From positions 1,922,001 through 1,986,000 of the forward strand of contig NZ_CP062163.1 in the NCBI RefSeq assembly GCF_014844095.1: DNA of 64,000 nucleotides, written 5' to 3'. This document shows positions 1 through 64,000 of this stretch, one piece after another. This stretch comes from Brevibacillus sp. JNUCC-41. Lineage in GTDB: Bacteria; Bacillota; Bacilli; Bacillales; DSM-1321. The notes below the pieces were generated by a model. That model made no database searches, was not told the origin of the DNA, and saw only the letters and a list, made by a program, of their open reading frames with translations. The translations under genes were made by a program, and so were the position numbers. Each line of letters opens with the position of its first letter. Position 1 is the first letter of the stretch.

Positions 1-629
1 TTATACGTGCGGTTAAAAATCGCTTTGGTTCGACGAATGAGATGGGTATTTTTGAAATGAAAGAACATGGGTTGGAAGAGGTCGCGAATCCATCGGAAAT
101 ATTCCTTGAAGAACGGTCGCAAGGAGCCTCGGGTTCCACAGTCGTCGCATCCATGGAGGGAACAAGGCCGGTGCTAGTTGAAATTCAAGCATTGATTTCT
201 CCTACGAGTTTTGGCAATCCGAGGCGAATGGCCACGGGAATCGACCACAATCGAGTTTCGCTTTTAATGGCTGTTCTGGAAAAGAGAGTGGGCTTGCTGC
301 TCCAAAACCAAGATGCGTATTTAAAGGTTGCCGGTGGTGTCAAGCTGGATGAACCTGCAATTGATCTCGCTGTCGCAATAAGCATTGCTTCAAGCTTCCG
401 TGATAAACCAACAAACCCTGCTGATTGCATCATTGGTGAAGTGGGGCTGACTGGTGAGGTGAGAAGGGTGTCAAGAATTGAACAAAGGGTGCAGGAAGCA
501 GCAAAATTAGGGTTTGAGCGAGTTATCATACCGGCTAATAATATAGGGGGATGGACCGCGCCGAAAGGTATTAAGATCGTTGGTGTTTCATCGGTTTCGG
601 AGGCTCTTAAACAATCGTTAGGGGGTTAA
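1..629 (+). CDS. radA: DNA repair protein RadA, C-terminal part (5' truncated by window)
   Basis: RadA is a RecA-related ATPase and branch-migration helicase acting in recombinational repair and transformation. The open frame runs from base 3 without a start, so the gene begins before the window. The first residues include the RadA-specific motif K-N-R-F-G (codons from about position 15). The rest is the C-terminal Lon-protease-like domain, with motifs such as [10 protein letters not shown] and [11 protein letters not shown]. It ends 2 bases before disA, as in B. subtilis, which suggests co-transcription. The N-terminal zinc finger and Walker A are outside the window. Confidence 0.95.
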
Positions 630-631
630 GT

Positions 632-1705
632 ATGACAGATAAAAAAGGGTATGAGAAAACAAAACTGGAAATTCTTCAAATTGTTGCTCCGGGTACCCCG
701 CTTCGGGAGGGGATTGAAAATGTCCTGAGGGCAAACACGGGTGGTTTGATAGTGGTCGGATATAATGAGAAGGTGCGAGTGATCGTGGATGGCGGCTTCG
801 AAATCAACTGCAGCTGTACCCCCAGCACATTATATGAGTTGGCAAAAATGGACGGAGCCATCATTTTAAATGAAACAGCCGATAAGATCATTTTCGCAAA
901 TGCCCAGCTAGTACCGGATAACAGTACACCGTCCACTGAAACGGGAATGCGGCATAGGACAGCGGAACGTGTGGCAAGGGAGACCAAGTCGCTGGTCATC
1001 GCAATCTCACAACGTCGGAATGTCATCACTTTATATCAAGGCAATTTTCGATACGCCCTTAAAGATATTGGAGTCATACTTGCCAAGGCTAATTTAGCCA
1101 TCCAGACCTTAGAAAAATACAAGGTGGTCCTGCAGCAGAGCATATCGGTTTTAGGAGCGCTCGAGTTTGAGGAAATCGTTACCTATGCCGACCTTTTGCA
1201 AGTATTTCACCGATATGTAATGGTGCTCAGGATCAAGGCGGAGCTATTAACGTACCTTAATGAGCTTGGTACGGAAGGAAGATTGATCCGTTTGCAAATG
1301 AATGAAATCCTGGCAGATATTGAAACGGAAGGAAAATGGCTTATCAAGGATTATACCTCCAGTAATGATGAAGATCCCGAGGAAATCATTTTTAGGCTTC
1401 AAGAGTTGGCCATGCAGGAAAAACTGGACGAAAGCATTCTTCTAAAGGTGCTGGGCTATAATGGATACATACACCTTGATGAGTCAGTACATCCCCGTGG
1501 TTACCGTATTCTTCATAAAATCCCACGCTTGCCGGGTTTGATCATCGAAAATTTAGTGAAACAATTCGGAAGCTTTAGTGAAGTCAATAAAGCTACGGTT
1601 GAAAACCTTGACGATGTGGAGGGCATAGGCGAAGTCCGGGCAAATAAAATCAAAGAAGGACTCCGGATTTTAAAAAATCAGCTTGTCACAAATAGAAGGA
1701 TGTAG
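632..1705 (+). CDS. disA: DNA integrity scanning protein / diadenylate cyclase DisA
   Basis: DisA condenses two ATP into cyclic di-AMP and scans DNA for branched structures, delaying sporulation when damage is found. At 357 aa it is close to the usual length (about 360). The DAC domain carries the catalytic D-G-A (residues 74-76) and R-H-R (107-109) motifs. A helical linker follows, and the C-terminal helix-hairpin-helix DNA-binding domain includes [12 protein letters not shown] near residue 330. The ATG follows the radA stop by 2 bases. The radA-disA pair is the standard Bacillus arrangement, and coupling to RadA fits a shared role in DNA-damage signalling. Confidence 0.97.
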
Positions 1706-1763
1706 GTGCAGCTGGCCTTTTAAAATTCCCCTGAACTTGCATGAAATTGGTTGGTGTTTATTT

Positions 1764-1792
1764 TTGACACTCAAAACTCAGGGTGCTAGGCT
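1764..1792 (+). promoter_or_regulatory. Candidate sigma-A promoter for yacL
   Basis: TTGACA (1764-1769) and TAGGCT (1787-1792) are separated by 17 bases. A TG at 1784-1785 gives an extended -10. It lies in the 216-base gap between disA and yacL, about 140 bases before the yacL start. Confidence 0.5.
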
Positions 1793-1930
1793 AATATTAC
1801 GAAAAAGAGAAGAAATCATATTTGTAAATCCACTAATTCCTAAGTGAATTTAACGTATATAATGAAAACGAATTTTCGAAGGTTTCATTTTATTTTATTG
1901 GTCAATAATGAGTAGAAGGAGGTGAAAGGG

Positions 1931-3028
1931 ATGTTAAAACGCATTATACAAGCATGCTTCTTAATAGTCGGCGGAACACTTGGTATGTTACTTATTCCAG
2001 AATTATTAATTGTTTTACATGCAGATGATATTGCTTTAATAAACAATCCTTATGTAAGTGTACTGTTGGGTGCCATTATCTTTTATCTTATAACTTTTTG
2101 GGCAGTAGATCATGTGATCTATTTTATGAAGTGGCTGGAGGAACAGCTTGTAAAGATACCAATTACGGATATTATCTTTGGCAGCGTCGGTCTTTTAGTG
2201 GGACTGCTTGCGGCGTTCTTGGTTGGCTCCGCCTTCAGTGCCATCAAGTTTCCGTTTTTTAATACAGTGGTTCCCATCATCCTTACGCTTTTATTTGGTT
2301 ATCTTGGTTTTCAAGTTGGCTTTAAAAAGCGTGATGAGCTATTGAGTTTATTCACGAAAAGCAATAAGAAAAAGAACACTGATGGTGAAGCGAGCGAAGA
2401 CGATGAAGAGGGGTATAGCAAGCGGCTGAAGATTCTCGATACAAGCGTCATCATTGATGGCAGAATTGCGGATATTTGTCAGACAGGCTTTCTCGAGGGT
2501 ACCATAGTCATTCCTCAATTCGTTTTAAACGAACTGCAGCACATTGCCGATTCATCCGATGCTTTGAAAAGGAATCGTGGAAGACGTGGTTTGGATATCT
2601 TGAATCGCATTCAAAAAGACCTGCCGATTAAAGTGGAGATGTACGAGGGGGATTTTGAAGACATTCAGGAAGTGGACAGTAAACTAGTGAAACTTGCCAA
2701 AATATCGGGCGGAATGGTCGTTACCAATGATTTCAACTTGAACAAAGTATGCGAGTTTCAAAATGTGGCGGTCCTTAATATCAATGACCTTGCCAATGCC
2801 GTAAAACCTGTTGTTCTTCCTGGGGAAGAGATGAATGTTCAGGTCATCAAGGACGGGAAAGAGCAGAATCAGGGCATCGCTTATTTGGATGATGGCACCA
2901 TGATCGTTGTCGAGGGCGGCCGTGACCATATCGGGAAACGCATCGATGTACTTGTCACAAGTGTATTGCAAACTTCGGCAGGCCGTATGATATTCGCTAA
3001 ACCGAAACTATTAGAAAAAGCATTATAA
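1931..3028 (+). CDS. yacL: Membrane-anchored PIN/TRAM domain protein YacL
   Basis: Conserved Bacillus protein of 365 aa, probably an RNase-type PIN protein tethered to the membrane. The N-terminal ~140 residues hold four hydrophobic membrane segments. A charged linker (K/E/D-rich, about 145-160) follows, then a PIN domain starting at [11 protein letters not shown] (first Asp about residue 170), and a C-terminal TRAM RNA-binding domain. I chose ATG 1931 because it sits 7 bases after AGGAGGTGA; a GTG at 1922 lies inside that Shine-Dalgarno. Its biochemical activity is not established, and the RNase idea rests on the PIN fold. It starts the yacL-ispD-ispF run. Confidence 0.9.
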
Positions 3029-3049
3029 AGAAGAGTAGGAGAAACCGTT

Positions 3050-3736
3050 ATGTTTTATGAAGTAGTGATACCTGCAGCTGGACAAGGCAAAAGAATGAAG
3101 GCGGGCAAGAATAAACTTTTTATTGAACTATCGGGTATCCCGATTATTGTTTATACACTGCGTGTCTTCGAAGAAGATCCTGACTGTCGGGGAATCATCC
3201 TTTCGATAAACCCGACAGAAAAGGATTATTTCAGTCAATTGATTGCAGCATATGGGCTTAAAAAGGTCAAGAAACTGGTCGTGGGTGGCAAGGAGCGCCA
3301 ACAAAGCGTTTATAATGGACTGCAACATGCAGGAGAAGAAATCGTCCTGGTCCACGACGGTGCCCGCCCTTTTATCAATGTTGGGCAAATCAGTGAATTG
3401 ACTACTGCCGCCTCCCTTCATGGAGGTGCCGTAATTGCAGTGCCCGTTAAGGATACGATTAAAAAAGCGTCAAACAATAAGGTAGTGGAAACAGTGGAAC
3501 GATCAAGCTTGTGGGCGGTACAAACTCCACAAGCTTTTCGTGTATCCATATTGAAAAGTGCGTATGAACAGGCTGAAGCTGAAGCATTTTTAGGGACGGA
3601 TGATGCAAGTTTGCTAGAGCGGATCAATGAACAGGTAGTTATTATTGAGGGCAATTATGATAATATTAAAATTACGACTCAGGAAGACCTTTATTTTGCA
3701 GAAGCGATTTTACATAAACAACATGGAAAACGATGA
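3050..3736 (+). CDS. ispD: 2-C-methyl-D-erythritol 4-phosphate cytidylyltransferase
   Basis: IspD transfers CMP from CTP to MEP, the third step of the non-mevalonate isoprenoid pathway. It is 228 aa, typical for the family. The N-terminal nucleotide-binding loop [10 protein letters not shown] (residues 8-17) and the H-D-G-A-R-P-F motif in the middle are both intact. The start follows a GTAGGAGA Shine-Dalgarno. The adjacent ispF catalyses a step two reactions later, and the start of its open frame overlaps the ispD end, indicating translational coupling. Confidence 0.97.
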
Positions 3737-3750
3737 TTGGGGAGAATGAT

Positions 3751-4230
3751 ATGTTTAGAATAGGACAAGGATATGACGTTCATCAGCTTGTGGAGGGGAG
3801 ACCTTTGATTATTGGCGGGATTACGATTCCGTATGAGAAAGGCTTGCTAGGTCATTCGGATGCGGATGTCCTTCTGCATACAGTTGCTGATGCCTGTTTG
3901 GGGGCAATTGGTGCAGGGGATATCGGTAAGCATTTTCCGGATACCGATCCTGAATTTAAAGATGCCGATTCGGCAAAACTGCTGCAGTATATTTGGGCGA
4001 TCGTAAAAAAAGAAGGATATTCCCTAGGCAATGCGGACTGTACAATCATTGCACAAAGCCCGAAAATGGCACCGTATATTGAGGAAATGCGCGGCAGGAT
4101 TGCTGAACTTTTAGATGCGTCGATAGACAGAATTAATGTAAAGGCGACCACTACCGAGAAACTTGGTTTTACAGGCAGGAGCGAAGGGATCGCGGCACAG
4201 GCTGTGGTTTTATTGGTTAAATCAAACTAA
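3751..4230 (+). CDS. ispF: 2-C-methyl-D-erythritol 2,4-cyclodiphosphate synthase
   Basis: IspF cyclises CDP-ME 2-phosphate to MEcPP with release of CMP in the MEP pathway. It is 159 aa, the usual length. The metal-binding D-V-H (residues 9-11, in G-Q-G-Y-D-V-H) and the H-S-D-A-D-V motif are present, as is the C-terminal [13 protein letters not shown]-x-E-G signature. I prefer ATG 3751, preceded by GGGGAGA, over an in-frame ATG at 3733 that overlaps ispD and lacks its own binding site. Confidence 0.97.
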
Positions 4231-4320
4231 TTTCGTTTTTAGAGTGGATGCCTTTATCCCAATGTATTTAAATGATAATATATACAATAGAATAGAACGA
4301 CTGGGAGGTCTATATATATC

Positions 4321-5778
4321 ATGAGCAGCGATATTCGAGTTCGCTATGCACCGAGTCCGACTGGACATTTACATATTGGTAATGCACGGACTGCTTTATT
4401 TAATTATTTATACGCACGAAATAAAGGCGGGAAATTCATCATCCGAATTGAAGATACCGACCAAAAGAGAAATATTGAGGGCGGAGAGGAAAGTCAGCTT
4501 AAATATTTGAAATGGCTTGGTATGGATTGGGATGAAGGTGTTGATGTTGGCGGTGAATTCGGACCATATCGTCAATCCGAAAGGAACGACCTTTATCAGG
4601 AATTGTATCAAGAGCTTTTAGATAAGGGTTTGGCATATAAATGCTATTGTACGGAAGAAGAGCTTGAGGCAGAACGTGAAGGACAGGTCGAGCGGAATGA
4701 AACGCCAAAATATTCAGGGAAGTGCAAGCATTTAACTGAAGAAGAGCAAGCGGAACTAGTGGCCCAAGGAAGAAAACCGAGCATTCGCTTTGCTGTTCCA
4801 GCAGGGAAGGTCCTTACTTTCAATGATATGGTTAAGGACGAGGTTTCGTTTGAAGCGGATGGCTTTGGTGATTTTGTCATCGTTAAAAAAGATGGCATTC
4901 CAACCTACAACTTTGCAGTGGCCGTCGATGATCACTTGATGAAGATTTCCCATGTCCTTCGCGGTGATGATCATATCTCCAATACCCCAAAACAACTGAT
5001 GATTTATGAAGCTTTCGGCTGGGAACCGCCGGTATTCGGACATATGACGCTGATTGTAAACGAAAGCAGGAAGAAACTGAGTAAACGTGATGAGTCCATC
5101 ATTCAATTCATTGAGCAATATGAAGAGCTTGGTTATGTACCTGAAGCTTTATTCAATTTCATTACATTACTAGGATGGTCTCCGGTCGGGGAAGAAGAGA
5201 TTTTCACGAAGGAAGAATTTATTAATCTTTTCGATGCTGATCGGCTGTCTAAGTCACCTGCGCTTTTTGATAAACAAAAGCTTACATGGATGAATAACCA
5301 ATATGTGAAGCAACTGGACGGAAATCGTGCAGTGGAATTGTCAATGCCTCACTTAATTAAAGCCGGGAAGGTTTCAGAGACACTGACCGCTGAAGAAGAA
5401 GAGTGGGTACATGGACTAGTTTCCCTTTTTCAAGAGCAGATGAGCTATGGAGCGGAAATAGTCGAGCTATCTGAACTGTTTTTCAAGGATGAGGTCGTGT
5501 TCGAGGAAGATGCCAAGGAAGTACTGGCTGAAGAACAGGTGCCGGAAGTCATGAAAGCTTTCCTTCAGGAGATCGATGGCCTTGAAGAATTTAACGCAGA
5601 CGACATCAAGAAGTCGATTAAAGCCGTACAAAAAAGCACAGGCCATAAAGGGAAAAAATTATTCATGCCGATAAGGGCGGCCGTCACGGGTCAAACACAT
5701 GGTCCTGACTTGCCTAAGGCGATTTCATTACTCGGCAAGGAAAAAATTAAACAGCGTATTCAGAGTATTTTATATTAA
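4321..5778 (+). CDS. gltX: Glutamate--tRNA ligase
   Basis: Class I aminoacyl-tRNA synthetase charging tRNA-Glu (and, in Bacillus, mischarging tRNA-Gln, which GatCAB then amidates). It is 485 aa. The HIGH-type motif is H-I-G-N (residues 18-21) after P-S-P-T-G, and the KMSKS-type motif is K-L-S-K-R around residue 255. The start lies after CTGGGAGG. No glutaminyl-tRNA synthetase is seen in the window, although a tRNA-Gln gene is (62046), consistent with the indirect route. It precedes the cysteine T-box and the cysE-cysS genes, as in B. subtilis. Confidence 0.98.
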
Positions 5779-5828
5779 CAATTTGTCAAAAATGTAATAT
5801 AGTATTTAATAATCTTACAAAAGAACGC

Positions 5829-6095
5829 GTAGATGGGGAGAAGTAAGTAAACGAAGCTTTTTAGAGAGAACCATAACCTGCTGAAAGTGGTTCAGGCCTC
5901 TCGTTTTCTGAAATGCACCCTTGAGTCCTTTGCTGAACTAACCTATAGTAGGCACAGGCGGAATGCCCTCCGTTACAGGGATTAAAGTTGGGGATGAAAA
6001 AACAGGAAAAAGCTTTACCTGATTCGTACATTCCAAACAGAGTGGAACCGCGCTTAAAGCGTCTCTGTCTATTTGGACAGAGGCGCTTTTTTATA
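5829..6095 (+). promoter_or_regulatory. T-box riboswitch (cysteine type) with terminator, upstream of cysE-cysS
   Basis: The conserved T-box sequence AGAGTGGAACCGCG is at 6039-6052. A terminator follows: 6056-6069 pairs with 6076-6089 (14 bp, one G-U), then a T-run. The stem I region begins around 5840. A TGC triplet at 5914-5916, flanked by A-rich and ACC bases as in specifier loops, fits tRNA-Cys. Uncharged tRNA-Cys would stabilise the antiterminator and allow cysE-cysS transcription. A weak promoter (TTGTCA 5783-5788 with an AT-rich -10 near 5807) may drive the leader separately from gltX. Confidence 0.9.
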
Positions 6096-6153
6096 TGCTT
6101 TAAAAGCTTCAAAGGGGATGTTGGAAAATTACGCAACATAGGGGGGAATCATT

Positions 6154-6804
6154 TTGTTAAAGATGTTTAAAGAAGATATCGAAGTGGTTTTTGATCAAGA
6201 TCCTGCTGCGCGCAGCTATTTGGAAGTCATATTGACGTACGCGGGTTTACATGCGATTTGGAGTCATAGGATGGCTCACGCACTATTTAAGAAGAAATTC
6301 TTTTTCCTGGCAAGAAGTATATCTCAGATCAGTCGGTTTTTTACCGGTATTGAAATTCATCCAGGGGCTACGATTGGCCGTCGTTTCTTCATTGACCATG
6401 GAATGGGGATCGTCATTGGCGAAACTTGTGAAATTGGCGACAATGTATCTGTCTTTCAAGGTGTAACCCTTGGGGGGACAGGAAAGGAAAAGGGAAAACG
6501 TCATCCTACGATAAAGGATAACGTTTTGATTGCCACAGGAGCAAAAGTGCTGGGTTCCATCACTGTTGGGGAAAACTCAAAAATCGGTGCAGGATCGGTC
6601 GTTTTAAAGGAAGTGCCACCAAATTCCACAGTGGTGGGCATTCCAGGTAAAGTGGTCATTCAAGATGGTATCAAAATCAACAAAGATCTAAATCATTGTG
6701 ATCTTCCTGATCCAATTGCTGATCGCTTTAAGGAATTGGATAGTGAAATCAGGGCCTTAAGAGCGAAGATGGCTGAAGAGAAGCAGAAGGAAAGGAGCCT
6801 ATAA
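6154..6804 (+). CDS. cysE: Serine O-acetyltransferase
   Basis: CysE acetylates L-serine from acetyl-CoA to O-acetylserine, the committed step of cysteine synthesis. It is 216 aa. An N-terminal helical region precedes left-handed beta-helix hexapeptide repeats, with [10 protein letters not shown] and G-M-G-I-V-I-G-E-T marking the active site and [15 protein letters not shown] the acetyl-CoA region. I chose TTG 6154, 8 bases after AGGGGGG; the ATG at 6163 would be too far from it. The gene lies directly behind the T-box and 1 base before cysS, so cysteine synthesis and charging are co-regulated. Confidence 0.96.
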
Positions 6805-6805
6805 T

Positions 6806-8203
6806 ATGGCGATTAAAATATATAACACAGCTACAAGAAAAAAGGAAACCTTCGTCCCGATGGAAGAGGGAAAGGTGAAGATGTACGTATGCGGACCCAC
6901 TGTCTATAATTACATTCATATTGGTAATGCAAGACCGGCAATCGTATTCGATACCGTTCGTAGGTATTTGGATTACCGTGGATATGATGTGCAATTCGTT
7001 TCGAACTTTACGGATGTGGATGATAAGCTGATTCGTGCGGCAAAAGAATTGGGGGAAGATGTCCCAACCATATCAGAGCGTTTCATCAAGGCTTATTTTG
7101 AAGACGTGTCGGCATTGGGCTGCAAAAAAGCCGATGCTCACCCAACCGTAATGGAGAACATGGATGCAATCATTGAATTCATCTCGGCATTAATTGAGAA
7201 AGGATTCGCTTATGAATCTGAAGGGGATGTGTATTACCGAACTCGTAAGTTTGAGGGGTATGGAAAACTTTCACATCAGTCCATCGATGAGCTGAGAGTG
7301 GGGGCGCGTATTGAAATAGGGGAGAAAAAACAAGATGCCCTTGATTTTGCCCTTTGGAAAACGGCAAAGGATGATGAAATATCTTGGGAAAGCCCATGGG
7401 GTAAGGGGCGTCCTGGCTGGCATATCGAATGCTCCGCAATGGTCAAAAAGTATTTGGGCGATACAATCGATATTCATGCAGGAGGTCAAGATCTAGCTTT
7501 CCCTCATCATGAAAATGAAATTGCACAATCTGAAGCATTGACGGGTAAGCCCTTTGCGAATTATTGGATGCATAACGGGTATATAAATATTGAGAATGAA
7601 AAAATGTCTAAGTCCTTAGGCAATTTCGTCCTTGTGCATGACATCATCCAGAAGCACGATCCACAAGTGTTACGCTTCTTTATGTTATCTGTACATTACC
7701 GTCATCCCATCAATTATAGTGAAGAAGTGCTTGAAAATGTAAAGGCGTCCCTCGATCGCTTAAGGACATCTTATCAAAACTTAAAGCATCGCCTTCAAGT
7801 TAGTGACGGATTGACTGAGAATAATGATGTTTGGTTAGGGAAGCTGAATGAATTACATGAACAATTCATTAAGGAAATGGACGATGATTTCAACACAGCT
7901 AATGCAATATCCATGCTCTTTGAACTTTCCAAACAGGCAAATTATTACTTGATGGAGAAAAACACCGACAAGGAAGTGATTGATGCTTTCCTTGATAAAT
8001 TCAGCATCCTATTTTCTGTCCTAGGTTTGTCCCTTGAAGAAGATGGGCTTTTGGATGAAGAAATTGAAGGCTTGATACAGCAGAGAATTCAAGCGCGGAA
8101 AGACCGCAATTTTGGGTTATCTGATGAAATTCGTGATCGATTGAAAAACATGAATATCATATTAGAGGATACCCCTCAAGGTACAAGATGGAAAAGAGGG
8201 TAA
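6806..8203 (+). CDS. cysS: Cysteine--tRNA ligase
   Basis: Class I synthetase charging tRNA-Cys. It is 465 aa, the usual length. Visible motifs are C-G-P-T-V-Y (first zinc ligand Cys), the HIGH variant H-I-G-N-A-R, the zinc-binding G-W-H-I-E-C-S and H-H-E-N-E segments, and a perfect K-M-S-K-S. The ATG follows AAAGGAG. It sits one base after cysE and shares its T-box control. It is followed after 3 bases by mrnC, so the operon probably continues. Confidence 0.98.
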
Positions 8204-8206
8204 TTA

Positions 8207-8629
8207 ATGCTTCATTACGATAGTAAGGTAGATGCAAAAATGCTGAACAGTCTTGCTTTAGCATATATAGGTGATGCTGTATACGAAACGTATATACGGC
8301 ATCACCTCATTCAAAAAGGAGCGGTCAAGCCCAATCTGCTCCACAAAAAAGCTACATCTTTTGTAGCTGCTAAAGCGCAAAATAAAATCATCCACTTTTT
8401 CCTGGAGTCAGATTGGTTATCGGAAGAGGAATCCGCTGTCGTTCGGCGCGGCCGAAATGCAAAATCCGGTACGGTACCGAAGAACACAGATGTGCAAACG
8501 TATCGCTACAGTACAGCCTTCGAGGCACTTATTGGATTTTTGTATTTATCCGGTCGAAAAGAAAGAATGGAAGAACTCATCAAAAAATCCATTGAATACA
8601 TTGAAGAAGAAAAGGGGAGTAACCCATGA
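8207..8629 (+). CDS. mrnC: Mini-ribonuclease III
   Basis: MrnC is a dimeric RNase III catalytic domain without a dsRNA-binding domain; it matures 23S rRNA ends. It is 140 aa. The RNase III signature appears as Y-I-G-D-A-V-Y-E, with the catalytic Asp at residue 23 as in the B. subtilis enzyme. The matching E-A-L-I-G-F-L-Y motif near residue 110 supplies the second acidic pair. It overlaps rlmB by 4 bases (ATGA), which suggests translational coupling of two rRNA-processing or modification genes. Confidence 0.95.
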
Positions 8630-9369
8630 GCGAAGAATATATCATTGGCAGAAACCCCGTATTGGAAGCACTTCGCTCCGAACGGGATATTAATAAAATT
8701 TGGATAGCCGAGGGCTCGCAAAAAGGTTCGATGCAACCACTCATCGGTCTGGCGAAGGAGAAGAAGGTATTCGTCCAAATCGTACCAAAGAAAAAAATTG
8801 ACCAAATGGCAGAAGGCATCCATCAAGGCGTTATCGCGCAAGTGGCCGCATATGAATATGTGGAGCTGGATGACTTATTCGCAAGAGCGGCTGATCGGGA
8901 CGAAGCACCTTTTTTCATGATTCTTGATGAAGTTGAAGATCCGCATAATTTAGGTTCGATCATGAGGACGGCTGATGCAGTCGGGGCTCATGGAATCATC
9001 ATCCCAAAAAGAAGAGCGGTGGGCCTGACGGCGACAGTGGCAAAAGCTTCGACGGGTGCAATCGAATATATTCCGGTAGCTCGCGTTACAAATTTGGCAA
9101 GAGCGGTGGAAGAGTTGAAAGAGCGAGGGGTATGGATAGTCGGTACCGATGCGAAAGGCAGCGATGATTACCGTAACATGGACGGAAAGATGCCTATCGG
9201 ACTTGTTATCGGCAGCGAAGGAAAAGGCATGGCCCGGTTAATGAAGGATAAATGTGATTTTCTCATCCGTCTCCCTATGGCAGGACAAGTAACTTCGTTA
9301 AATGCATCGGTAGCGGCCGGTTTATTGATGTATGAGGTTTATAGAAAAAGAAATCCTCTAGGGCAATGA
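8626..9369 (+). CDS. rlmB: SpoU/TrmH-family 23S rRNA 2'-O-methyltransferase (RlmB type)
   Basis: SAM-dependent ribose 2'-O-methyltransferase of the SPOUT (trefoil-knot) class. It is 247 aa. An N-terminal L30e-like substrate-binding domain (first ~80 residues, [11 protein letters not shown]) precedes the three SpoU motifs: [20 protein letters not shown] and L-N-A-S-V-A-A-G. Methylation of G2251-type positions is inferred from family; the exact B. subtilis target of this ortholog (YacO) is less certain. It starts inside the mrnC stop. Confidence 0.93.
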
Positions 9370-9373
9370 TGAA

Positions 9374-9883
9374 ATGAATATTCTGTTGGTGGACGGTTAT
9401 AACATTATTGGAGCTTGGCCGGAACTGAGAGAATTAAAAGAACGGGATCTTGCTGCTGCAAGAGATCGGCTGATAGAAATGATGGCAGAATATCAAGCAT
9501 TTACCGGATACCGTGTAATTGTCGTATTTGACGCTCAATATGTTCAGGGAATTGCCCGCATATTCAAAAATCACAAAGTTGACGTAATTTTTACAAAAGA
9601 AAATGAAACTGCGGATGAAAGAATAGAAAAGATGGCCATTGAACTGAATAATGTCAAAACGCAAATTCAAGTGGCTACCTCTGACTTCACGGAACAGTGG
9701 GTGATCTTTGGCCAAGGGGCCCTAAGGAAATCCGCTCGTGAACTGCTTATTGAAATGGAAGAAATTCAAGGCGAAATTAAGAAAGATGTAAGAAAAACAA
9801 CGACTATAAGACCCGTGGCCAAAATTCCTTTAAGTGAAGAAGTGGCAGAAATTTTCGAAAAATGGCGCCGGGGTAAAATTTGA
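9374..9883 (+). CDS. rae1: Ribosome-associated A-site endonuclease Rae1 (NYN domain)
   Basis: Formerly YacP. Rae1 is a PIN-like NYN endoribonuclease that enters the ribosomal A site and cleaves certain mRNAs during translation. It is 169 aa. Acidic catalytic residues are visible in L-L-V-D-G-Y-N-I-I-G (residues 4-13), V-V-F-D-A and E-T-A-D-E-R-I-E. The start follows the rlmB stop by 4 bases. The segment mrnC-rlmB-rae1 groups three ribosome or RNA-related enzymes. Position and length match the B. subtilis gene. Confidence 0.93.
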   Translation: MNILLVDGYNIIGAWPELRELKERDLAAARDRLIEMMAEYQAFTGYRVIVVFDAQYVQGIARIFKNHKVDVIFTKENETADERIEKMAIELNNVKTQIQVATSDFTEQWVIFGQGALRKSARELLIEMEEIQGEIKKDVRKTTTIRPVAKIPLSEEVAEIFEKWRRGKI

Positions 9884-9887
9884 ACCA

Positions 9888-9917
9888 TTGACGGGTAAAA
9901 TTTACCTGCTGTATAAT
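9888..9917 (+). promoter_or_regulatory. Sigma-A promoter for sigH
   Basis: TTGACG (9888-9893) and a perfect TATAAT (9912-9917) are spaced by 18 bases, starting right after the rae1 stop. In B. subtilis the sigH promoter is sigma-A dependent and repressed by AbrB, so AbrB control is a reasonable inference here. Confidence 0.7.
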
Positions 9918-9950
9918 ATTTCTATCTGAGTCAGGTCAGGGGGATATAAT

Positions 9951-10601
9951 GTGGGTCTCAAATTCGGAATGAAGCTGAACGAAAAGTATCTGCAGTTTGA
10001 GGATGATGAATTGATAGGGTTGGTGCACACTGGAGACAGTGAAGCGCTGGATTATTTGATCCAAAAATATCGTAATTTTGTAAGAGCGAAGGCAAGGACT
10101 TATTTCTTGATTGGTGCCGATAAGGAAGACATCGTGCAAGAAGGTATGATTGGTTTATATAAAGCCGTCCGTGATTTTAAAGGGGATAAGTTATCTTCTT
10201 TTAAAGCATTTGCAGAACTATGCATTACGAGGCAGATCATTACAGCTATCAAAACAGCAACACGTCAAAAACATATTCCGCTCAATTCCTATGTTTCCCT
10301 GGACAAGCCCATTTATGATGAGGAATCGGACCGAACTCTAATGGATATCATATCCGGTACGAAAGTTTTGGACCCGGAAGAACTGATCATCAACCAAGAA
10401 GAGTTTGACGATATCGAATTAAAGATGGCCGAGCTCCTGAGTGATCTTGAGAGAAAAGTGTTAGCTCTTTACCTGGATGGACAAACCTACCAAGAAATTT
10501 CGGAAGAGTTGAACCGGCATGTTAAGTCAATCGACAACGCCCTTCAACGGGTGAAAAGAAAGCTCGAGCGCTATCTGGAAGTAAGGGAAATCAGTTTATA
10601 A
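9951..10601 (+). CDS. sigH: RNA polymerase sigma factor SigH (Spo0H)
   Basis: Sigma-H directs early sporulation and competence promoters such as spo0A, spo0F and kinA. It is 216 aa. Region 2 is clear: A-L-D-Y-L-I-Q-K-Y-R-N-F-V-R, D-I-V-Q-E-G-M-I-G-L-Y-K, then A-F-A-E-L-C-I-T-R-Q-I. The C-terminal region 4 HTH contains Y-Q-E-I-S-E-E-L-N-R-H-V-K-S-I-D. I chose the GTG at 9951 after CAGGGGG; the ATG 2 bases upstream is out of frame. It follows its own promoter and lies before the rpmG-secE-nusG run, as in B. subtilis. Confidence 0.97.
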   Translation: MGLKFGMKLNEKYLQFEDDELIGLVHTGDSEALDYLIQKYRNFVRAKARTYFLIGADKEDIVQEGMIGLYKAVRDFKGDKLSSFKAFAELCITRQIITAIKTATRQKHIPLNSYVSLDKPIYDEESDRTLMDIISGTKVLDPEELIINQEEFDDIELKMAELLSDLERKVLALYLDGQTYQEISEELNRHVKSIDNALQRVKRKLERYLEVREISL

Positions 10602-10738
10602 TCCCTCCGCTTTTTCCGCTTAATTTCATCTGTCCCTTCTCCACATGGAAGTTTATTATTCACTAAAATTTTAAATGGATGTTAAGTAACCGAAGTTTTG
10701 ATTTATTGTGTCCATAATGGGTGAAACCCGCTTTGATA

Positions 10739-10767
10739 TTGACAATAAAAAACAGCCGTGATAAGGT
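10739..10767 (+). promoter_or_regulatory. Candidate sigma-A promoter for rpmG-secE
   Basis: TTGACA (10739-10744), 17-base spacer, TAAGGT (10762-10767) with TG at 10759-10760. It lies 35 bases before the rpmG start in the gap after sigH. The rest of that gap (10602-10738) shows no other feature. Confidence 0.5.
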
Positions 10768-10801
10768 TTTATGGATATAGTAGATAGGATAGGTGTATCT
10801 A

Positions 10802-10951
10802 ATGCGAAAAAAAATAGTTCTTGCATGCAATGATTGCGGTACAAGAAATTATAGTTATGAGAGCAAACAATCGACAAGCGGCGAACGACTGGAAATCAAG
10901 AAATTTTGCAGTACGTGCAACTCACACTCGATTCATAAAGAAACGAAATAA
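10802..10951 (+). CDS. rpmG: Ribosomal protein L33 (zinc-ribbon type)
   Basis: A 49-aa 50S protein beginning M-R-K-K-I-V-L-A-C. Two cysteine pairs (C-N-D-C and C-S-T-C) make it a zinc-binding (C+) L33, the kind encoded next to secE in Bacillus. C-minus paralogs are normally induced by Zur under zinc starvation and would lie elsewhere. It is too short for many gene finders. It is followed after 50 bases by secE. Confidence 0.93.
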
Positions 10952-11001
10952 CCGTTTTATAAATAGATTTACAGAAGCTTCTAATGCTTGGAGGTACATT
11001 C

Positions 11002-11184
11002 ATGAAACGTTTTACCGAATTTTTCAGCGGAGTCGCTCGCGAAATGCGAAAAGTAAGCTGGCCGAAACGCAAGGAGCTTACCAAATATACAATTGTGGTA
11101 GTAACGACTGTATTGTTTATGGCTTTATTCTTTACAGTGGTCGATTTGGGCATTTCCGAATTAATTCGCTTAGTTATTGAATAA
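11002..11184 (+). CDS. secE: Preprotein translocase subunit SecE
   Basis: Short 60-aa Gram-positive SecE with one membrane helix (T-I-V-V-V-T-T-V-L-F-M-A-L-F-F). The amphipathic surface helix R-E-M-R-K-V-S-W-P-K-R-K-E-L is the SecE signature. It clamps the SecY pore encoded at 37.5 kb. I chose ATG 11002 after CTTGGAGG over the in-frame ATG at 10984, which precedes that Shine-Dalgarno. The order rpmG-secE-nusG is universal in Firmicutes. Confidence 0.96.
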   Translation: MKRFTEFFSGVAREMRKVSWPKRKELTKYTIVVVTTVLFMALFFTVVDLGISELIRLVIE

Positions 11185-11207
11185 GAGATTCGAAAATAAG
11201 GTATAAT
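11177..11207 (+). promoter_or_regulatory. Candidate sigma-A promoter for nusG
   Basis: TTGAAT (11177-11182), overlapping the secE end, and a perfect TATAAT (11202-11207) with a 19-base spacer. It would produce a ~220-base nusG leader containing the terminator at 11236-11256. Confidence 0.45.
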
Positions 11208-11235
11208 AGTGATAGAATAATATGTGTCAGCAGAA

Positions 11236-11256
11236 AAGCCCGGAAACGGGTTTTTT
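11236..11256 (+). terminator. Short intrinsic terminator/attenuator in nusG leader
   Basis: A 7-bp stem (AAGCCCG with CGGGTT, one G-U) is closed by a GAAA tetraloop and followed by six T. It lies between a candidate promoter and nusG, so it may end secE transcripts or attenuate nusG. Confidence 0.6.
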
Positions 11257-11410
11257 AATTTGTCTTTTTTAATAAGTGAATAAGCTCGAAATCGAGCACT
11301 GCTGTAATATGAATCATCACAATATTTTCTAGTTAAGTCAGGATGACGCCGGTATGGTTTTTTGGCTAAAACGTTCAAAGATAAAGATTATAAAGAAAAT
11401 GATTGATTGC

Positions 11411-11440
11411 AGGGAGGGAAGGACGTTAAAGTCCTAACAC
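11411..11440 (+). promoter_or_regulatory. nusG ribosome-binding site with intervening hairpin
   Basis: AGGGAGGG (11411-11418) is 22 bases from the ATG. AGGAC (11420-11424) pairs with GTCCT (11431-11435) around a 6-base loop. With the hairpin folded, only about 7 unpaired bases separate GGAGG from ATG, the normal spacing. Confidence 0.6.
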
Positions 11441-11974
11441 ATGGAAAAGAATTGGTATGTAGTTCACACCTATTCAGGTTATGAGAACAAGGTTAAGGCT
11501 AACTTGGAAAAACGTGTTGAAACTATGGGGATGGAAGACAAGATCTTTCGCGTTGTAGTTCCAGAAGAAGAAGAAACAGAAGTGAAAGACGGCAAAAAGA
11601 AAGTGACCAAAAAGAAAGTGTTTCCAGGTTATGTATTGGTTGAAATCATCATGACGGATGATTCATGGTACGTTGTCCGGAATACGCCTGGCGTAACAGG
11701 TTTCGTAGGTTCGTCGGGAGCTGGGTCAAAACCGACTGCGTTGCTTCCGGAAGAAATTGAAGTCGTCCTTAAACGAATGGGCGTAGATGAAAGCAAAATC
11801 GAAGTTGATTTTGAAATCGGCGACACGGTTCAAGTTAAAGAAGGACCTTTCGCAACCTTTGCAGGGCCAATTGAAGAACTTGATAAAGACAAAGGGAAAG
11901 TAAGGGTCCTAGTCAATATGTTCGGTCGTGATACACCGGTTGAACTTGATTTTAATCAAGTGGAAAAATTATAA
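11441..11974 (+). CDS. nusG: Transcription termination/antitermination factor NusG
   Basis: NusG binds RNA polymerase through its NGN domain (residues 1-115, starting W-Y-V-V-H-T-Y-S-G-Y-E). In Bacillus it promotes sequence-specific pausing. The C-terminal KOW domain is visible as I-G-D-T-V-Q-V-K-E-G-P-F-A near residue 125. It is 177 aa, as expected. The only plausible start is ATG 11441, because an in-frame stop (11435-11437) sits just upstream. The Shine-Dalgarno (11411-11418) is unusually far away; a hairpin at 11420-11435 fills the gap (see findings). Confidence 0.97.
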   Translation: MEKNWYVVHTYSGYENKVKANLEKRVETMGMEDKIFRVVVPEEEETEVKDGKKKVTKKKVFPGYVLVEIIMTDDSWYVVRNTPGVTGFVGSSGAGSKPTALLPEEIEVVLKRMGVDESKIEVDFEIGDTVQVKEGPFATFAGPIEELDKDKGKVRVLVNMFGRDTPVELDFNQVEKL

Positions 11975-12148
11975 ACGGAAAAAAACTTGAAATTGCCTTT
12001 TGAAAGTGGTAAAATTTCAAAGGTCAGTATGTTTCAATTTTTAGGCCTCAACGATACAAGCATTCTTTATTAATAGATAAAGAATTCAAGATGAGTGGGA
12101 GGGTATTACCCTATTACCACATCACGGACTTATAAGGAGGTGTGTCTC

Positions 12149-12574
12149 GTGGCTAAAAAAGTAATTAAAATGGTTAAATTGCAAATTCCTGCTGGTAAAG
12201 CGAATCCGGCACCGCCAGTCGGTCCTGCATTAGGTCAAGCTGGTGTAAACATCATGGGATTCTGTAAGGAGTTCAACGCTCGTACAGCAGATCAAGCTGG
12301 TCTAATTATTCCTGTTGAAATCACGGTATTTGAAGACCGTTCATTTACATTCATTACAAAAACTCCGCCTGCTGCAGTATTGCTTAAGAAAGTAGCTGGT
12401 ATCGAGTCTGGTTCTGGTGAACCTAACCGTAATAAAGTTGCTACAGTCAAGCGTGATCAAGTGCGCGAGATTGCTGAAACTAAAATGCCTGACCTAAACG
12501 CTGCAAGTGTTGAAGCTGCAATGCGTATGGTTGAAGGTACTGCTCGCAGCATGGGTATTGTCATCGAAGACTAA
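12149..12574 (+). CDS. rplK: Ribosomal protein L11
   Basis: 141-aa 50S protein of the GTPase-associated centre that binds 23S helices 43/44 and is the thiostrepton site. The N-terminal [19 protein letters not shown] motif is intact. I chose GTG 12149, 8 bases after AAGGAGGT, because the upstream in-frame GTG at 12095 would add 18 residues foreign to the family. It forms the L11-L1 pair with rplA. The 12-base spacing to upstream stems suggests its own leader after nusG. Confidence 0.97.
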
Positions 12575-12602
12575 TCCATGTAATTGCTATTTGTTTCTAC
12601 GG

Positions 12603-12625
12603 GGTTGCGATTGATACTCGCAACC
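12603..12625 (+). promoter_or_regulatory. Hairpin between rplK and rplA
   Basis: GGTTGCGA (12603-12610) pairs perfectly with TCGCAACC (12618-12625) around a 7-base loop. There is no strong T-run, so it is unlikely to be a full terminator. It may be a processing, stabilising or regulatory element. Confidence 0.45.
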
Positions 12626-12678
12626 TTTATTCGTGGGAGGTCATTCCGTTAAAACCACAATTTAGGAGGATTTATATC

Positions 12679-13374
12679 ATGGCGAAAAAAGGTAAAAAGT
12701 ATCTTGAAGCAGCTAAGCTTGTAGAAGTTTCTAAGGCTTATGCTGTAACTGAAGCAATCGAAGTTGCTAAAAAAGCAAACTTCGCAAAATTCGATGCGAC
12801 TGTTGAAGTTGCTTTCCGTTTAGGCGTAGACCCTAAGAAAGCTGACCAACAAATTCGTGGAGCTGTTGTTCTGCCGAATGGTACTGGTAAAACTCAACGC
12901 GTATTAGTGTTCGCTAAAGGCGAAAAAGCAAAAGAAGCGGAAGCTGCTGGTGCTGACTACGTTGGCGAATCTGACTACATCAACAAAATCCAACAAGGAT
13001 GGTTCGAATTCGATGTAATCGTTGCGACTCCAGACATGATGGGTGAAGTTGGTAAACTTGGCCGTGTATTAGGACCTAAAGGTTTAATGCCTAACCCTAA
13101 AACTGGCACAGTAACTTTCGATGTAACGAAAGCTGTTAATGAAATCAAAGCTGGTAAAGTTGAATACCGCGTAGATAAAGCTGGTAACATCCATGCTCCA
13201 ATCGGTAAAGTATCTTTCGAAGATGCTAAACTAGTGGAAAACTTCACTGCTATCTATGATACATTATTAAAAGTTAAACCTGCGGCTGCTAAAGGAACTT
13301 ACATGAAAAACGTTTCTGTAACAACTACAATGGGCCCTGGTGTGAAAGTTGATCCTTCTACTTTCAATAAATAA
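12679..13374 (+). CDS. rplA: Ribosomal protein L1
   Basis: 231-aa protein of the L1 stalk that binds 23S helices 76-78 and helps release E-site tRNA. The signature [14 protein letters not shown] is present around residue 130, together with [11 protein letters not shown] near residue 60. The start follows TTTAGGAGG. In many bacteria L1 represses the L11-L1 mRNA; no classical L1-binding mimic could be assigned with confidence here, though the preceding hairpin is a candidate. Confidence 0.97.
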
Positions 13375-13404
13375 TTGACATACCAAAACTATTATTGTTA
13401 TAAT
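13375..13404 (+). promoter_or_regulatory. Sigma-A promoter for the rplJ-rplL leader
   Basis: Perfect TTGACA (13375-13380), 18-base spacer, perfect TATAAT (13399-13404), immediately after the rplA stop. Confidence 0.8.
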
Positions 13405-13435
13405 AAGTTTTGTTGTGAATAAATGAATACTATTT

Positions 13436-13562
13436 GTACCGTAGACAGTAGGTGCTCATTACGAGCTTAATTCCCTGCCGAGGTAATTCGATAATAATAG
13501 TCCTAGACTATGACTTTTGAAATTACTGCCTTCATGTCTGCAATAGAGATGAAGGCTTTTTC
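13436..13562 (+). ncRNA. L10 leader (ribosomal protein L10 autoregulatory element)
   Basis: The segment ACCGTAGACAGTAGGTGCTC (from 13439), a following GAGCTTAATTCCCTGCCGAGG (13462 on) and the pairing geometry match the Firmicute L10 leader, to which L10(L12)4 binds. It ends in a terminator: GCCTTCAT (13528-13535) pairs with ATGAAGGC (13549-13556), followed by five T. Excess L10-L12 complex is expected to cause premature termination upstream of rplJ. Recognition is from memory of the family; a covariance-model search was not run. Confidence 0.88.
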
Positions 13563-13610
13563 TTTGAAACGGTATAAATGTTTTCAAGCAAATCTACAGG
13601 AGGTGTAAGG

Positions 13611-14111
13611 ATGAACGCAATTATTGAACAAAAGCAAAAAATCGTTGCTGAGATTTCTGATAAGTTAACTTCAAGCCAATCAACAGTAGTTGTTGACTAC
13701 CGTGGATTGACTGTTGCTGAAGTAACAGAACTTCGTAAGCAACTTCGTGAAGCTGGCGTTGAGTTTAAAGTTTACAAAAACTCTTTAACTCGCCGTGCTG
13801 CTGAAAGTGCTGAACTTGGCGCTTTGAACGAATCATTAACAGGTCCAAACGCAATTGCATTCTCAAATGAAGATGTTATTGCGCCAGCAAAAATCCTTAA
13901 CGATTTTGCGAAAAAACATGAAGCTTTAGAAATCAAAGCTGGAGTTATCGAAGGAAATGTTGCAACTGCTGAAGAAATTAAAGCTCTTGCAGAACTACCT
14001 TCACGCGAAGGCCTACTTTCAATGCTACTCAGCGTGCTACAAGCACCTATGCGCGGACTTGCTCTTGCTACAAAAGCTGTTGCAGAGCAAAAAGAAGAAC
14101 AAGGCGCGTAA
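13611..14111 (+). CDS. rplJ: Ribosomal protein L10
   Basis: 166-aa stalk base protein that anchors L7/L12 dimers to the ribosome. The N-terminal globular domain has [16 protein letters not shown], and the C-terminal helix binds L12. I chose ATG 13611 after AGGAGGTG, not the in-frame ATG at 13578 inside the leader. It is controlled by the L10 leader just upstream and forms a two-gene unit with rplL. Confidence 0.97.
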
Positions 14112-14174
14112 GCTAACCGCTTAACTAGCCTATTGATTCAAAAAAAACCCAACCATTTCGAGGAGGAAATAAAA

Positions 14175-14534
14175 ATGACTAAAGATCAAATCATTGAAGC
14201 AGTTAAAAATATGACTGTTTTAGAATTAAACGACCTTGTAAAAGCAATCGAAGAAGAATTCGGCGTAACTGCTGCTGCACCTGTAGCTGTAGCTGCTGCT
14301 GGTGGCGTTGCTGCTGAAGAAAAAACTGAGTTTGATGTAATCCTTACATCTGCTGGAGATCAAAAAATCAAAGTTATCAAAGCTGTACGTGAAGTTACAG
14401 GTCTTGGACTTAAAGAAGCAAAAGAACTTGTTGACAACACTCCAAAAGCAATCAAAGAAGCTGCTTCTAAAGAAGAAGCTGAAGAAATCAAAGCTAAACT
14501 TGAAGAAGTTGGAGCTGGCGTTGAAGTTAAGTAA
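14175..14534 (+). CDS. rplL: Ribosomal protein L7/L12
   Basis: 119-aa stalk protein that recruits EF-Tu, EF-G and other GTPases. An N-terminal dimerisation helix ([14 protein letters not shown]) and an Ala/Val-rich hinge (residues 35-50) precede a C-terminal domain with [15 protein letters not shown] 14175 follows a perfect AGGAGG. A terminator follows within 16 bases, closing the rplJL unit. Confidence 0.97.
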
Positions 14535-14549
14535 TCTTGCATAAACAAA

Positions 14550-14580
14550 AAGCTCGCTATCACTGGCGGGCTTTTTTTCT
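14550..14580 (+). terminator. Terminator after rplL
   Basis: AGCTCGC pairs with GCGGGCT (one G-U) around a short loop, followed by seven T. It separates rplJL from ybxB. Confidence 0.8.
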
Positions 14581-14725
14581 TCATTTTTAAAGGAATGAAG
14601 AAAAAAAGCCGTTAATGGTTTGGTAACGAGAGGATTTCGTTATTCGAACATTCCGGCGTGCAAGCAACCATTCTTCAATTCTCTTCTCTCATTAAATCTT
14701 CAATATTCCTTTCTGATAGGGGGAG

Positions 14726-15337
14726 ATGACTCTGACAGAGCATTACTACTCACAAAAACCGGATGTCGTAAGCGATCCGAAATTTTGGGATTTCACATTA
14801 AGGGGACGTACATTTCGCTTCAAAAGCGATAATGGTGTTTTTTCGAAAAAGGAAGTTGATTTCGGATCGCGTCTTTTGGTTGAGAGTTTTAACCTTGATG
14901 AAGCTGTGGAAGGAGATATTCTCGATGTTGGTTGCGGTTATGGGCCAATCGGAATATCGATTGCGGCAGCTTATCCCGATAGAACGATAGAAATGATTGA
15001 TATAAATAGCCGGGCAGTTGAATTGTCAAAAGAGAATGCGGCTTCTAACGGGATCGCAAATGTGAAGATTTACGAAAGTGATCGTTTTGACAAAGTTGCC
15101 TCCAATCAATTCGCGGCAATTCTTACGAACCCTCCCATTCGCGCAGGTAAAAGTGTAGTCCACGAAATTTTAGAAGAAGGCTATCGCAGTTTGGTAGCTG
15201 GTGGAGAATTATGGGTTGTCATTCAAAAAAAACAAGGGGCTCCATCCGCAATGGATAAAATGGAGCAATTATTTGGAAATTGTGAAGTGCCCGTTAAGAA
15301 AAAAGGTTACTATATACTATTATCCAAAAAGGTTTGA
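14726..15337 (+). CDS. ybxB: Class I SAM-dependent methyltransferase YbxB (RsmC-like)
   Basis: 203-aa member of the RsmC/RlmG-like family of rRNA guanine-N2 methyltransferases. The SAM-binding motif is D-V-G-C-G-Y-G-P-I-G around residue 70, and the catalytic N-P-P motif appears in L-T-N-P-P-I-R. The start follows AGGGGGAG. B. subtilis has the ortholog at the same place between rplL and rpoB. The rRNA target is inferred from the family and not established for this protein. Confidence 0.9.
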   Translation: MTLTEHYYSQKPDVVSDPKFWDFTLRGRTFRFKSDNGVFSKKEVDFGSRLLVESFNLDEAVEGDILDVGCGYGPIGISIAAAYPDRTIEMIDINSRAVELSKENAASNGIANVKIYESDRFDKVASNQFAAILTNPPIRAGKSVVHEILEEGYRSLVAGGELWVVIQKKQGAPSAMDKMEQLFGNCEVPVKKKGYYILLSKKV

Positions 15338-15406
15338 CTCTAAATTTTCGCTATGTTAGTATTATAAAATGCATATATATAATTCCGTAACTATGCAATT
15401 TTTATA

Positions 15407-15427
15407 CCATTGATGTATAATCAATGG
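15407..15427 (+). promoter_or_regulatory. Palindrome with embedded -10-like TATAAT upstream of rpoB
   Basis: CCATTGAT (15407-15414) and ATCAATGG (15420-15427) are perfect inverted repeats around GTATA. A TATAAT occurs at 15416-15421 within it, but no good -35 is seen. It could be a promoter, an operator or a structural element of the rpoB leader. Confidence 0.3.
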
Positions 15428-15474
15428 ATAATATGGGAAAAATATATAAATAATAGTTCGTTTTATGAGAAATA

Positions 15475-15510
15475 GTGGTTTTTAAAATAAAAACCATTTT
15501 CTTTTTGTCT
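15475..15510 (+). terminator. Intrinsic terminator/attenuator before rpoB
   Basis: TGGTTTTTA (15476-15484) pairs with TAAAAACCA (15488-15496), followed by TTTTCTTTTT. It lies about 65 bases before the rpoB start. It may terminate ybxB transcripts or attenuate rpoBC. Confidence 0.6.
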
Positions 15511-15575
15511 ATGGAAATGATTCCTTTTCCGAGGCAAATGGATCCTTATAACGCTTGATTTAAGGGGTGAATCAG

Positions 15576-18500
15576 TTGACAGGTCAACTTGTTCAGTATG
15601 GACGACACCGCCAACGTAGAAGTTATGCAAGAATCAGTGAGGTTTTGGATCTTCCGAATCTGATTGAAATTCAAACAGCTTCTTATCAATGGTTTCTAGA
15701 TGTAGGTTTAAAGGAAATGTTCCAGGATATTTCTCCTATTGAGGATTTTACAGGTAATTTATCGTTAGAATTCATCGATTACAGCTTAGCTGAGCCGAAG
15801 TATTCTGTGGAAGAAACAAAAGAACGCGATGTTACGTATTCTGCACCACTTCGTGTGAAAGTGCGCCTTGTTAACAAAGAAACAGGGGAAGTGAAAGACC
15901 AGGATGTATTTATGGGCGACTTCCCGCTGATGACTGAAACAGGTACATTTGTCATCAATGGTGCTGAACGGGTAATTGTATCCCAATTAGTGCGCTCACC
16001 GAGTGTTTACTACAATGGGAAAATGGATAAAAACGGTAAGCTTGGATTCTCTGCGACCGTTATTCCTAACCGTGGCGCATGGCTCGAATATGAAACAGAC
16101 GCCAAGGATGTTGTGTATGTTCGGATCGATCGCACAAGGAAATTACCGATCACGGTATTGATGCGTGCCCTTGGGTTCGGAACAGATCAAGAAATCATCG
16201 ATTTGATCGGAGACAACGAATACCTTCGCAACACTCTTGAAAAGGATAACACCGAGAGTGTAGAAAAAGCATTACTAGAAATCTATGAGCGTCTACGCCC
16301 AGGTGAACCGCCTACTGTCGAAAACGCGAAAAGTCTTTTAGTATCACGCTTTTTTGATCCGAAACGTTATGATTTAGCTAATGTAGGCCGTTATAAAATC
16401 AATAAAAAACTGCATATCAAGAACCGTTTATTCGGACAACGTATTGCAGAGACTTTGATTGATCCTGAAACAGGTGAAATCATCGTTGAAAAAGGGACAA
16501 TGCTTGATCGTCGGACTCTTGATAGGATCCTGCCTCATATCGAAGGTGGAATCGGATTCAAGACATTCCATCCATCAGGCGGTGTAGTAGAGGAAGAAAC
16601 TCTTCTTCAACCTATTAAAGTGTTTGCGCCAAACGATGCTGAAGGCGAAAAAGTGATCAATATCATCGGTAATGCCTATGTGACCGACCAGGTCAAAAAC
16701 ATTACACCGGCTGATATCATTTCTTCCATCAGTTATTTCTTTAATTTATTGCATGGTGTGGGAATCACGGATGACATTGACCATTTAGGTAACCGTCGTC
16801 TGCGTTCCGTTGGTGAATTGCTGCAAAACCAATTCAGAATTGGTTTATCCCGTATGGAGCGTGTTGTCCGTGAAAGAATGTCCATTCAGGATACGAATAC
16901 AATCACTCCACAGCAACTAATCAACATTCGCCCGGTCATTGCATCCATTAAAGAGTTCTTTGGAAGCTCACAGCTTTCCCAATTCATGGATCAAACGAAC
17001 CCGTTGGCTGAATTGACGCATAAACGTCGTCTATCTGCATTGGGACCTGGTGGTCTGACACGTGAGCGTGCTGGCTTTGAAGTACGTGACGTTCATTATT
17101 CCCACTATGGCCGCATGTGTCCGATTGAAACGCCTGAGGGACCGAATATTGGTTTGATTAACTCGTTATCCAGTTTTGCAAAGGTTAACCCATATGGCTT
17201 CATTGAAACACCATATCGCCGTGTGGACCCTGAAACAGGTAGAATTACAAGCCAAATCGACTACTTAACAGCTGATGAGGAAGATAATTATGTAGTTGCC
17301 CAAGCGAATGTACGACTGTCAGATGACGGCTCATTCCTTGATAACGATGTTGTTGCACGTTTCCGCGGTGAAAATACCGTTGTTCCGCGTGACCGCGTAG
17401 ATTACATGGATGTATCTCCTAAACAGGTAGTATCTGCTGCGACAGCATGTATTCCTTTCTTGGAAAATGATGACTCCAACCGTGCCCTTATGGGAGCGAA
17501 CATGCAACGTCAAGCAGTTCCTTTGCTGCAACCGGAAGCCCCTCGAGTCGGAACGGGTATGGAGTATGTTTCAGCGAAAGACTCCGGTGCTGCCGTAATC
17601 TGTAAACACCCTGGTATCGTAGAGCACGTTGAATCACGTGAAGTATGGGTACGTAGGGTAAGCGAAGTTGACGGACAGCAAGTAAAAGGAAACCTTGATA
17701 AATACCGTCTATTAAAATTCATTCGTTCCAACCAAGGAACATGCTATAATCAACGCCCTATCGTAAGTGTTGGCGACAACGTTGTAAAAGGTGAAATTCT
17801 TGCTGATGGTCCTTCAATGGAAAAAGGTGAGTTGGCACTTGGCCGTAACGTATTGGTTGCCTTCATGACATGGGATGGATATAACTATGAAGATGCCATC
17901 ATCATGAGTGAACGTTTGGTTAAAGATGATGTGTACACTTCCATTCATATTGAAGAATATGAATCTGAATCACGCGATACAAAATTAGGGCCTGAAGAAA
18001 TCACCCGTGATATCCCTAACGTAGGGGAAGATGCGCTTCGTAATCTTGATGAGCGCGGAATTATCCGTGTGGGTGCTGAAGTGAAAGACGGAGACCTTCT
18101 CGTTGGTAAAGTCACTCCTAAAGGTGTAACGGAACTGACTGCTGAGGAACGTCTATTACATGCGATCTTCGGTGAAAAAGCACGTGAAGTAAGGGATACA
18201 TCACTTCGTGTACCTCACGGCGGCGGCGGAATCGTTCTTGATGTTAAAGTATTCAACAGAGAAGACGGCGATGAACTGCCTCCTGGTGTAAACCAACTCG
18301 CACGTGTATATATCGTTCAAAAACGTAAAATCCATGAAGGCGATAAAATGGCTGGACGACATGGTAACAAAGGGGTAATTTCCAGGATTCTTCCTGAAGA
18401 AGATATGCCTTATTTACCAGATGGCACTCCAGTCGACATCATGTTAAACCCATTGGGTGTACCTTCACGTATGAACATCGGTCAGGTGTTGGAGCTTCAC

Positions 18501-19145
18501 TTAGGTATGGCTGCACGCGCACTTGGCATTCATGTAGCATCTCCTGTATTCGATGGTGCCACTGAGGAAGATGTTTGGGGTACGATTGAAGAAGCCGGGA
18601 TGTCACGTGATGCAAAAACAGTCCTTTATGACGGCCGTTCAGGTGAAGCATTCGATAACCGTGTATCAGTTGGTGTCATGTATATGATTAAACTGGCACA
18701 TATGGTCGATGATAAACTTCATGCGCGTTCAACTGGACCTTACTCCCTTGTTACGCAGCAACCACTTGGTGGTAAAGCGCAATTTGGCGGACAGCGTTTC
18801 GGTGAGATGGAAGTATGGGCACTTGAAGCTTATGGTGCTGCTTATACATTACAAGAAATCCTAACCGTTAAATCAGATGATGTCGTAGGTCGTGTTAAAA
18901 CGTACGAGGCGATTGTCAAAGGTGAAAATGTCCCTGAACCAGGCGTTCCTGAGTCCTTCAAAGTATTGATTAAGGAGCTTCAAAGTTTAGGATTGGATGT
19001 TAAAATCCTCAATGCCGAAGATCGTGAAATCGAAATGCGTGATTTGGAAGATGAAGATGATGCCAACCAAGCAGACAAATTAAGCCTTGATTCAGAAACT
19101 AAGGATATGGTTGCTTCCGAAGTAGGGGCACCTGTCAAAGAATAA
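15576..19145 (+). CDS. rpoB: RNA polymerase beta subunit
   Basis: 1189-aa catalytic-core subunit. I chose TTG 15576 (reading [11 protein letters not shown]), 5-6 bases after AAGGGGTGA; the GTG at 15567 lies inside that Shine-Dalgarno. The rifampicin-region cluster I ([16 protein letters not shown], then [14 protein letters not shown]) is the sensitive, wild-type form. The C-terminal H-G-N-K-G-V-I and [15 protein letters not shown] motifs are intact. It pairs with rpoC 184 bases downstream; no promoter or terminator is obvious between them. Confidence 0.99.
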
Positions 19146-19329
19146 AATTAAATATAAACATATCTAGTTATATATTACCTGCTCTGACTGGCAGCGAGAT
19201 GTTCATTTGAAGATCATGCTGCCTTGTTAGAGCCTTATTGATTCAATCAACCATCATCCGGTGTAAGATTGCCTGATATTTGACGGCAATCAAGGGTTAA
19301 ACCTGGAGATTAAAAGGGAGGTAGGCCCC

Positions 19330-22300
19330 TTGTTAGACGTTAATAATTTTGAGTATATGAAAATTGGTCTTGCTTCACCAGACAAGATTCGTTCTTGGTC
19401 ACATGGAGAAGTTAAAAAACCAGAAACAATCAACTATCGTACGTTAAAGCCAGAAAAAGACGGTTTATTCTGTGAGAGAATTTTTGGACCTCAAAAGGAC
19501 TGGGAATGCCATTGCGGAAAATATAAACGTGTTCGTTATAAAGGCGTAGTCTGTGACCGTTGTGGTGTTGAAGTCACTCGTGCTAAGGTGCGTCGTGAGC
19601 GCATGGGTCATATTGAGCTGGCAGCTCCAGTTTCACACATATGGTATTTTAAAGGAATCCCTAGCCGTATGGGACTTGTACTTGACATGTCTCCACGGGC
19701 TTTGGAAGAAGTCATTTACTTTGCGTCTTACGTCGTAACTGAAACGGGCGATACAACTTTAGAAAAGAAGCAGCTTCTTTCCGAAAAGGAATATCGTACA
19801 TACCGTGAAAAATACGGTAAGAAATTCCAAGCTGCCATGGGTGCGGAAGCTATTAAAAAACTTTTGCAAGATATTGATACGGAAAAGGAAGTAGAGTCGT
19901 TGAAAGAGGAGCTTAAAACAGCTCAAGGACAACGCAGAACCCGTGCAATCAAACGCTTGGAAGTGCTTGAAGCATTCCGTAACTCCGGAAATGAGCCTTC
20001 ATGGATGATCCTTGACGTGCTTCCGGTCATTCCACCGGAACTTCGTCCAATGGTTCAACTTGATGGAGGACGTTTTGCCACATCTGATCTAAATGATTTA
20101 TATCGCCGTGTTATCAACCGTAATAATCGATTGAAAAGATTACTGGATCTTGGAGCACCAAGCATTATCGTTCAAAATGAGAAACGTATGCTGCAAGAAG
20201 CTGTCGATGCACTCATCGATAATGGCCGTCGGGGCCGTCCGGTAACTGGGCCTGGTAACCGTCCGTTAAAATCTTTATCTCACATGTTAAAAGGTAAACA
20301 AGGTCGTTTCCGTCAAAACCTTCTTGGTAAACGTGTTGATTATTCTGGCCGTTCCGTTATCGTAGTCGGACCAAACTTAAAGATGTACCAATGTGGTCTT
20401 CCGAAAGAAATGGCGATTGAATTATTCAAACCATTCGTTATGAAGGAGCTTGTTCAAAGAGGTCTAGCGCATAACATCAAATCCGCTAAGCGTAAAATTG
20501 AACGTTTATCTCCTGAAATTTGGGATGTATTAGAAGAAGTCATTAGAGAACACCCAGTACTATTGAACCGTGCACCGACTCTTCACAGACTTGGAATCCA
20601 AGCATTTGAACCAACGTTGGTTGAAGGTCGCGCAATTCGTTTGCATCCGCTCGTATGTACAGCTTACAACGCTGACTTTGATGGTGACCAAATGGCGGTC
20701 CACGTTCCTCTATCTTCTGAAGCCCAAGCCGAAGCACGCATGCTTATGCTTGCAGCACAGAACATTTTGAACCCTAAAGATGGTAAACCTGTCGTTACAC
20801 CTTCTCAAGATATGGTATTAGGTAACTATTACTTAACATTGGAAAGAGAAGGCGCTATCGGTGAGGGTATGATCTTTAAAGATACAAGCGAAGCATTACT
20901 TGCATACCAAAACGGATATGTACACTTACATTCCCGTTGTGCCGTACATGCATCGTCACTGAATAATGAAACTTTCACTGAAGAACAAAACGGCCAACTT
21001 CTCATTACGACTGTTGGTAAACTGATCTTCAATGAAATTTTACCTAAATCATTCCCGTATATTAACGAACCGACACGATATAATTTGGAAACGAAAACTC
21101 CAGAGAAATATTTTGTGGAAAAAGGCGCTAATATCCCTGAATTGATTAAGGCTCAACCTGCTATCGACCCTTTCAAGAAAAAAATTCTTGGAAATATCAT
21201 AGCGGAAGTCTTTAAACGCTTTAAAATTACCGAAACATCCAAAATGCTTGACCGGATGAAAGATCTTGGATTCAAATATTCGACAAAAGCTGGTATTACC
21301 GTTGGTGTGGCTGATATCGTCGTATTAAAAGAAAAACAAGAAATCATCACTGAGGCTCAAACCAAAGTGGATAACGTCTTGAAACAATTCAGACGCGGTC
21401 TTATTACTGAGGATGAGCGTTATGATCGCGTCATTTCAATCTGGAGTGCTGCCAAGGATACCATTCAGTCCAAACTTATGGACTCACTGGACCGACGCAA
21501 CCCGATCTTCATGATGAGTGACTCCGGTGCCCGTGGTAATGCTTCCAACTTTACGCAGCTTGCGGGTATGCGTGGACTGATGGCCAACCCGGCTGGACGT
21601 ATCATTGAATTACCGATCAAATCAAGTTTCCGTGAAGGTTTAACAGTGTTGGAGTACTTCATCTCTACACATGGTGCGCGTAAAGGTCTTGCCGATACAG
21701 CGCTTAAAACAGCCGATTCCGGTTACCTTACCCGTCGACTTGTTGACGTTGCACAAGATGTCATCATCCGTGACGATGATTGCGGAACGGACCGCGGCTT
21801 GAAAATTTCAGCTTTGAGAGAGGGTACTGAAATAATTGAGCATCTTGAAGAGCGCCTAATTGGCCGTTATGCAAGAAAAGCGATCAGACATCCAGAAACA
21901 AATGAAGTAATCGTGGCTGAAAACGACCTTATTACTGAAGATCTTGCTAACTATATTGAATCACTTGGAATTGAAACAGCATGGATTCGTTCCGCCTTTA
22001 CATGTAATACCAGCCATGGTGTATGTAAAAAATGTTATGGACGCAACTTGGCTACAGGTCAAGAAGTTGAAGTGGGCGAAGCAGTCGGTATTATTGCCGC
22101 TCAATCAATCGGAGAGCCTGGTACACAGTTGACGATGCGTACATTCCATACAGGTGGGGTTGCTGGGGACGATATCACTCAAGGTCTTCCACGTATCCAA
22201 GAGATATTTGAAGCGAGAAATCCTAAAGGTCAAGCTGTCATTTCTGAAATCGAAGGAACGATAGTTTCGATTAATGAAATTAGGGATAAACAACAGGAAA

Positions 22301-22929
22301 TCGTTGTTCAAGGTGCTGTTGAATCACGCACGTATACCGCGCCGTACACAGCGCGTTTAAGAGTAACTGTTGATACACCTGTACGTCGTGGTGAAGAGTT
22401 GACAGAGGGTTCCATCGATCCGAAAGAATTGCTGAAGGTTACAGACGTGCTTACTGTTCAGGAATACCTGCTTCATGAAGTACAAAAAGTATACCGGATG
22501 CAAGGTGTTGAAATCGGTGATAAACATATCGAGGTAATGGTTAGACAAATGATGCGTAAAGTCCGTGTGCTTGATGCAGGTGAAACTGAAGTGCTTCCAG
22601 GAACATTATTGGATGTTAACCAGTTCACTACTGCAAACACTGATGCATTGCTGACCAACAAATTACCGGCTACAGGACGCCCTGTATTGCTAGGTATCAC
22701 AAAAGCATCTCTAGAAACGGATTCCTTCTTGTCTGCCGCGTCATTCCAAGAAACAACAAGAGTCTTGACTGATGCAGCAATAAAAGGAAAACGTGATGAA
22801 TTGCTTGGGCTTAAAGAAAATGTCATCATCGGTAAACTTGTCCCTGCAGGAACGGGAATGCTTAGATACAGAAAAGCAAACCCTGTCGTTGTTGGAGACG
22901 AAAGTGCCGATACTGTAACAGTGGATTAA
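19330..22929 (+). CDS. rpoC: RNA polymerase beta' subunit
   Basis: 1199-aa subunit containing the catalytic Mg site [12 protein letters not shown]. The N-terminal zinc ribbon begins C-H-C-G and ends C-D-R-C. The second zinc site comprises the C-G-T-D-R-G region and [11 protein letters not shown]. The trigger-loop region [16 protein letters not shown] is also present. The start is TTG, after AAAGGGAGGT. Lengths and order relative to rpoB are those of Bacillus. Confidence 0.99.
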
Positions 22930-22939
22930 AGGAAAAAAG

Positions 22940-23019
22940 GACCAGCTCAATAATTCAAACTGAAAACTCCACTCCTGTTTCCCATTGGAGCTGAAGGATC
23001 AGAGTTTATTGAGCTGGTC
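22940..23019 (+). terminator. Long-stem structure after rpoC, probable terminator
   Basis: GACCAGCTCAATAA (22940-22953) pairs perfectly with TTATTGAGCTGGTC (23006-23019). The 52-base interior contains a further short CTCCA/TGGAG hairpin. The downstream T-run is weak (TCTCTTATTA), so termination is likely but not certain. Confidence 0.6.
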
Positions 23020-23146
23020 TCTCTTATTACTCATGGCTGACTGAAAAGCAGTATGAGGATTTGATATATTCCGATAAGGCAAATTGATAATCTTAATAGA
23101 ATGATGTAAGGAAAACCTTTTGCTTGAATTATTTTTTTGAAAGAAG

Positions 23147-23176
23147 TTGACAGTATCCGACTAATAATGATACTAT
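23147..23176 (+). promoter_or_regulatory. Sigma-A promoter for ybxF-rpsL
   Basis: TTGACA (23147-23152), 18-base spacer, TACTAT (23171-23176) with upstream TG. It lies 48 bases before ybxF and probably drives the str operon. Confidence 0.65.
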
Positions 23177-23223
23177 AGCAAAGGTGCTCCTATGTTACCC
23201 TGTAACTTTGGAGGATATGGACC

Positions 23224-23472
23224 ATGTCTTATGAAAAAGTAATACAGGCAAAGTCAGTGATTATAGGGACGAAACAAGCAGTTAGAGCTCTTAAAAACAA
23301 TTTAATTCAAGAAGTTATCATCGCTGATGATGCAGATATATACTTGACTGGGCGTGTCGTTGAGACTGCCAAAGAATTGGATGTTCCTATCACATATGTT
23401 GATTCGATGAGAATGCTTGGCAAAGCATGTGGTATTGATGTCGGAGCAGCAACTGTTGCCATCAAAAAGTAA
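23224..23472 (+). CDS. ybxF: L7Ae-family RNA-binding protein YbxF
   Basis: 82-aa L7Ae/L30e-fold protein. The B. subtilis ortholog binds kink-turn RNA. The motif I-I-G-T-K-Q-A-V-R-A-L near the start and A-D-D-A-D and G-K-A-C-G-I-D-V-G-A later are typical. The start follows GGAGGATATGGACC. It precedes rpsL by 104 bases, as throughout Bacillus. Its physiological target is not established; ribosome association is the usual inference. Confidence 0.92.
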   Translation: MSYEKVIQAKSVIIGTKQAVRALKNNLIQEVIIADDADIYLTGRVVETAKELDVPITYVDSMRMLGKACGIDVGAATVAIKK

Positions 23473-23552
23473 AGATGTTTTTGCAATTATATTTGCAAAG
23501 ACTTTGTTTTTACCCATTTATGAACCACCTGGATGTGTGGTACTAGAAATGA

Positions 23553-23999
<447 letters not shown>

Positions 24000-24040
24000 T
24001 CTTAAACAAAAATTGAACTTTCTTGAAAGGAGGAAATATA

Positions 24041-24511
24041 ATGCCTCGTAAAGGACCTGTAACGAAAAGAGACGTATTACCAGATCCAATTTATAATTCA
24101 AAACTTGTGACTCGCTTAATCAACAAATTAATGGTTGATGGACAAAGAGGTAAATCACAAAAAATTCTTTACTCTGCATTTGATTTAATCAAAGAACGTA
24201 CTGGCAATGAGCCGATCGAAGTTTTCGATCAAGCACTTAAAAACATCATGCCTGTATTAGAAGTAAAAGCACGCCGTGTGGGTGGAGCTAACTACCAAGT
24301 ACCAGTTGAGGTGCGTCCAGATCGTAAATCGACTCTAGGACTTCGTTGGTTAGTAAACTACTCTCGCCTTCGTGGAGAAAAAACGATGGAAGAGCGTTTA
24401 GCTTATGAAATCATGGATGCTGCTAACAACACTGGAGCAGCGGTTAAGAAACGTGAAGATACTCACAAAATGGCTGAAGCCAACAAAGCTTTCGCACATT
24501 ATCGCTGGTAA
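24041..24511 (+). CDS. rpsG: Ribosomal protein S7
   Basis: 156-aa primary 16S-binding protein that nucleates the 30S head. It begins [16 protein letters not shown] and ends with H-Y-R-W, as in Bacillus orthologs. I chose ATG 24041 after AAAGGAGGAAA rather than the ATG at 24023, which precedes that site. In E. coli S7 represses the str operon by binding the rpsL-rpsG spacer; the spacer here is only 41 bases and shows no matching structure. Confidence 0.98.
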
Positions 24512-24555
24512 GATCAAACACTATAAAATCCTTATAGAAGGAAGGAGAAAGACAA

Positions 24556-26634
24556 ATGGCAAGAGAGTTCTCCTTAGCAAACACTCGTAATATCGGTATC
24601 ATGGCTCACATCGATGCTGGTAAAACGACTACAACAGAACGTGTTCTATATTACACTGGTAAAATCCACAAAATTGGTGAAACGCACGAAGGTGCTTCAC
24701 AAATGGACTGGATGGAACAGGAACAAGAACGCGGAATCACGATCACTTCCGCTGCAACAACTGCACAATGGAAAGGTCACCGTGTAAACATCATCGATAC
24801 ACCGGGACACGTAGACTTCACAGTTGAAGTTGAACGTTCTTTGCGCGTACTTGATGGAGCTGTAGCTGTACTTGATGCCCAATCAGGTGTTGAGCCTCAA
24901 ACTGAAACAGTTTGGCGCCAAGCTACAACTTACGGTGTACCGCGTGTCGTATTCGTAAACAAAATGGACAAAATCGGTGCGGATTTCTTGTATTCAGTTG
25001 GAACAATCCACGATCGTTTACAAGCTAACGCTCACCCAGTTCAGTTACCAATCGGAGCAGAAGATCAATTCTCTGCAATCATTGACCTTATTGAAATGAA
25101 AACTCATTTCTACGGTAATGACCTAGGAACTGATATCACTGTCGGTGAAATTCCTGAAGAACACCGGGAATTAGCTGAAGAATACCGTGAGAAGTTAATT
25201 GAAGCAGTAGCAGAAGTTAATGAAGACTTAATGGAAAAATACCTTGGCGGCGAAGAAATCAGCATTGCTGAATTGAAAGCAGCTATTCGTACAGCAACTG
25301 TTAATGTTGAATTCTTCCCTGTTATTTGCGGATCAGCTTTCAAAAACAAAGGTGTTCAATTAATGCTTGATAACGTTATCGACTTCCTTCCATCTCCATT
25401 GGATGTACCAGCTATCAAAGGTACATTACCGGATTCAGAAGATGAAGTGGAACGTCATTCAGATGATTCTGAACCGTTCTCTGCTTTAGCGTTTAAAGTT
25501 ATGACTGACCCTTACGTTGGTAAACTTACATTCTTCCGTGTGTACTCAGGTACATTAGAATCAGGATCTTATGTAATCAACTCAACTAAAGGTAAACGTG
25601 AACGTATTGGTCGTATCCTTCAAATGCACGCAAACAGCCGTGAAGAAATATCTACTGTATATGCAGGGGATATCGCAGCTGCTGTAGGATTGAAAGATAC
25701 TACAACTGGAGATACTCTATGTGATGACAAGAACCAAGTAATTCTTGAGTCCATGGTATTCCCAGAGCCAGTTATCTCACTATCAGTTGAACCGAAATCA
25801 AAAGCAGACCAAGACAAAATGTCTCAAGCTTTACAAAAGCTTCAAGATGAAGATCCAACATTCCGTGCGCACACTGACCAAGAAACTGGTCAAACAATTA
25901 TCGCTGGTATGGGTGAACTTCACTTGGACATCCTTGTTGACCGTATGCGTCGCGAATTCAAAGTGGAAGCAAACGTTGGTGCTCCTCAGGTAGCATACCG
26001 TGAAACTTTCCGTGGTTCAGCTAAAGTTGAAGGTAAATTCGTTCGCCAATCTGGTGGTCGTGGACAATTCGGACACGTATGGATCGAATTTGGTCCAAAC
26101 GAAGAAGGTAAAGGATTCGAATTTGAAAATGCTATCGTCGGTGGTGTAGTACCACGTGAATATATCCCTGCTGTACAAGCTGGATTAGTTGATTCACTTG
26201 ACCGTGGTGTACTTGCTGGTTACCCGCTAGTCGACATTAAAGCAAAATTATTTGACGGATCTTACCATGACGTTGACTCCAACGAAATGGCATTTAAAAT
26301 TGCTGCATCGATGGCACTTAAAAATGCAGCATCTAAATGTAAGCCTGTCATCCTTGAGCCAATCATGAAAGTGGAAGTAGTTATTCCAGAAGATTACCTA
26401 GGCGACATCATGGGAGATATCACATCTCGTCGTGGTCGTGTAGAAGGTATGGAAGCTCGCGGTAACACGCAAATGGTTAAAGCGATGGTTCCACTATCTG
26501 AAATGTTCGGATATGCTACATCTTTACGTTCTAACACTCAAGGACGAGGAACATTCTCTATGCACTTCGATCATTATGAAGAAGTACCTAAGAGCATTTC
26601 TGAAGAAATCATCAAAAAAAATAAAGGTGAATAA
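24556..26634 (+). CDS. fusA: Elongation factor G
   Basis: 692-aa translocation GTPase. G1 is [10 protein letters not shown] (about residues 17-26), the switch regions contain R-G-I-T-I and D-T-P-G-H-V-D-F, and G4 is N-K-M-D. Domains II-V follow, including the domain [10 protein letters not shown] region and domain V with R-R-G-R-V-E-G-M. It is co-transcribed with rpsL-rpsG and acts with EF-Tu encoded just downstream. Confidence 0.99.
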
Positions 26635-26676
26635 TTGATTTTCATCTCTTATTAAAGTATAACTATCTTATGTAAG

Positions 26677-26709
26677 CTGTGATGGAAGAATTAGTCTTCT
26701 TTCACAGCC
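26677..26709 (+). promoter_or_regulatory. Hairpin between fusA and tuf
   Basis: GCTGTGATGGAAGA pairs with TCTTCTTTCACAGC (13 of 14 positions including one G-U) around a short loop. No T-run follows directly. It may be a processing or stabilising element that raises tuf mRNA. Confidence 0.4.
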
Positions 26710-26754
26710 CTATATACTTAATCTTTTATTTATAATTTTAAGGAGGAATTCCTA

Positions 26755-27942
26755 ATGGGAAAAGCTAAATTTGATCGTTCAAAACCGCACGTTAACGTTG
26801 GAACAATTGGTCACGTTGACCATGGTAAAACTACTCTAACTGCTGCAATCACAACTGTACTTGCTAAATCTGGTGGCGCAGAAGCTCGCGCTTATGACCA
26901 AATCGATGGTGCTCCAGAAGAAAGAGAACGTGGTATCACAATCTCTACTGCACACGTTGAGTACGAAACAGCTACTCGTCACTATGCACACGTTGACTGC
27001 CCAGGACATGCTGACTATGTTAAAAACATGATCACTGGTGCTGCACAAATGGACGGCGGGATCCTAGTAGTATCTGCTGCTGATGGCCCAATGCCACAAA
27101 CTCGTGAGCACATCCTTCTTTCTCGTCAAGTTGGTGTACCATACCTAGTAGTATTCATGAACAAATGCGACATGGTTGATGACGAAGAACTTCTTGAATT
27201 AGTAGAAATGGAAATCCGTGATCTTCTATCTGAATACGAATTCCCTGGCGATGACATTCCAGTTATCAAAGGTTCTGCTCTAAAAGCTCTTCAAGGAGAA
27301 GCTGAATGGGAAGAAAAAATTCATGAATTAATGACAGCTGTTGACGAGTACATCCCAGAACCAACTCGTGACACTGAAAAACCATTCATGATGCCAGTTG
27401 AGGATGTATTCTCTATCACTGGTCGTGGAACAGTTGCAACTGGCCGTGTTGAGCGTGGACAAGTTAAAGTCGGTGACGTTGTTGACATCATCGGTTTCAA
27501 CGAAGAGTCTAAACCAACAACAGTAACTGGTGTTGAAATGTTCCGTAAACTTCTTGACTACGCTGAAGCTGGTGACAACATCGGAGCACTACTTCGTGGT
27601 GTATCCCGTGAAGATATCCAACGTGGACAAGTACTTGCTAAACCAGGTACAATCACTCCACACACAAAGTTCAAAGCTGAAGTTTATGTTCTTTCTAAAG
27701 AAGAAGGTGGACGTCACACTCCATTCTTTACAAACTACCGTCCTCAGTTCTACTTCCGTACAACTGACGTAACTGGTATTTGTAACCTTCCTGAAGGCGT
27801 AGAAATGGTTATGCCTGGAGACAACATCGAAATGACTGTAGAACTTATCGCTCCAATCGCTATCGAAGAAGGTACTAAATTCTCTATCCGTGAGGGTGGA
27901 CGTACTGTAGGCGCTGGCGTAGTTGCTACAATCCAAGAATAA
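26755..27942 (+). CDS. tuf: Elongation factor Tu
   Basis: 395-aa GTPase that delivers aminoacyl-tRNA. G1 is [10 protein letters not shown], the catalytic-His region is [10 protein letters not shown], and G4 is N-K-C-D. It begins M-G-K-A-K-F-D-R after an AAGGAGG site. Codon use is strongly biased, consistent with very high expression. A strong terminator follows, ending the str cluster. Confidence 0.99.
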
Positions 27943-27962
27943 TTGATTCATAAAACAATATT

Positions 27963-28014
27963 GGAAGGGACGCCTTCCGGGAGAAGCAGATGGGACGCCA
28001 TCTGCTTTTTTTAT
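27963..28014 (+). terminator. Strong terminator after tuf, preceded by a second hairpin
   Basis: AAGCAGATGG (27984-27993) pairs perfectly with CCATCTGCTT (27998-28007), loop GACG, then a T-run. Just upstream GGAAGG-GACG-CCTTCC (27963-27978) forms another hairpin with the same loop. Confidence 0.9.
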
Positions 28015-28069
28015 TTTTAAAGGATATTCTTTCTTCTATAATATATCTGTTAAAAATGAGGTGCATTTA

Positions 28070-28147
28070 ATGGGTATCTTGAACATTTCCGAAATGAAGA
28101 AAATGGATATGAAAGTCCACGTAGAATGTACTTGTAAATACTTGTGA
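28070..28147 (+). CDS. Possible 25-aa small ORF upstream of the S10 operon
   Basis: An ATG preceded by GAGGTG at 8 bases opens a frame of 25 codons beginning M-G-I-L-N-I-S and containing C-T-C-K. A TATAAT-like element lies at 28037-28042 without a clear -35. I do not recognise it. It overlaps the -35 of a candidate rpsJ promoter, which argues against strict coding constraint. B. subtilis has ybaC in this interval; no similarity to it could be seen. Confidence 0.25.
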   Translation: MGILNISEMKKMDMKVHVECTCKYL

Positions 28148-28160
28148 TAGTATGTATAAT
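28132..28160 (+). promoter_or_regulatory. Candidate upstream sigma-A promoter of the S10 operon
   Basis: TTGTAA (28132-28137), 17-base spacer, TATAAT (28155-28160). It is the first of two promoters in tandem before rpsJ. Confidence 0.55.
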
Positions 28161-28198
28161 AATAAAAGTGTGTTGCACAAGAAAAATCTAAGTTTAAC

Positions 28199-28227
28199 TT
28201 GCATTTAACTTGTGTTATATGTATAAT
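28199..28227 (+). promoter_or_regulatory. Sigma-A promoter of the S10 operon
   Basis: TTGCAT (28199-28204), 17-base spacer, TATAAT (28222-28227). The ~120-base leader that follows folds extensively: ATGGAA (from 28255) against TTTCCAT near 28311, enclosing a CACAC/GTGTG stem around 28270-28305. This could be an autoregulatory site, but I cannot assign it to a known leader family. Confidence 0.65.
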
Positions 28228-28334
28228 AGACAATGTTGGTCTTTGACTGCGATGATATGGAAGGTTGCTGACACACCCGGCCGCTTTGCCATGGCGAGTG
28301 TGTGGGAAATTTCCATTGAGAAGGTCTATTTTAA

Positions 28335-28667
<333 letters not shown>

Positions 28668-28707
28668 TTCATATAAATATGAACAATTACTCTAGGAGGT
28701 GTGACTT

Positions 28708-29337
28708 ATGACCAAAGGAATCTTAGGAAGAAAAATCGGTATGACTCAAGTTTTTGCTGAAAACGGTGAACTTATTCCGGTAACAGTTATCGAAGCTGCT
28801 AATAACGTGGTTCTTCAAAAGAAAACTGTTGAAACTGATGGCTATGAAGCAGTTCAAGTTGGTTTTGAAAACAAACGTGAAAAGCTTTCTAACAAACCTG
28901 AAAAGGGCCATGTTGAAAAAGCAAATACTACTCCTAAGCGCTTCATTCGCGAATTCCGCGGAACGGATCTTAACGAATATGAGATCGGTCAAGAAGTCAA
29001 TGTAAGTATTTTCGCTGAAGGCGATTTAGTAGATGTATCAGGAATTTCAAAAGGTAAAGGATTCCAAGGCTCTATCAAGCGTCATGGACAATCTCGCGGA
29101 CCAATGTCTCACGGTTCTCGTTACCACCGTCGCCCAGGTTCAATGGGTCCTGTAGCTCCAAACCGCGTATTCAAAGGTAAACTTTTACCAGGACGTATGG
29201 GTGGAGAACAAATCACTGTTCAAAACTTAGCTATCGTTAAAGTTGATGTTGAACGTAACCTACTATTGATCAAAGGTAATGTACCTGGTGCTAGAAAAGC
29301 ATTGATCAAAGTTAAATCTGCTGTTAAAGCAAAGTAA
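28708..29337 (+). CDS. rplC: Ribosomal protein L3
   Basis: 209-aa early assembly protein whose long loop reaches the peptidyl-transferase centre. It begins [16 protein letters not shown]. The [11 protein letters not shown] and [12 protein letters not shown] motifs of the loop are present. The start follows TAGGAGGTG, second in the S10 cluster. Confidence 0.98.
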
Positions 29338-29362
29338 TTTCTAAGAAAGGAGGAGCAATAGA

Positions 29363-29986
29363 ATGCCAAAAGTTACATTGTTCAACCAAACAGGTTCTCA
29401 AGTTGGCGACATCGAACTAAATGAATCCATCTTTGGTATCGAACCTAATAATCACGTATTATTTGAAGCAATCATCATGCAAAGAGCTTCCTTACGTCAA
29501 GGAACTCATAAAGTTAAAAACCGTTCTGAAGTAGCAGGCGGTGGACGTAAACCTTGGAAACAAAAAGGAACTGGACGTGCGCGTCAAGGTTCTATCCGTT
29601 CTCCACAATGGCGTGGCGGTGGTATTGTTTTTGGACCAACACCAAGATCTTACTCTTACAAGTTGCCTAAAAAGGTACGTCGTTTAGCTATTAAATCTGC
29701 ATTGTCTGCAAAGGCATTGGAAGAGAACATTTTGGTACTTGAAAGCTTGTCTTTCGAAGCTCCAAAAACAAAAGAGTTTGTAGCGGTTCTTAAAAACCTT
29801 TCTGTTGACACTAAAACATTAGTGGTTACTGACGGTTTAGATGAGAAAGTTGCTCTTTCTGCACGTAACATCCCTGGTGTTACTGTAGTTGAAGCTGATG
29901 GTCTTAATGTTCTTGATGTTGTTTCACACAACAAATTGATCTTGACTAAATCAGCTGTCGAAAAAGTAGAGGAGGTGCTTGCATAA
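29363..29986 (+). CDS. rplD: Ribosomal protein L4
   Basis: 207-aa exit-tunnel protein. The extended loop contains the conserved [16 protein letters not shown] segment (around residues 60-75), wild-type for macrolide binding. In E. coli L4 represses its own operon; conservation of that in Bacillus is not established. Its TAA overlaps the rplW ATG by one base, and the rplW Shine-Dalgarno lies inside rplD, so the two are coupled. Confidence 0.98.
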
Positions 29987-30270
29987 TGGATGCACGCGAT
30001 ATCATTAAGCGCCCCGTAATCACTGAACGCTCTTCAGACATAATGGCTGAAAAGAAATATACTTTTGAAGTTGATGTTAGAGCTAATAAAACTCAAGTTA
30101 AAGATGCTGTTCAAGAAATTTTCGGCGTTAAAGTTGAGAAAGTAAACATCATGAATTACAAAGGTAAATTCAAACGCATGGGCAAACATGCAGGCTATAC
30201 TAACAAGCGCCGTAAAGCTATTGTTAAATTAACTGCTGACAGCAAAGAAATCGAGCTATTCGAGGCTTAA
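29986..30270 (+). CDS. rplW: Ribosomal protein L23
   Basis: 94-aa protein at the tunnel exit; docking site for trigger factor and SRP. It begins [14 protein letters not shown]. The long-loop motif [10 protein letters not shown] and G-K-x-K-R-M-G are intact. It overlaps rplD by one base with GGAGGTG upstream. Confidence 0.98.
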
Positions 30271-30278
30271 TTCATTAG

Positions 30279-31127
<849 letters not shown>

Positions 31128-31137
31128 CGGGATTGCA

Positions 31138-31466
<329 letters not shown>

Positions 31467-31483
31467 TGAGAGGAGGGCATCTC

Positions 31484-31825
31484 ATGCAAGCTAAAGCTGT
31501 CGCTAAAACAGTTCGTATTGCTCCTCGTAAAGTGCGTTTAGTCGCAGATTTAATTCGAGGAAAACAAGTAGGTGAAGCAGTAGCGATTCTTCGCTTAACA
31601 CCAAAATCTGCTTCTCCAGTCGTAGAAAAAATTCTGAAATCTGCTATCGCAAATGCAGAACACAACTACGAAATGGATATTAATAACCTAGTCGTTTCAG
31701 AGGCATACGTTAACGAAGGACCAACATTAAAACGTTTCCGTCCTCGCGCTCAAGGTCGTGCGAGTGCTATTAACAAACGTACTAGTCATATTACAATCGT
31801 TGTATCAGAAAAGAAGGAGGGGTAA
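31484..31825 (+). CDS. rplV: Ribosomal protein L22
   Basis: 113-aa tunnel-wall protein. The motif [16 protein letters not shown] near the start and the tunnel hairpin R-P-R-A-Q-G-R-A-S are present without deletions, so no L22-type macrolide resistance is predicted. I chose ATG 31484, preceded by GAGGAGG; the ATG at 31466 overlaps rpsS and precedes that site. Confidence 0.98.
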
Positions 31826-31828
31826 TCT

Positions 31829-33114
<1,286 letters not shown>

Positions 33115-33132
33115 TGAATGGAGGTTTGCAGA

Positions 33133-33396
33133 ATGAGCGAACGCAACCAACGCAAAATCTACACTGGACGCGTAGTATCCGACAAAATGGATAAAACAGT
33201 TACAGTAGTTGTAGAAACCTATAAAAAGCATTCTTTATACGGTAAACGCGTGAAATACTCTAAAAAGTTTAAAGCTCATGACGAGCTAAACGAAGCTAAA
33301 GCAGGCGACGTAGTACGTATCATGGAAACTCGTCCACTTTCAGCTACAAAACGCTTCCGTCTTGTAGAAGTAGTAGAAAAAGCAGTAATCATTTAA
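33133..33396 (+). CDS. rpsQ: Ribosomal protein S17
   Basis: 87-aa primary 16S-binding OB-fold protein beginning [19 protein letters not shown] and the R-P-L-S-A-T-K-R-F motif are intact. I chose ATG 33133 after GGAGG (at 33120-33124) over the upstream in-frame ATG at 33118. Confidence 0.97.
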
Positions 33397-33401
33397 TATA
33401 G

Positions 33402-33806
<405 letters not shown>

Positions 33807-33849
33807 TATGTAAAATTTGTATAAAGCCTTTCAAGGAGGTGCCAAGCTA

Positions 33850-34161
33850 ATGCATGTTAAAAAAGGTGACAAAGTCGTAGTCATCTCTGGTAAGGACAAA
33901 GGCAAACAAGGAACAATTCTTTCTGCATATCCGAAACAAAATCGTGTGCTTGTAGAAGGAATTAACATCGTGAAAAAGCATTCCAAGCCATCTCAACTTA
34001 ATCCACAAGGTGGAATTATCAGCAAAGAAGCTGCTATTCACGTATCCAATGTAATGCCACTTGATCCTAAATCAGGTAAACCGACTCGTGTTGGATATAA
34101 GATCGAAAATGGTAAAAAAGTACGCGTAGCTAAAATTTCAGGTGAATCTTTAGATAAATAA
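33850..34161 (+). CDS. rplX: Ribosomal protein L24
   Basis: 103-aa KOW-domain protein that initiates 50S assembly. It begins [20 protein letters not shown] chose ATG 33850 after CAAGGAGGTG; the ATG at 33817 precedes that site and is not conserved. [15 protein letters not shown] is the other signature. Confidence 0.97.
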
Positions 34162-34190
34162 GTCATAAATGAAGGGAGGTACACTAAGCA

Positions 34191-34730
34191 ATGAGCCGCC
34201 TTAAAGAAAAATTCAAAAGTGAAATTACACCGTCATTGATGGGTAAATTCAACTATCAATCAGTAATGCAAGTACCAAACATTGAGAAAATCGTTATTAA
34301 CATGGGTGTGGGTGACGCAGTATCTAACTCGAAAGCTTTGGATACAGCTGTTGAAGAACTTACATTGATCACAGGTCAAAAACCAGTTATAACAAAAGCA
34401 AAAAAATCAATCGCAGGCTTCCGTTTGCGTGAAGGTATGCCTATCGGAGCGAAAGTTACATTACGTGGAGAGCGTATGTATCAATTCCTTGATAAGCTAG
34501 TATCTGTATCTTTACCGCGTGTACGTGATTTCCGCGGCGTTTCAAAGAAATCCTTTGACGGACGTGGAAACTATACATTAGGTGTTAAAGAACAACTTAT
34601 CTTCCCTGAGATTGATTACGATAAAGTGAGCAAAGTTCGTGGTATGGACATCGTTATCGTAACGACTGCCAACACTGACGAAGAAGCTCGTGAACTACTT
34701 ACTCAAGTTGGAATGCCGTTCCAAAAGTAA
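34191..34730 (+). CDS. rplE: Ribosomal protein L5
   Basis: 179-aa 5S rRNA-binding protein of the central protuberance, forming bridge B1b. [12 protein letters not shown] and [11 protein letters not shown] are the signatures. It ends M-P-F-Q-K as usual. The Shine-Dalgarno is AAGGGAGGT. Its RNA partner, 5S, is encoded at 61.2 kb. Confidence 0.98.
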
Positions 34731-34737
34731 TCTCTAA

Positions 34738-34941
<204 letters not shown>

Positions 34942-34971
34942 AACCCGAGTTTGGGAAGGAGGTAAAATATA

Positions 34972-35370
34972 ATGGTCATGACAGATCCTATTGCAGATAT
35001 GCTTACTCGCATCCGTAATGCGAATATGGTTCGTCACGAAAAACTGGAAGTTCCTGCTTCAAAGATCAAAAAGGAAATCGCTGAGATCTTAAAAAGTGAA
35101 GGCTTCGTACGTGACTTTGAATTAATCGAAGACAACAAACAAGGTATCATCCGTATCTTCTTAAAATACGGTGCAAACAACGAACGTGTTATCACTGGTC
35201 TAAAACGTATCAGCAAACCTGGTTTGCGTGTATATGCAAAAACTGGAGAGGTACCACGCGTTCTTAACGGTTTAGGTATCGCAATTGTTTCTACTTCTCA
35301 CGGAGTTTTAACAGACAAGGAAGCTCGCTCTAAACAAGTTGGCGGAGAAGTTTTAGCATACGTTTGGTAA
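34972..35370 (+). CDS. rpsH: Ribosomal protein S8
   Basis: 132-aa central 16S-binding protein. It begins [16 protein letters not shown] 34972 is preferred over 34978 because it is 8 bases from AAGGAGGT. The C-terminal [12 protein letters not shown] motif binds helix 21. In E. coli S8 represses the spc operon at rplE; no equivalent structure was evident here. Confidence 0.98.
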
Positions 35371-35400
35371 TACATTTTCACAAGAATGGAGGTGCACATT

Positions 35401-35937
35401 ATGTCTCGTATAGGTAAAAAACCTATTGAAATCCCTGCAGGCGTAACAGTTACTATTACTGGAAGTGAAGTAACTGTTAAAGGACCTAAAGGTGAATTAA
35501 CTAGATCATTCAATCCTGACCTTTCAATCGTTGTTGAAGAGAACGTGTTAACTGTTACACGTCCGTCTGACGAGAAGGCTCACCGTTCTTTACACGGTAC
35601 TACTCGCGCACTTATCTCTAACATGGTTGAAGGTGTATCAACAGGTTTCGTAAAATCACTTGAACTTATTGGGGTTGGGTACCGTGCACAAAAGCAAGGT
35701 AACAAGCTTGTCCTTAACGTAGGATATTCCCACCCTGTAGAAATAGAGCCAGAAGCTGGCGTTGAAGTCGAAGTTCCTTCTAATACAAAAGTAATCATCA
35801 AAGGTGCAAGCAAAGAACGTGTAGGAGCTCTAGCAGCTAATATCCGTGATGTTCGCCCGCCTGAGCCGTATAAAGGTAAAGGTATCCGTTACGAAGGCGA
35901 ATTCGTTCGTCGTAAAGAAGGTAAAACTGGTAAGTAA
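35401..35937 (+). CDS. rplF: Ribosomal protein L6
   Basis: 178-aa protein near the factor-binding site. It begins [12 protein letters not shown]. The C-terminal signature [11 protein letters not shown] is intact. ATG 35401 follows TGGAGGTGC; the ATG at 35386 precedes that site. Confidence 0.98.
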
Positions 35938-35969
35938 TGCCGCATAAGTAAACGAAAGGAGTGACGTAA

Positions 35970-36332
35970 ATGATTACGAAGCTTGATAAAAATGCTACTC
36001 GTCAGAAAAGACATGCGCGTGTACGTGCTAAGCTTTCTGGAACAGAAGCTCGTCCTCGTTTAAATGTGTTTCGTTCAAACAAACACATTTACGCACAATT
36101 AATTGACGATGCAAAAGGCGTAACATTAGCAAGTGCTTCAACTCTTGATAAAGAGATCGGTATCGAAGCTAGTAGCAATGCTGAAGCAGCTCAAAAAGTT
36201 GGCGAACTTATTGCGAAACGTGCTGTTGAAAAAGGTTTCAAAGCTGTGGTATTTGACCGCGGTGGTTACCTCTTCCATGGTCGTGTAAAAGCATTGGCTG
36301 ACGCTGCTCGTGAAAACGGCTTAGAATTTTAA
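35970..36332 (+). CDS. rplR: Ribosomal protein L18
   Basis: 120-aa 5S-binding protein. It begins [11 protein letters not shown] with a basic N-terminal tail. [14 protein letters not shown] and the end [10 protein letters not shown] are diagnostic. The Shine-Dalgarno is GAAAGGAG. With L5 it forms the 5S RNP. Confidence 0.98.
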
Positions 36333-36354
36333 TGGATAAGGAGGGACATAACAG

Positions 36355-36855
36355 ATGCGTAGCATTGATCCTAATAAATTAGAACTTGAAGAACGCGTAG
36401 TTACAGTAAATCGTGTAGCTAAAGTTGTTAAAGGCGGACGTCGTTTCCGTTTCACTGCACTAGTTGTTGTTGGTGATAAAAATGGTCATGTTGGATTTGG
36501 TACTGGTAAAGCTCAAGAAGTTCCGGATGCTATCCGTAAAGCTATTGAGGATGCTAAGAAAAATCTAATTACTGTACCAATGGTTGGTACTACAATTCCT
36601 CACCTTGTGAACGGTCGCTATGGCGCAGGTCACATTCTATTGAAACCAGCTTCTGAAGGTACAGGAGTAATTGCTGGTGGTCCTGTTCGTGCGGTACTTG
36701 AATTAGGCGGAGTTAGCGATATCCTGTCTAAATCACTAGGTACTAATACACCTATTAATATGGTTCGCGCAACAATTGAAGGATTGAAGCAATTGAAACG
36801 TGCTGAAGACGTAGCTAAGTTACGTGGAAAATCAGTACAAGAACTGTTAGGATAA
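36355..36855 (+). CDS. rpsE: Ribosomal protein S5
   Basis: 166-aa 30S accuracy protein. The loop [10 protein letters not shown], where spectinomycin-resistance changes occur, is wild-type. The second domain has [14 protein letters not shown]. The Shine-Dalgarno is AAGGAGGG. It follows rplR as normal. Confidence 0.98.
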
Positions 36856-36871
36856 GGAGGGAAATCGAATT

Positions 36872-37054
36872 ATGGCTAATAAATTAGAAATTACCCTCAC
36901 TCGCAGCTTAATTGGTCGTCCTGAAGATCAACGTGTTACAGTTAACACTTTGGGTTTACGCAAAATGCATCAAACGGTTATCCAAGAAGATAACCCTGCG
37001 ATTCGCGGTATGATTACCAAAGTTGCTCATCTTGTTACTGTAAAAGAACAATAA
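36872..37054 (+). CDS. rpmD: Ribosomal protein L30
   Basis: 60-aa 50S protein. It begins [16 protein letters not shown]. The [16 protein letters not shown] motif is conserved. AAGGAGGG lies in the 16-base gap after rpsE. Confidence 0.97.
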
Positions 37055-37086
37055 AATAATTTTTAACTTAACAAGGAGGTGCCAAC

Positions 37087-37527
37087 ATGAAACTTCATGA
37101 GTTAAAAGCTGCAGAAGGTTCTCGTAAAGAACGTAAACGTAAAGGTCGCGGTATTGGATCTGGTAACGGTAAAACAGCAGGTAAAGGACATAAAGGACAA
37201 AACGCTCGCTCCGGCGGCGGTGTGCGTCTTGGATTTGAAGGGGGACAAACTCCTCTATTCAGACGTTTACCTAAACGTGGATTTACCAACATCAACCGTA
37301 AAGACTATGCTATCGTGAATCTTGATACGTTAAATCTTTTCGAAGACGGTACTGAAGTAACACCAGCTCTTTTACTTGAGACTGGGGTTGTAAGTAAAGA
37401 AAAAGCAGGAATCAAAATTCTTGCCAAAGGAAGCATTGAGAAAAAGCTTACTGTTAAAGCTCACAAATTCTCGTCTACTGCTAAAGAAGCTATCGAAGCT
37501 GCTGGCGGTAATACAGAGGTGATCTAA
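37087..37527 (+). CDS. rplO: Ribosomal protein L15
   Basis: 146-aa late 50S assembly protein. It begins M-K-L-H-E-L-K and has the glycine/basic-rich tail [18 protein letters not shown]. Its TAA shares a base with the secY ATG, coupling ribosomal protein and translocase synthesis. Confidence 0.98.
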
Positions 37528-38822
37528 TGTTTCGCACGATCTCCAATTTTATGCGCGTGGGTGAAATAAGGAATAAGATTATTTTTACCCTTCTAATGTT
37601 AATCGTCTATCGCATCGGTACATTTATACCTGTACCGCATGTGAATGCCGATTTTCTCGCTGAACAGGACCAGCTGAGCGTCATCGGTCTTTTAAATACC
37701 TTTGGCGGCGGGGCGCTGCAAAACTTTTCTATATTAGCGATGGGTATCATGCCTTACATCACGGCATCCATCATCGTTCAGCTGTTACAGATGGATGTTG
37801 TTCCTAAGTTCACTGAATGGTCTAAACAAGGAGAAGCAGGGCGCCGTAAATTAGCACAATTCACTCGTTACTTCACTATTATCCTAGGATTTATCCAAGC
37901 AGTTGGTATGTCTTATGGGTTCAATAATATGTCAGGTGGCCAGTTGATTGAAAATCCTGGAATTGCAACATACTTGCTTATTGCGACTGTCTTAACGGCA
38001 GGAACAGCTTTTCTTTTGTGGTTAGGGGAGCTGATCACTGCTAAGGGTGTGGGTAATGGGATTTCCATCATTATCTTTGCTGGTATCGTAGCTAGTTTGC
38101 CAAATACGGCAAATCAGATTTACGCCCAACAATTTGAAAATGCCGGTGATCAATTATTCTTACGAATCATAACGATTATCCTCATTGTTTTAGCAGTATT
38201 AGCAATCGTGGTTGCTGTTATTTTCATTCAGCAGGCATTACGTAAAATTCCTATTCAGTATGCGAAACGTGCTGCGGTAGGTCGTACACAAATGGGTGGC
38301 CAGTCTACTCATTTACCATTGAAAGTAAATGCTGCGGGGGTTATTCCGGTAATCTTTGCAATGGCATTTATCATTACTCCCACTACAATCGCTTCTTTCT
38401 TTGGAAAGAACAGCGTGACTAGTTGGATATCAGCAAATCTTGATTATACCAAGCCAATTGGTATGATCATCTATGTTGCTCTTATCATTGCTTTTGCGTA
38501 TTTTTATGCATTCATTCAGGTAAACCCTGAACAAATGGCTGAGAATTTGAAAAAGCAAGGTGGCTATGTGCCGGGGATTCGTCCAGGTAAGAGTACACAA
38601 GAATATTTGACACGTGTTTTATACCGTTTGACGTTTGTAGGCTCCATTTTCTTGGCCATCATTGCCGTTTTACCGGTATTTTTCATTAAGCTTGCTGATC
38701 TGCCTCAATCTGCACAGATTGGCGGTACCAGTTTGCTGATCGTAGTGGGGGTTGCCCTTGATACGATGAAGCAGCTGGAATCACAACTTGTGAAGAGACA
38801 CTATAAAGGCTTTATAAAGTAA
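37527..38822 (+). CDS. secY: Preprotein translocase subunit SecY
   Basis: 431-aa pore-forming subunit with ten predicted membrane helices. Typical features are R-I-G-T-F-I-P-V-P in helix 1, the plug region after it, L-W-L-G-E-L-I-T in helix 4, and the C-terminal R-V-L-Y-R-L-T-F cytoplasmic/TM9 region. It overlaps rplO by one base. SecE is at 11.0 kb. GC and codon use differ slightly from the flanking r-protein genes, as expected for a membrane protein. Confidence 0.98.
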   Translation: MFRTISNFMRVGEIRNKIIFTLLMLIVYRIGTFIPVPHVNADFLAEQDQLSVIGLLNTFGGGALQNFSILAMGIMPYITASIIVQLLQMDVVPKFTEWSKQGEAGRRKLAQFTRYFTIILGFIQAVGMSYGFNNMSGGQLIENPGIATYLLIATVLTAGTAFLLWLGELITAKGVGNGISIIIFAGIVASLPNTANQIYAQQFENAGDQLFLRIITIILIVLAVLAIVVAVIFIQQALRKIPIQYAKRAAVGRTQMGGQSTHLPLKVNAAGVIPVIFAMAFIITPTTIASFFGKNSVTSWISANLDYTKPIGMIIYVALIIAFAYFYAFIQVNPEQMAENLKKQGGYVPGIRPGKSTQEYLTRVLYRLTFVGSIFLAIIAVLPVFFIKLADLPQSAQIGGTSLLIVVGVALDTMKQLESQLVKRHYKGFIK

Positions 38823-38868
38823 TGAGTTTTGGGAACGCCTTGTTCCCTTTACCCATTATAGAGTTTGA

Positions 38869-39534
<666 letters not shown>

Positions 39535-39539
39535 TCGTT

Positions 39540-40078
39540 CGTATTGATTTATGAAATTCATACCATTTTTATAACTTACTAGTTAAACTTGGTGCATTCC
39601 TATAATACAAAGGGTATAATGGATTTCGCGAGAGCATTCGCACATTTATTAATCAGGTTCTTGTACTTGGTATTCCCTGAATTGGGCGATTACTTTTTAA
39701 GTGATCTTCATGGACATATCCGGTCGGCAAAATTGATGAAGAAATGCAGTGACTCTATTGGGATTCCTAAAGAGTCGTGATATAGAGGGTTGAAAGAAGC
39801 TATGTCAGGCGTGCGCCTTTCAAACATCTCCCATGCTATTCAAACCTATGTCGAGACTAATTGCTTCTCTATTTCGAGAGTATGTCGGTCACGGAATCGG
39901 TCAAGACTTACATGAGGACCCATAAAATCCTCATTTCGGTCCAACTGATAAAGGTCCTCAGTTAAAGCCTGGTTCTACAAAATGGTGAATACTTGATGCA
40001 GAATTTTAAGACTTATGAGGATAATTGGACTGTAGTAATGTTGACGGAAAGATGTGCACCTTTAATAGGTTCACGCAT
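39540..40078 (+). pseudogene. map: Degraded methionine aminopeptidase gene (map remnant)
   Basis: Met-aminopeptidase fragments occur in the correct order but in different frames and with stops. Recognisable pieces: E-I-H-T-I near 39555; K-G-Y-N-G-F-R-E-S-I (from ~39608); N-Q-V-L-V-L-G-I-P then a stop; S-S-W-T-Y-P-V-G-K-I-D-E-E-M (around 39707-39748); Y-R-G-L-K-E-A-M-S-G-V-R-L-S-N-I-S-H-A-I-Q-T-Y (39781 on); R-E-Y-V-G-H-G-I-G-Q-D-L-H-E-D-P then a stop; G-P-Q-L-K-P-G; and N-W-T-V-V with V-D-G-K-M-C. The N-terminal ~40 codons and segments such as the metal-binding D-I-I-S-I-D and I-E-P-M regions are gone. It cannot make enzyme. It occupies exactly the normal map locus between adk and infA; the usual ybzG (KOW protein) is also absent. 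Confidence 0.9.
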
Positions 40079-40099
40079 AGAGAAGGGAGAATCACTTTA

Positions 40100-40318
40100 A
40101 TGGCGAAAGATGATGTAATTGAAGTAGAAGGCACAGTACAAGAGACTTTGCCAAATGCAATGTTTAAGGTAGAATTAGAAAATGGTCATACTGTTTTAGC
40201 TCATGTATCCGGTAAAATTCGTATGCACTTTATTCGCATTTTGCCTGGAGATAAAGTTACGGTTGAGCTTTCCCCGTATGATCTAACTCGCGGCAGAATC
40301 ACATACCGGTTCAAATAA
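40100..40318 (+). CDS. infA: Translation initiation factor IF-1
   Basis: 72-aa S1-fold protein that binds the 30S A site. It begins [11 protein letters not shown]. The motif [17 protein letters not shown] is conserved. ATG 40100 follows GAAGGGAG. The same frame is open upstream to an ATG at 40025 within the map remnant; this is treated as accidental. Confidence 0.97.
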
Positions 40319-40352
40319 TCCGGTTACGCTCCGATCTGTATAAGGAGGTTAG

Positions 40353-40472
<120 letters not shown>

Positions 40473-40494
40473 ATAGAAGGAGGTGCACTCAAGC

Positions 40495-40860
40495 ATGGCA
40501 CGTATTGCTGGAGTAGATATTCCCCGTGACAAACGTATTGTTATCTCATTAACATATATATATGGTATTGGAAAACAAACAGCGATCAAGATTCTTGCAG
40601 AAGCAGGCGTTTCTGAAGAAACTCGCGTTCGTGACTTAACGGAAGACGAATTGAACAAAATTCGTGATATCATTGACAAGCTTAAAGTAGAAGGCGACCT
40701 TCGTCGTGAAATCTCCCTAAACATCAAACGTTTAATGGAAATCGGTTCTTACCGTGGTTTACGTCACCGTCGTGGTCTTCCTGTTCGCGGTCAAAATACA
40801 AAAAACAATGCTCGTACGCGTAAAGGACCTCGTCGTACTGTAGCTAACAAGAAAAAATAA
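40495..40860 (+). CDS. rpsM: Ribosomal protein S13
   Basis: 121-aa 30S head protein contacting P-site tRNA and L5 (bridge B1). It begins [28 protein letters not shown] is diagnostic. I chose ATG 40495 after AAGGAGGTGC; the ATG at 40483 precedes it. Confidence 0.98.
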
Positions 40861-40867
40861 TTAGTAA

Positions 40868-41272
<405 letters not shown>

Positions 41273-41288
41273 TTTTTCTGTATAGATT

Positions 41289-41317
41289 TTGTATTCCTGT
41301 CAATAATGGGATATAAT
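41289..41317 (+). promoter_or_regulatory. Candidate sigma-A promoter for rpoA-rplQ
   Basis: TTGTAT (41289-41294), 17-base spacer, perfect TATAAT (41312-41317), in the gap after rpsK. It would supplement read-through from the upstream operon. Confidence 0.6.
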
Positions 41318-41449
41318 ACTGAGTTTGCGTTCTTACAGAGGATTAATTTTCAGTTGTTGCGCACAGCGGGAACGTATACATGGGGAATTTCGGTTTAAGT
41401 GACTTCGTTTACTTGCCGGGGTTTTGACGTTTTGAAGGAGGGTTTATTG

Positions 41450-42394
41450 ATGATCGAAATAGAAAAACCAAAAATCGAAACGGTTGAAATCAACGACGAT
41501 ACCAAATACGGTAAATTCGTCGTAGAGCCACTAGAGCGTGGGTATGGTACTACATTGGGTAACTCCTTACGTCGTATCCTTTTATCCTCACTCCCAGGTG
41601 CTGCTGTCACAGCTATACAAATTGATGGAGTGCTACATGAGTTCTCAACAATTGAAGGCGTCGTGGAAGATGTAACATCTATCATTCTTAATGTGAAAAA
41701 ACTAGCTCTTAAGATTTACTCTGATGAAGAGAAGACGCTGGAAATTGACGTTCAGGGTGACGGAGTCATCACGGCTGCTGATATCACTCATGATAGTGAT
41801 GTAGAAATTCTTAATCCGGATTTATATATTGCTACAATTGGTAAAAACGGTCATATGCGTATGCGTTTATCTGCACGTCGCGGCCGCGGCTACACTCCTG
41901 CTGTTCAAAACAAGAGAGAAGACCAGCCAATTGGTGTAATTCCAATCGATGCTCTTTACACTCCAGTTTCACGCGTATCTTTCCAAGTTGAAAATACACG
42001 TGTTGGACAGTTGTCTAACTTTGACAAGTTAACGTTCGATGTTTGGACTGATGGCAGTACTGGTCCGCAAGAAGCGGTAGCACTTGGAGCTAAGATTTTA
42101 ACAGAGCATTTAAATATCTTTGTTGGTTTAACCGATGAAGCTCAAAATGCTGAAATCATGGTTGAAAAAGAAGAAGATCAAAAAGAAAAAGTTCTTGAGA
42201 TGACGATCGAAGAATTAGACCTTTCTGTTCGTTCTTACAACTGCTTGAAACGTGCTGGAATCAATACCGTTCAAGAGCTAGCTCATAAAACGGAAGAAGA
42301 TATGATGAAAGTACGTAATCTAGGACGTAAATCACTTGAAGAAGTGAAAGCGAAACTAGAAGAATTAGGCTTAGGTCTTCGTAAAGACGACTGA
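41450..42394 (+). CDS. rpoA: RNA polymerase alpha subunit
   Basis: 314-aa subunit. The N-terminal assembly domain has [18 protein letters not shown] linker rich in K/E (about 225-235) precedes the C-terminal domain, where [14 protein letters not shown] and [11 protein letters not shown] bind UP elements and regulators such as Spx. I chose ATG 41450 after GAAGGAGGG; an in-frame ATG at 41399 lies upstream of that site. Confidence 0.98.
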
Positions 42395-42476
42395 TAACAT
42401 GGCGGATCAATCCATTATGTTGTGAGCCTTGTTATAGACACACAATATAGAACTTCAACAAAGGAGGGAATCTCTA

Positions 42477-42839
42477 ATGGGTTACAGAAAGTTAGGACGC
42501 ACTAGCGCACAACGTAAAGCATTACTTCGTGATTTAGCTACGGATCTTATTATCCATGAGCGCATTGAAACTACTGAAGCACGTGCAAAAGAATTACGTT
42601 CTGTAGTAGATAAAATGATCACTCTTGGTAAACGTGGTGACTTGCATGCACGCCGTCAAGCTGCATCTTTCATCCGTAACGAAATCGCTGACGCTGAGAA
42701 TGGCACAGATGCCCTTCAAAAACTATTCAGTGACGTGGCTCCACGTTATGAAGAACGTCAAGGTGGATACACTCGTATCATGAAAGTTGGTCCACGCCGC
42801 GGTGACGGTGCACCAGTCGTGGTTATTGAATTAGTTTAA
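42477..42839 (+). CDS. rplQ: Ribosomal protein L17
   Basis: 120-aa tunnel-exit protein. It begins [28 protein letters not shown] and G-G-Y-T-R-I are conserved. The Shine-Dalgarno is AAAGGAGGG. It is the last gene of the alpha cluster and is followed directly by a terminator. Confidence 0.98.
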
Positions 42840-42850
42840 TAACAACGATG

Positions 42851-42905
42851 AAAAAGGGCGGGACAAATGAATATACTCACTTGTTCTATGCCCTTTTTCT
42901 TTTTT
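42851..42905 (+). terminator. Terminator after rplQ
   Basis: AAAAAGGGC (42851-42859) pairs with GCCCTTTTT (42890-42898), with inner pairing of GGACAA and TTGTTC, followed by a long T-run. It ends the ribosomal-protein transcript. Confidence 0.85.
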
Positions 42906-42952
42906 TATTATAGAAATTCTGTCATCTAGAAATTCGCATTGAGTGTTACGAT

Positions 42953-43120
42953 GGCTGGCGGAACCTGTATTATGCAGGGAGCCTTCACGTCTAGCTCAAG
43001 CATCCCTTCCCGCTTTTGACAAGCGATTATAAGATAACCTGTTTTTCGTAACAGGCCCGCTATTAGCTGCTCTTAATTTACCGAAAATTCTTTCGGTGGA
43101 AGGGGTGCAGCGTTTTTTTA
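42953..43120 (+). other. Structured non-coding stretch between rplQ and ecfA1
   Basis: Three folded units lie in a 300-base gap without genes. Unit one is GGCT(42953)...AGCC(42983) enclosing CCTG/CAGG. Unit two is CCTGTT (43038-43043) with AACAGG (43050-43055). Unit three is a terminator: GCTGC (43066-43070) with GCAGC (43107-43111), inner ACCGAAA/TTTCGGT, then a T-run. The middle (GTCTAGCTCAAGC ... CCGCTTTTGACAAGCG) resembles, from memory, ends of intergenic repeats common in Bacillus. I cannot assign a riboswitch class. Confidence 0.4.
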
Positions 43121-43205
43121 TATTTTCAGAAAGAAAAACTACTGTATATTGATTGAGCAGAGTTTAGTTTAGACGAGTGCAGTCGAGGATGAGGAGGGCC
43201 ACATA

Positions 43206-44042
43206 ATGAAGAAGCTGGTTTCTTTAAATAATATTGTTTTTAAATATGAGGGTCAGTCTCGAAACGCCTTGGATGATGTTTCTTTTGATATTCATCAGGG
43301 GGAGTGGCTTGCGATTGTCGGACATAATGGCTCTGGCAAGTCGACATTAGCAAAGTTACTGAATGGTCTTCAGTTCGCTAACTCAGGTACCATTACGATT
43401 AATGATCAACTTTTGACAGAAGAATCCGTTTGGGATGTTCGCCAGAAAATTGGCATGGTCTTTCAAAACCCAGATAATCAATTTGTAGGCACTACAGTTC
43501 AGGATGATGTGGCTTTTGGTTTAGAAAACGCCGGTGTTTCTCAGCAGGTTATGGTGGAGCGTGTTCATGGTGCGTTAAATAAGGTTAAAATGAATGCCTT
43601 TCTTAATCAAGAGCCGCACCATCTATCCGGCGGTCAAAAGCAAAGAGTGGCCATAGCAGGTGTAATAGCCCTGCAGCCAGACATAATCATCTTAGATGAA
43701 GCAACCTCCATGCTTGACCCAAGAGGCCGTGAAGAAGTGCTTGAAACAGTTAGGGAATTGAAACAGGAAAACGAGATCACTGTCATATCAATCACCCATG
43801 ACCTTGAGGAAGCTGCCAAAGCTGATCGAATGATAGTCATGAACCAAGGTCGGTTATATCGTGAAGGACCGCCTCAGGATATTTTTGAGTTAGAGGAAGA
43901 ATTGATTGCCCTTGGTCTGGATATTCCCTTTTCAGTGAAACTAACCAAGGAGTTACAAAAAAATGGTGTTCGTGTAGTTGATGGGCATTTGACAGAGGAA
44001 GAGTTGGTGAAGGATTTATGCGAATTACACTCGATGATGTAG
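43206..44042 (+). CDS. ecfA1: ECF transporter ATPase EcfA1 (CbiO type)
   Basis: 278-aa ABC ATPase of the energy-coupling factor module for vitamin and metal uptake. Walker A is G-H-N-G-S-G-K-S-T (about residues 38-46), the Q-loop is in V-F-Q-N-P-D-N-Q-F, the signature is L-S-G-G-Q-K-Q-R, and Walker B is [12 protein letters not shown]. It overlaps ecfA2 by 25 bases. Together with EcfA2 and EcfT it serves several S components encoded elsewhere (group II ECF). The start follows GAGGAGGGCC. Confidence 0.97.
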
Positions 44043-44884
44043 AATACCGCTATCAGGTGAATACTCCTTTTGAACATCTAGCCCTTCATGATGTCAATAT
44101 TTCAATGGAGCCGGGAACCTATACCGCAATCATCGGGCATACAGGGTCCGGGAAATCCACGCTACTGCAGCATTTGAATGCTCTTTTAAAACCGACGAAG
44201 GGTCGTGTTTTCATTGGGGATCGGACGATTGAAGCCGGAAGAAAAGAAAAGGCTTTGCGGCCAATAAGACAAAAGGTCGGAATAGTTTTTCAGTTTCCGG
44301 AACATCAGTTATTTGATGAAACGGTTGAAAAGGATATATGTTTCGGACCAATGAATTTTGGCGTTTCTGAAATCGATGCTAAGAAACTGGCCAGGAAAGC
44401 CATCGCGCAAGTCGGATTGAATGAGGAAATTCTTGAAAAATCTCCATTCGACTTATCCGGCGGACAAATGCGACGGGTGGCCATTGCTGGGGTACTTGCC
44501 ATGGAACCCGAAGTATTGGTGCTTGATGAGCCAACAGCGGGATTGGATCCGCGAGGACGCAAAGAAATCATGGATATGTTTTATGATTTGCATAAAGCAA
44601 GGGGCATTTCAACGATTCTTGTAACACATAGCATGGAGGATGCAGCCAAGTACGCGGATGACATCATTATCATGCACAAGGGTACGGTGTTCCAAAAAGG
44701 AACCCCCCAGGAAATTTTCTCGGAGCCGGAACAATTAATGGAGCTTGGCCTGGATGTTCCGGATACGGTCCGTTTTCAGCTGAAGCTCCAGAAGGAACTT
44801 GGTGTTCGATTTGATCATCCGTGTCTTAATATCAGTGATTTAGCGATAGAAATAGATAAAGCCATGAAACGGGGGAACCGCTGA
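44018..44884 (+). CDS. ecfA2: ECF transporter ATPase EcfA2
   Basis: 288-aa partner ABC ATPase. Walker A is G-H-T-G-S-G-K-S-T, the Q-loop F-Q-F-P-E-H-Q-L-F, the signature L-S-G-G-Q-M-R-R, and Walker [13 protein letters not shown]. The E in D-E-P is the catalytic glutamate. It starts inside ecfA1 and shares its last base with the ecfT ATG, so the three products are translationally coupled, as suits a 1:1:1 complex. Confidence 0.97.
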
Positions 44885-45681
44885 TGCTGGATAAAATGAT
44901 TATCGGGCGTTATGTCCCTGCAAATTCACTGATGCACAAGATGGACCCAAGGGCTAAATTACTCCTCGTGTTCCTGTTTGTTTGTGTCGTCTTTTTGGCG
45001 AATAATGTCGTTTCTTACGGGTTGCTTGCTGTATTCACCATCCTTTTGATCAGTCTTTCCAAAATACCGCTTCGTTATCTTTATAATGGGTTAAAACCAA
45101 TCTTTTTCTTGATCGTATTCACATTCCTTCTCCATATATTTTTTACGAAAGAAGGGGAATTGCTTTTTGAATACGGTTGGTTTGAAATCTATGAAGGCGG
45201 TCTGATTCAAGGTTTTTTCATATCCGTTAGATTTACTTTACTAATCCTTGTTACGTCACTTTTAACTTTGACGACATCCCCGATATCCATTACAGATGGA
45301 ATGGAAGAGCTGTTGGGACCCTTGAAGAAGTGGAAGATGCCTGTACATGAACTGGCATTGATGATGTCCATTGCCCTTCGATTCATTCCAACGCTAATGG
45401 AGGAAACGGAAAAAATCATGAAGGCCCAAACTGCAAGGGGAGTTGATTTTTCATCTGGCCCGATAAAGGACAGGGTTAAATCGATTGTACCGCTGCTTGT
45501 TCCTTTATTTGTCAGTTCATTCAAACGGGCGGAGGAATTGGCAACTGCCATGGAGTCAAGAGGATACCGTGGCGGGGAAGGCCGCACGAAATATCGCCAA
45601 TTGGACTGGAAGACGAGTGATAGTCTTTTGATGGTCTCAATAGGCGTTCTAACGGTCATGTTATTTTTATTACGTTCATAA
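44884..45681 (+). CDS. ecfT: ECF transporter transmembrane protein EcfT
   Basis: 265-aa membrane scaffold with four or five hydrophobic helices in the N-terminal half. Two Ala-Arg-Gly-type coupling motifs occur in its cytoplasmic helices: A-Q-T-A-R-G near residue 180 and A-M-E-S-R-G-Y near residue 222. These insert into the ATPase grooves. It begins [12 protein letters not shown]. It overlaps ecfA2 by one base. An S component that could use it lies broken at 50.1 kb. Confidence 0.96.
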   Translation: MLDKMIIGRYVPANSLMHKMDPRAKLLLVFLFVCVVFLANNVVSYGLLAVFTILLISLSKIPLRYLYNGLKPIFFLIVFTFLLHIFFTKEGELLFEYGWFEIYEGGLIQGFFISVRFTLLILVTSLLTLTTSPISITDGMEELLGPLKKWKMPVHELALMMSIALRFIPTLMEETEKIMKAQTARGVDFSSGPIKDRVKSIVPLLVPLFVSSFKRAEELATAMESRGYRGGEGRTKYRQLDWKTSDSLLMVSIGVLTVMLFLLRS

Positions 45682-45695
45682 TAAGGAAGAGAACT

Positions 45696-46436
45696 ATGCC
45701 AAAATATAAATGTGTGATCGCTTATGACGGCACGGATTTTGCTGGTTATCAGGTGCAGCCAGAGAAACGCACCATACAAAGTGAATTCGAGGCAGTCTTG
45801 GCCCAAATGCATAAAGGCACAATCATAAAAGTGACTGCTTCAGGCAGGACAGACTCAGGGGTCCATGCAAAGGGGCAAGTACTTCACTTTGAATCGCCGC
45901 TTACATTCCCTACTGAAAATTGGGTAAAGGCCTTCAGTGCCCTTCTTCCGACCGATATCATCGTTCTGGAAGTCGATATCGTGCCTGACGATTTTCATGC
46001 GAGGTTCCATACGACGGGGAAAGAGTACCGTTATATCATCGCCCGTTCGAAACTACGGGACCCGTTTCAAAGAAATTACGCCTATCATTATCCCTACCCA
46101 TTAGATGGGGAGGCGATGAGGGAAGCAATCTCTTATTTGATAGGGACACATGACTTTACAAGTTTTTGTTCGGCAAAAACGGAAGTGGTCGATAAAGTTC
46201 GGACCATAAAAGAAATGGATTTTGAAGAGAGCGACGGATTCATGGTTTTCCGCTTCGTTGGCGAAGGATTTTTGTATAATATGGTCCGTATCTTGGTTGG
46301 GACGCTCCTGGATGTCGGCAGCGGCAAAATGTCACCCTGTGACATGAGCGGGATTTTGGACAAAAAGGACCGCAGTTTTGCAGGGAAAACTGCGCCTGCC
46401 CAAGGATTATATTTATGGAAAGTATTTTACAAATAA
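45696..46436 (+). CDS. truA: tRNA pseudouridine(38-40) synthase TruA
   Basis: 246-aa enzyme isomerising U38-U40 in the anticodon arm of many tRNAs. The catalytic Asp is in A-S-G-R-T-D-S-G-V-H-A-K-G-Q (around residue 50). F-H-A-R-F-H-T-T-G-K-E-Y-R-Y is the other signature. It lies 14 bases after ecfT, as in Bacillus, before rplM. Confidence 0.96.
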   Translation: MPKYKCVIAYDGTDFAGYQVQPEKRTIQSEFEAVLAQMHKGTIIKVTASGRTDSGVHAKGQVLHFESPLTFPTENWVKAFSALLPTDIIVLEVDIVPDDFHARFHTTGKEYRYIIARSKLRDPFQRNYAYHYPYPLDGEAMREAISYLIGTHDFTSFCSAKTEVVDKVRTIKEMDFEESDGFMVFRFVGEGFLYNMVRILVGTLLDVGSGKMSPCDMSGILDKKDRSFAGKTAPAQGLYLWKVFYK

Positions 46437-46485
46437 ATTTTTTCGAAGTGATACCAGTTTTTTTACAACCGGGAAACGGAATGAA

Positions 46486-46525
46486 ATCAGTAATGGAGCG
46501 GTTTGGCGCTATACTGATCTTTTCC
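46486..46525 (+). terminator. Possible terminator between truA and rplM
   Basis: ATCAGTA (46486-46492) pairs with TACTGAT (46512-46518), with an inner AGCG/CGCT stem, followed by CTTTTCC. The T-run is short, so it is weak. Confidence 0.35.
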
Positions 46526-46576
46526 TGGAGTTGCAGAGAGTGTTTTATAGACAACTTATCCTAGTGTAACATTCCC

Positions 46577-46605
46577 TTGACAATGAATCTGGGAGAAGTT
46601 AATAT
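46577..46605 (+). promoter_or_regulatory. Sigma-A promoter for rplM-rpsI
   Basis: TTGACA (46577-46582), 17-base spacer, TAATAT (46600-46605); a TATAAT at 46603-46608 overlaps. It lies just upstream of the L13 leader. Confidence 0.7.
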
Positions 46606-46617
46606 AATATGGTATGT

Positions 46618-46665
46618 ATTTTAATCCCACGATAAGCCCCGGAAGTTTATTGTGATTGAAAATAA
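46618..46665 (+). ncRNA. L13 leader (rplM autoregulatory element)
   Basis: The sequence CCCACGATAAGCCCCGGAAG (46626-46645) and the following GTTTATTGTGATTG match the short Firmicute L13 leader hairpin. Binding of L13 is expected to repress rplM-rpsI. Recognition is from memory of the family. Confidence 0.8.
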
Positions 46666-46701
46666 ATATAAAAAATTAAAAAGTTTTTTAGGAGGTTAAC
46701 C

Positions 46702-47139
46702 ATGCGTACGACATTTATGGCGAAAGCTAATGAAGTAGAACGTAAATGGTATGTGATTGACGCTGAAGGCAAAACTTTAGGTCGCCTTTCTACTGAAGTA
46801 GCATCCATCTTACGTGGTAAACATAAACCAACTTTTACACCGAACATTGACACTGGTGATCATGTAATTCTTATCAATGTTGAAAAAATCCACTTGACTG
46901 GTAAAAAATTGACAGACAAAATTTATTACCGTCACACTATGCATCCAGGCGGTCTTAAAACTAGAACTGCTCTTGAAATGCGTACAAACTACCCTGAGAG
47001 AATGCTTGAACTTGCTATCAAAGGTATGCTTCCAAAGAATTCTCTTGGTCGTCAAATCTACAAAAAATTACACGTATACGCTGGAGCTGAGCACCCACAC
47101 GCTGCTCAACAACCAGAAGTATACGAATTACGCGGATAA
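46702..47139 (+). CDS. rplM: Ribosomal protein L13
   Basis: 145-aa early 50S assembly protein. It begins [16 protein letters not shown]. The G-K-T-L-G-R-L-S and M-L-P-K-N-S-L-G-R motifs are conserved. The Shine-Dalgarno is TTAGGAGGT. It forms a two-gene operon with rpsI, controlled by its own leader. Confidence 0.98.
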
Positions 47140-47159
47140 TTACTAAGGAGGTTACTATC

Positions 47160-47552
47160 TTGGCACAAGTTCAATATTATGGTACTGGTCGCCGTAAGAG
47201 CTCAGTAGCTCGTGTACGTTTAGTACCAGGCGAAGGTCGCATCGTTATTAACGGTCGTGACATCAATGAATATATTCCTTTCGCAGCATTACGTGAAGTT
47301 GTTAACCAACCACTAGTTGCAACAGAAACTACTGGAAATTACGACGTTCTAGTAAACGTTAGCGGTGGTGGATACACTGGTCAAGCTGGAGCAATCCGTC
47401 ACGGTATCGCTCGTGCATTGCTACAAGTTGATCCAGAATACCGTCCATCTCTTAAAACTGCTGGTTTACTAACTCGTGACCCACGTATGAAAGAACGTAA
47501 AAAATACGGTCTTAAAGGCGCACGTCGTGCACCTCAGTTCTCAAAACGTTAA
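47160..47552 (+). CDS. rpsI: Ribosomal protein S9
   Basis: 130-aa 30S head protein whose C-terminal tail reaches the P-site tRNA. The start is TTG (reading [14 protein letters not shown]) after AAGGAGGT. It ends with the basic tail R-A-P-Q-F-S-K-R. A strong terminator follows. Confidence 0.98.
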
Positions 47553-47567
47553 TTCTATTACCGTTTC

Positions 47568-47606
47568 AAAGACTCTCAACCACTTTGGTTGGGAGTCTTT
47601 TTTTGT
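47568..47606 (+). terminator. Terminator after rpsI
   Basis: AAAGACTC-TCAACCA pairs with TGGTTGG-GAGTCTTT around a 3-base loop, followed by a T-run. It closes the large co-directional ribosomal block. Confidence 0.9.
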
Positions 47607-47720
47607 CTGATTATGAAACATCAGGCTCCATGGACTTATATTTTAAAAATAATAAAGCATACCCGGGATATCCGGATATGCTTTATTTAAAAGATCCTAT
47701 TGTTATCGATTTTATTTAAG

Positions 47721-49166
47721 TTATTCACTTTCACTTTTTTTAATTGCGGCTTTTTTCGGCATAAAGCATGCAAAAATTAACGCCACAAAAGATAGGATTA
47801 ACATAAAAACATAGGCATCACTTGAGCCGAAGATAGATGCTAATGCCTCTAGTTGTATTGCTGAAATGTTTTCATTTTGCATGGATAGCTCAGAGGCATG
47901 TGAAGTTGCTTGCATTGTATACACTGTGATGACAACTGCTGTTCCAATAGCACCTGACAATTGGCGAATGGTATTATTTACAGCTGAACCATGGGAACCC
48001 AATTCTCTTGGTAAAGCATTCAGCCCTGCTGTATTTAAAGGCATGGTAATGAAGCTTAATCCAATTCGTAATATAATGGTACGGACCATTATATAGATAT
48101 AGGTTGTGGATTCGTCTATATCTATGACTCCCCACATCGAAACAATGATTAATATTAAACCTGAAATAAAGAGTGGTTTAGCACCGTGTTTATCATACAT
48201 TTTACCAGTGACAGGGGACAAGAAGGCATTAATCACAGCTCCAGGCAATAACAGTAAACCTGCTTCAAATGCTGTAAAACCTCGGCCATTTTGCAAGTAA
48301 ATTGGTAAAAGAATTAAATCCGCATACATAATCATCGTAATTAGTACATTGATGAAAGATGTGAGCGTGAAAACTTTGTACTTAAATACAGATAAATTCA
48401 ATAATGGATCGCTGGATTTCATTTGACGTAAACAGAATAGAGCCGTCACGATTATTCCGGCGATTATTGCAGTGATGATAACGGGATTATCCCATCCTTT
48501 GCTTCCTGCGCTGCTAAACCCAAATAATATGCAGCCAAAACCAATCGTTGATAAAATGACGCTAGAGATATCTAATTTTGCTTTTGTTGTCTCTGCAACA
48601 TTCATTAAATATTTGAACGCTAGAACAATGACGATTATTATAAATGGGGTTAACCCAATAAATAACCATCTCCATGAAACATATTCAATGATAAAACCAG
48701 ATAATGTAGGAGCTATGGCTGGAGCAAATATGATTGCAAATCCGATTGTCCCCATGATGCTTCCACGCTTTTCGCTAGGATATAAATATAAAATAACTGT
48801 CATCATAAGAGGCATTATAATTCCGGCACCAATTGCTTGAATCATTCTTCCCGTTAACAGCATGCCAAAATTCACCGCGCATGCAGAAAGTGCAGATCCG
48901 ATTAACAAAAAGAACATCGAGCTAATAAATAGCTGCCTTGTTGTAAACCGTTTCATTAAAAAAGCCGTAATCGGCACTAAAACACCGTTCACCAGCATAA
49001 ATCCTGTCGATAACCATTGTACAGTCGCGGCCGTAACATGAAATACGTCCATTAAACCACTCAATGCAACATTTAATAAAGTCTGATTTAATGTCGATAA
49101 GAAACAGCCGGCAATCAGTACGATTAATAAAATTTTTTTATTTCTTTCTGAAATATCATTTTTCAT
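47721..49166 (-). CDS. DHA2-family multidrug efflux MFS transporter (LmrB/EmrB type)
   Basis: 481-aa integral membrane protein with about 14 hydrophobic helices, the number typical of drug:H+ antiporter-2 proteins. It begins M-K-N-D-I-S-E-R-N-K-K. The motif T-L-N-Q-T-L-L-N-V-A-L in helix 1 and A-P-A-I-A-P-T-L-S-G in helix 5 (motif C-like) fit the QacA/EmrB/LmrB group. It is divergent from the TetR gene at 49337, which probably represses it. Substrate unknown. The pair has no counterpart at this site in B. subtilis, where ybaJ lies, so it looks like an accessory insertion between rpsI and ybaK. Confidence 0.88.
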   Translation of the reverse strand: MKNDISERNKKILLIVLIAGCFLSTLNQTLLNVALSGLMDVFHVTAATVQWLSTGFMLVNGVLVPITAFLMKRFTTRQLFISSMFFLLIGSALSACAVNFGMLLTGRMIQAIGAGIIMPLMMTVILYLYPSEKRGSIMGTIGFAIIFAPAIAPTLSGFIIEYVSWRWLFIGLTPFIIIVIVLAFKYLMNVAETTKAKLDISSVILSTIGFGCILFGFSSAGSKGWDNPVIITAIIAGIIVTALFCLRQMKSSDPLLNLSVFKYKVFTLTSFINVLITMIMYADLILLPIYLQNGRGFTAFEAGLLLLPGAVINAFLSPVTGKMYDKHGAKPLFISGLILIIVSMWGVIDIDESTTYIYIMVRTIILRIGLSFITMPLNTAGLNALPRELGSHGSAVNNTIRQLSGAIGTAVVITVYTMQATSHASELSMQNENISAIQLEALASIFGSSDAYVFMLILSFVALIFACFMPKKAAIKKSESE

Positions 49167-49194
49167 TCGTTAACTCCTTTATTTTTGACTTGCA

Positions 49195-49306
49195 TTCTCA
49201 ACATTGTGTCGATAAAATCGATGGTAACAAAAATATATGTTGCTTACCATGAACAGTTTTCTTGAAAATGTTCACTAATCGACATAGGAATATATGCTGT
49301 TGAGAA
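49195..49306. promoter_or_regulatory. Candidate operator region between efflux gene and tetR
   Basis: The 170-base divergent spacer contains TTCTCAACA (49195-49203) and its exact inverse TGTTGAGAA (49298-49306). It also holds a perfect TCGAT-AAA-ATCGA palindrome (49209-49221) and a second CGACAT motif at 49280-49285. Such repeats are plausible TetR-family operators. Confidence 0.4.
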
Positions 49307-49336
49307 AGTCAAAGAAAATCTATAAAGGAGTTAAAA

Positions 49337-49879
49337 ATGTCTATTAAAGAAGATCCTCGTACAATTCGGTCAAGAGAAATGCTTAAAAACGCTGTCATTG
49401 CTCTCTTATCCGAGGACCCTGCCATTTCAAATTTAACGGTCCAGAAAATCGCAGCCAAAGCAGGATTAAACCGAACAACATTTTACCTACATTATCAGGA
49501 TATTCAAGATTTACTAACGCAAATCACCAATGAGATTTTAAAGGAGCTTTCTGATAAAATTTTTGCTTTGATACATGCGAAAGATTTATCAGAAAAACAA
49601 CAGCTTACTCAATTACTTGATTATTTATATATCAATCGAAATTATTTACTTATTTTATTTAAGACGAATCAATTTGAGGAACAATTGTTTTCATTATTGA
49701 AGCAATTAGTAGAAATAAGAAGGGAGAACACCAAAAAGGATTTGCCTGCTGATTATGTTGACATTAATATTAAAACGGCCTCATTGGTAGGCATTATAAT
49801 ATGGTGGTTAAGAAAGGGGCTTCATTTTAGTTCGGATTATATGGCCAACCAAATTTATTCAATGTACAGAGTGCAATGA
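49337..49879 (+). CDS. TetR-family transcriptional regulator
   Basis: 180-aa regulator. The N-terminal HTH is V-Q-K-I-A-A-K-A-G-L-N-R-T-T-F-Y-L-H-Y (about residues 34-52), a textbook TetR DNA-binding segment. The variable C-terminal ligand domain is unrecognised. Its position, divergent from the efflux pump, suggests local repression relieved by the pump substrate. The Shine-Dalgarno is AAAGGAG. Confidence 0.88.
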   Translation: MSIKEDPRTIRSREMLKNAVIALLSEDPAISNLTVQKIAAKAGLNRTTFYLHYQDIQDLLTQITNEILKELSDKIFALIHAKDLSEKQQLTQLLDYLYINRNYLLILFKTNQFEEQLFSLLKQLVEIRRENTKKDLPADYVDINIKTASLVGIIIWWLRKGLHFSSDYMANQIYSMYRVQ

Positions 49880-50147
49880 TTCCAAAACGTTTGAATGAAC
49901 TTGGGATTTCATCATGTCGTTTATATGCCCGGAAGAAAATATGGCCATATCATTCCATCCATCCCAGTCTTCCAGACTAAATGTAAATGGAACGCAGCGG
50001 TGAGGGGGCTTCAGATGTTGGTGATAGTCATGCCCTATTTATTTACATGTGAGTTTATTTATGTAATACAGAATTTTTTGTAAAATCCATATTTATTAAG
50101 TTCCTGTTTAGGAGTATGATAATACTAAAAAAGAAAGAGGACTTCAT

Positions 50148-50643
50148 ATGGATTCAACATACTCACGGATTGAAACAACTAAAACAAAAACCTTGGTCAT
50201 CAATGCGCTATTCATTGCATTAACTCTTGTAGCCACAATGTTCATCAACATCAAGCTCCCGATAATGGGTAACTATAGCTGCTTTCGTTTATGGCAAAAA
50301 AACAGGAGCGATAGCAGGCGCCTTCGGTATGGCCTTCTTCGATCTTTTCTCTGGTTGGGCAGCATGGGCACCGTTTACATTCGTCATTGTAGGAGCAATG
50401 GGCTTTCTAGCCGGCCTTATATCCGAAAAGGTACCGGGCAAAAGAGAATGGGTATACACCATGGCGGTTGCCGTTGCATTGATTATTAAAATCGTCGGCT
50501 ACTATTTTGTCGAAGTTATCCTTTATGGTAACTGGATACAGCCATTTGGCTCCATCCCCGGAAACTTGATGCAGGTCGTAATAGCTGGAATAATTGTAGT
50601 GCCGCTTGCTGGCCGATTAAAGAAAAGAGCTGGACAGATATAA
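50148..50643 (+). pseudogene. Frameshifted ECF transporter S component (DUF1393/PF07155-like)
   Basis: Frame 1 (50148 to about 50273) encodes T-L-V-I-N-A-L-F-I-A-L-T-L-V-A-T-M-F and K-L-P-I-M-G-N. The homology then continues in a second frame from 50275 (I-A-A-F-V-Y-G-K-K-T-G-A-I-A-G-A-F-G-M) to the stop at 50643. About 12-15 residues normally present at the junction (a G-G-L-I-H-L-G-N-type loop) are missing, so a deletion broke the frame. The family takes up small vitamins or precursors by docking to EcfA1A2T, whose genes are 5 kb upstream. The substrate cannot be told. Confidence 0.8.
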
Positions 50644-50780
50644 AGTGGAACAAAAATAGGAAGCCATTTCTAACTTTGATTTGCACCACCTTTGGATGTT
50701 GTACAGCGCTCTGATCCTCAGGAAGTTTAAAAAGACGGGTATTAAAAGAATTCGCTATTATAAAATGTTATATCATTTGA

Positions 50781-50812
50781 GGACATCCGTTGACCATGGA
50801 TGTCCTTTTTAT
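50781..50812 (+). terminator. Terminator after the S-component pseudogene
   Basis: GGACATCC (50781-50788) pairs with GGATGTCC (50798-50805) around a 9-base loop, followed by TTTTTATC. Confidence 0.75.
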
Positions 50813-50819
50813 CTTAACA

Positions 50820-51172
50820 GACCACAAAGCCTGAAGTTATCATGGAGGATGGCTGGCTCAAGTTTAAGAAGGTCCAAATAGACATGCCCAGGGAGCGACC
50901 CAAGTCGGCAAGGTCAGCCTCGGGTGGCTGCCTGAGTGGCGTGTTAGTGGAGAAAAATCGAGGTTTTCTAACATTAAGTTTCTTGTGCAGTCTGCACTTT
51001 AACAGGTTTCTTATCATATTGCATATCGATATGCTTTTTCAAGTACCCGCCAAACCTATCCTCATTATTTTTTGCCAATGGAATAAATGAATGGTTCAAA
51101 ATAGAACGCTAAAACTAAATTATGTCTTGGGAAATAATTTTGGGAAATGGGGAATTGCCCCGGAGGTGAATT
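50820..51172. other. Non-coding stretch with a GC-rich hairpin patch
   Basis: A ~130-base GC-rich patch (about 50840-50970) with several hairpins (GACC...GGTC at 50897-50915; CAGCC-TCGGGT-GGCTG at 50915-50930) sits in AT-rich surroundings. A perfect palindrome GCATATCGATATGC (51021-51034) followed by five T comes next. An open frame on the - strand (50814-51017) crosses the patch but is not recognisable. No gene is supported. It could be a degenerate intergenic repeat. Confidence 0.35.
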
Positions 51173-51598
51173 ATGGCTGTGATATTAGGTTTACAGGAGA
51201 TGCAAAGGGAAAGGCAATTGAAGTTCGAACGTAGGCTGCTCAGGGAACTTTCCATCGAGGACATGAAGGGAAGGATTCAGCGTTACTTCGGCCAGGATTT
51301 GATGGATGTTTTGGAGGAAGGCTATTTTGATGTTGCCATAGAGGCTTATTTATTAGGAGCAAACTATAGTAAGTTTGGTTATTATGGTGAGTCGGAAGAA
51401 GATGTGAGATCCAGGTGCTGGAAGGAAGAGAAGTTTTTGGTCGATACTCTTTTTAACTTTATTTTGTATTGGCGGGAAGTTACAGCGAATAAAGCTTTCG
51501 ATGAAGGTTTGTTTTATTGTTGTGAAGGGTTTGTTGGGGATTGGTGGCTGGACGGCTTTAAGACTGGAGAAAAACGATATAAAATGAAACTGCATTAG
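51173..51598 (+). CDS. ybaK: Conserved protein YbaK (DUF2521 family)
   Basis: 141-aa protein found in Bacillus between the ribosomal block and cwlD. It is rich in charged and aromatic residues (R-Y-F-G-Q-D-L, Y-L-L-G-A-N-Y-S-K-F-G-Y-Y-G) and has no signal peptide or membrane segment. The start follows CCGGAGGTG. The function is unknown; proximity to cwlD suggests, but does not show, a link to sporulation. Confidence 0.85.
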   Translation: MAVILGLQEMQRERQLKFERRLLRELSIEDMKGRIQRYFGQDLMDVLEEGYFDVAIEAYLLGANYSKFGYYGESEEDVRSRCWKEEKFLVDTLFNFILYWREVTANKAFDEGLFYCCEGFVGDWWLDGFKTGEKRYKMKLH

Positions 51599-51681
51599 AA
51601 AGGCCAAAATCCCATTCCTTGTTCTAATTTCATGGTTTGTCCCATACTTTTTAGTAGAGAGACCATGGAGGGGGAACGGTC

Positions 51682-52398
51682 ATGCGCAGAAAGCTGAAAT
51701 ATACAGGGATCGCAATGGGATTATTTGTCCTTTTTTTAATTGTGACTTTTAAATTTGTTGAAGATGATTCTTGGGACTCCTGGAACCTTCCGCTGGCAGG
51801 TAAGGTCATCATTCTGGATGCAGGTCACGGAGGGATGGACGGCGGGGCAAATGTACAAGAGGTTATGGAAAAGGAAATTGCCCTTTCCGTTTCACTAAAG
51901 GTCAGGGACTATTTACAGGAACAAGGTGCCCTTGTCATCATGACACGTGAGAAGGACGAGGATTTGGCACAGGGAAATACAAAGGGTATCCGCCAGCGAA
52001 AACAGGAGGACTTACGGAATCGCGTTGAAATGATCAATGATTCGGAAGCGGACTTATTCTTAAGCATTCATTTGAACTCTTTTCCATCAGCGTCATCGAA
52101 AGGTGCCCAGACCTTTTATACAAACAGGTTTGAGGAAAATGAACAGGTGGCAAAATTCATTCAGACTGAAATCATAAGAAACCTGGAAAATACAAAGCGT
52201 GATGCAAAAACGATTAACCATGTGTATTTGCTGAATTATGCCAAGAAACCGGGAGCGCTTGTGGAAATTGGTTTTCTTTCCAATTCCGAGGAAAGGGAAC
52301 GCCTTATCAGTGATAAATATCAAGAAAAGGTTGCCAGTTCGATTTATATGGGTATTTTACGATACTTTACAGAGGAAAAACTTTCGGATGAAAAGTGA
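51682..52398 (+). CDS. cwlD: N-acetylmuramoyl-L-alanine amidase CwlD (germination)
   Basis: 238-aa zinc amidase that, with PdaA, makes muramic-delta-lactam in the spore cortex so that germination enzymes can recognise it. An N-terminal membrane anchor (residues 8-25) precedes an Amidase_3 domain with zinc ligands in D-A-G-H-G-G-M-D-G-G, E-K-E-I-A-L-S, S-I-H-L-N-S and the catalytic V-E-I-G-F-L-S-N. The start follows GGAGGGGG. It is expected to be under sporulation sigma factors (sigma-E/G); no clear promoter was assigned. Confidence 0.95.
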   Translation: MRRKLKYTGIAMGLFVLFLIVTFKFVEDDSWDSWNLPLAGKVIILDAGHGGMDGGANVQEVMEKEIALSVSLKVRDYLQEQGALVIMTREKDEDLAQGNTKGIRQRKQEDLRNRVEMINDSEADLFLSIHLNSFPSASSKGAQTFYTNRFEENEQVAKFIQTEIIRNLENTKRDAKTINHVYLLNYAKKPGALVEIGFLSNSEERERLISDKYQEKVASSIYMGILRYFTEEKLSDEK

Positions 52399-52404
52399 TG
52401 TCTG

Positions 52405-52430
52405 GGTCTTGTAAGGTACAAGGCCTTTTT
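52405..52430 (+). terminator. Terminator after cwlD
   Basis: GGTCTTGT (52405-52412) pairs with ACAAGGCC (52418-52425, one G-U) around a 5-base loop, followed by five T. Confidence 0.75.
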
Positions 52431-52537
52431 ATTATGGGGAAATCATCAGGTTTCGCATGCGGGGCAGATAATAAGCTTTCTTACAGTAATATGTTATACT
52501 GAAAAATGGGAAAATAAAATTCAAAGGGGTGCTCGAC

Positions 52538-53596
52538 TTGTTAACAGAAGAGAAAGTACTGAATTTATTAAAGGATCTTAAAGACCCTTTTCTACATAAA
52601 AACCTTGAAGAGACAAATGGAATTATAGAAATCAAAATCAAACCTGAAAAGAATCATGTAAGCGTTAAACTTGCGATTGCAAAAACGGGGACTGCCGAAC
52701 AAATGCAAATGCAATCGGAAGTTGTGGACTTGCTGAAAACGAACGGAGCGGAATCGGTAGGTATCCGTTTCGCGGAGCTTTCAGACGAGGAGTTAGCCAA
52801 GCATCGTGAGAGTATTCCTCAAGATGAAGCAGACCAAGGTTTGCTTGGGCCTAACAGCAAAACACAATTCATCGCGATCGCCAGTGGTAAAGGCGGTGTG
52901 GGAAAATCCACGATTTCAGTGAATTTCGCTACTTCACTTGCTCGTTTAGGTAAAAAGGTCGGACTGGTTGATGCCGATATTTATGGATTCAGTGTCCCTG
53001 ATATGATGGGGATAACAAAAAGACCGGTTGTGCGCGGGGAAAAAATCATTCCTGTAGAACGGTTTGGCGTTCAAGTTATCTCAATGGGCTTTTTTGTAGA
53101 GGATAACGCTCCGATCATCTGGAGAGGACCGATGCTCGGTAAAATGCTTAACAGTTTCTTTAATGAAGTGGAATGGGGAGAATTGGATTATTTGGTCCTT
53201 GACTTACCTCCGGGTACAGGAGATGTTGCTTTGGACGTTCATACGATGCTCCCTTCATGTAAGGAAATCATCGTTACGACACCGCATCCGACTGCAGCCT
53301 TCGTTGCGGCAAGAGCTGGTGCCATGGCCATCAAGACAGAACACGAAGTCATCGGTGTCATAGAGAATATGTCATTCTTCGAAAGTAAAACGACAGGTGA
53401 AAAAGAGTACGTATTCGGAAAAGGCGGCGGCAAGAAGCTTGCAGAAGAGCTTCGTACGGAAGTTTTAGGCCAACTTCCCTTGCAGCAGCCAGATTGGAAC
53501 GAAGAGGACTTTGCTCCATCCATTTACGCAGCGGACCATAGACTCGGCAGGATTTACGAAGATATTGCCAAAAAGGTCATTGAAAAACTACAATGA
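52538..53596 (+). CDS. salA: Mrp/NBP35-family P-loop ATPase SalA
   Basis: 352-aa protein with an N-terminal MIP18-like domain (residues 1-90) and a C-terminal ParA-type ATPase. The deviant Walker A is S-G-K-G-G-V-G-K-S-T; Walker B is in L-V-L-D-L-P-P-G-T-G-D. In B. subtilis SalA represses scoC and so increases protease and competence gene expression; many Mrp proteins carry Fe-S clusters. I chose TTG 52538, 6 bases after AAAGGGGTG; the GTG at 52529 lies within that site. Confidence 0.93.
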   Translation: MLTEEKVLNLLKDLKDPFLHKNLEETNGIIEIKIKPEKNHVSVKLAIAKTGTAEQMQMQSEVVDLLKTNGAESVGIRFAELSDEELAKHRESIPQDEADQGLLGPNSKTQFIAIASGKGGVGKSTISVNFATSLARLGKKVGLVDADIYGFSVPDMMGITKRPVVRGEKIIPVERFGVQVISMGFFVEDNAPIIWRGPMLGKMLNSFFNEVEWGELDYLVLDLPPGTGDVALDVHTMLPSCKEIIVTTPHPTAAFVAARAGAMAIKTEHEVIGVIENMSFFESKTTGEKEYVFGKGGGKKLAEELRTEVLGQLPLQQPDWNEEDFAPSIYAADHRLGRIYEDIAKKVIEKLQ

Positions 53597-53602
53597 AAAG
53601 AA

Positions 53603-53632
53603 GGCTGATTCCGATTGGAATCAGCCTCTTTT
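53603..53632. terminator. Bidirectional terminator between salA and gerD
   Basis: GGCTGATTCC (53603-53612) pairs perfectly with GGAATCAGCC (53617-53626) around GATT. T-rich flanks follow on the + strand and A-rich flanks precede it, serving both convergent genes. Confidence 0.85.
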
Positions 53633-53640
53633 CATTCTTT

Positions 53641-54201
53641 TTACTTTTTCTCCTTCTCCACCGCTTTAGTGGCGGCTTTATCCAATTTCTCTTGCATTTT
53701 CGCTTGAAGGAGGGGACTTTCCATGGTTTCGATGATCAGCTCTTTATAGACCGACCGCATCTCCTTGGTTTTTAATAACTTATTCATTTCTTTTTCCATA
53801 TCCGGTTCTTTCATTATTTCCATGAGCATTCCACGATACTGAGGATCAGCAGTTAAGTCCTTCAATACCTTTTTATGTTCGTCTTCCAATGCTTTAGCAT
53901 AAGCGGAAGCAAATTCCGGGTCATTAAATGTTTTTTTCCAAAATTCCTTCCCTTTATCTGAAGTGACCATATCTTCAATGGATTTCTTAATGTCTTCCGA
54001 ATCCATAATAAGTTCAGCTTTCGTTTTATCATCAGTAATGATATCCTGGATGGCTTTTTTTCCATCATCTGTCTTCAAGATATCGACAATCATTTTCTTT
54101 GTCTCTTCATACTCCATTTTTTCTGCGCCTGCTCCATTTTGGGCACAACCGGAACAAACGAGCAAGAATGACATGAAAAGCAAAGCAACTCCACCTCTCA
54201 T
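53641..54201 (-). CDS. gerD: Spore germination lipoprotein GerD
   Basis: 186-aa lipoprotein of the spore inner membrane that clusters germinant receptors into the germinosome. A signal peptide (residues 1-18, L-L-F-M-S-F-L-L-V-C-S-G-C) ends in a lipobox-like cysteine. The mature part is charged and helical with K/E/D-rich repeats. I chose the start at 54201, preceded on the - strand by AAAGGGG; a longer frame to 54339 precedes that site and overlaps the kbaA start. A sigma-G-type promoter lies upstream. The gene is antisense to its neighbours, as in B. subtilis. Confidence 0.92.
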   Translation of the reverse strand: MRGGVALLFMSFLLVCSGCAQNGAGAEKMEYEETKKMIVDILKTDDGKKAIQDIITDDKTKAELIMDSEDIKKSIEDMVTSDKGKEFWKKTFNDPEFASAYAKALEDEHKKVLKDLTADPQYRGMLMEIMKEPDMEKEMNKLLKTKEMRSVYKELIIETMESPLLQAKMQEKLDKAATKAVEKEKK

Positions 54202-54231
54202 ACGCAGGGCCCCTTTCATCCTTCTTACTGT

Positions 54232-54261
54232 TAATATGGTTCCAATCGGCGATATTATTCC
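54232..54261 (-). promoter_or_regulatory. Candidate sigma-G promoter for gerD
   Basis: Read on the - strand: GGAATA (-35, 54261-54256), 17-base spacer, CATATTA (-10, 54238-54232), about 30 bases before the gerD start. The known sigma-G consensus is close to TGAATA and CATACTA, and gerD is a sigma-G gene in B. subtilis. Confidence 0.6.
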
Positions 54262-54338
54262 TTGGTGGAATAAGTGGATTTTTCCAAATTTGGTTGGTAC
54301 AATTAAGGAAATGAAATAGAAATGTATGGAGGAAAACA

Positions 54339-55019
54339 ATGAACAGCCGTAACTTAGTTAAATTGTTTTTAACAACATTGCTTATAGGTGGTGTAACGGG
54401 CGGAGTTGTAGGGTTCTTGGCTCGGTGGAGTGAGTTTAAGCCTTATTTTTCTTCTTTTGAAGTCAGTGCCATCATATCAACTTTTATTTGGTTATTCGGT
54501 GTTGGATTAATTTTCAGTGTCATAAGCCAAGCCGGCTTTTTTGCCTATTTAACGATACATCGTTTTGGTCTGGGGATATTTAAAAGCGCTTCCTTATGGA
54601 ATGCCGTTCAACTTGTACTCATTCTTTTTGTTGTATTCGATCTTGTTTACCTGCGATATCTCAGCTTTGGTTCAGGCGAGGGGATCAGTTCCTACATCGT
54701 GTTAGCATTGGTTGTATTGGCCGCAGGGCTTATTACAGCATATTTCAAAATGAAACAATCGAATAAACAGTCGTTCATCCCCGCCTTATTTTTCATGGTC
54801 GTGGTCACGGTTTTGGAGTGGATACCTGTCCTAAGTGCCAATGATGAAAGTTGGTTTTACTTCATGCTGTTTCCGTTGTTAGCCTGCAATGCTTATCAAT
54901 TATTGGTTCTGAGCAAATTGATTCAGCGTTCACAAAGGGAATTGGCCAGTAAAAGAGGGAGTAAGAAAACTCCGGCAAAAGGAAAGATGAAAGCCGGTGA
55001 ACTAGGGAAAGGCAGCTAA
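54339..55019 (+). CDS. kbaA: KinB signalling pathway activator KbaA
   Basis: 226-aa membrane protein with about six hydrophobic helices. In B. subtilis KbaA is needed for KinB to feed phosphate into the Spo0A phosphorelay. It starts after TGGAGGAAAAC. The C-terminal tail (from about residue 200) is an extra basic, Lys/Gly-rich extension compared with the ~198-aa B. subtilis protein. It is convergent with pdaB. Confidence 0.9.
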   Translation: MNSRNLVKLFLTTLLIGGVTGGVVGFLARWSEFKPYFSSFEVSAIISTFIWLFGVGLIFSVISQAGFFAYLTIHRFGLGIFKSASLWNAVQLVLILFVVFDLVYLRYLSFGSGEGISSYIVLALVVLAAGLITAYFKMKQSNKQSFIPALFFMVVVTVLEWIPVLSANDESWFYFMLFPLLACNAYQLLVLSKLIQRSQRELASKRGSKKTPAKGKMKAGELGKGS

Positions 55020-55060
55020 CCTATTTGCAAGTGGTCCATACATAAGGAAATTAAAACATA

Positions 55061-55105
55061 AAAACTGCGTACTAAAGGTTCTGGAGACCATTAGTACGCA
55101 GTTTT
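55061..55105. terminator. Bidirectional terminator between kbaA and pdaB
   Basis: AAAACTGCGTACTAA (55061-55075) pairs perfectly with TTAGTACGCAGTTTT (55091-55105), with T-run on the + strand and A-run on the other side. Confidence 0.9.
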
Positions 55106-55110
55106 TTCAG

Positions 55111-55863
55111 TCAGCGGATTTCCTCACTGCTTGCCGATGAATTGGAAATCATCTCTGAAACGTTAACGAAGTTTAAATTTTTTGATCGAAGTTCACTTAG
55201 TAACTCCGGTAAAGCCTTATTCGTTTGTTTTGCGGAGTCTGAAGCATGTAATAAGATGATATCTCCCTTTTGGGCCTTGGTGATGTTCTGAACGATCCGA
55301 TCCACACCTGGATTGGTCCAATCCTTAGAATCGATGCTCCAATGGACAACGGTATATCCGAAATTCTCGCTAATCTTTAAGAGGCGTTTATCAAAGTGGC
55401 CGGTGGGAGCACGTAAAAGTTCTATGTTCTTTATATTAAGTTTTTTAAATGCCTCCTGGGCTTTAGAAATATCCCGGATGATTTCTTGATCTTCCATTTC
55501 GGAATAATCTTTATAATCGTAACCAAGCATGCCGATTTCATATCCTTCTTTCGCAATTTCAGCTACAATATCCGGATGACGTTCAGCCCAAGATCCCGCG
55601 AGGAAAAAAGTGGCGGATTTAATTTTTTCTCTTTTTAATGTCTCTATTATTGGGGCGGCTTTCTCATCACCCCAGCCAATATTGAACGTGATCGCAACAT
55701 TCTTTTCCCCTTTATAAACCGCCTTCGGCCCATCCTCTGTAGAAAAAACGGGGGCATGAAGAATGTTTTGTACAAAAAGAAACCAAGCGGTAAAAAGTGC
55801 CGTAAGCAAAATTAACGAATAATATTTAATGTTCTTGGCCTGAAGCACCATGAAAAATTTCAT
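55111..55863 (-). CDS. pdaB: Sporulation polysaccharide deacetylase-like protein PdaB
   Basis: 250-aa NodB-fold protein needed in B. subtilis to maintain spores late in development. An N-terminal membrane anchor (about residues 14-33) precedes the deacetylase domain: I-T-F-N-I-G-W-G-D-E (motif 1, with Asn 61 where the catalytic Asp is usual), L-R-A-P-T-G-H-F (motif 3) and L-L-H-A-S-D (motif 5). The H-x3-H of motif 2 is absent. The Shine-Dalgarno (AAGGGG) precedes ATG 55863. A sigma-E-like CATAAAT occurs upstream (55907-55901 on the - strand) with GCATAA 14 bases further up. Confidence 0.9.
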   Translation of the reverse strand: MKFFMVLQAKNIKYYSLILLTALFTAWFLFVQNILHAPVFSTEDGPKAVYKGEKNVAITFNIGWGDEKAAPIIETLKREKIKSATFFLAGSWAERHPDIVAEIAKEGYEIGMLGYDYKDYSEMEDQEIIRDISKAQEAFKKLNIKNIELLRAPTGHFDKRLLKISENFGYTVVHWSIDSKDWTNPGVDRIVQNITKAQKGDIILLHASDSAKQTNKALPELLSELRSKNLNFVNVSEMISNSSASSEEIR

Positions 55864-55995
55864 TAATCCATCCCCTTGTCCAAAGTACTCTTGTCTTCAA
55901 ATTTATGCGCGAGGATTATTGTTATGCAAAAAAATCCGTTGGAAATTCATAAAATTGACGGGAATGGGGAAAGCTGTCTGATGGAGGTGTGAACC

Positions 55996-56232
55996 ATGCT
56001 CGGTTTATTGATTAATGACAAAGAAAAGATGGAATTGGAGTACCTTTTAAAAAGAGAGATGGATGAAATACTATTCGATTTGCAAGATGACAGAATCGAT
56101 CACTTAGTCAAAAGGGCAATAAACGAGAAATATAATATTCTTTTCAAGCTGTTTAAAAGGGTGAGCACCGAGGAGGAATGCCTGATGTATATGAGGGGAA
56201 AAACGAATTTATCCAAGCGGAACCAGTCATGA
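55996..56232 (+). CDS. Small charged protein of unknown function
   Basis: 78 aa beginning M-L-G-L-L-I-N-D-K-E-K after GATGGAGGTG, an excellent ribosome-binding site. It is helical and rich in K/E/R (Y-L-L-K-R-E-M-D-E-I-L-F-D-L), with no membrane segment or known domain. It lies between pdaB and the rrn promoters. I do not recognise a named family; similar small ORFs sit near rrn operons in other Bacillaceae as far as I recall. Real coding is likely because of the Shine-Dalgarno and amino-acid composition. Confidence 0.7.
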   Translation: MLGLLINDKEKMELEYLLKREMDEILFDLQDDRIDHLVKRAINEKYNILFKLFKRVSTEEECLMYMRGKTNLSKRNQS

Positions 56233-56264
56233 TATTTAAATGCGAATTATATTCAAAAAATCTA

Positions 56265-56293
56265 TTGACTATTGGTTTGTACGCTGGTATATT
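56265..56293 (+). promoter_or_regulatory. rrn promoter P1
   Basis: TTGACT (56265-56270), 17-base spacer, TATATT (56288-56293). It is the upstream of two tandem rRNA promoters. Confidence 0.75.
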
Positions 56294-56357
56294 ATAAAAG
56301 TTGCTGCTACGTAATAGCTTTTGAAAAAGAATGAAAAAAACTTTTTTTAAAAAGTTA

Positions 56358-56386
56358 TTGACGAAGTGGTGATAAGGTGTTAAGAT
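56358..56386 (+). promoter_or_regulatory. rrn promoter P2
   Basis: TTGACG (56358-56363), 17-base spacer, TAAGAT (56381-56386), about 93 bases after P1, the typical tandem layout of Bacillus rrn operons. A conserved leader segment TTTGAAAACTGAACAAA follows (56415 on). Confidence 0.75.
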
Positions 56387-56509
56387 ATTAAAGTCGCTAA
56401 GAGATGCGACAAACAAATTGCTCTTTGAAAACTGAACAAAACAAAGCGCCAACGTTAAATTTTAAGTGAGCACACACTATTAAAAAAGCAAATGAGCAAG
56501 TCAAACATT

Positions 56510-58066
<1,557 letters not shown>

Positions 58067-58237
58067 ATAATTACGAGAGCGCTTTTGTTTTGTTCAGTTT
58101 TGAATGAGTAATTCATTCAAATAGGAAAGACAAGCATCACGATGTGATGTCATTCTTTCTGCATTGTTCCTTGAAAACTAGATAATAGATAGAAGGCAAT
58201 TAATTTTTTTCAAAGCATCTGTAAGATCTTTTTTAAC

Positions 58238-61170
<2,933 letters not shown>

Positions 61171-61244
61171 CGCTTTAAAAAAATGAAATACCTTCTTATT
61201 ATCTAGTTTTGAAGGAATGAAAATTCTTCAAAAAATGAATATAG

Positions 61245-61360
<116 letters not shown>

Positions 61361-61405
61361 TATTCATTTAAATCTTTAAATGGGTTTTAGGAAACATTAT
61401 ATTAT

Positions 61406-61480
61406 TCCGCAGTAGCTCAGTGGTAGAGCATTCGGCTGTTAACCGAACGGTCGTAGGTTCGAGTCCTACCTGCGGAGCCA
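61406..61480 (+). tRNA. tRNA-Asn(GTT)
   Basis: Cloverleaf with anticodon GTT in the loop CTGTTAA, acceptor TCCGCAG/CTGCGGA, encoded CCA. First of nine tRNAs behind the rrn operon. Confidence 0.97.
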
Positions 61481-61483
61481 TAT

Positions 61484-61556
61484 GCTTCCATAGCTCAGTA
61501 GGTAGAGCACTTCCATGGTAAGGAAGAGGTCAGCGGTTCGAATCCGCTTGGGAGCT
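61484..61556 (+). tRNA. tRNA-Thr(GGT)
   Basis: Anticodon GGT in the loop ATGGTAA, acceptor GCTTCCA/TGGGAGC. CCA is not encoded (TCCC follows), so it needs CCA-adding enzyme. Confidence 0.95.
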
Positions 61557-61587
61557 TCCCAATCTATCTATGAACGCAAAACAGATC

Positions 61588-61662
61588 GGCCCGTTGGTCA
61601 AGCGGTTAAGACACCGCCCTTTCACGGCGGTAACACGGGTTCGAATCCCGTACGGGTCACCA
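61588..61662 (+). tRNA. tRNA-Glu(TTC)
   Basis: Anticodon TTC in the loop CTTTCAC, acceptor GGCCCGT/ACGGGTC, encoded CCA. Substrate of GltX (4.3 kb). Confidence 0.97.
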
Positions 61663-61672
61663 TTTTAAATCC

Positions 61673-61748
61673 GGAGGATTAGCTCAGCTGGGAGAGCATC
61701 TGCCTTACAAGCAGAGGGTCGGCGGTTCGATCCCGTCATCCTCCACCA
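61673..61748 (+). tRNA. tRNA-Val(TAC)
   Basis: Anticodon TAC in the loop CTTACAA, acceptor GGAGGAT/ATCCTCC, encoded CCA. Confidence 0.97.
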
Positions 61749-61763
61749 TTTCATTCTTTACTT

Positions 61764-61839
<76 letters not shown>

Positions 61840-61857
61840 CTTACAACCATATATTGC

Positions 61858-61941
61858 GGAGGGGTAGCGAAGTGGCTAAACGCGGCGGACTGTAAATCCG
61901 CTCCTTCGGGTTCGGCAGTTCGAATCTGCCCCCCTCCACCA
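61858..61941 (+). tRNA. tRNA-Tyr(GTA)
   Basis: Class II tRNA of 84 bases with a long variable arm (around CTCCTTCGGG), anticodon GTA in the loop CTGTAAA, encoded CCA. The following 104 bases hold nothing recognisable. Confidence 0.97.
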
Positions 61942-62045
61942 TTTTAATAAAATCCTGTGGATTAGTTATATATTCTCTGTATTGGGGAAGTATATGATTA
62001 CCACCTTTTTATTTTGTTGAATATTAAACATTGCATATCATATAT

Positions 62046-62120
62046 TGGGCTATAGCCAAGCGGTAAGGCAACGGATTTTGATTCCGTCATGCGAAGGTTC
62101 GATCCCTTCTAGCCCAGCCA
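62046..62120 (+). tRNA. tRNA-Gln(TTG)
   Basis: Anticodon TTG in the loop TTTTGAT, acceptor TGGGCTA/TAGCCCA, encoded CCA. Probably charged indirectly through GltX and GatCAB. Confidence 0.97.
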
Positions 62121-62123
62121 TTT

Positions 62124-62195
62124 GCGGAAGTAGTTCAGTGGTAGAATACAACCTTGCCAAGGTTGGGGTCGCGGGTTCGAATCCCGTCTTCCGCT
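62124..62195 (+). tRNA. tRNA-Gly(GCC)
   Basis: Anticodon GCC in the loop TTGCCAA, acceptor GCGGAAG/CTTCCGC. CCA is not encoded (TTAATA follows). Confidence 0.95.
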
Positions 62196-62218
62196 TAATA
62201 AATTTTAAATCCCTTAAA

Positions 62219-62294
62219 GGGGCCTTAGCTCAGCTGGGAGAGCGCCTGCCTTGCACGCAGGAGGTCAGCGGTTCGATCCCGCTAGGCTCCACCA
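62219..62294 (+). tRNA. tRNA-Ala(TGC)
   Basis: Anticodon TGC in the loop CTTGCAC, acceptor GGGGCCT/AGGCTCC, encoded CCA. Last tRNA before the terminator. Confidence 0.97.
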
Positions 62295-62318
62295 TCAACT
62301 ACATACACCAAAACTTAC

Positions 62319-62352
62319 GTCTTAAGCCAAAAGTGGTTTAAGACTTTTTTTT
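62319..62352 (+). terminator. Terminator of the rrn-tRNA operon
   Basis: GTCTTAAGCCA (62319-62329) pairs with TGGTTTAAGAC (62334-62344, one G-U) around a 4-base loop, followed by eight T. Confidence 0.9.
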
Positions 62353-62500
62353 GTTTAAGACATGTTTGGGTAAGCTAATCCCCAGAAAGATCTTATTTCA
62401 CAAATAACATATATGATAGGAACGTGCATCTTTATACATGGGAATGTCGAGTTGAACCAACCGGCATATACGATATAAAATGATGGAAAGGGGGAATTGT

Positions 62501-63403
62501 ATGTCTATTCAGAAAATTTCCGTCATCGGACTGCCTATGGACCTTGGTCAAGCAAGGCGTGGGGTGGATATGGGACCTAGTGCCATTCGCTGCGCAGAGA
62601 TTATCGAGCGTCTTGAAAAGTTGAATATAGAAGTGGAGGATTTAGGAGATATCATTGTAGGGCGTCCTGAAAACGCAGATGAGCCTGGGACAAATCTAAA
62701 AAACCTACAGCTTGTAGCGAAGGGTAACTCCCTGTTAGCAACAAAAGTTGATGAAATAATAGAAGGGGGTTCCTTTCCGCTTGTATTGGGAGGAGACCAT
62801 TCCATAGCTATAGGTACACTGGCAGGAGTCGCAAAGCACTATGAAAATGTGGGTGTGATTTGGTACGACGCACATGGGGATCTAAATACGGAGGATACTT
62901 CACCATCAGGGAATATACACGGTATGCCCCTAGCTGTCAGTATTGGGCTTGGACATCCGGACCTAATCAATATCCATGGTTTTGCTCCAAAAGTGAAACC
63001 GGAAAACATCGTAATAATTGGAGCAAGGTCATTGGATGAAGGCGAAAAAGAACTTATCCGTGAGAAAGGGATTAAAGTATACACGATGCATGAGATCGAC
63101 CGCATGGGAATGACACGGGTGATGGAGGAATGCATTGATTATTTAAGGGAAAGAACGGATGGCGTCCACCTGTCATTGGATTTGGATGGAGTTGACCCTA
63201 CAGATGCACCCGGAGTGGGGACACCGGTGATTGGTGGTATAAGTTATCGGGAAAGTCATTTGGCCATGGAATTGCTTGCGGAATCCAACTTGATTACATC
63301 AGCTGAATTCGTTGAAGTGAATCCAATTTTAGATGAGCGGAATAAGACGGCGATCGTTGCCGTGGCCCTAATGGGTTCGCTATTTGGAGAAAAATTATTA
63401 TAA
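62501..63403 (+). CDS. rocF: Arginase
   Basis: 300-aa manganese enzyme cleaving arginine to ornithine and urea. Metal-binding motifs are G-G-D-H-S, D-A-H-G-D and S-L-D-L-D-G-V-D-P; the last also matches the arginase signature. I chose ATG 62501 after AAAGGGGGA; a longer in-frame start at 62480 precedes that site. In B. subtilis rocF is with rocDE under RocR and sigma-L; here it stands alone and no -12/-24 promoter was found. It has its own terminator. Confidence 0.96.
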   Translation: MSIQKISVIGLPMDLGQARRGVDMGPSAIRCAEIIERLEKLNIEVEDLGDIIVGRPENADEPGTNLKNLQLVAKGNSLLATKVDEIIEGGSFPLVLGGDHSIAIGTLAGVAKHYENVGVIWYDAHGDLNTEDTSPSGNIHGMPLAVSIGLGHPDLINIHGFAPKVKPENIVIIGARSLDEGEKELIREKGIKVYTMHEIDRMGMTRVMEECIDYLRERTDGVHLSLDLDGVDPTDAPGVGTPVIGGISYRESHLAMELLAESNLITSAEFVEVNPILDERNKTAIVAVALMGSLFGEKLL

Positions 63404-63418
63404 CCGAAAAAATAAAAG

Positions 63419-63455
63419 AAACAGTAACCGGCTTGTAATGGGTTACTGTTTTTTA
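63419..63455 (+). terminator. Terminator after rocF
   Basis: ACAGTAACC (63421-63429) pairs with GGTTACTGT (63441-63449) around an 11-base loop, followed by a T-run. Confidence 0.85.
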
Positions 63456-63541
63456 TATGCTAGAAGACGTAGGTTTATTTACTAGGGCGTATGTAACAGG
63501 AACATATCTATAGATAATTGGTTGCAATCGTAAATCCATAT

Positions 63542-63727
63542 TCACTTGAGGGCACTTCTGTTATTGAGATCTCCATTTTTAGTTAAATGGATGTATTGGA
63601 TGATTAAAGAATCCAGTTTACTGCTAACTTCAACAACTTCATTATCCACCATCGAAGAACGGGAAGCCAAAAACATCATTTTCTGTCTGTATTGTTCAAT
63701 ATGGACTAAAATTTGTTCTGCAGTCAT
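63542..63727 (-). CDS. Spo0E-family aspartyl-phosphate phosphatase
   Basis: 61-aa protein with the family signature S-S-K-L-D-S-L-I-I-Q-Y near its C-terminal half. Spo0E proteins dephosphorylate Spo0A-P and delay sporulation. It begins M-T-A-E-Q-I-L-V-H-I-E-Q. ATG 63727 is 11 bases after AAGGGAG; an alternative GTG at 63739 overlaps that site. It is divergent from sigW, with a ~110-base AT-rich gap. Which family member it is cannot be told. Confidence 0.82.
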   Translation of the reverse strand: MTAEQILVHIEQYRQKMMFLASRSSMVDNEVVEVSSKLDSLIIQYIHLTKNGDLNNRSALK

Positions 63728-63834
63728 ATAGAGAAACACTCCCTTAGATTTTACAATTTCTTACTATATAGCCCTGTTTTTTTTTTCTTAAACATAAAAT
63801 GTAAAACTTTGTTAAAATTAATGTATTAAATTTT

Positions 63835-63860
63835 TGAAACCTTTTAGCTTACGATTCGTA
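63835..63860 (+). promoter_or_regulatory. Sigma-W autoregulatory promoter of sigW
   Basis: TGAAAC (63835-63840), 16-base spacer, CGTA (63857-63860): an exact ECF sigma-W consensus 40 bases before sigW, as in B. subtilis where sigW drives its own transcription. Confidence 0.85.
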
Positions 63861-63899
63861 GTAATCGTATAGCCGCATGAGCGGGGGTAATACCGGAAA

Positions 63900-64000
63900 A
63901 TGGATGCACTCATTAAAGAGAGAATTAATCAAGTATTAAAGGGAGACCATAATGCATTTGGAGAAATTGTCGAAATATACAAGGACAAAGTGTTCCAAAT
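63900..64000 (+). CDS. sigW: ECF sigma factor SigW, N-terminal part (3' truncated by window)
   Basis: The first 33 codons, reading M-D-A-L-I-K-E-R-I-N-Q-V and F-G-E-I-V-E-I-Y-K-D-K-V-F-Q, match the start of SigW, the extracytoplasmic-function sigma factor for envelope stress and antimicrobial-peptide defence. The rest lies beyond the window; rsiW (anti-sigma factor) should follow. ATG 63900 is preceded by GCGGGGGT. The sigma-W promoter just upstream supports the identification. Confidence 0.9.
   Translation, partial: MDALIKERINQVLKGDHNAFGEIVEIYKDKVFQ

Follow-up and report, generated by a model that had tools for sequence, protein, structure and literature searches.

The copy of map, a methionine aminopeptidase gene, that stood between adk and infA in the ribosomal-protein operon no longer encodes a protein in the source genome, yet the DNA left in its place is strongly constrained among closely related species. 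On balance, we consider it probable that map also served as the promoter and 5′ leader for the infA–rplQ genes, that paralogues made the enzyme dispensable, and that only the second role remained. The remnant is probably well preserved because it holds the promoter and the untranslated start of the genes that follow, and intact map genes of relatives show hidden synonymous constraint at a promoter-like element and, within the family, at one downstream block.

Loss of the operon map, and the paralogues that remain

The window, that is, the whole stretch of 64,000 nucleotides that was analysed, corresponds to positions 1922001–1986000 of a single-contig genome of 5.49 Mb. Within it, 565 bp separate the end of adk (39534) from the start of infA (40100):

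38881–39534, plus strand: adk, flanking gene
39535–40099, plus strand: map remnant, from the adk stop to the infA start; non-coding now, yet conserved
40100–40318, plus strand: infA, flanking gene

With an intact copy from the same genus as query (G033, locus L043), tblastn recovered in this gap, in order, Map residues 50–120 (frame 3), 125–163 (frame 1), 160–195 (frame 2) and 212–221 (frame 3), and the linked E value of 8e-38 indicates that the likeness to Map is not due to chance. Five in-frame stops fall within the four matches, together with an internal deletion. Neither residues 1–49 nor the C-terminal end beyond residue 221 gave a tblastn match in the gap, and DNA alignment extends the likeness slightly, to about residue 228. 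The sequence-only reading, which had described ordered Map fragments in several frames with stops, deletions and a missing N-terminus, is thus confirmed by tblastn (five stops, three frames). One remnant of 561–567 bp is common to 21 genomes, which argues against sequencing error, and the protein from the operon map copy is dead in the source genome. A plasmid collection searched with positions 38800–40400 gave no match.

Within the genus, sampled with 36 genomes including the source, the operon map is intact with 248 codons in seven and decayed in 29. Beside the 21 genomes with the common remnant, G011, G001, G002, G009, G010, G022, G032 and G004 carry different remnants of 358–727 bp, and the earlier expectation that relatives would be found in varied states at this locus was borne out. 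A tree of adk and infA (43 rows) needs three state changes, of which its well-supported branches require no fewer than two; map was lost at this locus at least two times within the genus. Outside the genus, 47 loci were compared, seven from the same family and 40 from other families, the latter chosen from the better infA matches in a 199-genome sample of the order. The map gene is intact at all seven family loci and at 36 of the 40 others (35 with 248 codons, one with 249), while two of the 40 are broken and two are without a Map match; the five loci that did not have 248 codons were excluded from later codon counts. The broken copies (L121, L138) and the loci lacking a Map match (L126, L137) lie in further lineages of the order. 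Loss of map had been read as the mark of one lineage, a view that does not survive two or more losses in the genus and four of 40 other-family loci broken or not found. The spacing downstream of intact copies also differs: 324 bp separate map from infA at L041 and L042 (G014 and G025), compared with 59–120 bp at the five remaining intact loci in the genus, and other families often have gaps of about 330 bp here. Judged by eye, the 324-bp gap may hold a short KOW-type, YbzG-like gene.

A search of the source genome for the M24 peptidase family found six places, three of which hold open frames of Map size (L003, 251 aa; L004, 248 aa; L005, 246 aa), each scoring above the TIGR00500 (type I Map) cut-off, so that the intact map predicted elsewhere in the genome does exist. 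Genes of the L003 and L004 types, assigned by identity rather than by tree, each found a match in all 36 genomes of the genus, including the seven that keep the operon map, and the paralogues therefore did not arise with the loss. Replacement by a paralogue, as proposed from the sequence, holds insofar as other Map genes are present, but these were not new at the time of loss. In G007, an 87% complete genome, the L004-type gene is split by a stop (G007:C1:3553373-3554115), possibly an assembly error. Bacillus subtilis likewise has more than one methionine aminopeptidase per genome, map in the ribosomal-protein operon and yflG; map is reported to be essential and far more strongly expressed, and yflG not to be essential (PMC1266368). 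The source genome, by contrast, has lost the operon copy and retains others. Published accounts disagree on essentiality (PMC12548448).

A promoter-like element and a predicted leader within map

Three features of the remnant bear on a role beyond coding:

39593–39620, plus strand: promoter-like TGCA-N18-TATAAT in map codons 53–61 (TGCA 39593–39596, TATAAT 39615–39620), recognised by its conservation
39627–40099, plus strand: predicted untranslated 5′ leader of infA, proposed from the promoter-like element; variation avoids positions predicted to pair
39899–39917, plus strand: conserved block GGTCAAGACTTACATGAGG, map codons 171–177, identical in 18 of 18 family rows

The element TGCA-N18-TATAAT, with a spacing of exactly 18 bp, occurs in 25 of the 29 decayed copies and is gone in G009, G010, G022 and G004, the last of which keeps only a 226-nt core of the remnant. 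It is also kept in the broken copies L121 and L138 of another family, and the gap at L126, which is without map, has AAAGGAGTATAAT. The same letters are visible in the codon choice of intact maps: Ala53 is GCA in 46 of 49, compared with 198 of 719 at other map Ala codons; Tyr60 is TAT in 47 of 49 (315 of 405 at other Tyr codons); and Asn61 is AAT in 47 of 49 (224 of 389 at other Asn codons). Across 35 maps of other families, codons 50–57 and 57–64 are the most constrained synonymously (family-wise p 0.015 and 0.048), and in 14 family maps the promoter window of codons 57–64, taken alone, reaches a family-wise p of 0.11, which is not significant. Viewed as a sigma-A-type promoter, the site combines a perfect TATAAT as –10 and a fixed spacing to TGCA, but its –35 half is weak (3 of 6 at best), and a consensus promoter scan leaves TGCA-N18-TATAAT unlisted.

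Promoters internal to operons offer a parallel, in that the infA–rplQ unit of B. subtilis reportedly begins upstream of infA (PMC4495994, citing Boylan 1989) and the element described here lies inside the map coding sequence; the difference is that this element outlives its host gene in several lineages. A separate arrangement is seen in G009, G010 and G022 (L037, L044, L045), where TTGACA-N17-TATTGT stands in extra sequence just upstream of infA and the map-internal element is gone; being nearer infA, it would exclude the leader from the resulting transcript.

Downstream of the promoter-like element, conservation is most evident within the family. In a block alignment of 18 rows out of the 43 available, GGTCAAGACTTACATGAGG and ATCTCCCA are unchanged in all 18, dead and intact copies alike, across four genera. 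Synonymous diversity over codons 169–176 is 0.035 in 14 intact family maps (family-wise p 0.002); codons 143–150 (p 0.29) and 127–134 (p 0.41) are low in the same maps but not family-wise significant. None of the downstream blocks shows significant synonymous constraint in the 35 maps of other families. For the 26-base stretch around GGTCAAGACTTACATGAGG, no second copy was found in the genome within 3 mismatches. The conservation of the remnant is partly accounted for by two elements hidden in the gene, the promoter-like site and the downstream block at the level of the family.

From these observations we propose that a promoter inside the map frame (codons ~53–61) would start transcripts for infA-rpmJ-rpsM-rpsK-rpoA-rplQ, on which the 3′ three quarters of map would remain untranslated as a 5′ leader (~470 nt in the window). 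An intact map would then serve two uses, as coding sequence on the long operon transcript and as promoter and leader on the shorter one. Once other Map genes rendered the operon copy dispensable, its reading frame could break while selection would preserve the promoter along with a large part of the leader. Folding of this leader may allow UCUCCC (39827–39832) to cover GGGAGA (40085–40090) at the infA ribosome-binding site, and thereby tune infA translation.

Constraint on the remnant and what it may reflect

That map has decayed, as the sequence-only reading stated, is correct for its coding capacity but not for its DNA. Among the 21 species, mean pairwise divergence is 2.21% in the remnant versus 11.69% at third codon positions in adk and 12.35% at those in secY, and sites vary at 62 of 565 positions (gap columns counted) versus 92 of 217 third positions in adk and 195 of 431 in secY. 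Relative to the window, the remnant differs by 0.9–3.0% in eight relatives, in which 13 other gaps were compared with it. The four gaps longer than 200 bp all diverge more than the remnant in each of the eight: differences amount to 3.1–17.4% for rpoC–rplGB, 3.8–13.6% for tuf–rpsJ, 2.2–6.6% for the gap after rplQ, and 3.0–9.4% for the gap at 46437–46701. Short operon gaps of 40–120 bp (fusA–tuf, rplGB–rpsL, infA–rpmJ and rpoA–rplQ) diverge as little as the remnant does, and the remaining gaps are mixed.

Remnant distances follow those of the flanking genes, with Spearman coefficients of 0.85 against secY and 0.86 against adk third positions (each reached in 0 of 500 permutations) and slopes of 0.18 and 0.20, respectively. 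This tracking at about one fifth of the rate points to slow vertical descent, and recent exchange between species is disfavoured as the cause of the low divergence. Variation declines within ~90 bp past the adk stop. At greater depth the constraint is weaker: the remnant differs from that of G011 by 23.1%, similar to other gaps at that distance, and the ratio of divergence in the core to that at adk third positions rises from 0.09–0.18 in three pairs inside the 21 species to 0.30–0.49 for the 21 versus G001 or G011, and 0.26–0.66 in the other usable pairs (pairs with adk third positions 64–76% different, whose alignment is out of register by one codon, were left out). The neighbouring infA is itself nearly frozen synonymously, with 3 of 72 third positions varying among the 21 species and a difference of 4.2% at such sites from G011 and from G010, far less than in its neighbours.

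It could instead be that the promoter alone is functional, and that the rest of the remnant is decaying spacer whose apparent conservation stems from a slow infA region or from recombination sweeps. Several observations fit such an account: in other families, synonymous constraint in map reaches family-wise significance only at the promoter-like element; infA is nearly frozen, and variation drops past the adk stop; at the distance of G011, conservation of the remnant does not exceed that of other gaps; and four short operon gaps are equally low. However, the ~470 bp past the promoter vary in step with the flanking genes and at no more than roughly a fifth of the synonymous rate, and the downstream blocks show no change across four genera, whether the copy is intact or dead. 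We consider a function confined to the promoter unlikely, albeit deserving of weight.

A plain pseudogene, replaced by a paralogue and in the course of being lost, is a much poorer account of the locus. It would explain why Map sequence is recognisable in the map position with its frame disabled by stops, frame changes and deletions, and it fits the paralogues matched in 36 of 36 genomes. Neutral DNA, however, is expected to change at about the synonymous rate, and the remnant is some five times slower among the 21 species, even if the constraint is weaker in other lineages; simple decay of this kind is improbable.

Predicted folding of the leader and related systems

Under the favoured explanation, in which map doubled as promoter and leader, the leader upstream of infA may fold, and the following elements were predicted:

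39751–39776, plus strand: predicted hairpin GACUCU (39751–39756) / AGAGUC (39771–39776), loop variable
39790–39823, plus strand: predicted hairpin UUGAAAG (39790–39796) / CUUUCAA (39817–39823)
39827–39832, plus strand: UCUCCC, predicted to pair with the ribosome-binding site of infA; unchanged in all 18 aligned family rows; in other families, 12 of 35 intact maps contain ATCTCCCAT
39912–39934, plus strand: predicted hairpin AUGAGGA (39912–39918) / UCCUCAU (39928–39934), loop variable
40085–40090, plus strand: GGGAGA, infA Shine-Dalgarno region, predicted partner of 39827–39832

RNAalifold places conserved blocks in helices, including UCUCCC with the GGGAGA of infA. When 17 sequences were folded singly, the mean pairing of UCUCCC with GGGAGA was at least 0.80 in 14 and low in L049 (0.35) and L043 (0.05), and long-range helices folded poorly in several relatives. 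In alignment A1, which comprises 16 of the 29 decayed copies (near-copies and the truncated L038 omitted), pairs are kept in 98.6% of cells with hardly any variation, and since few pairs vary, the power to detect covariation is low. Pairs changed on both sides number two, a value reached in 337 of 500 shuffles, and changed pair types were matched in 448; the cells paired, the covariation score and a third measure were reached in 16, 27 and 28 of 500 shuffles, respectively. Five covariation measures on alignment A2 were all unremarkable (216, 280, 89, 425 and 79 of 500 shuffles).

One test, in which the fold does not depend on the alignment, supports an RNA. Varying sites avoid the paired positions of the window's own single-sequence fold, as would be expected of a leader RNA, with 9 of 30 paired compared with 217 of 329 invariant sites among the 21 species (plus strand; Fisher 1.4e-4), and one adk control stretch showed no such avoidance; yet when the core was set against 73 control windows per strand in eight genomes, it took no more than second place among the 74 of the plus strand. 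Single-sequence folding energy is unremarkable on the plus strand (z –0.49). Alignment shuffling gives a folding z near –4, compared with –1.7 for adk and rpsM–rpsK, but two secY coding controls (–3.9 and –6.4) and the minus strand are as extreme or more so, so that this measure was not counted as evidence. Rfam gave no match at gathering scores over 30000–45000, and at E values up to 5 over 39500–40500 it returned only a sub-threshold snR39 on the minus strand (E 2.2). Taken as a model, a fold that covers the infA ribosome-binding site is plausible, although covariation adds little to it. The more specific proposal, that a new structured leader RNA controlling infA and the alpha operon was written within map and persists in place after the death of the protein, is possible but tentative.

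The remnant might also give rise to a small RNA, either antisense or separate, with an effect in trans or on the opposite strand. For its composition the minus strand folds better than the plus strand (z –1.91 versus –0.49), and variation likewise avoids its paired positions (Fisher 4.5e-3). The avoidance is nonetheless stronger on the plus strand, the promoter-like element is directed at infA, and the best-recurring helix includes the infA ribosome-binding site, all of which leave such an RNA with little likelihood. A short protein encoded by a piece of the remnant can be rejected with near certainty: open reading frames of 57–79 aa are present in the gap of the 21 species, but the longest varies in position and length between them, and single-base indels among the 21 make a coding reason for the conservation unlikely.

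The predicted leader invites comparison with those of ribosomal-protein operons, which may act by blocking a ribosome-binding site. Like the S4 leaders, it would be a conserved untranslated RNA before alpha-operon genes; it differs from them in standing before infA and within a protein gene or what remains of one, and it has neither a known ligand, nor decisive covariation, nor an Rfam family above threshold. S4 leaders precede rpsM in Clostridia and Fusobacteriales (PMC7247131). In the open-licence literature searched, we found no earlier account of this locus in terms of map loss, an internal promoter or a pseudogene-derived regulatory RNA, nor a description of a control region before infA and rpoA. 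The locus provides a natural series, within a very stable bacterial operon, running from intact genes that conceal a second function to dead ones retained only for that function; it offers a reason why operon 'junk' can persist and, through the contrast between intact and dead copies, it allows the dual use of coding DNA to be tested. A search for tRNA and tmRNA in the map remnant found none; elsewhere in the window, a cluster of nine tRNA genes lies at 61406–62294, downstream of the ribosomal-protein cluster.
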